A stretch of 39,318 nucleotides of DNA. Origin: a virus. A program made the translations under genes and the position numbers. The stretch lies in the IMG/VR virus record IMGVR_UViG_3300038563_000001, positions 1 through 39,318 of that record, one strand, 5' to 3'. Under the pieces are notes generated by a model. It searched no databases and had not been told where the DNA came from. It worked only from the letters and a program-made list of their open reading frames with translations. This document shows positions 1 through 39,318 of this stretch, one piece after another (within the stretch, counting starts at the first letter, position 1; every line of letters begins with the position of its first letter).

Positions 1-1
1 C

Positions 2-157
2 GGCTCCGGCTACGGCTCCGGCTCCGGCTCCGGCGACGGCTCCGGCTCCGGCTCCGGCTCCGGCGACGGCTCCGGCGACGGCTCCGGCTCCGGCTCCGGC
101 GACGGCGACGGCGACGGCTCCGGCTCCGGCTCCGGCGACGGCGACGGCGACGGCTAA
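2..157 (+). CDS. Gly-X dipeptide-repeat protein, C-terminal part (continues from the other window end)
   Basis: Reading from base 2, every second residue is Gly and the intervening residues are Ser, Tyr or Asp, ending in a run of Gly-Asp and a TAA at 155-157. The DNA is a pure hexanucleotide array of GGC followed by TCC, TAC or GAC. It has no start here. The matching N-terminus begins at 39238 at the other end of the window, so this is one gene cut by the linearisation point. Tyr is seen mainly towards the N-terminal half and Asp only in this C-terminal half. I know of no assigned function; extracellular, adhesive or disordered roles would be guesses. The copy number at the junction is uncertain because joining the ends as given leaves one extra base. 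Confidence 0.75.
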   Translation, partial: GSGYGSGSGSGDGSGSGSGSGDGSGDGSGSGSGDGDGDGSGSGSGDGDGDG

Positions 158-172
158 TCATTAATCAATATC

Positions 173-192
173 GCCCGCTTTGTGCGGGCTTT
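173..192 (+). terminator. Possible intrinsic terminator or attenuator after the Gly-X repeat gene
   Basis: Inverted repeat GCCCGC (173-178) and GCGGGC (184-189) with a 5-base loop, followed by only three T residues. It sits 16 bases after the repeat-gene stop and before the next ribosome binding site. The short T-run suggests partial termination at best. Confidence 0.45.
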
Positions 193-219
193 GCCAGTGC
201 CACCAAATGGAGAACGACC

Positions 220-507
220 ATGCTTCCGACCATCCTCAAAGAACGCTTTCAGCTTCTGCTGGAGCAAACCAAAGACCCGAAACTTTCTATCACTGCTCGG
301 GAACAATTGGCTGCGGCAAAAGAGCTGCTGGATACCGCGCACTTGCTCGGTTATCTGGAGTCGGTCGAATACAAGGTCTACCGTTCGCTCTGCACGACGG
401 CGGGGATTATCGTCAGCACTGCCGAATTGAAGCGCGCCGCAGATGCAAAGCCAACCAATCGCTTCGACGGCAGCCGTGTTGAGTACATCTACTCGGGAGA
501 ATTGTAA
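220..507 (+). CDS. Early-region hypothetical protein, 95 aa
   Basis: I do not recognise this 95-residue protein. The ATG follows a GGAGA ribosome binding site 7 bases upstream, a leader repeated almost exactly before the gene at 638. The first half is predicted helical and charged (LKERFQLLLEQTKDPK), and the C-terminus is polar. No membrane segment or cysteine motif is visible. It is the first gene after the Gly-X repeat gene, and its TAA overlaps the next ATG (TAATG at 505-509), so the two are probably translationally coupled in the early plus-strand operon. Confidence 0.7.
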   Translation: MLPTILKERFQLLLEQTKDPKLSITAREQLAAAKELLDTAHLLGYLESVEYKVYRSLCTTAGIIVSTAELKRAADAKPTNRFDGSRVEYIYSGEL

Positions 508-626
508 TGAAACGGACAATCGCTCCACGCAAACCACGCCCGGACGTCCACGACTGCGCCAAAGGCCGCATGCACGACGCGCCGAAGAAAGTCATAACCA
601 CTATGCCGGGCGGCTATCTCGCCTGA
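507..626 (+). CDS. Small basic hypothetical protein, 39 aa
   Basis: A 39-residue, Arg/Lys/Pro-rich protein beginning MKRTIAPRKPRPDVHDCAKG and ending GGYLA. Its ATG shares a base with the stop of the upstream gene (TAATG), and its own TGA (624-626) abuts the start region of the next gene. It has a high positive charge and one His-Asp-Cys cluster but no family I can name. Support comes from tight operon packing and absence of any competing gene; the small size keeps confidence moderate. Confidence 0.5.
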   Translation: MKRTIAPRKPRPDVHDCAKGRMHDAPKKVITTMPGGYLA

Positions 627-637
627 TGGAGACGACC

Positions 638-817
638 ATGAAAAAGCCACAAGCCGACAAAGCAAATCGCGCCCAAGTTGACCTACACATTGAGCGTCAG
701 CGCCGTCTGGGCGACCGCATGATCGACGATGACGACATGCCGACAGCGATTGACGTGATCGTCACTGTTCTATTGGTCCTGACAGTTTTCGCGGCCTATG
801 CGATGGGGTATTTGTGA
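638..817 (+). CDS. Single-pass membrane protein, 59 aa
   Basis: The first about 40 residues are highly charged with an acidic patch (RMIDDDDMPTAID), followed by one hydrophobic helix (VIVTVLLVLTVFAAYAMGYL) running to the C-terminus, so it is probably tail-anchored in the inner membrane. I chose the ATG at 638 because GGAGA lies 7 bases upstream. An in-frame ATG at 626 would overlap the previous stop (TGATG) and add four residues. The stop overlaps the next ATG. Function unknown; small early membrane proteins in phages often act on host functions, which is inference only. Confidence 0.6.
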   Translation: MKKPQADKANRAQVDLHIERQRRLGDRMIDDDDMPTAIDVIVTVLLVLTVFAAYAMGYL

Positions 818-981
818 TGGCTGACAATGATGAAGTTCGCGATAACCATGATGAGCTTGGCGACGATGATCCATCGTATTACTTGCCAGATCCAGAGCCT
901 GAAGATTGTGAGCGCTGTGGTGGATGGGGATGGATCGATGGCGATGACTTGCAAGGTGATTGTCCAGAGTGCAAGCCATGA
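817..981 (+). CDS. Small acidic CxxC...CxxC protein, 54 aa
   Basis: A 54-residue acidic protein with two CxxC pairs near its C-terminus (CERCGGWGWIDGD, then CPEC), the spacing of a small zinc-binding knuckle resembling a DnaJ-type repeat. The start is fixed by TGATG overlap with the preceding stop (815-819), and the end overlaps the next gene by ATGA (978-981). The N-terminal half is Asp/Glu-rich and probably disordered. Zinc binding is inferred from cysteine spacing; the partner and target are unknown. Confidence 0.6.
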   Translation: MADNDEVRDNHDELGDDDPSYYLPDPEPEDCERCGGWGWIDGDDLQGDCPECKP

Positions 982-1154
982 AGCCATCCAGTCGCTTCTA
1001 CGGCCACTCACCAGCCGACGATCCACCCGAAGCCCTAGTCATGATCCGCTGCCAGTCCTGCCACAAAAGCAGCTACTCGGCGCAGTGGATCGCCAATCAT
1101 GGGCAGTGCCCGCTATGCATGGCCTACTTTTCTGGAAATTTGAGTGAGGATTGA
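978..1154 (+). CDS. Small zinc-ribbon-like protein, 58 aa
   Basis: A 58-residue protein with paired cysteines CQSC and CPLC spaced about 20 residues apart, typical of a zinc ribbon. The ATG at 978 overlaps the previous TGA (ATGA). A longer version from 960 would invade the cysteine-coding end of the upstream gene and has no better ribosome binding site. It is the second consecutive small double-CxxC protein in this operon. DNA, RNA or protein binding is likely for the fold, but nothing shows which. Confidence 0.6.
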   Translation: MKPSSRFYGHSPADDPPEALVMIRCQSCHKSSYSAQWIANHGQCPLCMAYFSGNLSED

Positions 1155-1157
1155 GTG

Positions 1158-1553
1158 ATGAGCGATGTGAAGCGTTATACGCCATCGATGAAGGTCGGAC
1201 ATATGGTTAAGGACTGCGACGGACTTTGGGTTCGTTCGCAGGATTTCAACGACGCCCAATCCGAATTGACTACGCTGCGGGAAGAGCTAACAGATCGCGC
1301 AGAGGAATTAATCGCAATACTTGCTCGTGAGTCATTAGTAGAGCAGCGCCTTGCGGCAGCCGAGCAGCGGAATTCTTTACCGGCTGACTGGGCCGACCTG
1401 CTGTTCGCTGAAATGGAGCGGCGATTCGAACTGTCGAAGCAATACCATCAGGACCATATGGTTAACGATGACACGCAGATCGGCATTGAATTCGCAATCG
1501 AGTGGATCACAGCCGCCCTGACAAAACTCACCGAATTGGGAGCAAGCGAATGA
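1158..1553 (+). CDS. Ea-type hypothetical protein with coiled coil, 131 aa
   Basis: The protein begins MSDVKRYTPSMKVGHMVKDC and has a coiled-coil-like stretch at about residues 35-75 rich in Leu/Glu (LTTLREELTDRAEELIAILA). This architecture, a short N-terminal motif followed by a helix, is common in lambdoid early-region (Ea-like) proteins of unknown function. The ATG at 1158 follows GAGG at 1146. A GTG at 1155 would add one residue. The stop overlaps the methyltransferase start by ATGA. Confidence 0.65.
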   Translation: MSDVKRYTPSMKVGHMVKDCDGLWVRSQDFNDAQSELTTLREELTDRAEELIAILARESLVEQRLAAAEQRNSLPADWADLLFAEMERRFELSKQYHQDHMVNDDTQIGIEFAIEWITAALTKLTELGASE

Positions 1554-2290
1554 GCCTTTCGCTTATGCGTGGTGACTGCCTGGAGCTGATGAGGGATCTG
1601 CCCGATCAAAGCGTCGACATGGTGCTTTGCGATTTGCCCTACGGCACGACGGCCTGTAAATGGGACGCGGTTATCCCTTTCGATCAGCTGTGGGTGGAAT
1701 ACGGCAGAATTTGCAAAGGGGCTATAGTTCTTACCGCTGCGCAGCCTTTTACTTCCGCTTTGGTAATGAGCAATATTCAGGAATTCAGATATTCATGGGT
1801 TTGGAACAAATCTCACGCTTCTAACCCTTTGAATGCTAAAAAACGCCCGATGGCGAAACACGAGGATATTTTAGTTTTCGCCAAAAGCGGGATGCCTAAA
1901 TACACTCCGCAAATGCAGAAGACCGAAGCTTTCAAGACCCGCAGAGGCGCTAAAGTCGGAGAGCAGAAGAACATAAGCGAGCATTATGGAGAGCGTTCTG
2001 TTCAAGAATTCGTAGTGTCGGAGGAAAAATACCCTACTACAGATTTGTATTTCGGAACTGGCGCGCGGAGCAAATCCGTACATCCCACCCAAAAACCAGT
2101 CGCCCTGATGGAATACCTGATCCGCACCTACACAAATGAAGGCATGACTGTTCTCGACAACTGCATGGGCAGCGGCACAACTGGCGTGGCTTGCGTCAAC
2201 ACTGGCCGTAAGTTCATCGGCATGGAAATGGACGCTGGTTATTTTCAGATCGCTGAAAAACGCATAAAGGAGCAAGCGAATGAGCAGTAA
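1550..2290 (+). CDS. Orphan DNA (adenine/cytosine-N4) methyltransferase, beta class, 246 aa
   Basis: An amino-methyltransferase that would transfer a methyl group from SAM to an exocyclic amino group in DNA. The catalytic motif IV reads DLPYG at about residue 28 (DPPY class), and the SAM-binding motif I near the C-terminus reads NCMGSGTTG at about residue 205. Motif IV before motif I is the beta arrangement. The tract HPTQKPVALMEYLIRTYT matches the conserved region just before motif I in this family. Length is normal for a phage orphan enzyme. No restriction endonuclease is adjacent, so a role in self-protection from host restriction is the likely reading. The start overlaps the upstream stop (ATGA). 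Target sequence cannot be predicted. Confidence 0.92.
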   Translation: MSLSLMRGDCLELMRDLPDQSVDMVLCDLPYGTTACKWDAVIPFDQLWVEYGRICKGAIVLTAAQPFTSALVMSNIQEFRYSWVWNKSHASNPLNAKKRPMAKHEDILVFAKSGMPKYTPQMQKTEAFKTRRGAKVGEQKNISEHYGERSVQEFVVSEEKYPTTDLYFGTGARSKSVHPTQKPVALMEYLIRTYTNEGMTVLDNCMGSGTTGVACVNTGRKFIGMEMDAGYFQIAEKRIKEQANEQ

Positions 2291-3056
2291 AATTGAAGTA
2301 GCAATAAAATTTCTTGAAGGCTGCGCAAATAATTTTGAGCGGTGTGGCGACATCGAATCTGTAGAGCGAGCAAGAGAGATCCGCGCCATTCTCGCCGCCC
2401 CTGCCGTCGAGCGACAGCCCTCGCACTGGCTATTGGTAAATCCGAAAACAGGAGGCGGTAGCTATTACCCATACAGGCCTGAGGAATGCATTAGCAGAGA
2501 ATATAAAGTAACGGAGCTATTCACCGCCCCACCCGAACTCGCCGAACTGCAAGCCATCATCGCCCAGCAGGCGGCGGAGATTGAGCGGCTAAAGGGTGGG
2601 CAGGGTGGGGCGGTGGGGGCTGTTGAGAATGGTCGCATCTTCGCTGATCGCGTAGAACAGCTTTACGCTTTCAAGGATGAGTACGGCCATCCGCTGACGA
2701 ACTGCGCTGATTGGCAGGAGCTCAGAAAGTGCTTTGATTATCTTGCCGAGTTCGCCTCGCCACCCGAGCCGGTAGCGGTGCCTGCCAAATATGACTACGA
2801 CCTACTTCCGTTCGTTGCCCTGATGCGCAAAGAGCTGCACGCTAACGCAGTAAAGGGCGACCGCGCCGGATGGCTGGAAATGAGCACGGACACCGCCTTG
2901 CTCGAAATCATCTACCACTTCGGAAAGCTTCAGGCGTCCGTTAAGCGTGGTGACGAAGACGGCATCCGCGAATACGCTGCCGACGTGGCTAACATGTGCA
3001 TGATGCTGGTGGATATCTGCGCCTGCCTCGACAAGGTCAAGGAGCTGAATCAATGA
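2280..3056 (+). CDS. Early protein with C-terminal MazG-like/NTP-pyrophosphohydrolase-like helical region, 258 aa
   Basis: The N-terminal about 100 residues look like a lambdoid Ea-type protein: a motif around ELFTAPPELAELQAIIAQQ and a short coiled coil. The C-terminal about 90 residues are all-helical and include WLEMSTDTALLEI and EYAADVANMCMMLVDI, resembling the helix with EAADVANFAMM seen in MazG-like phage proteins. If so it may hydrolyse nucleoside triphosphates, but the full set of metal-binding acidic residues cannot be confirmed by eye. It overlaps the methyltransferase by 11 bases, and its stop overlaps the next start (ATGA). Confidence 0.6.
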   Translation: MSSKIEVAIKFLEGCANNFERCGDIESVERAREIRAILAAPAVERQPSHWLLVNPKTGGGSYYPYRPEECISREYKVTELFTAPPELAELQAIIAQQAAEIERLKGGQGGAVGAVENGRIFADRVEQLYAFKDEYGHPLTNCADWQELRKCFDYLAEFASPPEPVAVPAKYDYDLLPFVALMRKELHANAVKGDRAGWLEMSTDTALLEIIYHFGKLQASVKRGDEDGIREYAADVANMCMMLVDICACLDKVKELNQ

Positions 3057-3388
3057 ACTCAACATTAATGTTTCTCCAGGCCGATATGCATCGGGCAATC
3101 AACGATGGTCGCCGCTCCCTGGAAGTTTCTGTGCTGGATCTGAAAGAGCTTATCGCACAAGTGATGAGTTCTGAAAGTCGCGAACAATTTGAACGCGTCG
3201 GGCAGAGCTGCGGCTTTATGCGCCCCGAAAAACTCCAAGATTTACGTTCTGGGAAACGGATGTATTGCACAGTCAGGTTGCGGAAAAATGAAGAATTCAC
3301 CAGCCCTATTTTTTATTTGCCCGATCCGAAACCGCCTATTGACGTAGTGGCGGAAACCGAAGAGAATACGCCACTACCGACTGCTTAA
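3053..3388 (+). CDS. Hypothetical early protein, 111 aa
   Basis: Not recognised. It is 111 residues long and starts MNSTLMFLQADMHRAINDGR. The start at 3053 overlaps the upstream TGA (ATGA), which argues against the longer in-frame reading from 2996. The middle is mixed helix and strand, and the C-terminus is Pro/Glu/Thr-rich and probably disordered. It ends 30 bases before the coiled-coil protein that precedes the recombination genes. Confidence 0.6.
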   Translation: MNSTLMFLQADMHRAINDGRRSLEVSVLDLKELIAQVMSSESREQFERVGQSCGFMRPEKLQDLRSGKRMYCTVRLRKNEEFTSPIFYLPDPKPPIDVVAETEENTPLPTA

Positions 3389-3418
3389 CCGACCGCAAGA
3401 TCACACTGGAGAAAACCG

Positions 3419-4513
3419 ATGACTACCGAAGTCGCAGCAATCCCATCGAAAGAAAATGCCCTCACTGTATTCAGTGCCGCACAAGGCCTTGATCCGTATC
3501 TGGCGAAGATCCGCGAGGAAATCGACGGCTTCATTCCCGATGTAACCACGCGCAAAGGTCGCGAAGCCATCGCCTCGATTGCGCACAAGGTCGCCCGCTC
3601 CAAGACAGCGCTGGACAACATTGGCAAGGAGCTGGTGGCTGAGCTGAAGGACGTGCCGAAGAAGATCGACGCCGAGCGCAAGCGCATGCGGGATCTGCTG
3701 GATGCATGGAAGGACGAAGTGCGCAAGCCCCTAGATGAATATGAAGCGGCTGAAGCGGCGCGGATCGCAAAACTGCAAAGCGGAATTGATTGGTTCAACC
3801 TGCGCGCTATCGAGAATAATGATCTGAATGCCGAAGAACTAAAGACCACCCTGGCCAAGATCGAAGGGTTCGTCGTCGGCGAGAAGTGGGAAGAGTTTGA
3901 GGCTGAGGCCCATCGCGCCAAGGATGCTGCCATTAAATCGCTGAATGCGCAACTGGCCAAACGTTTGAAAGAAGATGCCGATCAGGCCGAACTGGCTAAA
4001 CTGCGCGCCGATGCCGATGCCCGCGAGAAGGCTGATCGTGAAGCTAGGATCGCTCAGGAAGCTGCTGATAAGGCGCGCTTGGAAGCCGAGCAGAAAGCCC
4101 AAGCCGAACGCGAAGCCATGGCTAGACGCGAGCAAGAAGCCTCTGCCGCTGCTGAACGCCGTGAATTGGAACTGAGACTGCAAGCCGAGCAGGCCGAGCG
4201 CCAAGCACTCCAAGCCGAAGCCAATCGCCTGGCCGCTATCCAACAGGCCGAACAGGACCGCATCGAGGCGGAGGCGCGCCAGGAAAAAGCCGTAGAACAG
4301 GCTCGACTGGATGAAGTCGCCCGGCAGCAAGCAGCAGCTGACGAGATCATTCGTCAGGAGAAACTTAGAGAATCCGACAAGAACCACAAATCCAAGATCA
4401 TGGGCGCGGCCAAAGACGCTTTCATCGGCATGAATATCAGCGAGGAACTGGCCAAGGCTATCGTTCTTAAGATCGTCCGTGGCGAAGTCCCTAACGTCGC
4501 TATCAACTTCTGA
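3419..4513 (+). CDS. Long coiled-coil protein upstream of the recombination genes, 364 aa
   Basis: Residues 1-110 form a helical N-terminal domain (DPYLAKIREEIDGFIPDV). From about 150 to 310 it is an extended Ala/Glu/Arg/Gln coiled coil, and the last about 45 residues form a small compact tail (AIVLKIVRGEVPNVAINF). Proteins of this design (DUF1351-like) commonly sit directly upstream of Erf- or RecT-type annealing proteins in phages, as here, suggesting a helper role in recombination; the role is not established. A GGAG ribosome binding site precedes the ATG. Erf begins 10 bases downstream. Confidence 0.75.
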   Translation: MTTEVAAIPSKENALTVFSAAQGLDPYLAKIREEIDGFIPDVTTRKGREAIASIAHKVARSKTALDNIGKELVAELKDVPKKIDAERKRMRDLLDAWKDEVRKPLDEYEAAEAARIAKLQSGIDWFNLRAIENNDLNAEELKTTLAKIEGFVVGEKWEEFEAEAHRAKDAAIKSLNAQLAKRLKEDADQAELAKLRADADAREKADREARIAQEAADKARLEAEQKAQAEREAMARREQEASAAAERRELELRLQAEQAERQALQAEANRLAAIQQAEQDRIEAEARQEKAVEQARLDEVARQQAAADEIIRQEKLRESDKNHKSKIMGAAKDAFIGMNISEELAKAIVLKIVRGEVPNVAINF

Positions 4514-4522
4514 GGCTTCACA

Positions 4523-5290
4523 ATGAGCAATGAAATCATCATGCCGGAAGAGCGGCACCAGTCCGTGGCAGTCCATCAGCCAGGGCAAGAGATCAGCATG
4601 CTGGCGACCATCAGCCGGCTGGCCCTCGATCCGCGCTGTGACATGGAAAAGCTTGAGCGCCTGATGGCACTGCAAGAACGCATGGAGGCCAAGAGCGCGC
4701 TGGAAGCCTTCAACGCGGCCTTTGCGGAAATGCAGTGCGAAATGCCTTCTGTCGAGAAGCGCACCGAGAATACGCACACCAAGAAAATGTATGCCGACTT
4801 GGATGATATCAACTATGCAGTGCGCCCGGTCATGGCCAAGTTCGGCTTTGGTGTGTCGTTCAAGATCGTCAACCAGGCCAATGGCGTCAGCGTCACCGGC
4901 ATTCTAATGCATAAGTCCGGACACCGCGAAGAGACGACGATGATCCTCCCGCTGGACACTGGCGCCGGGCGTAGCGCTGTGCAATCGGTCGGCTCGACCA
5001 CCACCTACGGCAAGCGCTACGTGATGTGCGCCTTGCTGAACATCACCAGCGGCGATGACAACGACAACGATGGCTACAAGGAGCCGAGCGATCCACTTGT
5101 GACACCAGCGCAAGCTCGCCAGGTTCAAGCACTGCTGGACAAGTGCAGTGAAGCCGTCCACGCCAACTTCGAAAAGATGTATGGCGACCCAGGCCAGATT
5201 GCCAAGTCAGCCTTTGACGGTGTAGTAGCTGGCCTGAACAACTCAATTTCCAAAGCGGCCAAGGCTGCCAAGCAGGAGCAAGCAGAATGA
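4523..5290 (+). CDS. erf: Erf-family single-strand annealing recombinase, 255 aa
   Basis: Belongs to the ERF family of single-strand DNA annealing proteins, which pair complementary strands during phage recombination and genome circularisation. Supporting stretches are KMYADLDDINYAVRPVMAKF at about residue 90, followed by FGVSFKIV, a GHREETTMILPLD segment and the very characteristic SVGSTTTYGKRYVMCALLNI. The C-terminal third is a linker-like tail. It works with the exonuclease encoded immediately downstream, whose ATG overlaps this stop (5287-5290). P22 uses an Erf protein for the same purpose. Confidence 0.93.
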   Translation: MSNEIIMPEERHQSVAVHQPGQEISMLATISRLALDPRCDMEKLERLMALQERMEAKSALEAFNAAFAEMQCEMPSVEKRTENTHTKKMYADLDDINYAVRPVMAKFGFGVSFKIVNQANGVSVTGILMHKSGHREETTMILPLDTGAGRSAVQSVGSTTTYGKRYVMCALLNITSGDDNDNDGYKEPSDPLVTPAQARQVQALLDKCSEAVHANFEKMYGDPGQIAKSAFDGVVAGLNNSISKAAKAAKQEQAE

Positions 5291-5904
5291 CCATGCAGAT
5301 TATCCGCGATCTAGAGCAAGGTTCGCCCGAATGGCATGCGCTCAGAAGTGGCATTGCCACCATGTCCGAAATCCAATGCCTGCTAGTGGATGGAAAAGGC
5401 ATAGAAGGTTTCGGTGCTGGCGCCATAACTTACATGAACATTCTGATTGGCGAGCGCATTACCGGCGAATCAGCCGATGCTTTTCAAGGCAATTTCCACA
5501 CCGAGCGCGGTCATGAACTGGAGCCAAAAGCCCGTGAACTGTATCTGGCCCAGACTGAACTTGAATGCGATCAAGTGGCGATCATCTTAAACCACGGCTG
5601 CGGATACAGCCCCGACTCTATGGTGGGCGCCGACGGCCTGAATGAAATAAAAACCAAGCTTGCGAAGTTCCAAGTCGAAATCATCCTTGCCGATGAGGTC
5701 CCGAAGGAGCACGTCGCGCAGTGTCAAGGCGGCTTGTGGCTTTCTGACCGCGAGTGGATCGACTTTGTGAGCTATTGCCCCGGCATGCCGCTGTTCATCA
5801 AACGGATGGAGCGAGACGAGAAGTTGATCCGCAAGATGGCCGAGCGCGTGAAAACCTTCTATGAGATTCTTGAAGACCGCATGAACCGCGTGTTGGGGAT
5901 CTGA
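5287..5904 (+). CDS. YqaJ-type phage recombination exonuclease, 205 aa
   Basis: A lambda-exonuclease-like (YqaJ/PD-(D/E)XK) nuclease that resects double-stranded ends so that Erf can anneal the exposed strands. Family signs are the N-terminal GSPEWHALRSGIATMSEI, the central FHTERGHELEPKARELY, then YSPDSMVGADGLNEIKTK with the E-x-K catalytic pair, and AQCQGGLWLSDREWIDFVSY. Length is normal for the family. It is translationally coupled to erf by an ATGA overlap and followed after two bases by ninB. Confidence 0.93.
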   Translation: MTMQIIRDLEQGSPEWHALRSGIATMSEIQCLLVDGKGIEGFGAGAITYMNILIGERITGESADAFQGNFHTERGHELEPKARELYLAQTELECDQVAIILNHGCGYSPDSMVGADGLNEIKTKLAKFQVEIILADEVPKEHVAQCQGGLWLSDREWIDFVSYCPGMPLFIKRMERDEKLIRKMAERVKTFYEILEDRMNRVLGI

Positions 5905-5906
5905 CT

Positions 5907-6320
5907 ATGGAGTTCAAATTGTCCAACGAATCCGACCGAGCGCGCCTTATGGGCCATCTGGCAGGCTTGGACCTGATCAAGCCTATGTCGGTGTCGGTCA
6001 AGGAGGAAGACCGTAACGATGGACAGAATCGCCTTCTTCACAAACTGCTGACTCAGGTCGCCGAACAGGTCGAGTGGCACGGCCATAAGTTCTCTGTGAC
6101 CGTCTGGAAACGCCTATGCACGGCGGCATGGCTAAGGGAGGATGGACATTCACCTATGCTTGTCCCTTCTCTTGATGGCCATGGCATCGACATGATTTTT
6201 GAACACACGTCGAAGCTGAGCATTAAACAGTGCGCCAGCCTCATAACCTGGATCGAAGCTTATGGATCGCATAACGGCGTGAAATGGTCGACTCAGGATC
6301 ATTGGCAGGGCCGATATTGA
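5907..6320 (+). CDS. ninB: NinB-family recombination protein, 137 aa
   Basis: Matches the NinB (Orf) family, single-strand-DNA-binding recombination mediators of lambdoid phages. Visible family features are NRLLHKLLTQVAEQVEWHG, the segment around VWKRLCTAAWLREDG and the C-terminal MTW-like LITWIEAYGSHNGVKW. Here it is grouped with erf and the exonuclease on the plus strand, while ninG lies far away on the minus strand, so the classical nin cluster is split. Confidence 0.9.
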   Translation: MEFKLSNESDRARLMGHLAGLDLIKPMSVSVKEEDRNDGQNRLLHKLLTQVAEQVEWHGHKFSVTVWKRLCTAAWLREDGHSPMLVPSLDGHGIDMIFEHTSKLSIKQCASLITWIEAYGSHNGVKWSTQDHWQGRY

Positions 6321-6321
6321 C

Positions 6322-6350
6322 TTGACCGCCATTCTTTACGCCACTACACT
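6322..6350 (+). promoter_or_regulatory. Sigma-70-like promoter inside the early arm
   Basis: TTGACC at 6322-6327 and TACACT at 6345-6350 with a 17-base spacer, directly after the ninB stop and 22 bases before the next ATG. Good match to the bacterial vegetative consensus; would drive the microprotein genes and rha. Confidence 0.6.
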
Positions 6351-6371
6351 TATCGAAACACAGAAGATACC

Positions 6372-6518
6372 ATGAAACAACCAGCAAAACGAACCTACGT
6401 GAGATCGGACAACAAGAACCGCAACATCCGGCTCACAGATCCGGAATGGAAAATTTTCCGCGAGAAGCTCGGCGTTCAATGGCTCAGAGCGCAGATCGCC
6501 AAGACTGAAGCTGAATAA
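6372..6518 (+). CDS. Small basic protein, 48 aa
   Basis: A 48-residue protein (MKQPAKRTYVRSDNKNRNIR) with a basic N-terminus and a helix carrying WKIFREKLGVQWLRAQI. The pattern of a short strand followed by helices vaguely recalls ribbon-helix-helix DNA-binding proteins, but I cannot assign it. It is the first gene after the promoter at 6322-6350. No strong ribosome binding site is seen beyond AGAAGA upstream of the ATG. Confidence 0.55.
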   Translation: MKQPAKRTYVRSDNKNRNIRLTDPEWKIFREKLGVQWLRAQIAKTEAE

Positions 6519-6543
6519 CTCATTGCATCACTGGAGATAGACC

Positions 6544-6825
6544 ATGAATAAGCACACACCAGCACCATGGGCTGTACGAGAAGTAATTAATTCGAATGTG
6601 CCAGGCCAGCGCGCATTCGCCATCGATTTCAACGAGGACCAAGAGCAGGTCGTCGATTTTGTTTATGAAGAGGCTGACGCTCATCTGATTGCCGCCGCTC
6701 CGGACCTTATCGAGGCGCTTGATCTGCTTCTGGATAAAGCCTACAAGCAGAACTTCAATGATTCCTATCATGAAATCCTTGAGAAGTGTGAAGCCGCCAT
6801 CGCCAAAGCCCGAGGTGAAGCATGA
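6544..6825 (+). CDS. Conserved phage protein with HTPAPW start and DAHLIAAAPDL motif, 93 aa
   Basis: The beginning MNKHTPAPWAV and the motif DAHLIAAAPDLIEALDLLL are shared by many small phage proteins of unknown function in early or nin-like regions. The C-terminal half is helical (KCEAAIAKARGEA). The ATG follows a GGAGATAGACC leader, the same type as before 34562 on the other strand. It overlaps the next ATG by four bases (ATGA). Confidence 0.75.
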   Translation: MNKHTPAPWAVREVINSNVPGQRAFAIDFNEDQEQVVDFVYEEADAHLIAAAPDLIEALDLLLDKAYKQNFNDSYHEILEKCEAAIAKARGEA

Positions 6826-7043
6826 TCAATCGAATCGAAGAACTCACAGGCCGCCGCTGGGCTGCCGAAGTCTGCTCTGATTCAATGGCGTTACTCAGCA
6901 CCATTGGCGGGCGCGAGAAGCTGATAGAGCGCCTGAAGCTCGGCGAAGTTCAGAAGCCCAAGAGCTATGCCATCGGTGTGCGAGGCTTCATCTCTGATGT
7001 GGAAGACGCCTTGGATATGCAGGCGATTAGGGGGAAGGTATGA
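6822..7043 (+). CDS. Hypothetical protein, 73 aa
   Basis: A 73-residue protein (MINRIEELTGRRWAAEVCSD) of mixed charge without a family I recognise. Its position between two ATGA overlaps (6822-6825 and 7040-7043) supports its being translated as part of a coupled chain of small genes. Confidence 0.6.
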   Translation: MINRIEELTGRRWAAEVCSDSMALLSTIGGREKLIERLKLGEVQKPKSYAIGVRGFISDVEDALDMQAIRGKV

Positions 7044-7195
7044 CCGCCCTACGCCGTACAGCCATGATGCGCGGCTTTCCGATGCGGCCCCTTGAGCTGA
7101 ATTCCATTTGTGATGTATGTCAGTCGCACCGGGCACATGGAAACCATCAACGTTGTTCCAAGATTCGCCAGGCGCGGATGAGAGGTGACAAATGA
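7040..7195 (+). CDS. Small Cys/His protein, 51 aa
   Basis: A 51-residue basic protein with the pattern CDVCQSHRAHGNHQRCSKIR, which could coordinate a metal through three Cys plus His. Similar short CxxC...HG.H..C sequences occur beside nin genes in lambdoid phages, so it may be a nin-region protein. Start and stop both overlap neighbours by ATGA (7040-7043 and 7192-7195). Confidence 0.55.
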   Translation: MTALRRTAMMRGFPMRPLELNSICDVCQSHRAHGNHQRCSKIRQARMRGDK

Positions 7196-7257
7196 TCATT
7201 CCAGTATTCGCCATTCTGTTCATGGCTCAGCATATCTACCGGGGGCCTTGGAGATGA
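7192..7257 (+). CDS. Possible hydrophobic micropeptide, 21 aa
   Basis: MIIPVFAILFMAQHIYRGPW plus a final Arg: one short hydrophobic segment with a basic tail, as in small membrane-inserted peptides. Evidence is mainly its exact ATGA linkage at both ends (7192-7195 and 7254-7257); it could equally be a coupling leader with no product of its own. Confidence 0.35.
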   Translation: MIIPVFAILFMAQHIYRGPWR

Positions 7258-7361
7258 TCCGTCAATACAGCTACCGAATGCTGATCCGCATGCTGACCGA
7301 CAAACGTGTATTTGTGATGCGTCAAGGCGAGCGGTATTTTTTTGCGCAGATCGTTGAATAG
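7254..7361 (+). CDS. Possible basic micropeptide, 35 aa
   Basis: A 35-residue peptide beginning MIRQYSYRMLIRMLTDKRVF and ending RYFFAQIVE, amphipathic and basic. It is coupled by ATGA to the preceding micropeptide and ends in TAG at 7359-7361. No family recognised. It is the last small gene before the large hairpin that precedes rha. Confidence 0.4.
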   Translation: MIRQYSYRMLIRMLTDKRVFVMRQGERYFFAQIVE

Positions 7362-7417
7362 GAGGGCTCCAAAGGCTATGATCTTTCCACGGGGTCAGAG
7401 CCGATAAAGTGAATATC

Positions 7418-7487
7418 AAAAAGTCAGTGCGTTTTACCGGATGGGTTATTCAGCCCTCTCTGACCCGGTTAAGCGCGCTGACTTTTT
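7418..7487 (+). terminator. Large two-tier hairpin with T-run before rha (terminator or attenuator)
   Basis: The outer arms 7418-7431 and 7474-7487 pair over 14 positions (one G-T). Inside are a second stem ACCGG/CCGGT and a small GGG...CCC hairpin. The right arm ends in TTTTTCTTT. This has the form of an intrinsic terminator, yet the rha ribosome binding site (GGAG at 7492-7495) follows immediately, so it may act as an attenuator or occlude translation. Confidence 0.6.
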
Positions 7488-7501
7488 CTTTGGAGCAGGA
7501 C

Positions 7502-7993
7502 ATGGAAATTGTAGAAATTCAAAATGGCGAGCCTACCACCACCACTCTGGCGATTTCAGAATGGTGCAAGGTTGAGCATGCGAGCGTGATTCTGATCGTT
7601 CGCCGTTACGTATCCGATTTGGAAGAGTTCGGGCCACTGCGATTTGAAATCGACGTGGTGAATCGGCCTCAAGGTGGTGGGAAACGCGCTGAATTTGCAA
7701 TGCTCAATGAGCGGCAATCGACATTGGTTCTGGCATACATGCGGAACAGTCCAATTGTGCGCGAATTCAAGAAGCGACTCGTTCGTGAATTCTGGAATCT
7801 AGCCAAACTGAATCAGAAAAGTTCTAGCGTGATGGAGCAATTCGCCGAGGCATTGAAGCGCATGGAAGCCGACAAGGATCTAGCCAGTCTTCACGGGAAA
7901 GCTCTGTCGCGCTGGAAGATTGTCCGCAAAGAGCATATTGAGGCAGTAACAGAAGCACATTCGAGAGCCCAGCTATTGCTGAACTTCAAATGA
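7502..7993 (+). CDS. rha: Rha-family phage regulatory protein, 163 aa
   Basis: Matches the Rha family, phage proteins known to interfere with infection in strains lacking integration host factor and thought to be regulators. Family-like segments are TTTLAISEWCKVEHASVILI and VRRYVSDLEEFGPL, then the typical FAMLNERQSTLVLAYMRNSP and VREFKKRLVREFWNLAK. I chose ATG 7502, preceded by GGAG; a GTG at 7409 would start inside the hairpin. Last gene of the plus arm, convergent with the holin gene. The C-terminus carries a charged helical tail. Confidence 0.85.
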   Translation: MEIVEIQNGEPTTTTLAISEWCKVEHASVILIVRRYVSDLEEFGPLRFEIDVVNRPQGGGKRAEFAMLNERQSTLVLAYMRNSPIVREFKKRLVREFWNLAKLNQKSSSVMEQFAEALKRMEADKDLASLHGKALSRWKIVRKEHIEAVTEAHSRAQLLLNFK

Positions 7994-7996
7994 CAA

Positions 7997-8024
7997 AAGG
8001 CCGGCGCAATGCCGGCCTTCCTTT
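7997..8024. terminator. Bidirectional terminator between the two arms
   Basis: Perfect 9-bp arms AAGGCCGGC (7997-8005) and GCCGGCCTT (8011-8019) with a 5-base loop. T-rich sequence follows on the plus strand (CCTTTTAC), and AAAA precedes the left arm, giving a T-run on the minus strand. It lies between the convergent rha and holin genes. Confidence 0.85.
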
Positions 8025-8443
8025 TACTTGCTAACCCCTCGCACCTTTTCCCAGCTCCTGCCAGCAACATAACCTGTCATCACCACTCCAAACAAGGTCA
8101 GGACGGGCTCTGGTATCGCCGCCATCCACGCTTTAAAACCCAGCGTGAAGGATGCAGCGGCCTCTGGTCTGAAGATCGTCAGAACGCCCATAGGCAGCGA
8201 CCAGAGCAACAAGACATAGACGACGTATAGGAATGATGGTCGAGCCCGACTTGTCCATGGATCGGCAGACTGGGCATCTGCGATGATCGCGCTGAGCTGA
8301 ATCTTCATCCCGTCCAGTTCGCCTGCCTGCTGCATCTTCATCAGCTCAAGCTGAGCCTGAGCCTTCTGCGCTGGGTCAGGGAAAATCTTGTCGATTATCT
8401 TGCTGCCCATCGAGAACAGACTTCCCAGCGTTAGTGGGTCCAT
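8024..8443 (-). CDS. Holin of the 3-TM family, 139 aa
   Basis: Matches the three-transmembrane holin family. An N-terminal amphipathic part (LGSLFSMGSKIIDKIFPDP) is followed by a coiled-coil-like AQAQLELMKMQQAGELDG. The characteristic DPWTSRARPSFLYVVYVLLL then opens the first membrane segment, with two further hydrophobic stretches to the C-terminus. It would form the inner-membrane lesion that releases the endolysin. Last gene of the late transcript, 18 bases after the lysozyme stop. Confidence 0.88.
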   Translation of the reverse strand: MDPLTLGSLFSMGSKIIDKIFPDPAQKAQAQLELMKMQQAGELDGMKIQLSAIIADAQSADPWTSRARPSFLYVVYVLLLWSLPMGVLTIFRPEAAASFTLGFKAWMAAIPEPVLTLFGVVMTGYVAGRSWEKVRGVSK

Positions 8444-8461
8444 TGATAAATCCTCTTGAGA

Positions 8462-8881
8462 TTAAGCCCAGCTTCCAGAGCGCATGGCATTCACCAGGCG
8501 CACGCCACGTTGGCCGACTTGGCCATACCATTTGGAGTTTTTCATCTCGTCAGCTGCTCGGTTGAAATCGCTGGCATTGATCGCCGCCAAACAATTCTTG
8601 AACCCTGACAAGCGTGCATATCCAAGATTGAACGCAAGGTTTGCACACACTTCGGCGCGCACATCATCAAGGTTGTCGAAACCTGGTATCAGCTGGCGCG
8701 CATCCTTCACGGCCAAATTAATGTCATTCGACAGCATCAGCTGGATTTCGTCTTCGCTGAATGCCCGGTCACTGAGGTTGCGCCCGACGCCGGCAGTCCA
8801 CTTGCCGACAGTATCCAAATACATCTTTGGCTTCTTGTCTTCGTCATTCTCAAGCTGTTTTGCTAATCGCTCGCGGTTCAT
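8462..8881 (-). CDS. Endolysin, GH24 (T4-type) lysozyme, 139 aa
   Basis: A GH24 muramidase that cleaves the glycan strands of peptidoglycan. Aligning with T4 lysozyme gives Glu14, Asp23 and Thr29 as the E-D-T catalytic set (E in LENDEDKKPKMYLDT, T in GKWTAGVGRNL). Other family marks are CANLAFNLGYARLSGFK and WYGQVGQRGVRLVNAM. There is no signal peptide or signal anchor, so release should depend on the holin just downstream. The ATG overlaps the upstream stop (ATGA). Confidence 0.93.
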   Translation of the reverse strand: MNRERLAKQLENDEDKKPKMYLDTVGKWTAGVGRNLSDRAFSEDEIQLMLSNDINLAVKDARQLIPGFDNLDDVRAEVCANLAFNLGYARLSGFKNCLAAINASDFNRAADEMKNSKWYGQVGQRGVRLVNAMRSGSWA

Positions 8882-9261
8882 AGCGAATCACCATTTGGCG
8901 CCGGATATTTATCTTTTACAGCCTGGACCTTGGCCGCCATCTCATCAGCAGCCGAACCACCTTTCCACATAGCATCTAATTGATCTTTGATAGGTGGATA
9001 TGCATCTGCCCTCAACTCTGACCAGTTATCCGAAAGAAGCAATCTGCCTTTTTCAGATTCAAAAACTTCACGATCTTGCTCGATTGCCCCTTCTGGCAAA
9101 GGATTTCCTATGAAATCCTCAATTGAGATTTGATAATCCCAGTCTGACGGTGCATCCATTGGCCCCGGGAATGAGTTACCGACTACTTCATCCTGATAAA
9201 TCTGATAGTCCCATTCGCCAACGTTTATGATTTTTCCGTCAAGCGTGAATACTTTTGTCAT
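8878..9261 (-). CDS. Tail-fibre-associated protein, possible assembly factor, 127 aa
   Basis: Not securely recognised. The C-terminal half contains AYPPIKDQLDAMWKGG, a motif common in small proteins encoded just after phage tail fibre genes. The N-terminal half contains an internal duplication: EWDYQIYQDEVVGNSFP followed by DWDYQISIEDFIGNPLP. I chose the ATG at 9261 because it overlaps the tailspike stop (ATGA); an upstream ATG at 9273 is possible. It sits between the second tailspike and lysozyme, which fits a chaperone or a structural accessory. Confidence 0.6.
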   Translation of the reverse strand: MTKVFTLDGKIINVGEWDYQIYQDEVVGNSFPGPMDAPSDWDYQISIEDFIGNPLPEGAIEQDREVFESEKGRLLLSDNWSELRADAYPPIKDQLDAMWKGGSAADEMAAKVQAVKDKYPAPNGDSL

Positions 9262-11273
9262 TTCGCCACCCATCCTGTATTACCTGCGCCGGTTTCTTTC
9301 ACATAAAATGATGTTAATGCGCCACCATCAGAACGCTGAAATGTGGAACCGACAACAGCCGTCACGACGCCTTCCGGAGTACCGGTGCCGCTTAGCAATC
9401 GAACTGCCCCTGCACCAATAGCATACTGAGTCGAGAATGTTGTGCTCCATCTGGTTGAGAGAATCCCTAGTGTCCGTGTGTTGTCAGCACCTGGACGCCA
9501 ATCGGTAGCGGTCATTCGACCGACTCCTACACCTCCAGCTATATATTGAAGAGATGCGGAAGCATGGCCGTATTGAATTGCACCGACCTGAACGGCGACC
9601 GGTGTTGCAAAGGATATAGATCCAAATCCAGAGTTGGGTGTTTCGATTGTCAGACCTGTATTAGCCCCGCGCTCTATGAGCAATCCGTTAGACCCGACAT
9701 CAAGAGGAAGAACGGAGCCACTAGCGGAGCCATTTCGGATATGCCAACCGGCTCGAATCGATGCGGGAGGGATGGCGACGCCACCCTGTTGGGTAGCAAA
9801 GTTACCAGTGATCAATGGAGCCCGTACACCAGAGTCTTCAGTTGCGATGACCAAAGAATCAGTAAGCTGACCATCTAGACCCGATCCAGCTTTATAGCCC
9901 AATAGAACAGCGCCGGTTGCCTGTAAGGAGGCGCCACCAGCTTGCGCACCAATGGCTGTTACACGTGGGGATGCCTTCAACTGATTACCAGATGAATACC
10001 CAAAGAAACAAGCCTCGCTTGAATCTAAAGCATCACGACCCGCACCGTAACCGAATGCGGACATATTGTCCCCGAACACAGCATTCTGTAATGCAACCAC
10101 CCCCATAGCGGTGTTGCCCGTTACGGAATAACCATACCCACCTGCCAAGTAACCGGAAAAAGTGTTTTCATTCCCTTTAACCATCTTGTTGCCGGAATCA
10201 CGGCCAAACGAACTATTCCTAGCGAAATCTTCGCTTGATGCCGCATATGATGAAAAGTTCCATATGCGCATACCGATTCCTGGAAATTTTGTTTCTAAAC
10301 CACCAACATCCCATGCCGGATTATTTGGTAATGTCCCTCGAAAATAATCATGTTGCTGCTCGATTACCTTGGCTTGCGATGGCGCGCCACCCCAAACAAA
10401 TATGTCAGAACCAACCGCCGTGCATCTCTGAGCATAGCCAGCAAAAGACATGGTATTGATGCCGACAGCTGTATTTAGTAGCCAGCTAATCGGAGCACGC
10501 CCTATAAATGCACCATAGCCGGTTGATTGAACAACATCATATGCGGGATCAACCGCTTTACCATCAATAGTGATGAACGTGTTGTGGAATCGATTATTGA
10601 ATCCTGAAACTCCTAGCGGCGGATAGATGTTTCCTTGTGCTGCATAAGTCCAGCTCTGCGGACAACTATAAATCGAATCACGGGCCATGTGATAAGACAG
10701 CTCAAACCCAGAGAATTCATCACCGGTCCAAGTGAATCTTCCTGATCCTTTAATCGGAATGGATGGCGCCGTAGTGCCAATGTTAAGATTCGCCAGAGGT
10801 GTCAGATCGCATACGCCGATAGGCGTAGTCAGGAGATATGCGGCGCTATCAATCATAATCCCGTCGGCTACAGCTCCAAAGTCCTGCGGAGTCGGGCTCT
10901 CTAGAAATTTATCCTCGCCCGTTCTAAGCACGGCGCCAGTCTCGGGTCGCTGGAATATTACAGATGATGAAAATATAGACGACGCATTTAGATCAGAAAA
11001 AACCGTAGTTTCATTTTTGTTTTTTACCCTGATCGAATGGAATGTCGCAGAAATATAGATCCGTGATGGCGCGCCAGAATTCGAAGGGTATCCACCACGA
11101 GTTCTGATTGGCTGAGCTGCTGGCTGGGTAAGTCCGCTATCCCAATATGCTTGGATAGGACTTGTCTCAGGATTAGATGCTGCAACACCGATGAATACAA
11201 AACCATCCTCAAGTGGGTTCCCGTCAATGTCCGTGAAGATGTCAAAAGGTGATGTAATCTGATTACCTGACAT
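9258..11273 (-). CDS. Second tailspike/tail fibre with P22-like head-binding N-terminus, 671 aa
   Basis: Residues 1-110 resemble the P22 tailspike head-binding domain: SPFDIFTDIDGNPLEDGFVF, PIQAYWDSGLTQPAAQPI and IRVKNKNETTVF. The middle has a short beta-helix entry (TPQDFGAVADG) and repeats of the type NTAMGVVALQNAVFG and AFGYGAGRDAL, as in trimeric adhesin-like fibre domains. The C-terminus (GTPEGVVTAVVGS, SFYVKETGAGNTGWVAK) is a widespread tail-fibre ending. It probably recognises a surface polysaccharide or another receptor. It is a separate gene from the tailspike at 11558-13387. Confidence 0.85.
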   Translation of the reverse strand: MSGNQITSPFDIFTDIDGNPLEDGFVFIGVAASNPETSPIQAYWDSGLTQPAAQPIRTRGGYPSNSGAPSRIYISATFHSIRVKNKNETTVFSDLNASSIFSSSVIFQRPETGAVLRTGEDKFLESPTPQDFGAVADGIMIDSAAYLLTTPIGVCDLTPLANLNIGTTAPSIPIKGSGRFTWTGDEFSGFELSYHMARDSIYSCPQSWTYAAQGNIYPPLGVSGFNNRFHNTFITIDGKAVDPAYDVVQSTGYGAFIGRAPISWLLNTAVGINTMSFAGYAQRCTAVGSDIFVWGGAPSQAKVIEQQHDYFRGTLPNNPAWDVGGLETKFPGIGMRIWNFSSYAASSEDFARNSSFGRDSGNKMVKGNENTFSGYLAGGYGYSVTGNTAMGVVALQNAVFGDNMSAFGYGAGRDALDSSEACFFGYSSGNQLKASPRVTAIGAQAGGASLQATGAVLLGYKAGSGLDGQLTDSLVIATEDSGVRAPLITGNFATQQGGVAIPPASIRAGWHIRNGSASGSVLPLDVGSNGLLIERGANTGLTIETPNSGFGSISFATPVAVQVGAIQYGHASASLQYIAGGVGVGRMTATDWRPGADNTRTLGILSTRWSTTFSTQYAIGAGAVRLLSGTGTPEGVVTAVVGSTFQRSDGGALTSFYVKETGAGNTGWVAK

Positions 11274-11274
11274 T

Positions 11275-11493
11275 TTATTTGTCCCCGGAAACGGAATCTT
11301 GTTTGACCTGAATCGCGATCAGTGTCGATACAGACAAGCCGATCATTGCCCATCGATAGACTTCAGAATCCATATATTGCTGGATCGACGGCATGAATCC
11401 AATGACGTCATTCAGGCTGATGGCGCCGCTGATCGCAAGCAGCCAGGTGCTGTATCTGCGCCAGCAGCGGCGCCATTGTGAAATTAATTGCAT
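11275..11493 (-). CDS. Small membrane protein between the two tailspikes, 72 aa
   Basis: Basic N-terminus (SQWRRCWRRYS) followed by WLLAISGAISLNDVIGFM and a second hydrophobic stretch YRWAMIGLSVSTLIAIQV, consistent with two membrane segments as in DUF7940-like/holin-like phage proteins. The ATG at 11493 is set by GGAGG six bases upstream; an in-frame ATG at 11517 would precede that site. It could be an antiholin, a second holin or a superinfection-exclusion factor; position alone does not decide. Confidence 0.65.
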   Translation of the reverse strand: MQLISQWRRCWRRYSTWLLAISGAISLNDVIGFMPSIQQYMDSEVYRWAMIGLSVSTLIAIQVKQDSVSGDK

Positions 11494-11557
11494 AAAAACC
11501 TCCATAATTAAATTCAATTGGCCGGATTCTTTCCTTGGCTTTTATCAAATATAGATA

Positions 11558-13387
11558 TCAGAATCCTTGTCGAAGTATCCAGGCCCTCAAGGTTGTCGTA
11601 GGAGCATCGACAGTTACACCTGCAATATTTGTCAGGTAGACAGTTACCGTATTTGCGGATGTTACAGCTGCATTTAATATCAGGCCCGCAAGATTGATTG
11701 AGGATGATACCGTCACACCATCCCCAAGTTGAGCGCCGGAAACAGTTATTATTGCAGTTCCCACAGCTCCTGCAACAATTGGTGCCGGATCGATTGAAAG
11801 TGATCCAGTAAGCACTGGCGATCCAGAAGCATTGCGAACATCAAGCACCGTAGAATTCGTGCCTGAATCCACAAACGTACCGGATGAAGAAAAACGGTTA
11901 TATGTTGAATGCAGCATCCTACAAGCAGCGGCACCCGCATTAATGTCCAAACTTTGATGTTGACCGCCAGTCAGCAAACAGCGCCTTGCCGATGACCCAA
12001 AGGTAAGCAGCTTGGATGAATCACAATTAATAAACTCAATTGCAAGACCTTGACAGAAAACATCAGCAACCGTATTTGCTTCGAAATCAGTCCCAACAAA
12101 TCGGTCATTTAGGGCGTTAGCTTCAGCCAATACGCCATAGGTTGTGCAGCCTTCAGATGTACCGCCGACAAACAGATTACCAAGAGAATTAACAAGATGT
12201 ATCCCAATATCGACACCCTCAACAATCGGATTAGGGAAGTAACAATAGCTAGCAGTCTCTGCTGCTAGCCGATGATCCAGAGAATAACCTTTTGCTGGTT
12301 TAGCTCCGAGATACCAGACGCCAGCCTCATTGCCAGAAACAATCACGTCGAATTCTGTAACGACTGCAAAATTAATCTTCAACCCCGCAGATGTTGTGCC
12401 AGCTCCACGCACAACCGCTCTGATAATCGAGTGGTGCACAGCGCGGATAAAGACAGCATTCAAGGCAGTGCCAGGACACTCAACGATAAAGCGATTGGCG
12501 CCACCAAATTTAACGTTATAGATATTCCCAGGAATAGGACCGACTGCATCGCCAGCATCAGCATCAAGAATCACCGCATTACCTATGCCGCCATAGCGAA
12601 GACGAACTTCTCCTTCGGCCTCTATCGTTGCATCTTGGATTGCCCAGTTGGGGCTGATGTTATAACCATAGACTCCGGACGGAAATCTAAGCTTGTTCCT
12701 TACTGCATTGCCCGCAACCCAATTCCGCGCAGCAAGCAAAGTGGTGGAGTTGTCTGTCACGCCTGCATCGGCCTTAACGCCGAATTGCTTGACACTAACG
12801 CTATCTGTGGTCGATAGTTTCCAGCGGCCACCATCGGCAGCGACGATAATTGTTCCCCCGTTGTCTACACTGGTGACATCAGCAGCATCTAACCAATAAT
12901 TACCGCCACCGCCATCACCAACACCGTAATAACCTTCAACAAATGCGTAGATTGATCCTCCGGTCTTCGGCAAAGTCCTCAATATGGCAATGCTTGGAAC
13001 AACGCGTTCGGCAGTAGGGATAATAGAGGCTCCCTTGGTTGGATCAGTCGTATTTTGAAGGTCAGAAAACGAAACTGCCGATCCAGTACTGATAAGTAGG
13101 AAATCATCAACGTAATAAACTTGCTGACCACTTTTATTCAGCACCATCACGCTATAATTGCCATTGATGTATAGAAAGGTTGGAGATCCATTGCGGACAA
13201 TGTAGCCATTGGCCGTACGCAAAGGCATTGCTGCGGGAACAGTCAATTCTGCGTCGAAATATGCAATTACCGGATACTGCCGAGGATCTGTATTTGGCTG
13301 GCCAATCCATACATAGCCAGCATCCAGCGCGTCACCATGAGTATCGGTGAAGAAGTCGAACGGGTTAATTTGCATGACGATTGACAT
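11558..13387 (-). CDS. P22-type tailspike with beta-helix body, 609 aa
   Basis: Residues 1-110 are a clear P22 tailspike head-binding domain (INPFDFFTDTHGDALDAGYV, WIGQPNTDPRQYPVIAYFDA, GNYSVMVLNKSGQQVYYVDD). Residues about 195-480 have the pattern of a right-handed parallel beta-helix (VSVKQFGVKADAGVTDNS, then repeated short strands), typical of polysaccharide-degrading or -binding spikes. The last about 90 residues form a separate beta-rich domain. It should attach to the tail hub and bind or cleave host O-antigen or capsule. No catalytic residues can be named by eye. Confidence 0.9.
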   Translation of the reverse strand: MSIVMQINPFDFFTDTHGDALDAGYVWIGQPNTDPRQYPVIAYFDAELTVPAAMPLRTANGYIVRNGSPTFLYINGNYSVMVLNKSGQQVYYVDDFLLISTGSAVSFSDLQNTTDPTKGASIIPTAERVVPSIAILRTLPKTGGSIYAFVEGYYGVGDGGGGNYWLDAADVTSVDNGGTIIVAADGGRWKLSTTDSVSVKQFGVKADAGVTDNSTTLLAARNWVAGNAVRNKLRFPSGVYGYNISPNWAIQDATIEAEGEVRLRYGGIGNAVILDADAGDAVGPIPGNIYNVKFGGANRFIVECPGTALNAVFIRAVHHSIIRAVVRGAGTTSAGLKINFAVVTEFDVIVSGNEAGVWYLGAKPAKGYSLDHRLAAETASYCYFPNPIVEGVDIGIHLVNSLGNLFVGGTSEGCTTYGVLAEANALNDRFVGTDFEANTVADVFCQGLAIEFINCDSSKLLTFGSSARRCLLTGGQHQSLDINAGAAACRMLHSTYNRFSSSGTFVDSGTNSTVLDVRNASGSPVLTGSLSIDPAPIVAGAVGTAIITVSGAQLGDGVTVSSSINLAGLILNAAVTSANTVTVYLTNIAGVTVDAPTTTLRAWILRQGF

Positions 13388-13506
13388 TATTCAAATCCCT
13401 TCATGAGGAAGCAGATAGCCTTTTTGGCCACAGCAATGATTGATGATGAAACTACATGACCGCCAATGATGGCAACCACAAGCCATAAAATATCAATGAA
13501 GGACAT
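13387..13506 (-). CDS. Membrane micropeptide between gp16-like gene and tailspike, 39 aa
   Basis: A 39-residue peptide starting MSFIDILWLVVAIIGGHVVS with one hydrophobic helix and a basic amphipathic tail (AVAKKAICFLMKGFE). It overlaps the end of the gp16-like gene by 14 bases and the tailspike start by one (TAATG). GGAAGAAAC lies just before its ATG. In P22 this interval holds accessory (moron-type) genes; function here is unknown. Confidence 0.55.
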   Translation of the reverse strand: MSFIDILWLVVAIIGGHVVSSSIIAVAKKAICFLMKGFE

Positions 13507-15796
13507 TGTTTCTTCCTTGATTATTTTGTTGACTTTCAGAAAGGAATAACCCTGCTAGCCATTGCTCCACATTATTCAATTCTGGCGGATTGTTTAAAGC
13601 TTTTTTGAACGTGATCATTGCTTTTGATTTTGCCAATGTTTTAACCGCCGCCGGCTTCAATGGCTCGCCTTTTGCGGATGCCTTGGCCATTGCAATGAAT
13701 GTCGGATCAGAGATCAGCTTATCGGCAGCTTTCATGACTTCCGGCTTGCTCTTCATCAATGCAGAGGTGATGCCTGATGCTAGGCCTACGCCTGGAGCTC
13801 CTATGCTTGTGGTAGCGACCTCTGCTGCCATAATCCCGGCAGATTTCTTGGCAACATCGTAAATCTTCTGCATCGCAGAATCAGTGCCTTCTAGTTCTTT
13901 GGTGATGGCATTCAGGCGACCAGTGACTATGCGTTCTTTACTGGACGCGGCAATTCCATTCGATATGCGATACAGATCCGCAAGATTCTGCCGCGCTTCC
14001 TTTGGCAGATTTGCCATCAAGACTGCCTTGGCCTGTTTGTTTTTCTCCAAGCCCTCCCACCAGCGGGCGAATGTATTGAAATTCAGTGATCCATTTTGTG
14101 TGGCTTTCCCGAATGCATAATTCAAGGCCGAAGCCGCCACGTCCTGGCGCATGTTCTGCGGCACGGCGGTGATCAGCTTGACGAACTTGCTGGTGTCGCC
14201 TTTGCCCAGTGCCGCAGTCCCGCCAGCCAGATTTCCGACAATCGAATTGCCCAGATTCTTGCCGAATAAGGACACCGTGTCGTCTTCCAGGCCTTTGCGC
14301 ATGCGTACAGTTGCCTTGGCCGCATCGATCAATTCAGTCATGCCCAGTGGCTTCACGGCGGCATCCTGATCCGAGGTGATCAGCCCGTACAGCTTCTTCG
14401 CCAGCCCTGTGTCAGCATCCTTGAAGGGGCCGCCCATGCGTGCCGCTTGACCCACGGTTTTGCGCACATCGTCCATCAGGCCATACAGCGGCTGGACTTC
14501 CGATTGCGTCTTTACCGTCGAGGGTGAAGTGATCCCAACTTGACCCGGCGTTTTCTCAATGGTGGTTACGGATTTCGGGCTGAGCTTTTTGACGATGGAT
14601 TTTTCCAACGGGCTCAGATTGTCGCGTCCGCCTAATGCTGAGATGCGTTCATCGATGAACTTGAGAGTATTGGGAGCGGCAGCACGAGTGCCGGCCGGAA
14701 TATTCTGGCGGATCTGATCATATTGGCTATTAGCTCTATGATCCAAATCATCAATAAGCTGAACCATATTGTTTTTGATATTGCTGGATAACGTACTTAC
14801 ATCTTTTGTGCCGCCTAATTCGGTCATCAAGTCATCGGCGCGTCGGCCGACTGCCTGCAAGCCTTCCATCTCTTGCGAGCGGGCCGCACTCCCCGGCATC
14901 GATTTCACCGCCTGCGACAGTTCGCGGAACGATTGATTGGTGGTGACGTGATCGGCCTGCAAGTTATCGTCAATACCCAAGCGCTTCGCGGCGGCGATAG
15001 TTTCTTGATCTGGCGCGGCCTGACCGGCCAGAATCTTTTGCGCACGAGTTTGTGAGCGACCAGTCCCGGTCGCCGCTTCTTTTGCCGTGGCGGACAGTTC
15101 AGCGGAAGCCAATGGTGCAACTGCTGGCACTGCGGCTGCCTGTACAGGAGGAATGGTTGCCTCCCCTGCGGCTTGCACTGGCGCTGGAACTTCTACTGCG
15201 CCCGGTTTGAGTGTCTGTGCCACTTTCTGGATTGCGCCGCTAACAGCAGGCGCAGCCCGTTCAGCAGTTGCCAAGACAGCAGGCGCAGCCATGCGCGTAC
15301 CTTGAGCTATAGCACCAAGCTCGGCAGTCATGGGCGCTACGGCTGCCAGCGGAGCCAGAGCTTCGCCAGCGGCCTGAGTCATTTCTTGGCCTGTCTGGCT
15401 TCTTGGCATAAATGGAGCCGCTAAAGTTTGAGCCCCTTGTGTTGCTGCCTGCTCAACCGCATCAGCGGCTTGCTGTGTGCCGAACTGGCCAGACAATAGT
15501 TGCTCAGCCAATCCTTTTAATGTTCCGCCAATCATTCCTGCGCCGCCAGCTAACCCGCCAGCACTAAGAGCCAGTGCAGTTTCGCCAGCCCCCACAACTT
15601 GTTGACCTAGTGTTGGCTCTGGCGCAGCCTGAGTCTTTGGCGAAACAGTTTTGCCATATTCATCAGTAATCGGTACATCAGTATTCGCTGCACGATCTTG
15701 AAGATGAATAGTATTCGCCCATCGCCATGCCGTGTTCTCGTTGGGGGCCTCGACTTCATAAGTTGCCCCTTCTACATCCACATTGAATTTTGGCAT
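13493..15796 (-). CDS. gp16-like ejection (internal virion) protein, 767 aa
   Basis: The largest of three consecutive ejection-type proteins, in the position of P22 gene 16. It starts MPKFNVDVEGATYEVEAPNE, continues with an Ala/Pro-rich middle (about residues 60-260) and then long helical regions. P22 gp16 is 609 residues, so this is longer. Such proteins are packaged in the capsid and leave ahead of the DNA to form a channel through the envelope. Assignment rests on synteny, composition and size rather than a motif. The ATG overlaps the upstream stop (TAATG). Confidence 0.78.
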   Translation of the reverse strand: MPKFNVDVEGATYEVEAPNENTAWRWANTIHLQDRAANTDVPITDEYGKTVSPKTQAAPEPTLGQQVVGAGETALALSAGGLAGGAGMIGGTLKGLAEQLLSGQFGTQQAADAVEQAATQGAQTLAAPFMPRSQTGQEMTQAAGEALAPLAAVAPMTAELGAIAQGTRMAAPAVLATAERAAPAVSGAIQKVAQTLKPGAVEVPAPVQAAGEATIPPVQAAAVPAVAPLASAELSATAKEAATGTGRSQTRAQKILAGQAAPDQETIAAAKRLGIDDNLQADHVTTNQSFRELSQAVKSMPGSAARSQEMEGLQAVGRRADDLMTELGGTKDVSTLSSNIKNNMVQLIDDLDHRANSQYDQIRQNIPAGTRAAAPNTLKFIDERISALGGRDNLSPLEKSIVKKLSPKSVTTIEKTPGQVGITSPSTVKTQSEVQPLYGLMDDVRKTVGQAARMGGPFKDADTGLAKKLYGLITSDQDAAVKPLGMTELIDAAKATVRMRKGLEDDTVSLFGKNLGNSIVGNLAGGTAALGKGDTSKFVKLITAVPQNMRQDVAASALNYAFGKATQNGSLNFNTFARWWEGLEKNKQAKAVLMANLPKEARQNLADLYRISNGIAASSKERIVTGRLNAITKELEGTDSAMQKIYDVAKKSAGIMAAEVATTSIGAPGVGLASGITSALMKSKPEVMKAADKLISDPTFIAMAKASAKGEPLKPAAVKTLAKSKAMITFKKALNNPPELNNVEQWLAGLFLSESQQNNQGRNNVLH

Positions 15797-17034
15797 TAGT
15801 TGATCCTCCGCACGGCGCCAGGAGGTGGCGCGCCGGTATCATTCTCAATACCCTGCGCATTCTTTTGCAGTGTGAAAGTAGAACCGTATTTGGAGTTCAA
15901 TTTATCCATGGAAGAAGGAAGGAATTCATTCAGGCGATTCAACTCCTTGATCAGCTGATCTTCATCTTGGTATCGGTCGAGATTGCCGGCCAGTCGACGA
16001 AGAAATTCGATGTCTTTGTCAGACATTGGGCCTTTTAGTTTGTCAAGATTCGATGCCGCGAGACTATCTCGCAATTGATCCAGCTTGCCAGCGGTCGAGC
16101 GCGCTTTAGTGCCGGGTATCGCGCCGCGAATACCGAGTGTGCCGCTTGCAGCCCGCAAAGAATCTTCATCACCAAGGATTTCGCCAAGCAGAGAACTAAT
16201 TCCATTAATTGCATTCGCGCCAGTCTCCGCTTCGTCAGCCTTCGCTCTGACAGCAGTGTCACGAGCCGTGACCTTGTCTTGAATCTTCAGATTAAGATCT
16301 TGCTGCTTTAGGTTATTGGCTTCACTGGCGATACCATTCCTTTGTCTCATAGATTCGGCATTCATGGCTGCAATCTGAGAATTCAGTTTTGCAATATTGA
16401 CATCTTGACCAATCTTCCAAATATCCATCCCCTTTTTTTCGAGATCTTTGGCGGCATTGGATTCAGCATATTTTGCATCAACTCCGGCTTTCTGTGCTTT
16501 GGATTCAGCAAGAGACAGTTCCGCCGGGGCCTTGGCTGCTGACCTTTGCTCGCTCGCGATCTTGCTCCAACCATCAGGATTCAATGCGGACATGGTGAGC
16601 GCCAAGCCGGCGCCAGCGCCGCGGGGATCTTGCTGAATGGATTGCTTAAGGCTCACAAGATCCTTTGTATCCTGGCCCGAGTTCTCAGCAGCTTTGATGC
16701 GTTCGTCAAGGATTCCCAAAGCAATCTCAGGCCGACCATTTTGGATAGCGCTATAAGCCTGTGTGCCCGACTTGAAGATGTCTTCCTTCTGGCCCTTGTC
16801 ATAGATGTCGAAGCTGGCCGATAAAGCCTTCTGAGACTCCGGGTATTTAGCAATCATCGCCGACGCAGAAGATGCCGTAGGATTTTGCAAATAATTCTGA
16901 AGATCGGCACTATACATCGCGGCTTTATTTTGCGCGGCTTGTTGGGCGCCGAGCTGTTGCCCAGCAGCAATACCACCAAGAAGAGAGCCCGCGATATTTG
17001 GCTGCGGAATGCTGTAATCATTTGGGCCTGCCAT
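15796..17034 (-). CDS. gp20-like ejection protein, 412 aa
   Basis: Ala/Gln-rich, mostly helical protein beginning with a region SLLGGIAAGQQLGAQQAAQN and containing long coiled-coil-like helices. It occupies the P22 gene 20 position between gp7- and gp16-like genes; P22 gp20 is of similar size (471 residues). Role by synteny: an internal virion protein delivered with the DNA. It ends with a Pro-rich tail (GAPPPGAVRRIN). Gene order and composition support it; no enzymatic motif is seen. Confidence 0.78.
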   Translation of the reverse strand: MAGPNDYSIPQPNIAGSLLGGIAAGQQLGAQQAAQNKAAMYSADLQNYLQNPTASSASAMIAKYPESQKALSASFDIYDKGQKEDIFKSGTQAYSAIQNGRPEIALGILDERIKAAENSGQDTKDLVSLKQSIQQDPRGAGAGLALTMSALNPDGWSKIASEQRSAAKAPAELSLAESKAQKAGVDAKYAESNAAKDLEKKGMDIWKIGQDVNIAKLNSQIAAMNAESMRQRNGIASEANNLKQQDLNLKIQDKVTARDTAVRAKADEAETGANAINGISSLLGEILGDEDSLRAASGTLGIRGAIPGTKARSTAGKLDQLRDSLAASNLDKLKGPMSDKDIEFLRRLAGNLDRYQDEDQLIKELNRLNEFLPSSMDKLNSKYGSTFTLQKNAQGIENDTGAPPPGAVRRIN

Positions 17035-17045
17035 TTCATTTCTCC

Positions 17046-17705
17046 TCAGAAGCCAAAGGCGCCTTTGTATTGATTGGCGCCACCAGTGGCTCCTAGATAG
17101 GTACCGCCGATTCCTACAAGATTGTTCAGCAATTGATTGTTGGCAGCTTGTTGTCCTAACTGCCCACCAGCAATGGCTTGTCCTTGTTGCCCGAGAAGAT
17201 TCCCGATGCTATTAGCAGATTGCATGCCAGCGTTACCAGTCTGCGCCGCCGAATTCTGGCCGAGCGATGTGATACCGCCGAGATTCTGATATTGCTGTTG
17301 GACTAGCTGATTCAGCAATTGAGGTCTGAACTGCGCAAGCGCGCCCTGAGTATTTCCGCCGCGAAGACCACCAGTAGCAGAAGCATTTTGCAGAATGGCA
17401 TTCTCGCCTTGCTTTGCAGTGGCCTGAAAATATGGCGACTGTTCAATTCCAGAGATTGCGGTTTGCTGCGCTTGAGCACCATTGAGCCCAAGGATGTTCT
17501 GTTGGGCAGCTAAAGAACCAGTGCCAGCCTGATTGTATGGCGATAAAAGTTCAACCATTTTATCGAATTGTCGTTGTTGTTCTTCAATCCCAGCCTGAGA
17601 TGCTTCCGATTGTGCATTAGCAGCTTTGCTTGCTGCCTTTGCATTCTTATTGGCGCTATAGATCGAGGCGCCTACAGCCACCGCTGCCACTGCTGCTGCT
17701 GGCAT
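17046..17705 (-). CDS. gp7-like ejection protein, 219 aa
   Basis: Begins with AAAVAAVAVGASIYSANKNA, a hydrophobic N-terminus like those of P22-group gp7 proteins, followed by Gln/Ala/Gly/Asn-rich low-complexity sequence (AIAGGQLGQQAANNQLLNNL). P22 gp7 is 229 residues. The gene has an AGGAG ribosome binding site inside the end of the gp14-like gene. Expected role: the smallest ejection protein, thought to form the outermost part of the DNA conduit. Confidence 0.8.
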   Translation of the reverse strand: MPAAAVAAVAVGASIYSANKNAKAASKAANAQSEASQAGIEEQQRQFDKMVELLSPYNQAGTGSLAAQQNILGLNGAQAQQTAISGIEQSPYFQATAKQGENAILQNASATGGLRGGNTQGALAQFRPQLLNQLVQQQYQNLGGITSLGQNSAAQTGNAGMQSANSIGNLLGQQGQAIAGGQLGQQAANNQLLNNLVGIGGTYLGATGGANQYKGAFGF

Positions 17706-17707
17706 GA

Positions 17708-18166
17708 TTACTCCTTGCTGATTCCCAGCATGATTTGGTCGAGAGCTTCACCGTTCTTCAGGAAGCTTCGAGGATTAAGGCCGAATTCAGTCATACCGAC
17801 CGATGCAGCCAATCGCTTTGCGAGAACATTCCCGGTCGGAACATTTGTGATAAGCCGCTGGCATTGGGTTTCGCTGAAGATCCAGGAAACACACTCAAGC
17901 GCAAAGACTGATGCATTCCCCCAAGCACTAGGCAGAAGACATGTATGCACTTCCCAACAAATGGAGTTGTGCGGATGCAACATGAACAGGCCGTAAAATT
18001 GGCCGGATTCAAACATGCCGAGATAGATAACCGAATCAGAAATGATCGGTTCAAATCCCTCAGGAGATCCAGCGCCATCATCAGACACGCTCGGCCATAT
18101 GCGCGGATGCCGAATAGTCTCCGCGATCAGTTCAATATCATCGATTGGCTTTGCTATAACGGCCAC
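17708..18166 (-). CDS. gp14-like/GNAT-related protein (DUF2824-like), 152 aa
   Basis: Resembles the P22 gp14 group, small proteins of the acetyltransferase (GNAT)-like fold that precede the ejection genes. Recognisable parts are AETIRHPRIWPSVSDDGAG near the N-terminus, VHTCLLPSAWGNASVFALEC and NVPTGNVLAKRLAASVGM, the last matching the acetyl-CoA-binding helix region of the fold. Whether it is catalytic is unknown. It lies directly upstream of the gp7-like gene, as in P22. Confidence 0.8.
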   Translation of the reverse strand: MAVIAKPIDDIELIAETIRHPRIWPSVSDDGAGSPEGFEPIISDSVIYLGMFESGQFYGLFMLHPHNSICWEVHTCLLPSAWGNASVFALECVSWIFSETQCQRLITNVPTGNVLAKRLAASVGMTEFGLNPRSFLKNGEALDQIMLGISKE

Positions 18167-18242
18167 AACATCTCTCCATTTCTGGGGTTGTGAGCCGCTG
18201 GGCGCCCTGATTTCTCAGCTGAAATTTAGCATATTGCGAAGT

Positions 18243-18578
18243 TTATACGATTTCTCTGCCTGATACCCGTAAAGTCAGTGATGTTGCTGCGCCAGCAATG
18301 GTAGACAGGAAATCACCAGCTAATAGAACTTGTCCTACTAATTCAGGCAGTGAATAGGTTTCTTTTGGCGCGATCGATCGTAGATTGACCACCAAGTTAG
18401 CCGCTCCTGCCGCTCCCGCCGACGTGACCACGTTCGCGCTGAATGTAACGTTGCCCGCTGTCGTGTTGGTAATCGTCGCTTTATCGATAATCGTCGTGCA
18501 GTTCACCGCGGTGTACTGCGTTGTTTGTGCGCTTTCTGCTTGCTTCGATGGTACTAAGGTTTTCACCTGAACAGTCAT
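18243..18578 (-). CDS. Hypothetical virion-type beta protein, 111 aa
   Basis: Rich in Thr, Ala, Val and Ser with alternating strand pattern (ATITNTTAGNVTFSANVVTS, TSLTLRVSGREIV), suggesting a small beta-sandwich. GGAGC precedes the ATG. It lies between the needle-position protein and the gp14-like gene, inside the virion block, so it is probably a minor structural or tail component. No family recognised with certainty. Confidence 0.65.
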   Translation of the reverse strand: MTVQVKTLVPSKQAESAQTTQYTAVNCTTIIDKATITNTTAGNVTFSANVVTSAGAAGAANLVVNLRSIAPKETYSLPELVGQVLLAGDFLSTIAGAATSLTLRVSGREIV

Positions 18579-18652
18579 TATCTATGCTCCTGGTTGATTC
18601 ATGGCTAGCAAGATTGTAGCATCGTCATGCAGCTTACCTTTCTGCCAAGAGA

Positions 18653-18672
18653 GTGCATCACGAAGGATGCAC
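18653..18672 (-). other. Intergenic RNA hairpin
   Basis: Perfect 7-bp arms GTGCATC/GATGCAC around a 6-base loop in the 111-base gap after the 463-aa protein. There is no T-run, so a processing or pausing site is more likely than a terminator. Confidence 0.4.
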
Positions 18673-18689
18673 GATTTAGAGAATCTATC

Positions 18690-20081
18690 TCACTGCTGCT
18701 CTTGATTGACTGTCAGTATCGCAGCGGGTGCGGCGGGGGCAAAGGCCGTCGCTGCAATCGAGTCAACCGTCATGTTCGTGCTATCGCTAGCGAAAAAAAT
18801 CTCGATGTAATCCCCGGCAGCCAGCGAAAAAAACAAACTTCTGGATGGAGTTCGAATTGCGGTGCCGCTATCAAGCGATGTGATCAATGAACTATTCGTC
18901 ACGTCGACGCCATTCTTCCTGAACCAGATCCATACGTTCTTAACACTGGCACTACCGGACGTAAGCTGCAGCGATACGCTGAATTTATACAAGCCTGCAT
19001 TGGCTGCAACTATGCGCGATGCTGGCGCGCCAATCGATACCCCATTGGCGATAGGTGCACTATCCCACAACAAAGCCTGAGCGGTGTTTGCCGCCGAAGG
19101 AACCTGATCTGTTGTCTTGATGAACTGGCCGTAAAACAACTGCTGCTCAATGGTCGGCCTGACTGCGATAATCCCCGTCGTCGCGTTCACAGTAAGAACC
19201 TGAGCAATTGGCATGCTCAGATTCGGCGCAGTTGGCTTTACGTTGGTGAATCCGCCTGCGACTGTTGGAGACACATACAGGATCTGACCGGCGATCCATA
19301 CTTGGCCGAATGGAGTACCGCTCGTGTCGAGATCATGAACGCGCCCCCAGACCGTGATACGCCCATTCGCGCCATTAGGAATGTCTTGAGTGGATACGCC
19401 CACAATCGTGATAGGAGAAAGCGTTCCATTAGCCGTGAACAGGACATAAGAGTTCGTCGCCGGGTTGATCCCGAGACATGAACCATTAGGAATGGTCGAC
19501 CCGGTATTGTTCAGAATGCGCCCATAAAGTTCCTGGCCCATCTGCTGTGTCACGCCGTCGCTGTGATGCAGGTTCAGAGTATCGTCAGCATTATTCCATT
19601 CCATACGTGCAGTTTGTGCAAATACGGCCGGGTTTTGATCCCAGTCGATGTAATCCACGGGGAACGAGCGCGGCATCACGAATGCCGGACGGCTGATATC
19701 AACTTCCAATGATCGGGACAGGGCATGAACCAACGAGATCGCGTTATTCGCCTTGGCGTCAACAGTGCCGAGATGTTCATTGATGATCTGCACAAGGCGC
19801 TCAACGAACTCGACACGAGACGAATCCGGCAATGGGGCGCCAATGACTTGATCCAGATCATCACGGAGACTGTTCAGTGCATCAATTGCGGCTATGGCTC
19901 GGCTATCCGCTGAGCCGATCTCAATCGACAGTTCTTCGATCAGCCTGAAAATTAGATCAAAATTCGTCGGATCCGTCACAAGTACGGCCTGAAACAATTT
20001 CTCGAAACGCCGGATCGTATCGTTATCCGGCAGAAACTTGGCCAAGCTGTCGCGGCTGATTAGGAATCTTTCATTCGCCAT
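18690..20081 (-). CDS. Protein in the tail-needle position with a C1q/TNF-like C-terminal region, 463 aa
   Basis: In P22 the gene between 10 and 14 encodes the tail needle gp26. Here that slot holds a larger protein. Residues 1-130 are helical (KFLPDNDTIRRFEKLFQAVL). The middle (about 150-300) is beta-rich. The last about 110 residues (AANAGLYKFSVSLQLTSG, then VKNVWIWFRKNGVDVTN) have the pattern of a C1q/TNF-like jelly roll, comparable to the knob some needles carry. It may plug the portal and penetrate the envelope, or be an additional fibre. No long trimeric coiled coil is evident, so the needle call is uncertain. Confidence 0.6.
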   Translation of the reverse strand: MANERFLISRDSLAKFLPDNDTIRRFEKLFQAVLVTDPTNFDLIFRLIEELSIEIGSADSRAIAAIDALNSLRDDLDQVIGAPLPDSSRVEFVERLVQIINEHLGTVDAKANNAISLVHALSRSLEVDISRPAFVMPRSFPVDYIDWDQNPAVFAQTARMEWNNADDTLNLHHSDGVTQQMGQELYGRILNNTGSTIPNGSCLGINPATNSYVLFTANGTLSPITIVGVSTQDIPNGANGRITVWGRVHDLDTSGTPFGQVWIAGQILYVSPTVAGGFTNVKPTAPNLSMPIAQVLTVNATTGIIAVRPTIEQQLFYGQFIKTTDQVPSAANTAQALLWDSAPIANGVSIGAPASRIVAANAGLYKFSVSLQLTSGSASVKNVWIWFRKNGVDVTNSSLITSLDSGTAIRTPSRSLFFSLAAGDYIEIFFASDSTNMTVDSIAATAFAPAAPAAILTVNQEQQ

Positions 20082-20083
20082 GA

Positions 20084-21484
20084 TCAGTGCGCCAGCGGCT
20101 CAAGCTGAGCCTCCAATCGAGCGATTGAGATATGGGCATCGCTATTTCCTTTGAAGCGCTGGATGCGCCAGTTACGCATCTTGCCCAGCCGGCGCCAAGC
20201 GATGCGCTTGGTCGTGTTGCCAATGGTGCCGACGCTCGTGAACTTCTCATCGCTCCATGTCTCGCCGTCTAATGAGTAAGAGGTGCTAATAGTCGGATTG
20301 ATGCCATTTGCCACGCGCCCAGTCAGACATACAAGCTCAAGTTCATTAAAGATCGCGCCCTTCCCTTCGTTGTAGATGATGGTCGTCCCGAATTCCCAGC
20401 GGACTCTGTCGCCATACTGAGTCGAGATGCTGTCGTCGAGCGTTCCGATCTTGGTTGTGCTCGGATCGCCGCAATGCCATTTGTCAAAGATCCAGACCAG
20501 ATTGCGCGAGCGGTACTGAGCGAAGTCAGCCATCGAGCTTGTCAGATAGAACCAGATAGGCTCTTGTACCGCTGCTGAGCCCGCCAAGTCGTAAACCATA
20601 GTCCGATCAGGCAAATGGACCCAAAGATGTTGGTGGCCCTTGTCGACGCGCTTCTCAAGCATTGAATTTGAAAGCTGTTCTTCAGTGTAGGTTTCAAGGA
20701 TCTGATCGATCTCGCGGGTTGAGATCTTGGTCGCGTTGGCGTTGGCGCCGATGTAGATCGCCGGAGCCTCACCTCTCCCGCTGCCGAGGAACGCCACGGC
20801 TCCCGAGAACTCGCACGAGCAATAGGTGCCAAGGCTGCCCTTCTGGATCATGGCGCCTTCGATACGCTGGAATGGGAACAGATCGCCGCCGACGTTATCG
20901 AATACCTCGATGGTGTATCGGTTGAGTGCATACACTTCGTTCTGGATCTTCAGCAAGCCATTCACCGGATCTGGATCAGCTTCAGAACTGCCATATTTCA
21001 GTGGATTAACCGCAGTTGGGTCATCCAGATCAGTGACGACAAGAAACGCACCATCGGTCGTCATGAAATAACCATCAATCCAAATTACATCAATGGCTGT
21101 CCCGAGGTCAGGATCTATCACCTGCGTGAGAACCGAGCCTTTCAGATAATACAGGCGCCCTGACGAAGTAATGGCCAACCGGTCAAATGAATAATCGAAT
21201 GACACTTGGTCTTGACCACCCACGTCTCCAATGATGTCAATGACTCCAGCGCTTGAGATGCTGACGAGCTTCGTGCCCATCACCCGGTAATGCGTGCCGT
21301 TCCAGTTGATACAGCCACGATCAGCTCCAGGGCCTTCCGTCAGCTGGACAATTCCATCAGCTGGGTGCAGATAGCCTTTCGAGATCCCATTGTCTTTCGG
21401 GACAGGGACAAGATTTACGGGATATGAACTGCGGAAGTCCGCATCAGCATCCGAATAGGTTCCAGACAATACGGGAATTTGCAT
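20084..21484 (-). CDS. P22 gp10-like tail hub/packaged-DNA stabilisation protein, 466 aa
   Basis: Matches P22 gp10 in length (472) and in sequence style: SGTYSDADADFRSSYPVNLV at the N-terminus, then blade-like repeats such as VIWIDGYFMTTDGAFLVVTD and VYALNRYTIEVFDNVGGDLF, and later KRIAWRRLGKMRNWRIQRFK. It should assemble below gp4 at the portal vertex and provide the docking site for tailspikes. It is separated by three bases from the gene upstream. Confidence 0.9.
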   Translation of the reverse strand: MQIPVLSGTYSDADADFRSSYPVNLVPVPKDNGISKGYLHPADGIVQLTEGPGADRGCINWNGTHYRVMGTKLVSISSAGVIDIIGDVGGQDQVSFDYSFDRLAITSSGRLYYLKGSVLTQVIDPDLGTAIDVIWIDGYFMTTDGAFLVVTDLDDPTAVNPLKYGSSEADPDPVNGLLKIQNEVYALNRYTIEVFDNVGGDLFPFQRIEGAMIQKGSLGTYCSCEFSGAVAFLGSGRGEAPAIYIGANANATKISTREIDQILETYTEEQLSNSMLEKRVDKGHQHLWVHLPDRTMVYDLAGSAAVQEPIWFYLTSSMADFAQYRSRNLVWIFDKWHCGDPSTTKIGTLDDSISTQYGDRVRWEFGTTIIYNEGKGAIFNELELVCLTGRVANGINPTISTSYSLDGETWSDEKFTSVGTIGNTTKRIAWRRLGKMRNWRIQRFKGNSDAHISIARLEAQLEPLAH

Positions 21485-21487
21485 TGA

Positions 21488-21958
21488 TCACCCGATCCTA
21501 TACCACGTCGATGTCTGGAGATCGTACTTCATCCTGAAGAAGTCATCCGCACCAAGCGAAGAAGGCTCACCAGTCACCGCCGTTGCACCGTTGCCATTGA
21601 TGGTGAAGGCCGTAACTTGTTGCGTGCAGTTGACTATGACGTCTTGCTTATCCACAAGGCCGGCCACCGGCGGAAGAGTGATAGCGCCAGTCGCGAAGCC
21701 AGCAGTAGGCGTCAGGATTAAATGGATGTTGCTGCCAGCTGTGATCGAAATGTTGAAGCCAGTGGAAGATGGCGCGGCATATTGCGTTACGTACTCCTGC
21801 ATGCCTGTGGCTAGCGGAAATGTCAGGGACTCCTGCATGTATTCCTGAAGAACGGAAACCGCTACACCACGAGCATCACCCTGGCTCTGTATGTAGACAG
21901 GAACAACGTCGCCAGCGTTTACGGTGTCGGCCCTGGTGAGTTTGTTGATGGTTGTCAT
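21488..21958 (-). CDS. Small virion-block protein, 156 aa
   Basis: A 156-residue beta-rich protein starting MTTINKLTRADTVNAGDVVP with a central LQEYMQESLTFPLATG and ending TSTWYRIG. Similar proteins occur in many podovirus genomes between the gp4- and gp10-like genes or near fibres; function is unknown. The gene lies in the late operon immediately upstream of the gp10-like gene. It resembles but is not clearly homologous to the paralogous pair at 22890-24118, which shares a YRIG-type ending. Confidence 0.65.
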   Translation of the reverse strand: MTTINKLTRADTVNAGDVVPVYIQSQGDARGVAVSVLQEYMQESLTFPLATGMQEYVTQYAAPSSTGFNISITAGSNIHLILTPTAGFATGAITLPPVAGLVDKQDVIVNCTQQVTAFTINGNGATAVTGEPSSLGADDFFRMKYDLQTSTWYRIG

Positions 21959-21967
21959 GTCAGAGCC

Positions 21968-22450
21968 TCAATTGAATTCGATTTCGCTATCAGGACCGGC
22001 CAGAAGGGGATCTTCCGAAGGTCGAATGAATGGACTGTCATTGTTGCGCCATGGTTTATTCCCGGCGCCGGCCGGCAATGTACGCGGAAATTGTTTTTCA
22101 AGCGGCATCGCTGCAATCGAAAGAAGCTGATCGTATGCTTGTTTCGCGAGGAATGACGTGGTCATCGAGACGGTCTTGCCAAAGCTCGGGGCAAGGCGCA
22201 CAGCCAGGCCGCAATAGATCGCTTCATTGGCTGCATCAGTGATGTCAGTCGCATCATCAAGATCTGAATTGCTTGGACTGCTTGGCATTGGCCAGCCGAG
22301 TCGGATGCCCTTCGCATTCCAAGCCGCCATCATCGAATCAAGCTGACGAAGCGCGGTATTCAGTTCTTCTGGTGTCAGATCAAAAATATAGCCCGAGAGT
22401 CCTATCTCGGTGAAGGCCTGATCAATATAATCGCGCTTCGACAGTCCCAT
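21968..22450 (-). CDS. P22 gp4-like head-completion/tail accessory factor, 160 aa
   Basis: Helical protein of normal family length (P22 gp4 is 166). Family-like parts are YIDQAFTEIGLSGYIFDLTP, LDSMMAAWNAKGIRLGWPMP, YCGLAVRLAPSFGKTVSM and FPRTLPAGAGNKPWRN. It should bind the portal ring after packaging and recruit the gp10-like hub. P22 gp4 also has reported muramidase activity; nothing here shows whether that is conserved. Confidence 0.88.
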   Translation of the reverse strand: MGLSKRDYIDQAFTEIGLSGYIFDLTPEELNTALRQLDSMMAAWNAKGIRLGWPMPSSPSNSDLDDATDITDAANEAIYCGLAVRLAPSFGKTVSMTTSFLAKQAYDQLLSIAAMPLEKQFPRTLPAGAGNKPWRNNDSPFIRPSEDPLLAGPDSEIEFN

Positions 22451-22452
22451 GA

Positions 22453-22740
22453 TTATTCCTCTTCGCTCAGCGCGTTTTCGATCAGCTCAGCCAGACGGCG
22501 ATCAGTAGTACGACCGTCGAACTTGATGGCAAGCTCAACAGCTTTGATTTCAAGTTCTCCCCGAGTTGGAACAGAATCATCTTCATGTTCGTCGGCGATG
22601 GCTTCTGGCAGCGTGCGGAACCAGCCGTCAGAGAGCGCTTGCTCAAGCGCAGCATCATCGGCAATACCTTGATAGGCATAGGTGCCGGTCGATGCGTAGT
22701 GCGCGCCTGGCGTGCGATAAACGATGGTTGGGAAGCTCAT
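22453..22740 (-). CDS. Hypothetical late protein, 95 aa
   Basis: Begins with [20 protein letters not shown], then an acidic, helical C-terminus ([16 protein letters not shown]). Similar short proteins with an N-terminal YRTPG-type motif occur beside head genes in other podoviruses, but without a function I can name. It overlaps the upstream micro-gene by ATGA and precedes the gp4-like gene by two bases. Confidence 0.65.
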
Positions 22741-22886
22741 TGGGATTCCTTCTTTTTCTTCGGCTTGGATTTGCCTGCTGAGTTCAGGGCAATCGCGATT
22801 GCTTGGGCCTGTGGCTTCCCAGCAGCGATTTCCTTGCGGATATTCTCGCTAACTACCTTTTTGCTCTTGCCTTTCTTCAGTGGCAT
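22737..22886 (-). CDS. Small Lys-rich protein, 49 aa
   Basis: Begins [20 protein letters not shown], continues with an Ala-rich helix ([17 protein letters not shown]) and ends in a Lys cluster. This matches the small basic DUF6496-like proteins encoded near phage head genes, in which a KKGxS start and a QAVAIAL-type helix are typical. Probably nucleic-acid-associated. The stop overlaps the next ATG (ATGA). Confidence 0.75.
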
Positions 22887-22889
22887 ATC

Positions 22890-23471
22890 TCACCCGATTC
22901 TGTATGTGACGAAAGTGTTAGCCGCAGTCTTTCTGGTCCTGAAGATTCCGGCGTCATTGCCACCGATTGTGGCACTCCCAACGATTGTATGGCCAGATGC
23001 TGCTGCGATTGTGAAGCCGCCTAAGCCCTGCGTGGCCACATGCCAGTCGAATGATGCATCCATACGGAAATCACTCATGGCATCAACTATTGTGCCTGTC
23101 GGAAGCGTACCAGTAACGCCAAGCAATGAATTTGAAGTGATAATCCCTTGAGCCATTGAAGCAATTCGGATCCCTGCATTGGCATCAATTGCCGTGGGCG
23201 CTCTTTGAATTCGTTCGGCTATTAATTGAGAAAGTACCGGAGAGACTGCCACCGAATATATGGCTGGCAATGAGCCGGTATCAATATAAATCGTTGACTC
23301 AGAGGCGAATGGACCGAATGTTTGTTGGGTCGAGGTCACGGTGCCTAGAAGTGTCTTAGTCCCGGCAACATTTTGGGAAACAACTGCCGAATCTTGAGTA
23401 AAGACAGTAATGCTCTGTGTTGCTGGAACAGTGGTCGTCTCGCTTGACATAGCCATAACAATGCGCGGCAT
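22890..23471 (-). CDS. Virion-type protein, paralogue of the gene upstream, 193 aa
   Basis: Second copy of a tandem duplication with 23519-24118. Shared elements in order are an N-terminal T..VPA..S..V.T.DSA, a central FGPF segment, GTLPTG, then FDW and HTIVGSA, and the ending TFVTYRIG. AAGGAG precedes the ATG. It is Ser/Thr/Ala-rich, probably all-beta. Located between coat and gp4-like genes, it may decorate the capsid, although P22 has no equivalent gene here. Confidence 0.75.
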   Translation of the reverse strand: MPRIVMAMSSETTTVPATQSITVFTQDSAVVSQNVAGTKTLLGTVTSTQQTFGPFASESTIYIDTGSLPAIYSVAVSPVLSQLIAERIQRAPTAIDANAGIRIASMAQGIITSNSLLGVTGTLPTGTIVDAMSDFRMDASFDWHVATQGLGGFTIAAASGHTIVGSATIGGNDAGIFRTRKTAANTFVTYRIG

Positions 23472-23489
23472 GGCTAACTCCTTGGATGG

Positions 23490-23513
23490 TCAGGGCGGCG
23501 TGAACCGCCCTGA
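23490..23513 (-). other. Hairpin between the two paralogues
   Basis: Arms TCAGGGCGG (23490-23498) and CCGCCCTGA (23505-23513) pair perfectly over 9 bp with a 6-base loop in the 47-base gap. No T-run follows on the minus strand. It could adjust mRNA stability between the two paralogue cistrons. Confidence 0.5.
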
Positions 23514-23518
23514 GCCGA

Positions 23519-24118
23519 TTAGGACAGACGATAGGTGATGAAGGTGCCAGCGGCAGTCTTCACAGTACGGAACCAGCCAGAAGTGACGGTAGCCACGACC
23601 GCAGTACCAACGATCGTATGGTTTGCAGCAGCAGTGACCGTGAATGCGTTCGCACCAGTCGCGATGACCGACCAATCAAACGCATCAAGCACGGCCAGAG
23701 TCGAAGCAGCATCCAGCACAGCGCCAGTCGGCAATGTACCAGCAACAGCGGCGCCAGTGGTCGATGTAAGAATGCCACCCAGAATCGCAGCCGAAGTAAT
23801 AGCGCCGGTGGCATTCAAGGCTACAGGCGTTGGCTGGATCTGATATGACTGGTTTTCAGTAATTGCCGGGGCAGTACCGACCGAATAGAAGGTGCTATCC
23901 GCGCTACTACTAATTTCTAGAGTGGTTGCATTGGTGAATGGCCCGAACGTAGCAGTCACGCCGCCCAGCGCATAACCGATGATGCCAAAGGATGGCGGCT
24001 GATTCGGAGTGACTACCAGTTGCTTGATGGTTGCTGAGTCGCGAGTCCAAACGGCAACGCTGCCCGAAGCCGGTACGCTAACGGTTGCTGTGCCTTGGTT
24101 GTAAATGATGCTCGACAT
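23519..24118 (-). CDS. Virion-type protein, first paralogue after the coat gene, 199 aa
   Basis: Starts MSSIIYNQGTATVSVPASGS; shares with the downstream gene the FGPF motif, GTLPTG, FDW, NHTIVGTA and a TFITYRLS ending. It lies directly after the major coat gene behind a partial terminator, a usual place for abundant accessory head proteins. All-beta composition with many Thr/Ala/Val. A capsid decoration or head-fibre role is inference from position. Confidence 0.78.
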   Translation of the reverse strand: MSSIIYNQGTATVSVPASGSVAVWTRDSATIKQLVVTPNQPPSFGIIGYALGGVTATFGPFTNATTLEISSSADSTFYSVGTAPAITENQSYQIQPTPVALNATGAITSAAILGGILTSTTGAAVAGTLPTGAVLDAASTLAVLDAFDWSVIATGANAFTVTAAANHTIVGTAVVATVTSGWFRTVKTAAGTFITYRLS

Positions 24119-24152
24119 GATGATAAACCTCTGAATTCTGGAGTTAAGACAA

Positions 24153-24168
24153 AGGCCCCGAAGGGCCT
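24153..24168 (-). terminator. Partial terminator after the coat gene
   Basis: Arms AGGCCC/GGGCCT close a 4-base TTCG loop (minus-strand reading), a very stable tetraloop, followed by TTTGTCTT. The weak T-run suggests partial termination, which would let coat mRNA accumulate above downstream messages. Confidence 0.55.
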
Positions 24169-24180
24169 AAATCGTTTCGA

Positions 24181-25452
24181 TCAAGTCTGTGCGAACAAGA
24201 TCAGACCGGCCATTTCAGGCTGTACGCACGCCACACCGAAGAGGGTATCGACGCGATACTTGGTCTTCAGGGTGTTGATGTCGAACTGTTTGGTGAAGAC
24301 CAGCTCGATACCCTGCTCAGTCGTGCCGCGCATCACTGCTGCACCAGTACCTTCTGGAACCGAATAGCGGCCAGGCAGCAGTTCGAATGCATCTTTATGC
24401 CAGAACGGGTTCACGTAAGCGCTGACAGTGTTCAAGAACACAATGGCAGCGGTTGCCGATGGAGTGACTGTGACGTTCTTATACTGCGCCTCAGCATCAG
24501 TACCACCCTGGCCGGAAATGATCGGCGGGCTGATGGTCATCGTGGTAGACGAATCCACCGAGATGACGCGGAATGTCTTCAGTTGGCCGGTATCGACTTT
24601 GGTGATGTGGTGAACAGCGTTACCGCCCGCGATAGTGAAGGCATCCCCTGCTACCACGTTGGTGGTGCTGGAGATGGTAATGCGCTGATAGCGGTTGTCT
24701 ACGTTGCTGGTTTCGCCGGTGGTTGCTACCGAGGTCGCTTTCGGAATCCAGTAGTTCCCCGCGCCAACCAAGGTGCTTACAGTCAGACCTGCGCCGCCGG
24801 CAGCAGCCGTGATGCGGTTGGCGTAATCCAGTTTATAGGTTTCGAAGCTAGCCACTTCACCGACGAAAGCTTTTTCATAAGCATTGTCGGACTTCTTATT
24901 GCCGAACGAGCGCGAGGCAATCGACAGATTGTTGGCCATGCCGTTGTAATCGCGAGTAGACAGAGCCAGATAGCGATCAAGGCCGTTGATGCCTTGTTCG
25001 TTCATGATCGCCTCGCACTGAGCGACGTCATCGAAGCCAGAGGCCGCAGCAGTACGCTTCACGACCAGCGTGCCTTGCTGAGCAGCAACGTTCATTACCG
25101 CAACGTTGATGTCGCTGGCCAGTTTCTCTTTGGCTGATTTGCCAAGACGATTTTCTTGCAGCGCATCGCGAAGTTGCTTGGCATCCATGATCCAGGGCGA
25201 TGATTTGCTGAAGCCGATGCGGGCTGGAACGGAAAGTTGAGTTTGATCAACGAAGTTGGCTGTCTGATCCATGCCATCAAACGACTGAGCGATATAGGGC
25301 ATCGGACGCCAGATGGTGTCGTTGCTACGTTCCATCGATTGTTGATCGGTGTTGAACGTGGATACGTTGCGCGAGAGAACCAGCTGATCTTCGAAGCCTT
25401 CGAGCATATTCTCGAACGCTACAATCTCTTCTTTACTGAAACTATTTGACAT
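24181..25452 (-). CDS. Major capsid (coat) protein, P22 gp5-like, 423 aa
   Basis: Length and sequence agree with P22 coat protein (430). Recognisable parts are SMERSNDTIWRPMPYIAQSF near the N-terminus, SVPARIGFSKSSPWIMDAKQ, SFGNKKSDNAYEKAFVGEVA, an I-domain-like insertion in the middle, and the C-terminal TKYRVDTLFGVACVQPEMAG. It has the HK97-type fold in this family and builds the procapsid on scaffold. I chose ATG 25452, preceded by AAGG; translation could in principle begin at TTG 25461. A promoter-like sequence lies in the 154-base leader. Confidence 0.93.
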   Translation of the reverse strand: MSNSFSKEEIVAFENMLEGFEDQLVLSRNVSTFNTDQQSMERSNDTIWRPMPYIAQSFDGMDQTANFVDQTQLSVPARIGFSKSSPWIMDAKQLRDALQENRLGKSAKEKLASDINVAVMNVAAQQGTLVVKRTAAASGFDDVAQCEAIMNEQGINGLDRYLALSTRDYNGMANNLSIASRSFGNKKSDNAYEKAFVGEVASFETYKLDYANRITAAAGGAGLTVSTLVGAGNYWIPKATSVATTGETSNVDNRYQRITISSTTNVVAGDAFTIAGGNAVHHITKVDTGQLKTFRVISVDSSTTMTISPPIISGQGGTDAEAQYKNVTVTPSATAAIVFLNTVSAYVNPFWHKDAFELLPGRYSVPEGTGAAVMRGTTEQGIELVFTKQFDINTLKTKYRVDTLFGVACVQPEMAGLILFAQT

Positions 25453-25577
25453 GATGGTCAACCTTAAATGAATGAGAAATTATTGGGCAAATGCCCCGTC
25501 TTAACTCATCCATTTAATTGGCCGGATGGCTACCTATCGTATATCTCTGCCAATTGGATGGCGAATCCATGCAACAA

Positions 25578-25605
25578 ACTATACCGGAAAGATCAAATAA
25601 ATCAA
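25578..25605 (-). promoter_or_regulatory. Possible promoter before the coat gene
   Basis: On the minus strand TTGATT (25605-25600) and TATAGT (25583-25578) are separated by 16 bases, immediately after the scaffold stop. It would give extra coat transcription independent of the late read-through transcript. A GGGC...GCCC hairpin near 25484-25496 lies further down in the same leader. Confidence 0.4.
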
Positions 25606-25606
25606 A

Positions 25607-26518
25607 TCAGCTCTTTGCCGCCTTGCGCTTCTGATCGCGCTTATATTGCATTACCTTGGACATGTCGCCGGTTCTTTCGGCTTCAGCACGCAGCCTTTCA
25701 AGTTGTGAATCATTCGAACCAGTTACGCGGCCCGTGCCAGTAATGGTCTTTTCTGGAGGTGGCGCGGTCTTCTTGGTTTGTACTTTCAATTTTGTATCCT
25801 CAAGTCGAGACAACTCACGAAGGAACTTGGTTGGATTCTTTAACGCGGCCAGCTTCTCGGCGATTCCTTTGTTCTTGCCAAGGGCATAAACAATATGAGC
25901 CGGATTATCCATCACGTCGATGATGATCCCTTGCTGGGTCTGATCGAACATGTCCATCACGACCGCCTCAGCATCGTCATAGTCCTTGACTTTGAGTTTT
26001 GACTTGGCCGTTGCATACGATTCAAGCTTGGCAGACCAGGCAGTCTTCTGCTCCTTCTCCGCCTCCTGCTGCTTATGCTGGGCCTGATCGATCTCGCGCT
26101 TGCGGTCATGCCACTCAGTCAGCCTCTGTTCGAACTTCTCGGCATCCCAATCAATATCATCGTCTTCCATCGCCGGCTTTTTGCCGAGAGCTGGAATCTG
26201 TGTGGCTTGTTGCTCTGGCTTCTTCAGCTGCTCTTTAAGCTCGCGGATAGTCTTCTGAGCTTCGCGGTGCTGCTGACGCAATTCCTTAACCCACTTAGGG
26301 GCAGCGGCCTGCTCTTCCTCTTCCTCGGGCTTCTTCTCTCCAGCGATGGTTACGACCACATCATCTTCGCCAGATTCCTCTTCTTCCTGCTCTTCCTCTT
26401 CGATCTCTTCTTCCTGCTCTTGTTCTTCTTCCTGTTCAGTGCCGCTCAGGTCATTGCCTTCACCATCAGTGATACCCATCAGAAAATGGCAAAGGCTGCG
26501 GTATACAAATTGATTCAT
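25607..26518 (-). CDS. Scaffolding protein, 303 aa
   Basis: Position between portal-side genes and coat, strongly charged composition and size (P22 gp8 is also 303 residues) identify the scaffold. Residues about 25-80 are a Glu/Gln-rich acidic tract. Residues about 80-220 are helical and charged (KELRQQHREAQKTIRELKEQ). The C-terminus is basic (MQYKRDQKRKAAKS), as needed for coat binding. I chose ATG 26518 because GGAGAG lies just upstream; an ATG at 26545 precedes that site. It guides procapsid assembly and should leave before packaging ends. Confidence 0.88.
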   Translation of the reverse strand: MNQFVYRSLCHFLMGITDGEGNDLSGTEQEEEQEQEEEIEEEEQEEEESGEDDVVVTIAGEKKPEEEEEQAAAPKWVKELRQQHREAQKTIRELKEQLKKPEQQATQIPALGKKPAMEDDDIDWDAEKFEQRLTEWHDRKREIDQAQHKQQEAEKEQKTAWSAKLESYATAKSKLKVKDYDDAEAVVMDMFDQTQQGIIIDVMDNPAHIVYALGKNKGIAEKLAALKNPTKFLRELSRLEDTKLKVQTKKTAPPPEKTITGTGRVTGSNDSQLERLRAEAERTGDMSKVMQYKRDQKRKAAKS

Positions 26519-26560
26519 GGTTCTCTCCATTGCTCGGGCACTCAATGGCGGCCCGGTTGC

Positions 26561-27043
26561 CTAGTTCTGGTCTGGATTATATCCGCTATTGCGGAACACA
26601 TTCAGCGCCTTTTCGTCGAATAAGACTTTGCCTTTTGGCGTAACAAGCTGATCTTTCTCGTTCCAATTCGGCGCTTCACGGTTTGCGAATTGTGATTCGG
26701 CAGAAAACGATTCGTGAAATGGAGTCTTCCACCAGTCGCCGAAATGAAGTTGCTGGTCATTTGGGTTGATGCCAGTCTTTGCATGAGGATCTTTATTTTC
26801 CAAGCCAACAAAGAACCCGCGCATATCGTAATCAGCTGTAGGCGATGGATCAAAGGGGACATTGTTTGCCTTCACCCATTCCTGGAATCTGGCCTCTTCA
26901 TCCGGAGGAAGAGTGGTCAAGTAAGACTCGCGCTCTTGATTAATGAATGGCTTGTTTTCGCCATATACCTCTGCGGGACTTCGTCTGCGTGCGTAATAGG
27001 AAGGTAAAGCAGGATCCGTGAACAGAATTCGACCAGCCATCAT
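26561..27043 (-). CDS. Hypothetical protein between portal and scaffold, 160 aa
   Basis: Conserved-looking phage protein with YDMRGFFVGLENKDPHAKTG and LHFGDWWKTPFHESFSAESQ; this combination is familiar from short-tailed and other phage genomes, where it is an unassigned structural or internal protein. Starts with overlapping ATG codons at 27043 and 27040 behind GGAGG, which itself lies in the end of the portal gene (ATGA overlap). P22 has no gene at this position. Confidence 0.7.
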   Translation of the reverse strand: MMAGRILFTDPALPSYYARRRSPAEVYGENKPFINQERESYLTTLPPDEEARFQEWVKANNVPFDPSPTADYDMRGFFVGLENKDPHAKTGINPNDQQLHFGDWWKTPFHESFSAESQFANREAPNWNEKDQLVTPKGKVLFDEKALNVFRNSGYNPDQN

Positions 27044-29178
27044 TTACCTCCCAAACGAGCAATAACCTGCTCTCTACTCATTCCGTTATGAGCCATAGTG
27101 GCAGCAATATCTTCTTCGGTCACAGCGCCATGCTCCGGGTGCTGCATGACACTTTGCTGCATGCCCTGCTCGAACTTGTCGATAACTTGCAAGGCTTGTT
27201 GCTGATGAATCTGATCGACTTCAGCGATAGTCTTGATTGCTTCAGCCTTCGACTTATCTGCATCTGCCAGGGTCTTGATAGTTCCAGCATTCGCCTTCAC
27301 AGCATTCGCGTTTGCTTCTTTGGCTGCGGCTTCCAAGTATACGGTGTTTGGATCCGGCTGGGCATTGGCTTGTTCTGCCGCCATTTCTTTCAGTTCTTCT
27401 TCGGTAGGCTTGACAACACCCATTCGTACCAATTTTTTGCGGAAGAAGCCGCGCACATCCTCGATGCCTTCGCCTTCCAGGTTCATCATGGTCATGGCGC
27501 TCAATACCTGGAGCGTTTCAGGATCGGTAGTGATTGCCATCATGCCTGTGAGCGCCCGGACGGTAGCCGCACGCTTGCTGCCGGATGATGGGCCTACGTC
27601 AACAGCCACATCGAACTTGGCGTCACCCATGTCATTCTCGAGCGCTACTCCGGTCTCGCTCATCATCGGTTTACGAAGTTCAACAGATCCGGTCGAACCA
27701 TCATATGAGATGGATTTCATCTTGCGGCCATCTTCGACCAGCACGTCTTTGGCCATCGACAGCCAGATCTCTCCGGAGCGCTTGACGGCTTTAGCCATGT
27801 TCGACATGTAGATGAACACCTGCATGTCCAGACGCTGCTGGATCAGCTCCACCGCCTTGCCAGACATGTTTGGCTGCATCTGTTCGCCGGCCTGCTGATT
27901 GCCTAGCAGATCCTGCATATCGGTCTCGGTGATCTGAAGCAATGCTGCCATCGCCGCGGGGATCTCTGGTGCTTTGGTGTAACCGATCGGCCCAGAAGCA
28001 ACTTGCTGACCGGTGGCGTCAGTGATCGGATTAACCAGCAAATATGGATAGTTCTTCAGATTGTCATCGGCCCACATGATCTGGTGACCGGCCATCTGCT
28101 CGGGCGTGAAGATCGGCTTCTCGATGGAGCTTAGGGCACTGATCTCTCCAAGCTTGCTCAACTGCATGTTCTTCAGTCGCTGCGCGTCTTTGGCCAAGCG
28201 GACATGGCCCATGCAGCGCTCGACGTTATCGATGAACCAGCGTTTGCCATACATCGGGACAATCGGAATGCACTTACCAGGAAGATAGCCGCAGTCTTCG
28301 AGGACTCGTGCACCGGACATGATGTACTTGCGCACCTTGATGCATTTGATCGGCTTGGTTCTGATCAGATTACTGCCGATTGCTTCAAGAGTATCCATAA
28401 GCTCTGGGTCATCTTTGAATTCAGATTCTTTGTATTTTGTTTCAGTACCGTCGAGACTGCGCCAAACCTGAATGTTCTCTTTGACTTTCTCAACGCAATA
28501 ATATTCAGCGATGAAAACAACATCGGGAGTCGACCAATCAAATTCGGATTGATAGATATCCTTCGGCCAAGATGCAGGACTATCGTCGTATTCATCCTCA
28601 TATGCAGCATGCGACATCGAGGTCAGAACGAAACAATGTTTTGCGTCGGCTTTGTCTTGGCGCTTGGCATCAAGATCGAAGAATACGCAGCTATCCGCGT
28701 CAAAGATCGGCTCAATGCAGATCCGCTGTTTGTCATCGTCCTCATCCTCTTCGTCTTCATACTTGGCACGCAGGCGCCACGCACCGAATCCACCGCCTAC
28801 CGCCTCTTCGAATGCATTGTCATAGGCTTCCTCGGCCCCGCTGTCCTGTTCATCCGCCCGATACAAGCCATCACACGTATCAGCCAGCTTATCGTTCTCG
28901 GAACCATCCTTGCTTACGAAATCGACAGTGATCCGATTGTTCCGGTATTCATTGATGATCCGAATTACCGACAAATGGATTTTATTAACTTCAAACTTCG
29001 GCTTGTTTTCGAATTGATCTCTTAGCGGACCTTCCCATTGAGCGCCGGCAATTGAATAGAATCGACGATCTTGCAAACATTGACGACGTTCATCGCGCAA
29101 TGTCGATTGAATATTGTCGAATTGAACCATCGCTTTAGAATGGATATCCCGTTCCCGTTCTGCCTTCGTGCGTGCCAT
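27040..29178 (-). CDS. Portal protein, P22 gp1-like, 712 aa
   Basis: The dodecameric channel at the packaging vertex. Length fits P22 gp1 (725). Diagnostic parts are RDERRQCLQDRRFYSIAGAQ and RIINEYRNNRITVDFVSKDG near the N-terminus, then EEAVGGGFGAWRLRAKYE and KCIPIVPMYGKRWFIDNVER, and a helical C-terminal barrel region (about 600-712). It forms the docking point for TerL during packaging and for the gp4-like factor afterwards. Three bases separate it from terL. Confidence 0.94.
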   Translation of the reverse strand: MARTKAERERDIHSKAMVQFDNIQSTLRDERRQCLQDRRFYSIAGAQWEGPLRDQFENKPKFEVNKIHLSVIRIINEYRNNRITVDFVSKDGSENDKLADTCDGLYRADEQDSGAEEAYDNAFEEAVGGGFGAWRLRAKYEDEEDEDDDKQRICIEPIFDADSCVFFDLDAKRQDKADAKHCFVLTSMSHAAYEDEYDDSPASWPKDIYQSEFDWSTPDVVFIAEYYCVEKVKENIQVWRSLDGTETKYKESEFKDDPELMDTLEAIGSNLIRTKPIKCIKVRKYIMSGARVLEDCGYLPGKCIPIVPMYGKRWFIDNVERCMGHVRLAKDAQRLKNMQLSKLGEISALSSIEKPIFTPEQMAGHQIMWADDNLKNYPYLLVNPITDATGQQVASGPIGYTKAPEIPAAMAALLQITETDMQDLLGNQQAGEQMQPNMSGKAVELIQQRLDMQVFIYMSNMAKAVKRSGEIWLSMAKDVLVEDGRKMKSISYDGSTGSVELRKPMMSETGVALENDMGDAKFDVAVDVGPSSGSKRAATVRALTGMMAITTDPETLQVLSAMTMMNLEGEGIEDVRGFFRKKLVRMGVVKPTEEELKEMAAEQANAQPDPNTVYLEAAAKEANANAVKANAGTIKTLADADKSKAEAIKTIAEVDQIHQQQALQVIDKFEQGMQQSVMQHPEHGAVTEEDIAATMAHNGMSREQVIARLGGK

Positions 29179-29180
29179 GT

Positions 29181-31376
29181 TTATTTCCTGCCGTAATGAT
29201 TAGTGGATGGAAGCGGGGCGAAGTCGGTTGGCTTATATGCATTGGCTGCACGCCTAGCGCCTTCACAAGCATATCGCAGCGCATCGATTACATGGTTGTC
29301 CTTGTCGTTGAGGATCGGCATCACCATGTTCGTGAGTGCGTCCACTTTGTAACTGTACAGAGTCAGTTCATCAATGGCATGGATGCAGCGCGGATGAACG
29401 ATAATATCGAATGACTGCAACCACGCTACTCCTTCCTCAACCGATTTGGCGCCCTTGATGGCCGGCATGATTTTCGGATAGCCATTCTTGCGCATATGAC
29501 TGATAGTTTCAGGTCGCGCATTGTCAGCAACAATTGGCCATTTCTCCGAATCGGGGATGGTCGCAAACAGCGCGGGCGTATCGATGATCTCGCAGCCGAC
29601 CTTGTACGCTTCATAGTCGATATAAAGTTTGCGACCGATGATATGGCAACGAGTGAGTATTGTCGGATCTGTAGAGAACCCCCAATCAGCTCCAAGCCTA
29701 TGAACTGCATCAGCTGGCGCCTCGAACTCTTCCACCTTCCAATTCTTGAATACTCTGGCTTCGCTATTCTTCAGATATTCGCCGCGCCAGATGTGCTGGA
29801 ACTTCTCAGGGTCGCGCTTCTTGTCGTATTCCATCTCATCGCGCAAGACATCAGGGAACCATGGGTTGTCTTCATAGTTCACCGGGATAATTACGGCGTT
29901 CGGTGGCGGATCATCACTTCGAAGCAGCGCATCAACCGGGTCAGTGGCATTGCGCGGATTCCAAGTGAACCATAGCTCGCTTCCAGGCTTACGGATGGTC
30001 GGCCTCAGCAGGTCAAGACTATGCTGGCTCAGTGTCTGCGCCTCTTCCACCCAGGCGATGTCATAGCCCTCGAGGGACTTAATCGACTCGGCCGTGTGGT
30101 TTTGCATGCCCTGGAAGATGATACGGCCGCCATGAGCAGACAGGATCTGATCACGTTGGACTTCGAATAGATGCTGAACTCCGAGATCGACGATCTTGTT
30201 TTCAAGCAATTTCTTGACCGATTGATTCAGAGATTTCTGGATCTCTCGAACACACACCGCGTCCGTCTTCTGGATGGAACACAGTTCGATTAGATGCTCA
30301 GCGAACAGATGGGACTTGCCGGAATTGTGATTAACGATCCCATTCGACAGATAGCAATTCGTGCCATAGACATGGAGATCCCAATATCTCTGGTGGCTGT
30401 GGTTGCGGACGAGTCTAATTGATGATAACTTGAAGCCTCTCCCGCCACAGGAAAAACCTAATGAGTCATCGAGATCAGCGTCGCGAGCAGTGCCTTGAGC
30501 TTTTTTCCGGGTTCCAACCAGAACTTTCCAAATGCCGAAAGCCTGAGGTAGTCCGTCAATGTGCAGAGATGGCACGCAATGGCTTGTATTCGCATGAGAT
30601 AGCTGAGGCTCTTGGCATATCTCCGAAAGCTGTACAAAAGATATTCCGTCGCTATGACTTCCCAAAGCTTCACAACTTTGCGCCGCCATTGAGAGAGGAG
30701 CGCCCAGGCTGGAAGGGAGGAGTAAAGATCGTGAAAGGCTATTCGTATTCACGCACGCCGGGGCATCCTCATGCATCCAAACATGGCAATTATGTAGCTG
30801 TTCATCGGCTAGTGATGGAAGAGACACTTGGTCGATTCCTTCTTCCGACTGAAGTGATCGATCACATCGACGGGGACACGCAGAATAATCAGCCTGAGAA
30901 CCTTCGGGTATTTGAATCGAATGCCGAGCATCTTCGCGTGACTCTTGCTGGCCGATGCCCGAACTGGAGTGATGCGGGTAAGGATGCATTGCAGAAGGCC
31001 AGGTCACAACCTCGTCGGACTTGGAAAGGTGTTGCAGTTGAACCCAGCCCCTCTGAGTGAGGAACTTGTGTTCGTCAGTCGCAATGATTGACGAGCCATC
31101 CGCAAGGATTACTTCGTAAAGATCCTGCTCGTCATATTCAACAGGTTTCGTAGCCTCAGCTATGACGAGCCGACCATCCAGCCAGGAATATACTTGGCCT
31201 CCTCTGAAATCCTTGATGCGGACCTGTCCATTTGGCGTGTCGATAAGCGTATCGGGATGAACGCATCCGCGACCACCATGTGCGCCCTTGTAGCGGGCGG
31301 CGCCATCCACAACAGGAATCGCCCAGCGCGGGGTATTGATCTTAAGCGTCGAGCCTGAATCAGTCTTTTGGAGCAT
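29181..31376 (-). CDS. terL: Large terminase subunit precursor interrupted by an intein, 731 aa (417 aa after splicing)
   Basis: The packaging ATPase and headful nuclease. N-extein residues 1-37 end in GAHGGRG and the C-extein from residue 352 starts SGKSHLFAEH, so splicing restores the Walker A sequence GGRGSGKS. Walker B is IAWVEEAQ at 440-447. The nuclease part shows GADWGFSTDP (Asp564), ADNARPE (Asp618) and DNHVIDALRYA (Asp698). Sequence style is that of the PBSX/Terminase_3 group rather than P22 gp2. Unspliced protein would lack a working P-loop, so packaging depends on splicing. The start overlaps terS by 17 bases. Confidence 0.94.
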   Translation of the reverse strand: MLQKTDSGSTLKINTPRWAIPVVDGAARYKGAHGGRGCVHPDTLIDTPNGQVRIKDFRGGQVYSWLDGRLVIAEATKPVEYDEQDLYEVILADGSSIIATDEHKFLTQRGWVQLQHLSKSDEVVTWPSAMHPYPHHSSSGIGQQESREDARHSIQIPEGSQADYSACPRRCDRSLQSEEGIDQVSLPSLADEQLHNCHVWMHEDAPACVNTNSLSRSLLLPSSLGAPLSMAAQSCEALGSHSDGISFVQLSEICQEPQLSHANTSHCVPSLHIDGLPQAFGIWKVLVGTRKKAQGTARDADLDDSLGFSCGGRGFKLSSIRLVRNHSHQRYWDLHVYGTNCYLSNGIVNHNSGKSHLFAEHLIELCSIQKTDAVCVREIQKSLNQSVKKLLENKIVDLGVQHLFEVQRDQILSAHGGRIIFQGMQNHTAESIKSLEGYDIAWVEEAQTLSQHSLDLLRPTIRKPGSELWFTWNPRNATDPVDALLRSDDPPPNAVIIPVNYEDNPWFPDVLRDEMEYDKKRDPEKFQHIWRGEYLKNSEARVFKNWKVEEFEAPADAVHRLGADWGFSTDPTILTRCHIIGRKLYIDYEAYKVGCEIIDTPALFATIPDSEKWPIVADNARPETISHMRKNGYPKIMPAIKGAKSVEEGVAWLQSFDIIVHPRCIHAIDELTLYSYKVDALTNMVMPILNDKDNHVIDALRYACEGARRAANAYKPTDFAPLPSTNHYGRK
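30324..31265 (-). mobile_element. Intein in the terL P-loop, 314 aa, with an antisense HNH gene in its centre
   Basis: Intein residue 1 is Cys (CVHPDTLIDTPNG, block A). Block B is around DGSSIIATDEHKFLTQRG with Thr63 and His66. Block F is YWDLHVYGTNCYLSNG with Asp295, and block G ends VNHN with His313 and Asn314; the +1 residue is Ser. All splicing residues are present, so it is probably active. Residues about 91-280 read as Ser/His/Cys-rich low-complexity sequence with no LAGLIDADG or HNH motif. The opposite strand of residues 69-269 carries the HNH gene. Removing that block would leave a mini-intein-sized unit of about 115 residues. Confidence 0.93.
30461..31060 (+). CDS. HNH homing endonuclease encoded antisense inside the intein, 199 aa
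   Basis: Phage-type HNH endonuclease. A helix-turn-helix-like region lies at about 40-65 (NGLYSHEIAEALGISPKAVQ), then LHNFAPPLREERPGWKGG and the HNH core: VHRLVMEETLGR (His115), EVIDHIDGDTQNNQPENLRV (Asp134, His135, Asn147) and NAEHLRVTL (His157). The ATG has AGGAAAAA about 5 bases upstream. It lies wholly within the terL intein on the opposite strand, occupying the place where inteins usually carry an in-frame endonuclease. It would cut intein-less terL alleles and drive homing of the intein plus itself. It runs against late transcription, so it needs its own promoter. Confidence 0.9.
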   Translation: MSHRDQRREQCLELFSGFQPELSKCRKPEVVRQCAEMARNGLYSHEIAEALGISPKAVQKIFRRYDFPKLHNFAPPLREERPGWKGGVKIVKGYSYSRTPGHPHASKHGNYVAVHRLVMEETLGRFLLPTEVIDHIDGDTQNNQPENLRVFESNAEHLRVTLAGRCPNWSDAGKDALQKARSQPRRTWKGVAVEPSPSE

Positions 31377-31773
31377 CGATGATTACTCGTTCAACCCGGG
31401 TGATGATTGCGCCGCCGCCTTTCCCTGTCAGCTCAACAATCTGCTTATCCAAGCCAAGAAGCTTAGCCTTTCCCAGCGTCGCATTAACAGCAGCTCCAGT
31501 CTGAGGCGTAGGGCATTCAAGAGCTATCTTTCTCGCCTCTTCAAGTTCTCTCAGAAGGTCTTCAATGGTCAATTGAGCCTTTGCCACAGCCGGTGCACGA
31601 AGTTCTTTCAGTCTTGCGGCGATGTTGGGGTTATCGAGAACATCTTTTGCTGTTCTATTGATCGTTGCAGGTTTCATGTTTTCTGCATTATAGGCTCTAC
31701 GATAGGCCTCAGAGGCATTTCCTGTCTCTACGTATGCCAAACAGAAGGATTCTTGTTTTGCTGTGAGGGCCAT
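31360..31773 (-). CDS. terS: Small terminase subunit (Terminase_2 family), 137 aa
   Basis: Recognises the packaging site and starts headful packaging together with TerL. The N-terminal DNA-binding part reads LTAKQESFCLAYVETGNASE and AYRRAYNAENMKPATINRTA, typical of the family. A helical oligomerisation region follows (TIEDLLRELEEARKIALECP), and the C-terminal tail overlaps the terL start. A pac site may lie within this gene as in P22, but I cannot identify it. Confidence 0.93.
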   Translation of the reverse strand: MALTAKQESFCLAYVETGNASEAYRRAYNAENMKPATINRTAKDVLDNPNIAARLKELRAPAVAKAQLTIEDLLRELEEARKIALECPTPQTGAAVNATLGKAKLLGLDKQIVELTGKGGGAIITRVERVIIDAPKD

Positions 31774-31795
31774 GGTTATTACATCCAGTCATGAA

Positions 31796-32110
31796 TCAAA
31801 GCAGCTTCTGCCAATTAGAACCGATCACCGCGCCGATGGCGGCCAGGATGGTTACCCATTGACTGCGATACATGGACTTGGCGATGTCAAGGATTGGCTT
31901 ATTGGTCGCGTTTTCAATCTGGATGGTGTGAACCTGGCTTTCTACTTCATCGACTCTGGAATTCACTGAATCGTAGTTCTTCTGCGTGTGGCGCAGCTCT
32001 GTGACCAAGACCCTAACCTCTCCGCACACATCAGACATCTTGGTCATCAGCTCGGTGGTAGCCGCTCTCTGCGATTTTAGTTCTTCTAGGATATGGATCG
32101 AATCGTTCAT
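31796..32110 (-). CDS. Coiled-coil protein with C-terminal membrane segment, 104 aa
   Basis: Begins MNDSIHILEELKSQRAATTE; residues 1-75 form a coiled coil, followed by one hydrophobic segment WVTILAAIGAVIGSNW near the C-terminus. The topology recalls XhlA/haemolysin-type phage proteins that cooperate with holins. I chose ATG 32110 because GAGG lies 7 bases upstream; a start at 32137 has no such site. It sits just before terS, where many lambdoid phages keep lysis genes, but the lysozyme and main holin of this phage are at the other end of the late operon. Confidence 0.65.
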   Translation of the reverse strand: MNDSIHILEELKSQRAATTELMTKMSDVCGEVRVLVTELRHTQKNYDSVNSRVDEVESQVHTIQIENATNKPILDIAKSMYRSQWVTILAAIGAVIGSNWQKLL

Positions 32111-32210
32111 GTTGGAGCCTCTTGATTTTTGAGCCATCCCTGATGTGCAAGGACACTAACAGGGTGAACAGGATAAGGATCAGTAGCGACCATATTTTCC
32201 ATGTGTCCAA
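32031..32210 (-). CDS. Possible TTG-started membrane protein overlapping two neighbours, 59 aa
   Basis: Minus-strand frame starting at TTG 32210 with AAGGAG eight bases upstream. It encodes WKIWSLLILILFTLLVSLHI, a clean membrane helix, then a basic, soluble tail ending DDQDV. It overlaps the end of the 4-TM gene by 31 bases and the start of the coiled-coil gene by 80 bases, both out of frame. The strong ribosome binding site and hydrophobic profile favour a real product; the rare start codon argues for caution. An alternative ATG frame at 32202 (31 aa) lacks a binding site. Confidence 0.4.
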   Translation of the reverse strand: MDTWKIWSLLILILFTLLVSLHIRDGSKIKRLQHERFDPYPRRTKIAESGYHRADDQDV

Positions 32211-32557
32211 TTTAGATACTCCTTAGCCAAGACACCGGCAATGGCCGCGTTAACGGCAACTGAAAGGTATGTGACGTGACTAAGTAGCCAGTCCATATTC
32301 ATGATTGATTCAAGGCAAAGCAGGGCGGATACCGCGGAACTGATGAGCAGGACTTTACGACCGGCTGCCATGAACAGAATGGTATCCATAGCAGCGAGTA
32401 GAGCGAACAGAATGGCAAGGAACGAGCTATCGGCGTACGTGACGTCAAGAAGCGCCAAGTTCGCCGAAGCAAATAACAGATAATGCGCGGCAATGCTCCG
32501 AGATACTGGGAATGCCAGCAGCATCAGAACAATGCACAGCGCAAGTTCAATGGTCAT
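32180..32557 (-). CDS. Polytopic membrane protein, 125 aa
   Basis: About four hydrophobic segments: ELALCIVLMLLAFPVSRSIA, then YLLFASANLALLDVTY, SFLAILFALLAAMDTILFMA and VLLISSAVSALLCLES. It has a short charged tail. Unrecognised. Together with the coiled-coil/TM protein downstream it forms a membrane-protein group before the terminase, possibly an extra holin/antiholin set or an exclusion factor. The ATG overlaps the upstream stop (TAATG). Confidence 0.6.
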   Translation of the reverse strand: MTIELALCIVLMLLAFPVSRSIAAHYLLFASANLALLDVTYADSSFLAILFALLAAMDTILFMAAGRKVLLISSAVSALLCLESIMNMDWLLSHVTYLSVAVNAAIAGVLAKEYLNWTHGKYGRY

Positions 32558-32661
32558 TAGTAAGTGCCGAGACCATTGCGTTTGTTTGATTTGATTTTAG
32601 GGAAAAAGTCGGCCTTCTTCGGGGCAGGCTTCTTTGCAGCAGGCTTCTTTGTGGCGGCCAT
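32557..32661 (-). CDS. Small Lys/Ala/Pro-rich protein, 34 aa
   Basis: Begins MAATKKPAAKKPAPKKADFF, similar in composition to histone-like tails, and ends KSNKRNGLGTY. GAGAAG precedes the ATG. It resembles the basic tails of other small head-region proteins in this genome (22737-22886 and 33091-33327) and probably binds nucleic acid or is a virion minor component. Coupled to the next gene by TAATG. Confidence 0.5.
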   Translation of the reverse strand: MAATKKPAAKKPAPKKADFFPKIKSNKRNGLGTY

Positions 32662-32687
32662 GGTTTGCTTCTCATATAGATGATGAT

Positions 32688-32708
32688 CGGTTAGACAATT
32701 CTAAACCG
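32688..32708. repeat. Imperfect inverted repeat upstream of the small basic gene
   Basis: Arms CGGTTAGA (32688-32695) and TCTAAACCG (32700-32708) differ by one inserted base. The 4-base centre is CAAT. It lies between the terminator at 32716-32739 and the start at 32661, so it could be an operator or a leader hairpin. Confidence 0.3.
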
Positions 32709-32715
32709 TTGGATA

Positions 32716-32739
32716 TAAAAAAGCCCATGTGTCCGGGCT
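32716..32739 (-). terminator. Intrinsic terminator after the 99-aa protein
   Basis: On the minus strand AGCCC, an 8-base loop and GGGCT are followed by a run of T residues (32722-32716). It lies 20 bases beyond the stop of the 32759-33058 gene and before the membrane-protein/terminase group. Confidence 0.75.
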
Positions 32740-32758
32740 ATGGCTATTTCATTAAATT

Positions 32759-33058
32759 CTAGAATCCTTCTCCAGGCATGATATGCAGCGATCCGCCACC
32801 GGCTGGCGCAATGTATGACACAGTGTCGGCGTCTTGATCCTTGGATACCCAAACTTGGGCATTCGGAAGAATCGGATAGTCTGCGGTTGTGGCCGTAGCT
32901 GCACCGCTCGAGATTCGAACGTAAGTCAACACGGACGACAAATTGGTGAAGGCGATAGTCTTGCTGCCAAAACCGATTGTCGAAGATGCGCTAGCAACTC
33001 CAGGAGCGACAGTGATGCCTTTCGTATATGACGGGGCGAAACGGGTGAGCTCAGACAT
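32759..33058 (-). CDS. Small virion-type protein, 99 aa
   Basis: Beta-rich 99-residue protein beginning MSELTRFAPSYTKGITVAPG and containing KTIAFTNLSSVLTYVRISSG and ADTVSYIAPAGGGSLHIMPG. The pattern resembles small phage decoration or tail-associated beta-sandwich proteins. It is isolated by terminators on both sides (33363-33389 and 32716-32739) together with the basic protein upstream, so these two genes may form a separate transcription unit. Confidence 0.65.
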   Translation of the reverse strand: MSELTRFAPSYTKGITVAPGVASASSTIGFGSKTIAFTNLSSVLTYVRISSGAATATTADYPILPNAQVWVSKDQDADTVSYIAPAGGGSLHIMPGEGF

Positions 33059-33090
33059 GACTGGATCCTCTGGATTATTGGCGGATAGAC

Positions 33091-33327
33091 TTACTTCTTT
33101 TTGGCCTTGGCTTTCGGTTTGCTTTTGGAAAGCACCTTATTGGCCTTTGCGTCAATCTTTGCTTTTGCCGAATCACTGAGCTTGCCAGCTTCATTCATCT
33201 GAGTTGCGCGAGCTTTCGCGTTCGCAGCATGAGAGGCGTCAGGAATCGGATAACTATCGCCAGGCCCTGCAAATGCTTTCTTCGGAAGTTTCTTGCGCTT
33301 TGCCGCAGTTAGCTTTGGCATGGTCAT
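33091..33327 (-). CDS. Small Lys/Ala-rich protein with PIPDASHAANA motif, 78 aa
   Basis: Contains FAGPGDSYPIPDASHAANAK, a motif (YPIPDxxHAxNAxAR) found in many phage head-region proteins of the DUF6582 type, then a very basic C-terminus rich in Lys/Ala/Ser. I chose the ATG at 33327, preceded by GAG; ATG 33321 is two residues shorter, and 33357 lies against the terminator stem. A nucleic-acid or capsid-interior location would fit its composition. Confidence 0.65.
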   Translation of the reverse strand: MTMPKLTAAKRKKLPKKAFAGPGDSYPIPDASHAANAKARATQMNEAGKLSDSAKAKIDAKANKVLSKSKPKAKAKKK

Positions 33328-33362
33328 AATCTCGCAATGTGGCTGAACTCTGATCATAGGCG

Positions 33363-33389
33363 AAAAAAAGCCGCCTTAATAGGGCGGCT
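33363..33389 (-). terminator. Strong intrinsic terminator after ninG region
   Basis: Minus-strand arms AGCCGCC (33389-33383) and GGCGGCT (33375-33369) with a 6-base loop, followed by seven T residues (33369-33363). It stands between the early minus-strand genes and the late block, the position of the lambda tR' terminator that late antitermination must overcome. Confidence 0.85.
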
Positions 33390-33390
33390 A

Positions 33391-33550
33391 AAGTCTCTGG
33401 GGAAAGAGAGGGTTCCGAATCTTCGGGCACTTGTCTGGCGTTGGCTGTATCTGAATGGATGCCCCCGAAGGGGCGGCAGGCCTGGAGAGCTGAGAAAGCC
33501 GTGAAGCAACTCAGCCGCCGGGACCAGCGGCGTTACCTGCGTGATAGATG
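33391..33550. other. Structured non-coding gap between ninG and the terminator
   Basis: 160 bases without a gene I can support. It is rich in short hairpins: GCCCC/GGGGC around 33461-33474, GCTGAG/CTCAGC around 33490-33515, and CCGC/GCGG around 33516-33533. No tRNA arms with correct spacing were found. It could carry a late promoter or antiterminator-utilisation sequence, or a small RNA. Confidence 0.4.
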
Positions 33551-34126
33551 CTACTGGTCTGTGGCCGGCAGTGCAAGTTGTGCTTTCAGTTCTCTGACCT
33601 TTGCGCAGTAGTGCGCCTTGATCTCTTTCAAGTCATCGATGGTATAGCGCTTTGGCTCATGCTTTCCTTCGAGCCAATCCACTTTATCTTGTCCGATGCG
33701 CTTCACCAACTCTATACGATATTCAAGGATTGAACCTGATTTCGCCATGTTGCAGTTCCGATTACATTGCAGGTGGACATTCAGCGGTTCAAATCTTAGC
33801 TCGGGACATGACGCGACAGTTCGAAAATGACCGGCGGCATATTGAACATCTGCCGTGGTCCCGCATGAGATACATGGCAATCCATGATCTCTGAAGCGAA
33901 TCCAAGAGTTGAAAGCGATTTGTGCATCTTTTGCATGATCGCCCTTTGACTTGATCCGCTCCTTCGCCTGCCGATGCTCTGCGCGCTCCCTGGCCTCCTT
34001 AGCCTTGCGCGCCTTCTCCTTGCCCGCATTGGTCAGCGCTATGGCGCATGGAACGCCACAGGCTGACTGGAGAGGCCGAGAGGGGATGAACTCGGCGCGG
34101 CAGAATTTGCACTTTTTTGGCTTCAT
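33551..34126 (-). CDS. ninG: NinG-family recombination endonuclease (Rap-like), 191 aa
   Basis: Matches NinG/Rap, the branched-DNA endonuclease of lambdoid phages that resolves recombination intermediates. N-terminal zinc motif KKCKFCRAEFIPSRPLQSAC, a charged helix (KEKARKAKEARERAEHRQAK), then the catalytic core DAQIAFNSWIRFRDHGLPCI and SCGTTADVQYAAGHFRTV, and finally LQCNRNCNMAKSG. It would act with Erf, the exonuclease and NinB although encoded on the opposite arm. It is the last gene before the terminator at 33363-33389. Confidence 0.92.
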   Translation of the reverse strand: MKPKKCKFCRAEFIPSRPLQSACGVPCAIALTNAGKEKARKAKEARERAEHRQAKERIKSKGDHAKDAQIAFNSWIRFRDHGLPCISCGTTADVQYAAGHFRTVASCPELRFEPLNVHLQCNRNCNMAKSGSILEYRIELVKRIGQDKVDWLEGKHEPKRYTIDDLKEIKAHYCAKVRELKAQLALPATDQ

Positions 34127-34132
34127 ACGTAA

Positions 34133-34228
34133 TCAGTCATTGAATATCTCCAGAATTATCAGTGATGCGACCATGCAGAAGGAGATGGAGCAGAGTAAGA
34201 ATATGGACAAGCCAATGATGTCATTCAT
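34133..34228 (-). CDS. Single-pass membrane micropeptide, 31 aa
   Basis: MNDIIGLSIFLLCSISFCMV, then a continuing hydrophobic stretch and a short acidic end (EIFND). One membrane helix. Starts by ATGA overlap with the stop of the upstream gene (34225-34228) and ends just before ninG. No family recognised. Confidence 0.5.
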   Translation of the reverse strand: MNDIIGLSIFLLCSISFCMVASLIILEIFND

Positions 34229-34473
34229 GATTTGCTCCGTTGCTCTACCCATTTTTCGAATCTAATCATCGCCCTGGCAGAACCCGAGAACTTTCCGGAT
34301 TCCTGAGAGAAATAATCAAACCATAAACGCGGCGAGAACTTCTTGAATTCCTCAATCTGGAAAAGGATCCGCTGCTTTCTACGCAACGCACGTTCAAGGC
34401 TTTCCTCAAGGAATACAACTCGCTCCTCAAGATCTTTGATGCGCGCATCTTTAAATCCGAATAGATCAATCAT
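34225..34473 (-). CDS. Coiled-coil hypothetical protein, 82 aa
   Basis: Begins MIDLFGFKDARIKDLEERVV and continues as a charged coiled coil to about residue 45, then an aromatic segment (SPRLWFDYFSQESGKF). Unrecognised. Coupled on both sides by ATGA overlaps to membrane micropeptide genes, so the three may function together. Confidence 0.6.
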   Translation of the reverse strand: MIDLFGFKDARIKDLEERVVFLEESLERALRRKQRILFQIEEFKKFSPRLWFDYFSQESGKFSGSARAMIRFEKWVEQRSKS

Positions 34474-34562
34474 AGGAACACCGCCAGGCCCACGCCAACG
34501 GCGAGCATCGTGAGCAGGATATACACCGCTTGGCGCAGGATCAGCTTTTCTAATTCGTTCAT
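34470..34562 (-). CDS. Single-pass membrane micropeptide, 30 aa
   Basis: MNELEKLILRQAVYILLTML followed by AVGVGLAVFL: a short charged N-terminus and one membrane helix to the end. GGAGATAGACC immediately precedes the ATG, a good ribosome binding site. The stop overlaps the coiled-coil gene start. Confidence 0.55.
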   Translation of the reverse strand: MNELEKLILRQAVYILLTMLAVGVGLAVFL

Positions 34563-34604
34563 GGTCTATCTCCAGTTAAACGACCTCCGAAGAGGCCTTG
34601 GTCA

Positions 34605-35156
34605 TTATTCGGCTTCAATCTTTGCAGTAGAGCCAACCCATTCGCCATCTTCGATCATCTGGCGAAGGCGTTTTTCTTGGGCGGTCCCTGCTGCGGCCCC
34701 TGCTGCGGCCCATGCTGCGGCCCCTGCTGCGGCCCCTGCTGCGGCCCCTGCTGCGGCCCCTGCTGCGGCCCATGCTGCGTCTCGTGCTGCGTCCCCTGCT
34801 GCGGCCCATGCTGCGTCTCGTGCTGCGTCTCGTGCTGCGTCTCGTGCTGCGTCATCACAAAGCCCATTGGCGAATTGCTCGGCCACATCCAGTGCGTTGA
34901 GTATTCGCGGATCAATCATCAGATGTTGAACTTGACGAGCAGCCCAAACACCGAATAGGCGGAAGTCACGGTCATGATCTTTGAATGCACGGGCGCACCA
35001 AAGTGCATCATCCAGACCATTACTGTCTAGGATGGTCAAAAGTGAAAGCGGCTCATCGTCAGCCTTGGTCTTGCCGATAGTATTGAGCAGCTTGCGCCAG
35101 CCATCGGTGCAAGGATCGCATTCGCGAATATTGTTAAGCGTGGTCATGAATTTCAT
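34605..35156 (-). CDS. Imm-5-like phage protein with Ala-rich tetrapeptide repeats, 183 aa
   Basis: Residues 1-95 are a compact domain (GKTKADDEPLSLLTILDSNG, LDDALWCARAFKD, FGVWAARQVQHLM) that I associate with phage members of an Imm-5-like family named as putative immunity proteins. Residues about 100-160 are tandem tetrapeptides of the form Ala-X-(Ala/Asp)-Ala with X = Arg, Trp or Gly, then a short charged end. The GGAGA site supports ATG 35156. The repeat probably makes a long helix with one striped face. Function is unproven; an immunity or exclusion role is only suggested by the family name. Confidence 0.65.
   Translation of the reverse strand: MKFMTTLNNIRECDPCTDGWRKLLNTIGKTKADDEPLSLLTILDSNGLDDALWCARAFKDHDRDFRLFGVWAARQVQHLMIDPRILNALDVAEQFANGLCDDAARDAARDAARDAAWAAAGDAARDAAWAAAGAAAGAAAGAAAGAAAWAAAGAAAGTAQEKRLRQMIEDGEWVGSTAKIEAE
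34690..34857. repeat. Tandem 12-bp array, 14 units, coding
   Basis: Units begin GCTGCG at exact 12-base steps from 34690 to 34846; the variable second half is GCCCCT, GCCCAT, TCTCGT or TCCCCT. It stays in frame with the gene on the minus strand, so unit gain or loss changes the protein by four residues without a frameshift. Confidence 0.95.
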
Positions 35157-35233
35157 AAGTCTCTCCAGTTAAGGCGCCGGCCGGTCAGCTCGGCGCCAAG
35201 TCAATATAGTTCATTTGTGTAGTGGCGTAAATC

Positions 35234-35467
35234 TTATTCGCACATCCGATGCAGCAATTGCGCAGCAGCCCCTTGAAGCTTGAAAAATTCATGATTGTGC
35301 GCCCATTTCGTGAAGACGACGGGCGTATTATCAGTCCAAGCCACGGCTAACGATCGAACATCACCGCGTTTGGCCATCTCCAGAAGTTCTTCGAGTAGCG
35401 CGATAGCTACTGGTACAGGCTCGCCATTGGGAGTCGGTGCTCCGGGAAGCAGAGATAAATTCGTCAT
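35234..35467 (-). CDS. Hypothetical protein, 77 aa
   Basis: Starts MTNLSLLPGAPTPNGEPVPV, then a helix (ALLEELLEMAKRGDVRSLAV) and a segment AWTDNTPVVFTKWAHNHEFF. The pattern of helix followed by RGDVRSLAVAW resembles short phage or bacterial proteins with a VRGLAVA-type core, of unknown function. The ATG overlaps the upstream stop (ATGA). Confidence 0.6.
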   Translation of the reverse strand: MTNLSLLPGAPTPNGEPVPVAIALLEELLEMAKRGDVRSLAVAWTDNTPVVFTKWAHNHEFFKLQGAAAQLLHRMCE

Positions 35468-35778
35468 TCTTTAATGCTCCCGCCAGCCGCGATGATGGCT
35501 GCTCGGCATTCTTCAATTCCTTCATCTCGTCCCAAATCGAAATTTTGATAACCGCCTTTAGCGCCGCGAAGCTCAGGCAATTCCACCACAACACTCGCCC
35601 GCCCATTTCTGAATCCGTCTGCGTCCGCAGTGGCGATGTCTACCGCAGTGAAATTCGGTGCATTCATGGCGCGCGCTGCTTCAGCAGAAAGGCCAATATT
35701 CTCTCCCAATACAAGTTCAGATCCTTTTTGCTTTGCGAATTCATGAAGGATCGCTGCATCGATGTCATTGATACTCAT
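35464..35778 (-). CDS. Hypothetical protein, 104 aa
   Basis: Starts MSINDIDAAILHEFAKQKGS; mixed alpha/beta with an acidic middle (FTAVDIATADADGFRNG) and a C-terminal helix. Not recognised. Located in the chain of small minus-strand accessory genes between the replication genes and ninG; it overlaps the next start by ATGA. The ATG follows a GGAGAATAGTT leader. Confidence 0.6.
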   Translation of the reverse strand: MSINDIDAAILHEFAKQKGSELVLGENIGLSAEAARAMNAPNFTAVDIATADADGFRNGRASVVVELPELRGAKGGYQNFDLGRDEGIEECRAAIIAAGGSIKE

Positions 35779-35780
35779 AA

Positions 35781-36092
35781 CTATTCTCCAGTATTGGTGA
35801 TATCGGGTTGATTGACGAAAACTTCATAAATGCTTGATTTATTTGGTATCTGCGTAATGAACATGACGCCTTTATGTGAGATCTCACTTATGCTTTTCTT
35901 GCTGGAATAGCCAAGAAACTGCAATTTAGGACCGACATTTTTGTTAAAACCGGCACAAAAGAAGCGGAAACAGCGCGCAATGGTCAGGGAGTTGTAGGAA
36001 TTCTCACCGAGCCTGGCAGTTTTGACTTCGCTTGGGAGCATGCCAAAGCGGTCCGCATATTCAATTTCGAAAAGTTCGCGAATGTCAGACAT
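35781..36092 (-). CDS. Hypothetical protein, 103 aa
   Basis: Starts MSDIRELFEIEYADRFGMLP, followed by SYNSLTIARCFRFFCAGFNK and a beta-rich C-terminus. The first part looks like a short helical motif often seen in early phage proteins. Overlaps the coiled-coil/zinc protein upstream by 8 bases. Lower G+C than its neighbours by eye (many TTT/ATT codons), which may mean recent acquisition. Function unknown. Confidence 0.55.
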   Translation of the reverse strand: MSDIRELFEIEYADRFGMLPSEVKTARLGENSYNSLTIARCFRFFCAGFNKNVGPKLQFLGYSSKKSISEISHKGVMFITQIPNKSSIYEVFVNQPDITNTGE

Positions 36093-36537
36093 GCTTTTGA
36101 CTCCTGCAATCGCAAGGAACTGTGATGACTCCTATTTCTCCCCATAACATCCCAGCGAATAGCTTGCCGGTGCCTGCGCATTTGGCGCAGACGACGTTTC
36201 CCGTCTCACTTTGAGCCGATGTACTGCCAGACAATTTGCGCAGCTCTGACAGCTTCCTGAGGGCCTCACTCAAAAGCTCAGCCGTCGATTTATTCGCGAA
36301 CTCGAAAGCCTGGAGCTTGTTGCGGAGTTCGTCGCGCTCTTCCGCGACTTTGCGAAGCTTGGCCTCGGTCAGGTCCATAGATTTGCAAGCGAAGTCCAGA
36401 TCCTTGCGAAGCTCCTCAAGATATTCTTCAAGCGACTCCTCGAAAGTCTTGAATAGATGCGTGGTCGAAACCATGCTTCCAACTCTCTTGAGATCCTTGT
36501 ACATCTCGCGCTTCAGCTCTTCGGTGGTCTTGGTCAT
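36085..36537 (-). CDS. Coiled-coil protein with C-terminal zinc motif, 150 aa
   Basis: Residues 1-105 form a long charged coiled coil (KLRKVAEERDELRNKLQAFE). The last about 35 residues carry CAKCAGTGKLFAGMLWGEIG followed by CDC, four cysteines in a small zinc-knuckle arrangement. Similar helix plus CxxCxGxG proteins are common phage accessory genes. The ATG lies shortly after GGAGAACCACC. Function unknown. Confidence 0.65.
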   Translation of the reverse strand: MTKTTEELKREMYKDLKRVGSMVSTTHLFKTFEESLEEYLEELRKDLDFACKSMDLTEAKLRKVAEERDELRNKLQAFEFANKSTAELLSEALRKLSELRKLSGSTSAQSETGNVVCAKCAGTGKLFAGMLWGEIGVITVPCDCRSQKHV

Positions 36538-36556
36538 GGTGGTTCTCCAGTGGTGG

Positions 36557-36745
36557 TTATTTCAGGATTTCAGCCGCTAATGCCTGGATTCTGCTCCAGG
36601 TTTCTGAGGATGGTCGCGAGTCGTAGTCGCGAAGCAATGTCGCCAGCCTCACACCCTGCGGCTTGTGCGAATCGATCTGCGTTACTTTCTTGTGGTCTAT
36701 CACGGTCGGCAGTTCAAGTTGGCCCGGGAGGGTTATGGCAGTCAT
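36557..36745 (-). CDS. Hypothetical protein, 62 aa
   Basis: Starts MTAITLPGQLELPTVIDHKK, with a C-terminal helical half (ETWSRIQALAAEILK). I chose ATG 36745 because it overlaps the stop of the membrane gene upstream (ATGA) and lies beyond GGAG; a longer frame from 36814 would overlap that gene extensively. Not recognised. Confidence 0.55.
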   Translation of the reverse strand: MTAITLPGQLELPTVIDHKKVTQIDSHKPQGVRLATLLRDYDSRPSSETWSRIQALAAEILK

Positions 36746-36903
36746 TTCTTGAAGACTCCAATTATCCGACGAATCCCAGAAGAGAGCGCAAAGAATACGA
36801 ACATCAATGCGCATACAAATGGAACAATTTCTTCTTTGAACTGAAGTCCGCTAGCAATCAACCAAAGCACTGCAAGTACTGCATGGATATCTGATTTGAT
36901 CAT
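36742..36903 (-). CDS. Two-helix membrane protein, 53 aa
   Basis: Two hydrophobic stretches, DIHAVLAVLWLIASGLQF and IVPFVCALMFVFFALSSGI, and a basic C-terminus. Start shares a base with the upstream stop (TGATG) and the stop overlaps the next ATG. The clean membrane topology and exact coupling argue for a real gene. Unrecognised. Confidence 0.6.
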   Translation of the reverse strand: MIKSDIHAVLAVLWLIASGLQFKEEIVPFVCALMFVFFALSSGIRRIIGVFKK

Positions 36904-37661
36904 CACTCAATCTCCTTCACGATTTTATTGTGTTCATTCAGCGTGCGCTCATGATCAGCCTTACGCTCTTCCGGGGTCATGGCCGCCAGCGCTTCGGCTC
37001 GTTGCCTGACTATATCTTTCAGACTCATGAACTTTTGGCGGTGTTCTTCCTTCGGCTTCACTATTTTTCCGGTGATCAATCCAGCGATTGCCTGAGATGT
37101 TTGTGATGGGGCCGACAATTGGAGTCTGCTGAGATGTCGATCGGCTTCAATCTGTGGAATCCGGTTAAGTTGGACAGCCTGCTGGATGGCCGAAGCGCGG
37201 CGGTCCTTGTCGAAGCCCAGAGAGACGATCCAGTCTACTGGCCGATTAATCTGACGGCTCTCACGCACAAGCCGCTCATAGGTCGATATGAACGCCATGC
37301 GGGCGCCAACCTGATCACCCTCATCAAGAATGATCTTCGCCGAAGCCATTGCCTGCTGGATCTCCCAAGTCATGATGGCTGTGCCGTATTCATCCGAGGA
37401 ATCGAGGCCAATCGACCACGCCTCATCCTTGCCCGGGCGTCCGTCCTCTGTCTGACAATGCTGAATGACATCAGCCACGGTCAGACGTCCCTTGTTCTCT
37501 CGGCGGCAGGCGCACAATGCTCGGCCAAGTTCAGGCAGCGAGTAATCAGACAGATCATCGGCCATCATCATCGCGACCGATGGAGTGATCACATTGCCCA
37601 TCGCTTCAGCCGTCAGGCAGAGCGCGTCAATCAATTGGTCCTTATCGCTTGAGGAAAGCAT
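36903..37661 (-). CDS. Replication protein, possible helicase loader, 252 aa
   Basis: Follows the DUF1376 gene with a 20-base overlap, in the place of a lambda P-type or DnaC-type helicase loader. The N-terminal part (TPSVAMMMADDLSDYSLPEL, CRRENKGRLTVADVIQHCQ) and DGRPGKDEAWSIG are typical of phage replication proteins annotated this way. No Walker A motif is visible, so it is not a DnaC-type ATPase by eye. The C-terminal region is helical and charged. Predicted role: recruit the host DnaB helicase to the phage origin. Confidence 0.6.
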   Translation of the reverse strand: MLSSSDKDQLIDALCLTAEAMGNVITPSVAMMMADDLSDYSLPELGRALCACRRENKGRLTVADVIQHCQTEDGRPGKDEAWSIGLDSSDEYGTAIMTWEIQQAMASAKIILDEGDQVGARMAFISTYERLVRESRQINRPVDWIVSLGFDKDRRASAIQQAVQLNRIPQIEADRHLSRLQLSAPSQTSQAIAGLITGKIVKPKEEHRQKFMSLKDIVRQRAEALAAMTPEERKADHERTLNEHNKIVKEIE

Positions 37662-38550
37662 TTTGAATCCCCCCTTCTCTCATCATTCGCTTGGCCTCTT
37701 CAGCGGCCGAGATATTGGATTGCGTATTTTCAATTTGACGGGCTGTCGTCCCGGTAATTTGCGTGCCTGTTACCCATTGCGTCCTAACCGATTCACATTT
37801 TGAAAGCAGGAGCCCTAGGTCATGCACGTTTTTTATAAAAAATGAATCATTGATAGTCACGTAGTAAAACGCGACATGCGGCGCCTCATCCGCTCCTAGC
37901 CTCTTCACGATTTCGGAGATCATCTTGTTTGCCTTGGCGTTCCTAACTGGCTCGGCGCTGTATCGGTTGAAATAGGAATCTGCATAGGCTTGCCAGGTTT
38001 TCGCATTCGCCTCCTTCTTCGCTTCCGCCTCCGGATCTTTTTGTTTCGCGACCTTCTTCGCTTTCACCGGTGCAGGAGTGCCAACGAGCTGCAAAGTCTT
38101 TTGATTTTGTTTCTGTTCTAGATCTGTATCTACATCTACATCTACATCTACATCTACATCTACATCTGTATGGTTGACGTTCTGTTGAACGTTCGTTGCA
38201 ACGTTCGTTAAGCGCTTGATACGGCGAGCCTCTGCGCTGGCCTTCCCAGCCATGCTCGCATTCTTCGATTTTGAGTAAACGCCGGATAAATCACGTTCAA
38301 TCCGATGATGAATCCACTCTCCATCCTTGATTTCGAAGAACTCTTCTAGCAGTTCTCTAGCCTCGATCCATTCCTGTTGAGACATCCGTGCAACGTTCGC
38401 TAAACGGACGTTGGAATCCTTAAGCGGCGCCCCGGTCTGCCAATAGTTCATGATCAGCAGCAGGTATGCCCCATGCTGTGCAGCATTGAGGTGTGCCGTG
38501 TCTGCCAGGTAATCAGCTGGATAAAGCTGTATGTACGGCAGGGCTGCCAT
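37642..38550 (-). CDS. DUF1376 (YdaU-like) replication initiation protein, 302 aa
   Basis: The N-terminal DUF1376 domain is clear: LPYIQLYPADYLADTAHLNA followed by QHGAYLLLIMNYWQTGAPLK. Residues about 115-150 are a low-complexity linker with TNVATNVQQNVN and a run of Asp-Val dipeptides. Then comes a Lys/Glu-rich stretch and a C-terminal domain (about 185-302). Proteins with this start act as O-like origin-binding proteins. Like lambda O, the gene may contain its own origin: short direct repeats lie at 38176-38211. First large gene after cro. Confidence 0.8.
   Translation of the reverse strand: MAALPYIQLYPADYLADTAHLNAAQHGAYLLLIMNYWQTGAPLKDSNVRLANVARMSQQEWIEARELLEEFFEIKDGEWIHHRIERDLSGVYSKSKNASMAGKASAEARRIKRLTNVATNVQQNVNHTDVDVDVDVDVDVDTDLEQKQNQKTLQLVGTPAPVKAKKVAKQKDPEAEAKKEANAKTWQAYADSYFNRYSAEPVRNAKANKMISEIVKRLGADEAPHVAFYYVTINDSFFIKNVHDLGLLLSKCESVRTQWVTGTQITGTTARQIENTQSNISAAEEAKRMMREGGIQNAFLKR
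38131..38166. repeat. Hexanucleotide microsatellite in the DUF1376 gene
   Basis: Six perfect TACATC units flanked by degenerate copies on both sides; on the coding (minus) strand it gives repeated Asp-Val. In-frame length change is possible. It lies 10 bases from the iteron-like repeats. Confidence 0.9.
38176..38211. repeat. Candidate replication iterons, three tandem 12-bp units
   Basis: Units at 38176, 38188 and 38200; the last two share AACGTTCGTT exactly and the first is degenerate. A further copy, AACGTTCGCTAA, occurs at 38392-38403, followed by an inverted ACGTTG. Placement inside the initiator gene resembles the lambda origin. The repeat also encodes the short TNVATNVQQNV peptide, so coding repetition is an alternative. 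Confidence 0.4.
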
Positions 38551-38551
38551 C

Positions 38552-38734
38552 TCATTTCACTCCATACACAGGCTTGTCACGCTTGATCTTGCCCTTGCTG
38601 GCCAGCTCTACATGGGCCTGGCGGGTAGTGGGAACAGTCTCGCCCCAGTTATGAACTGCTGCCGGGGTAAGGCCTAGCGCCTCTGCTGTTAGTCGAACAC
38701 TTCCGAAAAATTCGATTACGTCTGCTGTCTTCAT
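38552..38734 (-). CDS. cro: Cro/YdaS-like repressor, 60 aa
   Basis: A 60-residue helix-turn-helix protein: MKTADVIEFFGSVRLTAEAL, then GLTPAAVHNWGETVPTTRQA, matching the Cro/YdaS group in which the recognition helix contains xxxVxxWGExVP. The start at 38734 is set by GGAGA eight bases upstream; a longer frame from 38878 runs across the promoter region and is rejected. First gene of the minus arm. It probably represses one or both of the divergent promoters next to it. No partner CI repressor was found. Confidence 0.85.
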   Translation of the reverse strand: MKTADVIEFFGSVRLTAEALGLTPAAVHNWGETVPTTRQAHVELASKGKIKRDKPVYGVK

Positions 38735-38760
38735 ATGGATCTCCAATGGCTGATGGATGA

Positions 38761-38788
38761 ACCTTAACACGGCAAAATAATTATTCAA
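38761..38788 (-). promoter_or_regulatory. Possible promoter of the cro/replication arm
   Basis: Minus strand TTGAAT (38788-38783), 16-base spacer, TAAGGT (38766-38761), 27 bases before the cro ATG. A perfect palindrome AATAATTATT (38776-38785) lies across the -35/spacer. AACACG (38766-38771) is repeated in inverted form as CGTGTT (38804-38809) at the divergent promoter, a candidate operator pair. Confidence 0.4.
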
Positions 38789-38807
38789 ATCTTTTTTAAA
38801 ATTCGTG

Positions 38808-38836
38808 TTGACGCAATGGCGCATACGGCCTAATCT
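38808..38836 (+). promoter_or_regulatory. Promoter of the plus early arm
   Basis: TTGACG (38808-38813), 17-base spacer, TAATCT (38831-38836), 52 bases before the ATG at 38889. Five of six -35 positions and optimal spacing support a vegetative host promoter, equivalent in position to a lambda early promoter. Confidence 0.7.
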
Positions 38837-38888
38837 TGGCTCAACGAAGCAGAACGGCTTCGGATAACCAAAGACCACGGAGAAACAA

Positions 38889-39251
38889 ATGAATATCGAT
38901 TCGCTGACGTATAAAGAATTGAAAGAGATCGCCGCAATATTCCAGGCTACGAATGCAGTGCCAGTCGTAGCTCATCCATTCGTTGGCAAGTACGTGATCT
39001 GCCGCTGCTACAGTGCTGGCGTGCATGCTGGCGAACTGATCAGCCAGAACGGCGATCAGGTTGTTCTGAAGAACAGTCGTCGTCTTTGGAACTGGATTGC
39101 GAATGGCGGCGTCGCGCTTTCCGGCTTGGCAGTTAATGGACTGAAATCAGGAAAGATCGACACTGTTCTGCCTGAGCTGTTCCTGACCGGCGTTATCGAA
39201 ACTATCCCATGCAGCGAGGCTGCCGAGGCTTCGATCAATGACTACAAATAA
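38889..39251 (+). CDS. DUF6948 phage protein, 120 aa
   Basis: Contains VGKYVICRCYSAGVHAGEL, then VVLKNSRRLWNWIANGGVAL and LTGVIETIPCSEAAEASI, which together are characteristic of DUF6948, a small phage protein family of unknown function. GGAGAAAC precedes the ATG. It is the first gene of the plus arm, and its 3' end overlaps the Gly-X repeat gene by 14 bases; I recall this pairing from other phage genomes but cannot verify it here. Confidence 0.85.
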   Translation: MNIDSLTYKELKEIAAIFQATNAVPVVAHPFVGKYVICRCYSAGVHAGELISQNGDQVVLKNSRRLWNWIANGGVALSGLAVNGLKSGKIDTVLPELFLTGVIETIPCSEAAEASINDYK

Positions 39252-39318
39252 AGGCTCCGGCTCCGGCTACGGCTACGGCTCCGGCTCCGGCTACGGCTAC
39301 GGCTCCGGCTCCGGCTCC
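39238..39318 (+). CDS. Gly-X dipeptide-repeat protein, N-terminal part (continues at window start)
   Basis: ATG 39238 lies inside the end of the DUF6948 gene in another frame. The product begins MTTNKGSGSGYGYGSGSGYG and remains Gly-Ser/Gly-Tyr to the window edge. The rest of the gene is at 2-157. GAGG lies about 9 bases upstream. As assembled the two halves give roughly 77 residues, nearly all in a strict Gly-X alternation. The exact repeat number is uncertain because assembly broke in this tract. Confidence 0.75.
   Translation, partial: MTTNKGSGSGYGYGSGSGYGYGSGSGS

Follow-up and report, generated by a model that had tools for sequence, protein, structure and literature searches.

A terminase intein of a phage genome fragment and the HNH endonuclease gene encoded on its opposite strand

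The phage genome fragment analysed here (a virus record of 39,318 bases, referred to below as the window) carries an intein in terL, the gene of the large terminase subunit, and the strand complementary to this intein contains an open reading frame for a complete HNH protein. Such a layout raises the question of whether the two overlapping genes form one mobile unit or share the same DNA for another reason.

Layout of the terL intein and the gene opposite to it

The following features were located in the window:

29181–31376, minus strand: terL open reading frame, comprising N-extein, intein and C-extein, 731 codons (Terminase_3, Terminase_3C and Intein_splicing in Pfam; phage_term_2)
31266–31376, minus strand: N-extein, 37 aa, ending with ...AHGGRG, the first half of Walker A (sequence; empty-site homologue L008)
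30324–31265, minus strand: intein, 314 aa, from Cys1 to His-Asn (sequence; Hint fold, Foldseek matches to DnaB/RecA inteins with probability 1.0)
30996–31265, minus strand: N-terminal part of the Hint domain (intein residues 1–90), holding the block B motif TDEH (pLDDT >90; conserved columns)
30441–30989, minus strand: intein residues 93–275, a foldless spacer opposite the HNH gene (pLDDT <50 at nearly all positions; secondary structure absent; missing from the 136-aa mini-intein L009)
30324–30431, minus strand: C-terminal part of the Hint domain (intein residues 279–314), ending with ...GIVNHN (pLDDT >90; conserved columns)
29181–30323, minus strand: C-extein, starting with SGKS, the second half of Walker A (sequence)
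30461–31060, plus strand: endonuclease of the homing type with HTH and HNH_3, 199 aa, wholly within the intein (Pfam, PHROG; AlphaFold mean pLDDT 90.5)
30542–30655, plus strand: helix-turn-helix of the HNH protein, residues 28–65 (HTH_23 match at 33–65; helices 28–39, 44–51 and 55–64)
30797–30913, plus strand: HNH_3 catalytic core, residues 113–151 (Pfam; invariant residues among 43 homologues)
30449–30452, plus strand: AGGA, putative ribosome binding site located 8 nt 5' of the ATG (sequence; family-wide enrichment)

The terL gene is a single frame of 731 codons and the host gene is unbroken, as opposed to that of a split intein or a fractured gene. Its product matched Terminase_3 (E = 8.8e-30) and Intein_splicing (E = 1.7e-9; 38.1 bits with a cut-off of 35.8) in Pfam, as well as intein_Nterm of NCBIfam (28.1 with a cut-off of 24.5). 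The intein is inserted inside the P-loop (Walker A) of TerL, at GGRG^SGKS, and its splicing residues Cys1, TDEH (residues 63–66), His-Asn and Ser+1 are intact. The 314-codon intein with these flanks and residues, put forward in the original prediction, was thereby confirmed with exact coordinates. Splicing would leave a TerL with a predicted length of 417 aa.

An AlphaFold model of the intein, computed with 32 related inteins, gave a confident Hint fold for residues 1–90 and 279–314, with residues 93–275 structureless, and the Foldseek search with the intein model returned the Ssp DnaB mini-intein (probability 1.0, E 1.7e-7), in agreement with the Hint fold. The insert predicted to be disordered spans nearly all of the HNH-opposed stretch, and in the model this part of the intein frame looks like a spacer rather than a domain. 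No family match was obtained in the intein's own frame for residues 93–275, so the claim that the intein centre lacks an endonuclease motif in that frame held. Whereas a canonical homing intein has its endonuclease in the intein frame, the HNH gene lies on the other strand.

The plus-strand frame contained HNH_3 (E = 3.9e-11) and HTH_23 in the Pfam search and matched 14 PHROG families, of which 13 bear the name HNH endonuclease; a full HNH protein had been expected on the complementary strand, and the frame was found to be exact. D134, H135, N143 and N147 were invariant in 43 homologues, as were N154 and H157 located just 3' of the core. The gene overlaps about 200 intein codons in a register in which HNH codon positions 1, 2 and 3 face intein positions 1, 3 and 2, respectively. 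The top PDB match of the HNH model in Foldseek was I-HmuI (1u3e), although weak (probability 0.96, E 0.08). Both proteins combine an HNH core with a DNA-binding part; I-HmuI is encoded in sense within a group I intron, whereas the window HNH is antisense in an intein.

Recurrence, expression and mobility in related phages

IMG/VR was scanned with four HNH proteins, resulting in the best 80 loci (38–69% identity) plus one bacterial MAG. Further IMG/VR scans used divergent and clade 2 HNH proteins and alignments of the splicing domain, with the best 80 matches considered per scan. In all of the roughly 155 IMG/VR contigs recovered in this way (a count of contig names; HNH identity down to 38%), the HNH gene lay antisense inside an intein, between the splicing blocks and in one codon register, and the same register was observed in one bacterial MAG (L165) and three cultured-phage records. 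At the loci of the first scan, a long stop-free frame in the shared register was present opposite every HNH gene except in L006/L106 (a single TAA), and both remaining antisense registers were full of stops. The intein frame was uninterrupted from the N-extein to the C-extein in all but one copy. The lone in-frame TAA of L006 (positions 1385–1387; the same in L106) is located opposite an intact HNH gene and arises from a Thr codon of HNH (ACG) where L103 and L107 have Ala (GCT). This copy may be defective, may contain a sequencing error or may represent a two-piece intein.

A comparison of related phages with the HNH gene on the minus, the plus or no strand, suggested with the original prediction, revealed that the opposite-strand layout recurs and that mini-inteins without HNH exist. 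No freestanding or sense-strand relative of this HNH clade was found among the matches listed (best 80 per scan); more distant ones may exist. An assembly chimera was ruled out by the recurrence in independent contigs and cultured phages and by the even GC content (0.52, uniform over extein, Hint and HNH). Since one register is common to all relatives, a single old origin and long persistence of the antisense layout are suggested. The proposed capture of an HNH gene in inverse orientation may thus stand as a single old event, but not as a one-off local capture.

The cultured carriers are Pectobacterium phage Ymer, Dickeya phage Setonix and Pseudoalteromonas phage PHS3, and matching HNH proteins were detected, by HNH match alone, in six other Ymer relatives. 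In Ymer, the terL frame forms an ORF of 771 aa, and the annotation of the overlapping protein reads 'hypothetical'. For PHS3 (L167, 15628–22107), HNH is annotated and the annotated terL lies only downstream of it; the terL open frame extends opposite HNH and through the intein to the upstream extein. HNH matches in plasmids were distant and partial only. Among 398 genomes from the phylum to which the L165 MAG belongs, a match at 1e-12 was found in that MAG alone, and the element therefore seems to be phage-borne and rare in bacterial genomes. Two loci combined the element with another intein. Downstream of its antisense-HNH intein, the TerL of L144 (1593–4883) carries another one (Hint_2 match, ...CLAAGTM...VANC), and in L289 an antisense HNH gene of this family (664–1410) is located in a 1104-aa ORF with another intein at 2469, probably a two-intein gene.

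A Shine-Dalgarno-like motif was present at 12 of 18 homologue HNH starts, with 0.6 expected, showing that the HNH gene has its own putative translation signals in most copies examined. The ribosome binding site predicted for the window gene is backed by AGGA 8 nt before the ATG and by this enrichment, but the signal is modest in the window copy itself. A promoter scan of 29900–31400 gave nothing convincing for HNH and no sigma-70-like promoter upstream of it. On the plus strand, the window phage carries a module with recombination genes. Genes for a primosomal protein (37642–38550), NinG (33551–34126) and Erf/RecE-like exonuclease/NinB (4523–6320) were identified, corresponding to replication and recombination modules of the lambdoid type.

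The overlap could be regulatory, with HNH and terL transcripts suppressing each other, which would place production of the endonuclease early and that of TerL late. The conservation of the overlap in all relatives and the recombination-gene module on the plus strand of the window phage are consistent with this, whereas the lack of a promoter in the scan and the existence of mini-intein alleles without HNH speak against it, and the reading was considered doubtful as the main explanation. It is compatible with the mobile-intein explanation and does not exclude it.

The TerL encoded in L008 is 89% identical to the window TerL, lacks the intein and reads GGRGSGKS, a precise empty site. No gradient of co-conversion was visible around the site in comparison with L008, a pair only 81% identical in DNA and too divergent for this purpose. 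For L119 and L125, the HNH proteins are 84% identical and the TerL C-exteins 35%; the corresponding values for the window and L001 are 65% and 32%. The hosts include TerLs of the Terminase_3 and Terminase_6N/6C families, terL being the most frequent host, as well as SNF2/DEAD helicases (L156, L157), an AAA_24 ATPase (L181) and a TraG/TraD-like ATPase (L212), and in every host type it is the P-loop that holds the insertion, immediately ahead of its GK. The fixed register in relatives and the transfer between divergent TerLs bore out the prediction that two genes overlapping on opposite strands make up a single mobile unit, and the intein and the HNH gene appear to move together into divergent hosts at one site.

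Mini-inteins without HNH were found at the same site in L009 (136 aa), L240 (139 aa) and L255 (130 aa). The inteins of L242 and L136 are near-identical apart from a clean in-frame deletion of 486 bp in L242, which eliminates the start and the greater part of HNH, leaving the intein frame intact and an HNH remnant (E = 1.5e-10). The splicing-domain tree has mini-inteins at four positions, forcing at least two changes, and this scattering indicates that HNH loss is probably recurrent. In sequence, the mini-inteins seen look like products of such losses.

HNH proteins can assist terminases in packaging (HNH of the HK97 gp74 type), and the prevalence of terL among the hosts would fit a role of the HNH protein in packaging by TerL instead of homing, with the pair kept as a functional unit. 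The occurrence of the element in genes of the helicase, AAA_24 and TraG/TraD-like types, the loss of HNH from the otherwise near-identical allele L242 and the many close TerLs without the element make such a role very unlikely.

Coding constraint on the two strands

In 66 distinct HNH genes, the intein register contained 1 stop codon, with 389.9 expected after synonymous shuffling within each gene, whereas the other two registers contained 645 (589.6 expected) and 514 (514 expected). A second set of 50 HNH genes, nearly all of them new, had no intein-register stops (301.9 expected). Ten freestanding phage HNH controls showed no comparable depletion (74 stops, 88.9 expected), and other genes of the window averaged 10.6 such-register stops per 200 codons. 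A chance ORF was ruled out by the shuffle test and these controls.

In 19 independent close pairs, the differences per HNH codon amounted to 0.18, 0.160 and 0.415 at positions 1, 2 and 3, respectively, and the amino acid identity in the intein frame was always below that in the HNH frame. With position 3 of HNH changing fastest and the identity of the intein frame lower, these substitution patterns show the HNH protein to be the apparent conserved product and the opposing intein frame to be mainly kept open. The double constraint put forward in the original prediction was upheld in that the depletion of stops is real and general, but it is asymmetric, the HNH protein being conserved and the intein frame mostly just open.

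A different pattern was observed in clade 2 (GPVG/AGFG-type TerLs), whose HNH proteins are longer, with a tail that faces the Hint N-domain on the other strand. The ratio of position 3 to position 2 differences, 3.8 for the first 120 residues, decreased to 0.85 past residue 140 and to about 0.6 at residues 180–219, with slow change at all positions. This drop indicates that the codon-position test is able to detect a constraint on the intein frame. Both the tail of HNH and the Hint domain evolve slowly in this clade, as a double protein constraint predicts. In L166 and L311, HNH residues 140–222 form a conserved C-terminal extension, RVDxYxQRKxxGDVRLxQILLAxLxLGxDSPxLLGT, opposite the Hint N-domain.

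Three further readings were weighed against these data. Homing could be dead and HNH inactive, with both genes persisting by inertia, as the existence of mini-inteins and of the deletion allele might indicate. The strong purifying selection on the HNH amino acids, the invariant catalytic residues and the transfers between divergent TerLs render this highly improbable. That the intein middle is removed as RNA (a group I/II intron) or bypassed, and never translated, is less probable still. Group I introns do include examples with an endonuclease gene in antisense (PMC9548176), but removal or bypass would create no selection against stops in precisely the intein frame, this frame is continuous between the exteins in all but one copy, and an RNA intron was dismissed after an Rfam search of 29100–31500 gave no match up to E = 1 and no group I intron catalytic RNA. 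The lucky overlap of a freestanding phage HNH with an ordinary intein in this genome, although HNH_3 genes are commonly freestanding in phages, has a negligible likelihood and was refuted by the comparative data: all close relatives have a fixed register with near-zero stops, where controls and window genes are stop-rich.

The proposed element and its relation to known systems

The locus very probably represents a mobile intein lineage with an antisense-encoded homing endonuclease inside the intein. TerL would be translated as a precursor including the 314-aa intein, and the two Hint parts would fold together and splice the intein out with a roughly 180-residue unstructured loop, the excised loop being the reverse reading of the HNH gene. 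HNH would be made separately from a plus-strand transcript, would recognise the P-loop coding DNA of an intein-less terL in a co-infecting phage and would nick or cut it, and repair would copy the entire unit of intein and HNH into the cut terL. Both the splicing of the TerL precursor and the nicking or cutting of the empty P-loop site are inferred from the protein families. Selection for HNH mobility and for uninterrupted TerL translation would keep both strands open, and HNH could be lost by in-frame deletion, giving rise to a mini-intein. The broader proposal of an old and widespread lineage of P-loop-ATPase inteins, with an obligate opposite-strand endonuclease in one register since its origin and a GPVG/AGFG clade in which each strand codes for conserved protein, one for the C-terminal domain of HNH and the other for the N-terminal half of the Hint domain, is considered probable.

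Among systems with an endonuclease gene apart from the intein frame, fractured genes, reportedly described by Dassa et al. in 2009, have split inteins with a freestanding endonuclease between the halves, so that host gene and intein are both split; here, one continuous precursor overlaps the endonuclease gene. Homing inteins hold the endonuclease in frame, as in the HNH_3 intein of the dCTP deaminase of cyanophage CL131 (PMC6293099). This intein is similar to that of the window in its Hint splicing domain, HNH_3, a phage enzyme as the host gene and the organisation as one mobile unit, but its HNH is located in the intein frame between the splicing blocks, whereas the window HNH is on the complementary strand and the intein centre is an unfolded spacer. 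Inteins in the P-loop of mycobacteriophage TerL are known, the Walker A motif of terminase large subunits being an intein hot spot, and the passages on them describe no opposite-strand endonuclease (PMC5050341). The classic site described there is between Lys and Thr, whereas here the insertion is between Gly and the Ser/Thr/Cys preceding GK. Antisense genes for homing endonucleases also occur in nuclear group I introns such as Didymium Dsq.L2066 with I-DsqI (PMC9548176), where the endonuclease likewise lies opposite the host-gene strand inside a self-splicing element. Dsq.L2066, however, is an RNA intron of eukaryotic rDNA with a His-Cys endonuclease, whose host strand is untranslated, so that no double coding constraint arises. 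In the open-access literature searched, no report of an antisense endonuclease in an intein was found.

If the proposed explanation is true, a selfish element coded on two strands would constitute a new intein architecture, in which the intein and its homing endonuclease would stay paired on opposite strands over deep divergence. With such a pairing, the endonuclease would be expressed separately from the host protein. The family would provide a natural and replicated example of double coding over long antisense stretches, for which freestanding HNHs, mini-inteins and a deletion allele serve as matched controls, making theories of overlapping genes testable, and would offer inteins tolerating long unfolded inserts. 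The antisense-HNH intein would also explain the misannotated TerLs of public phages such as Ymer and PHS3.
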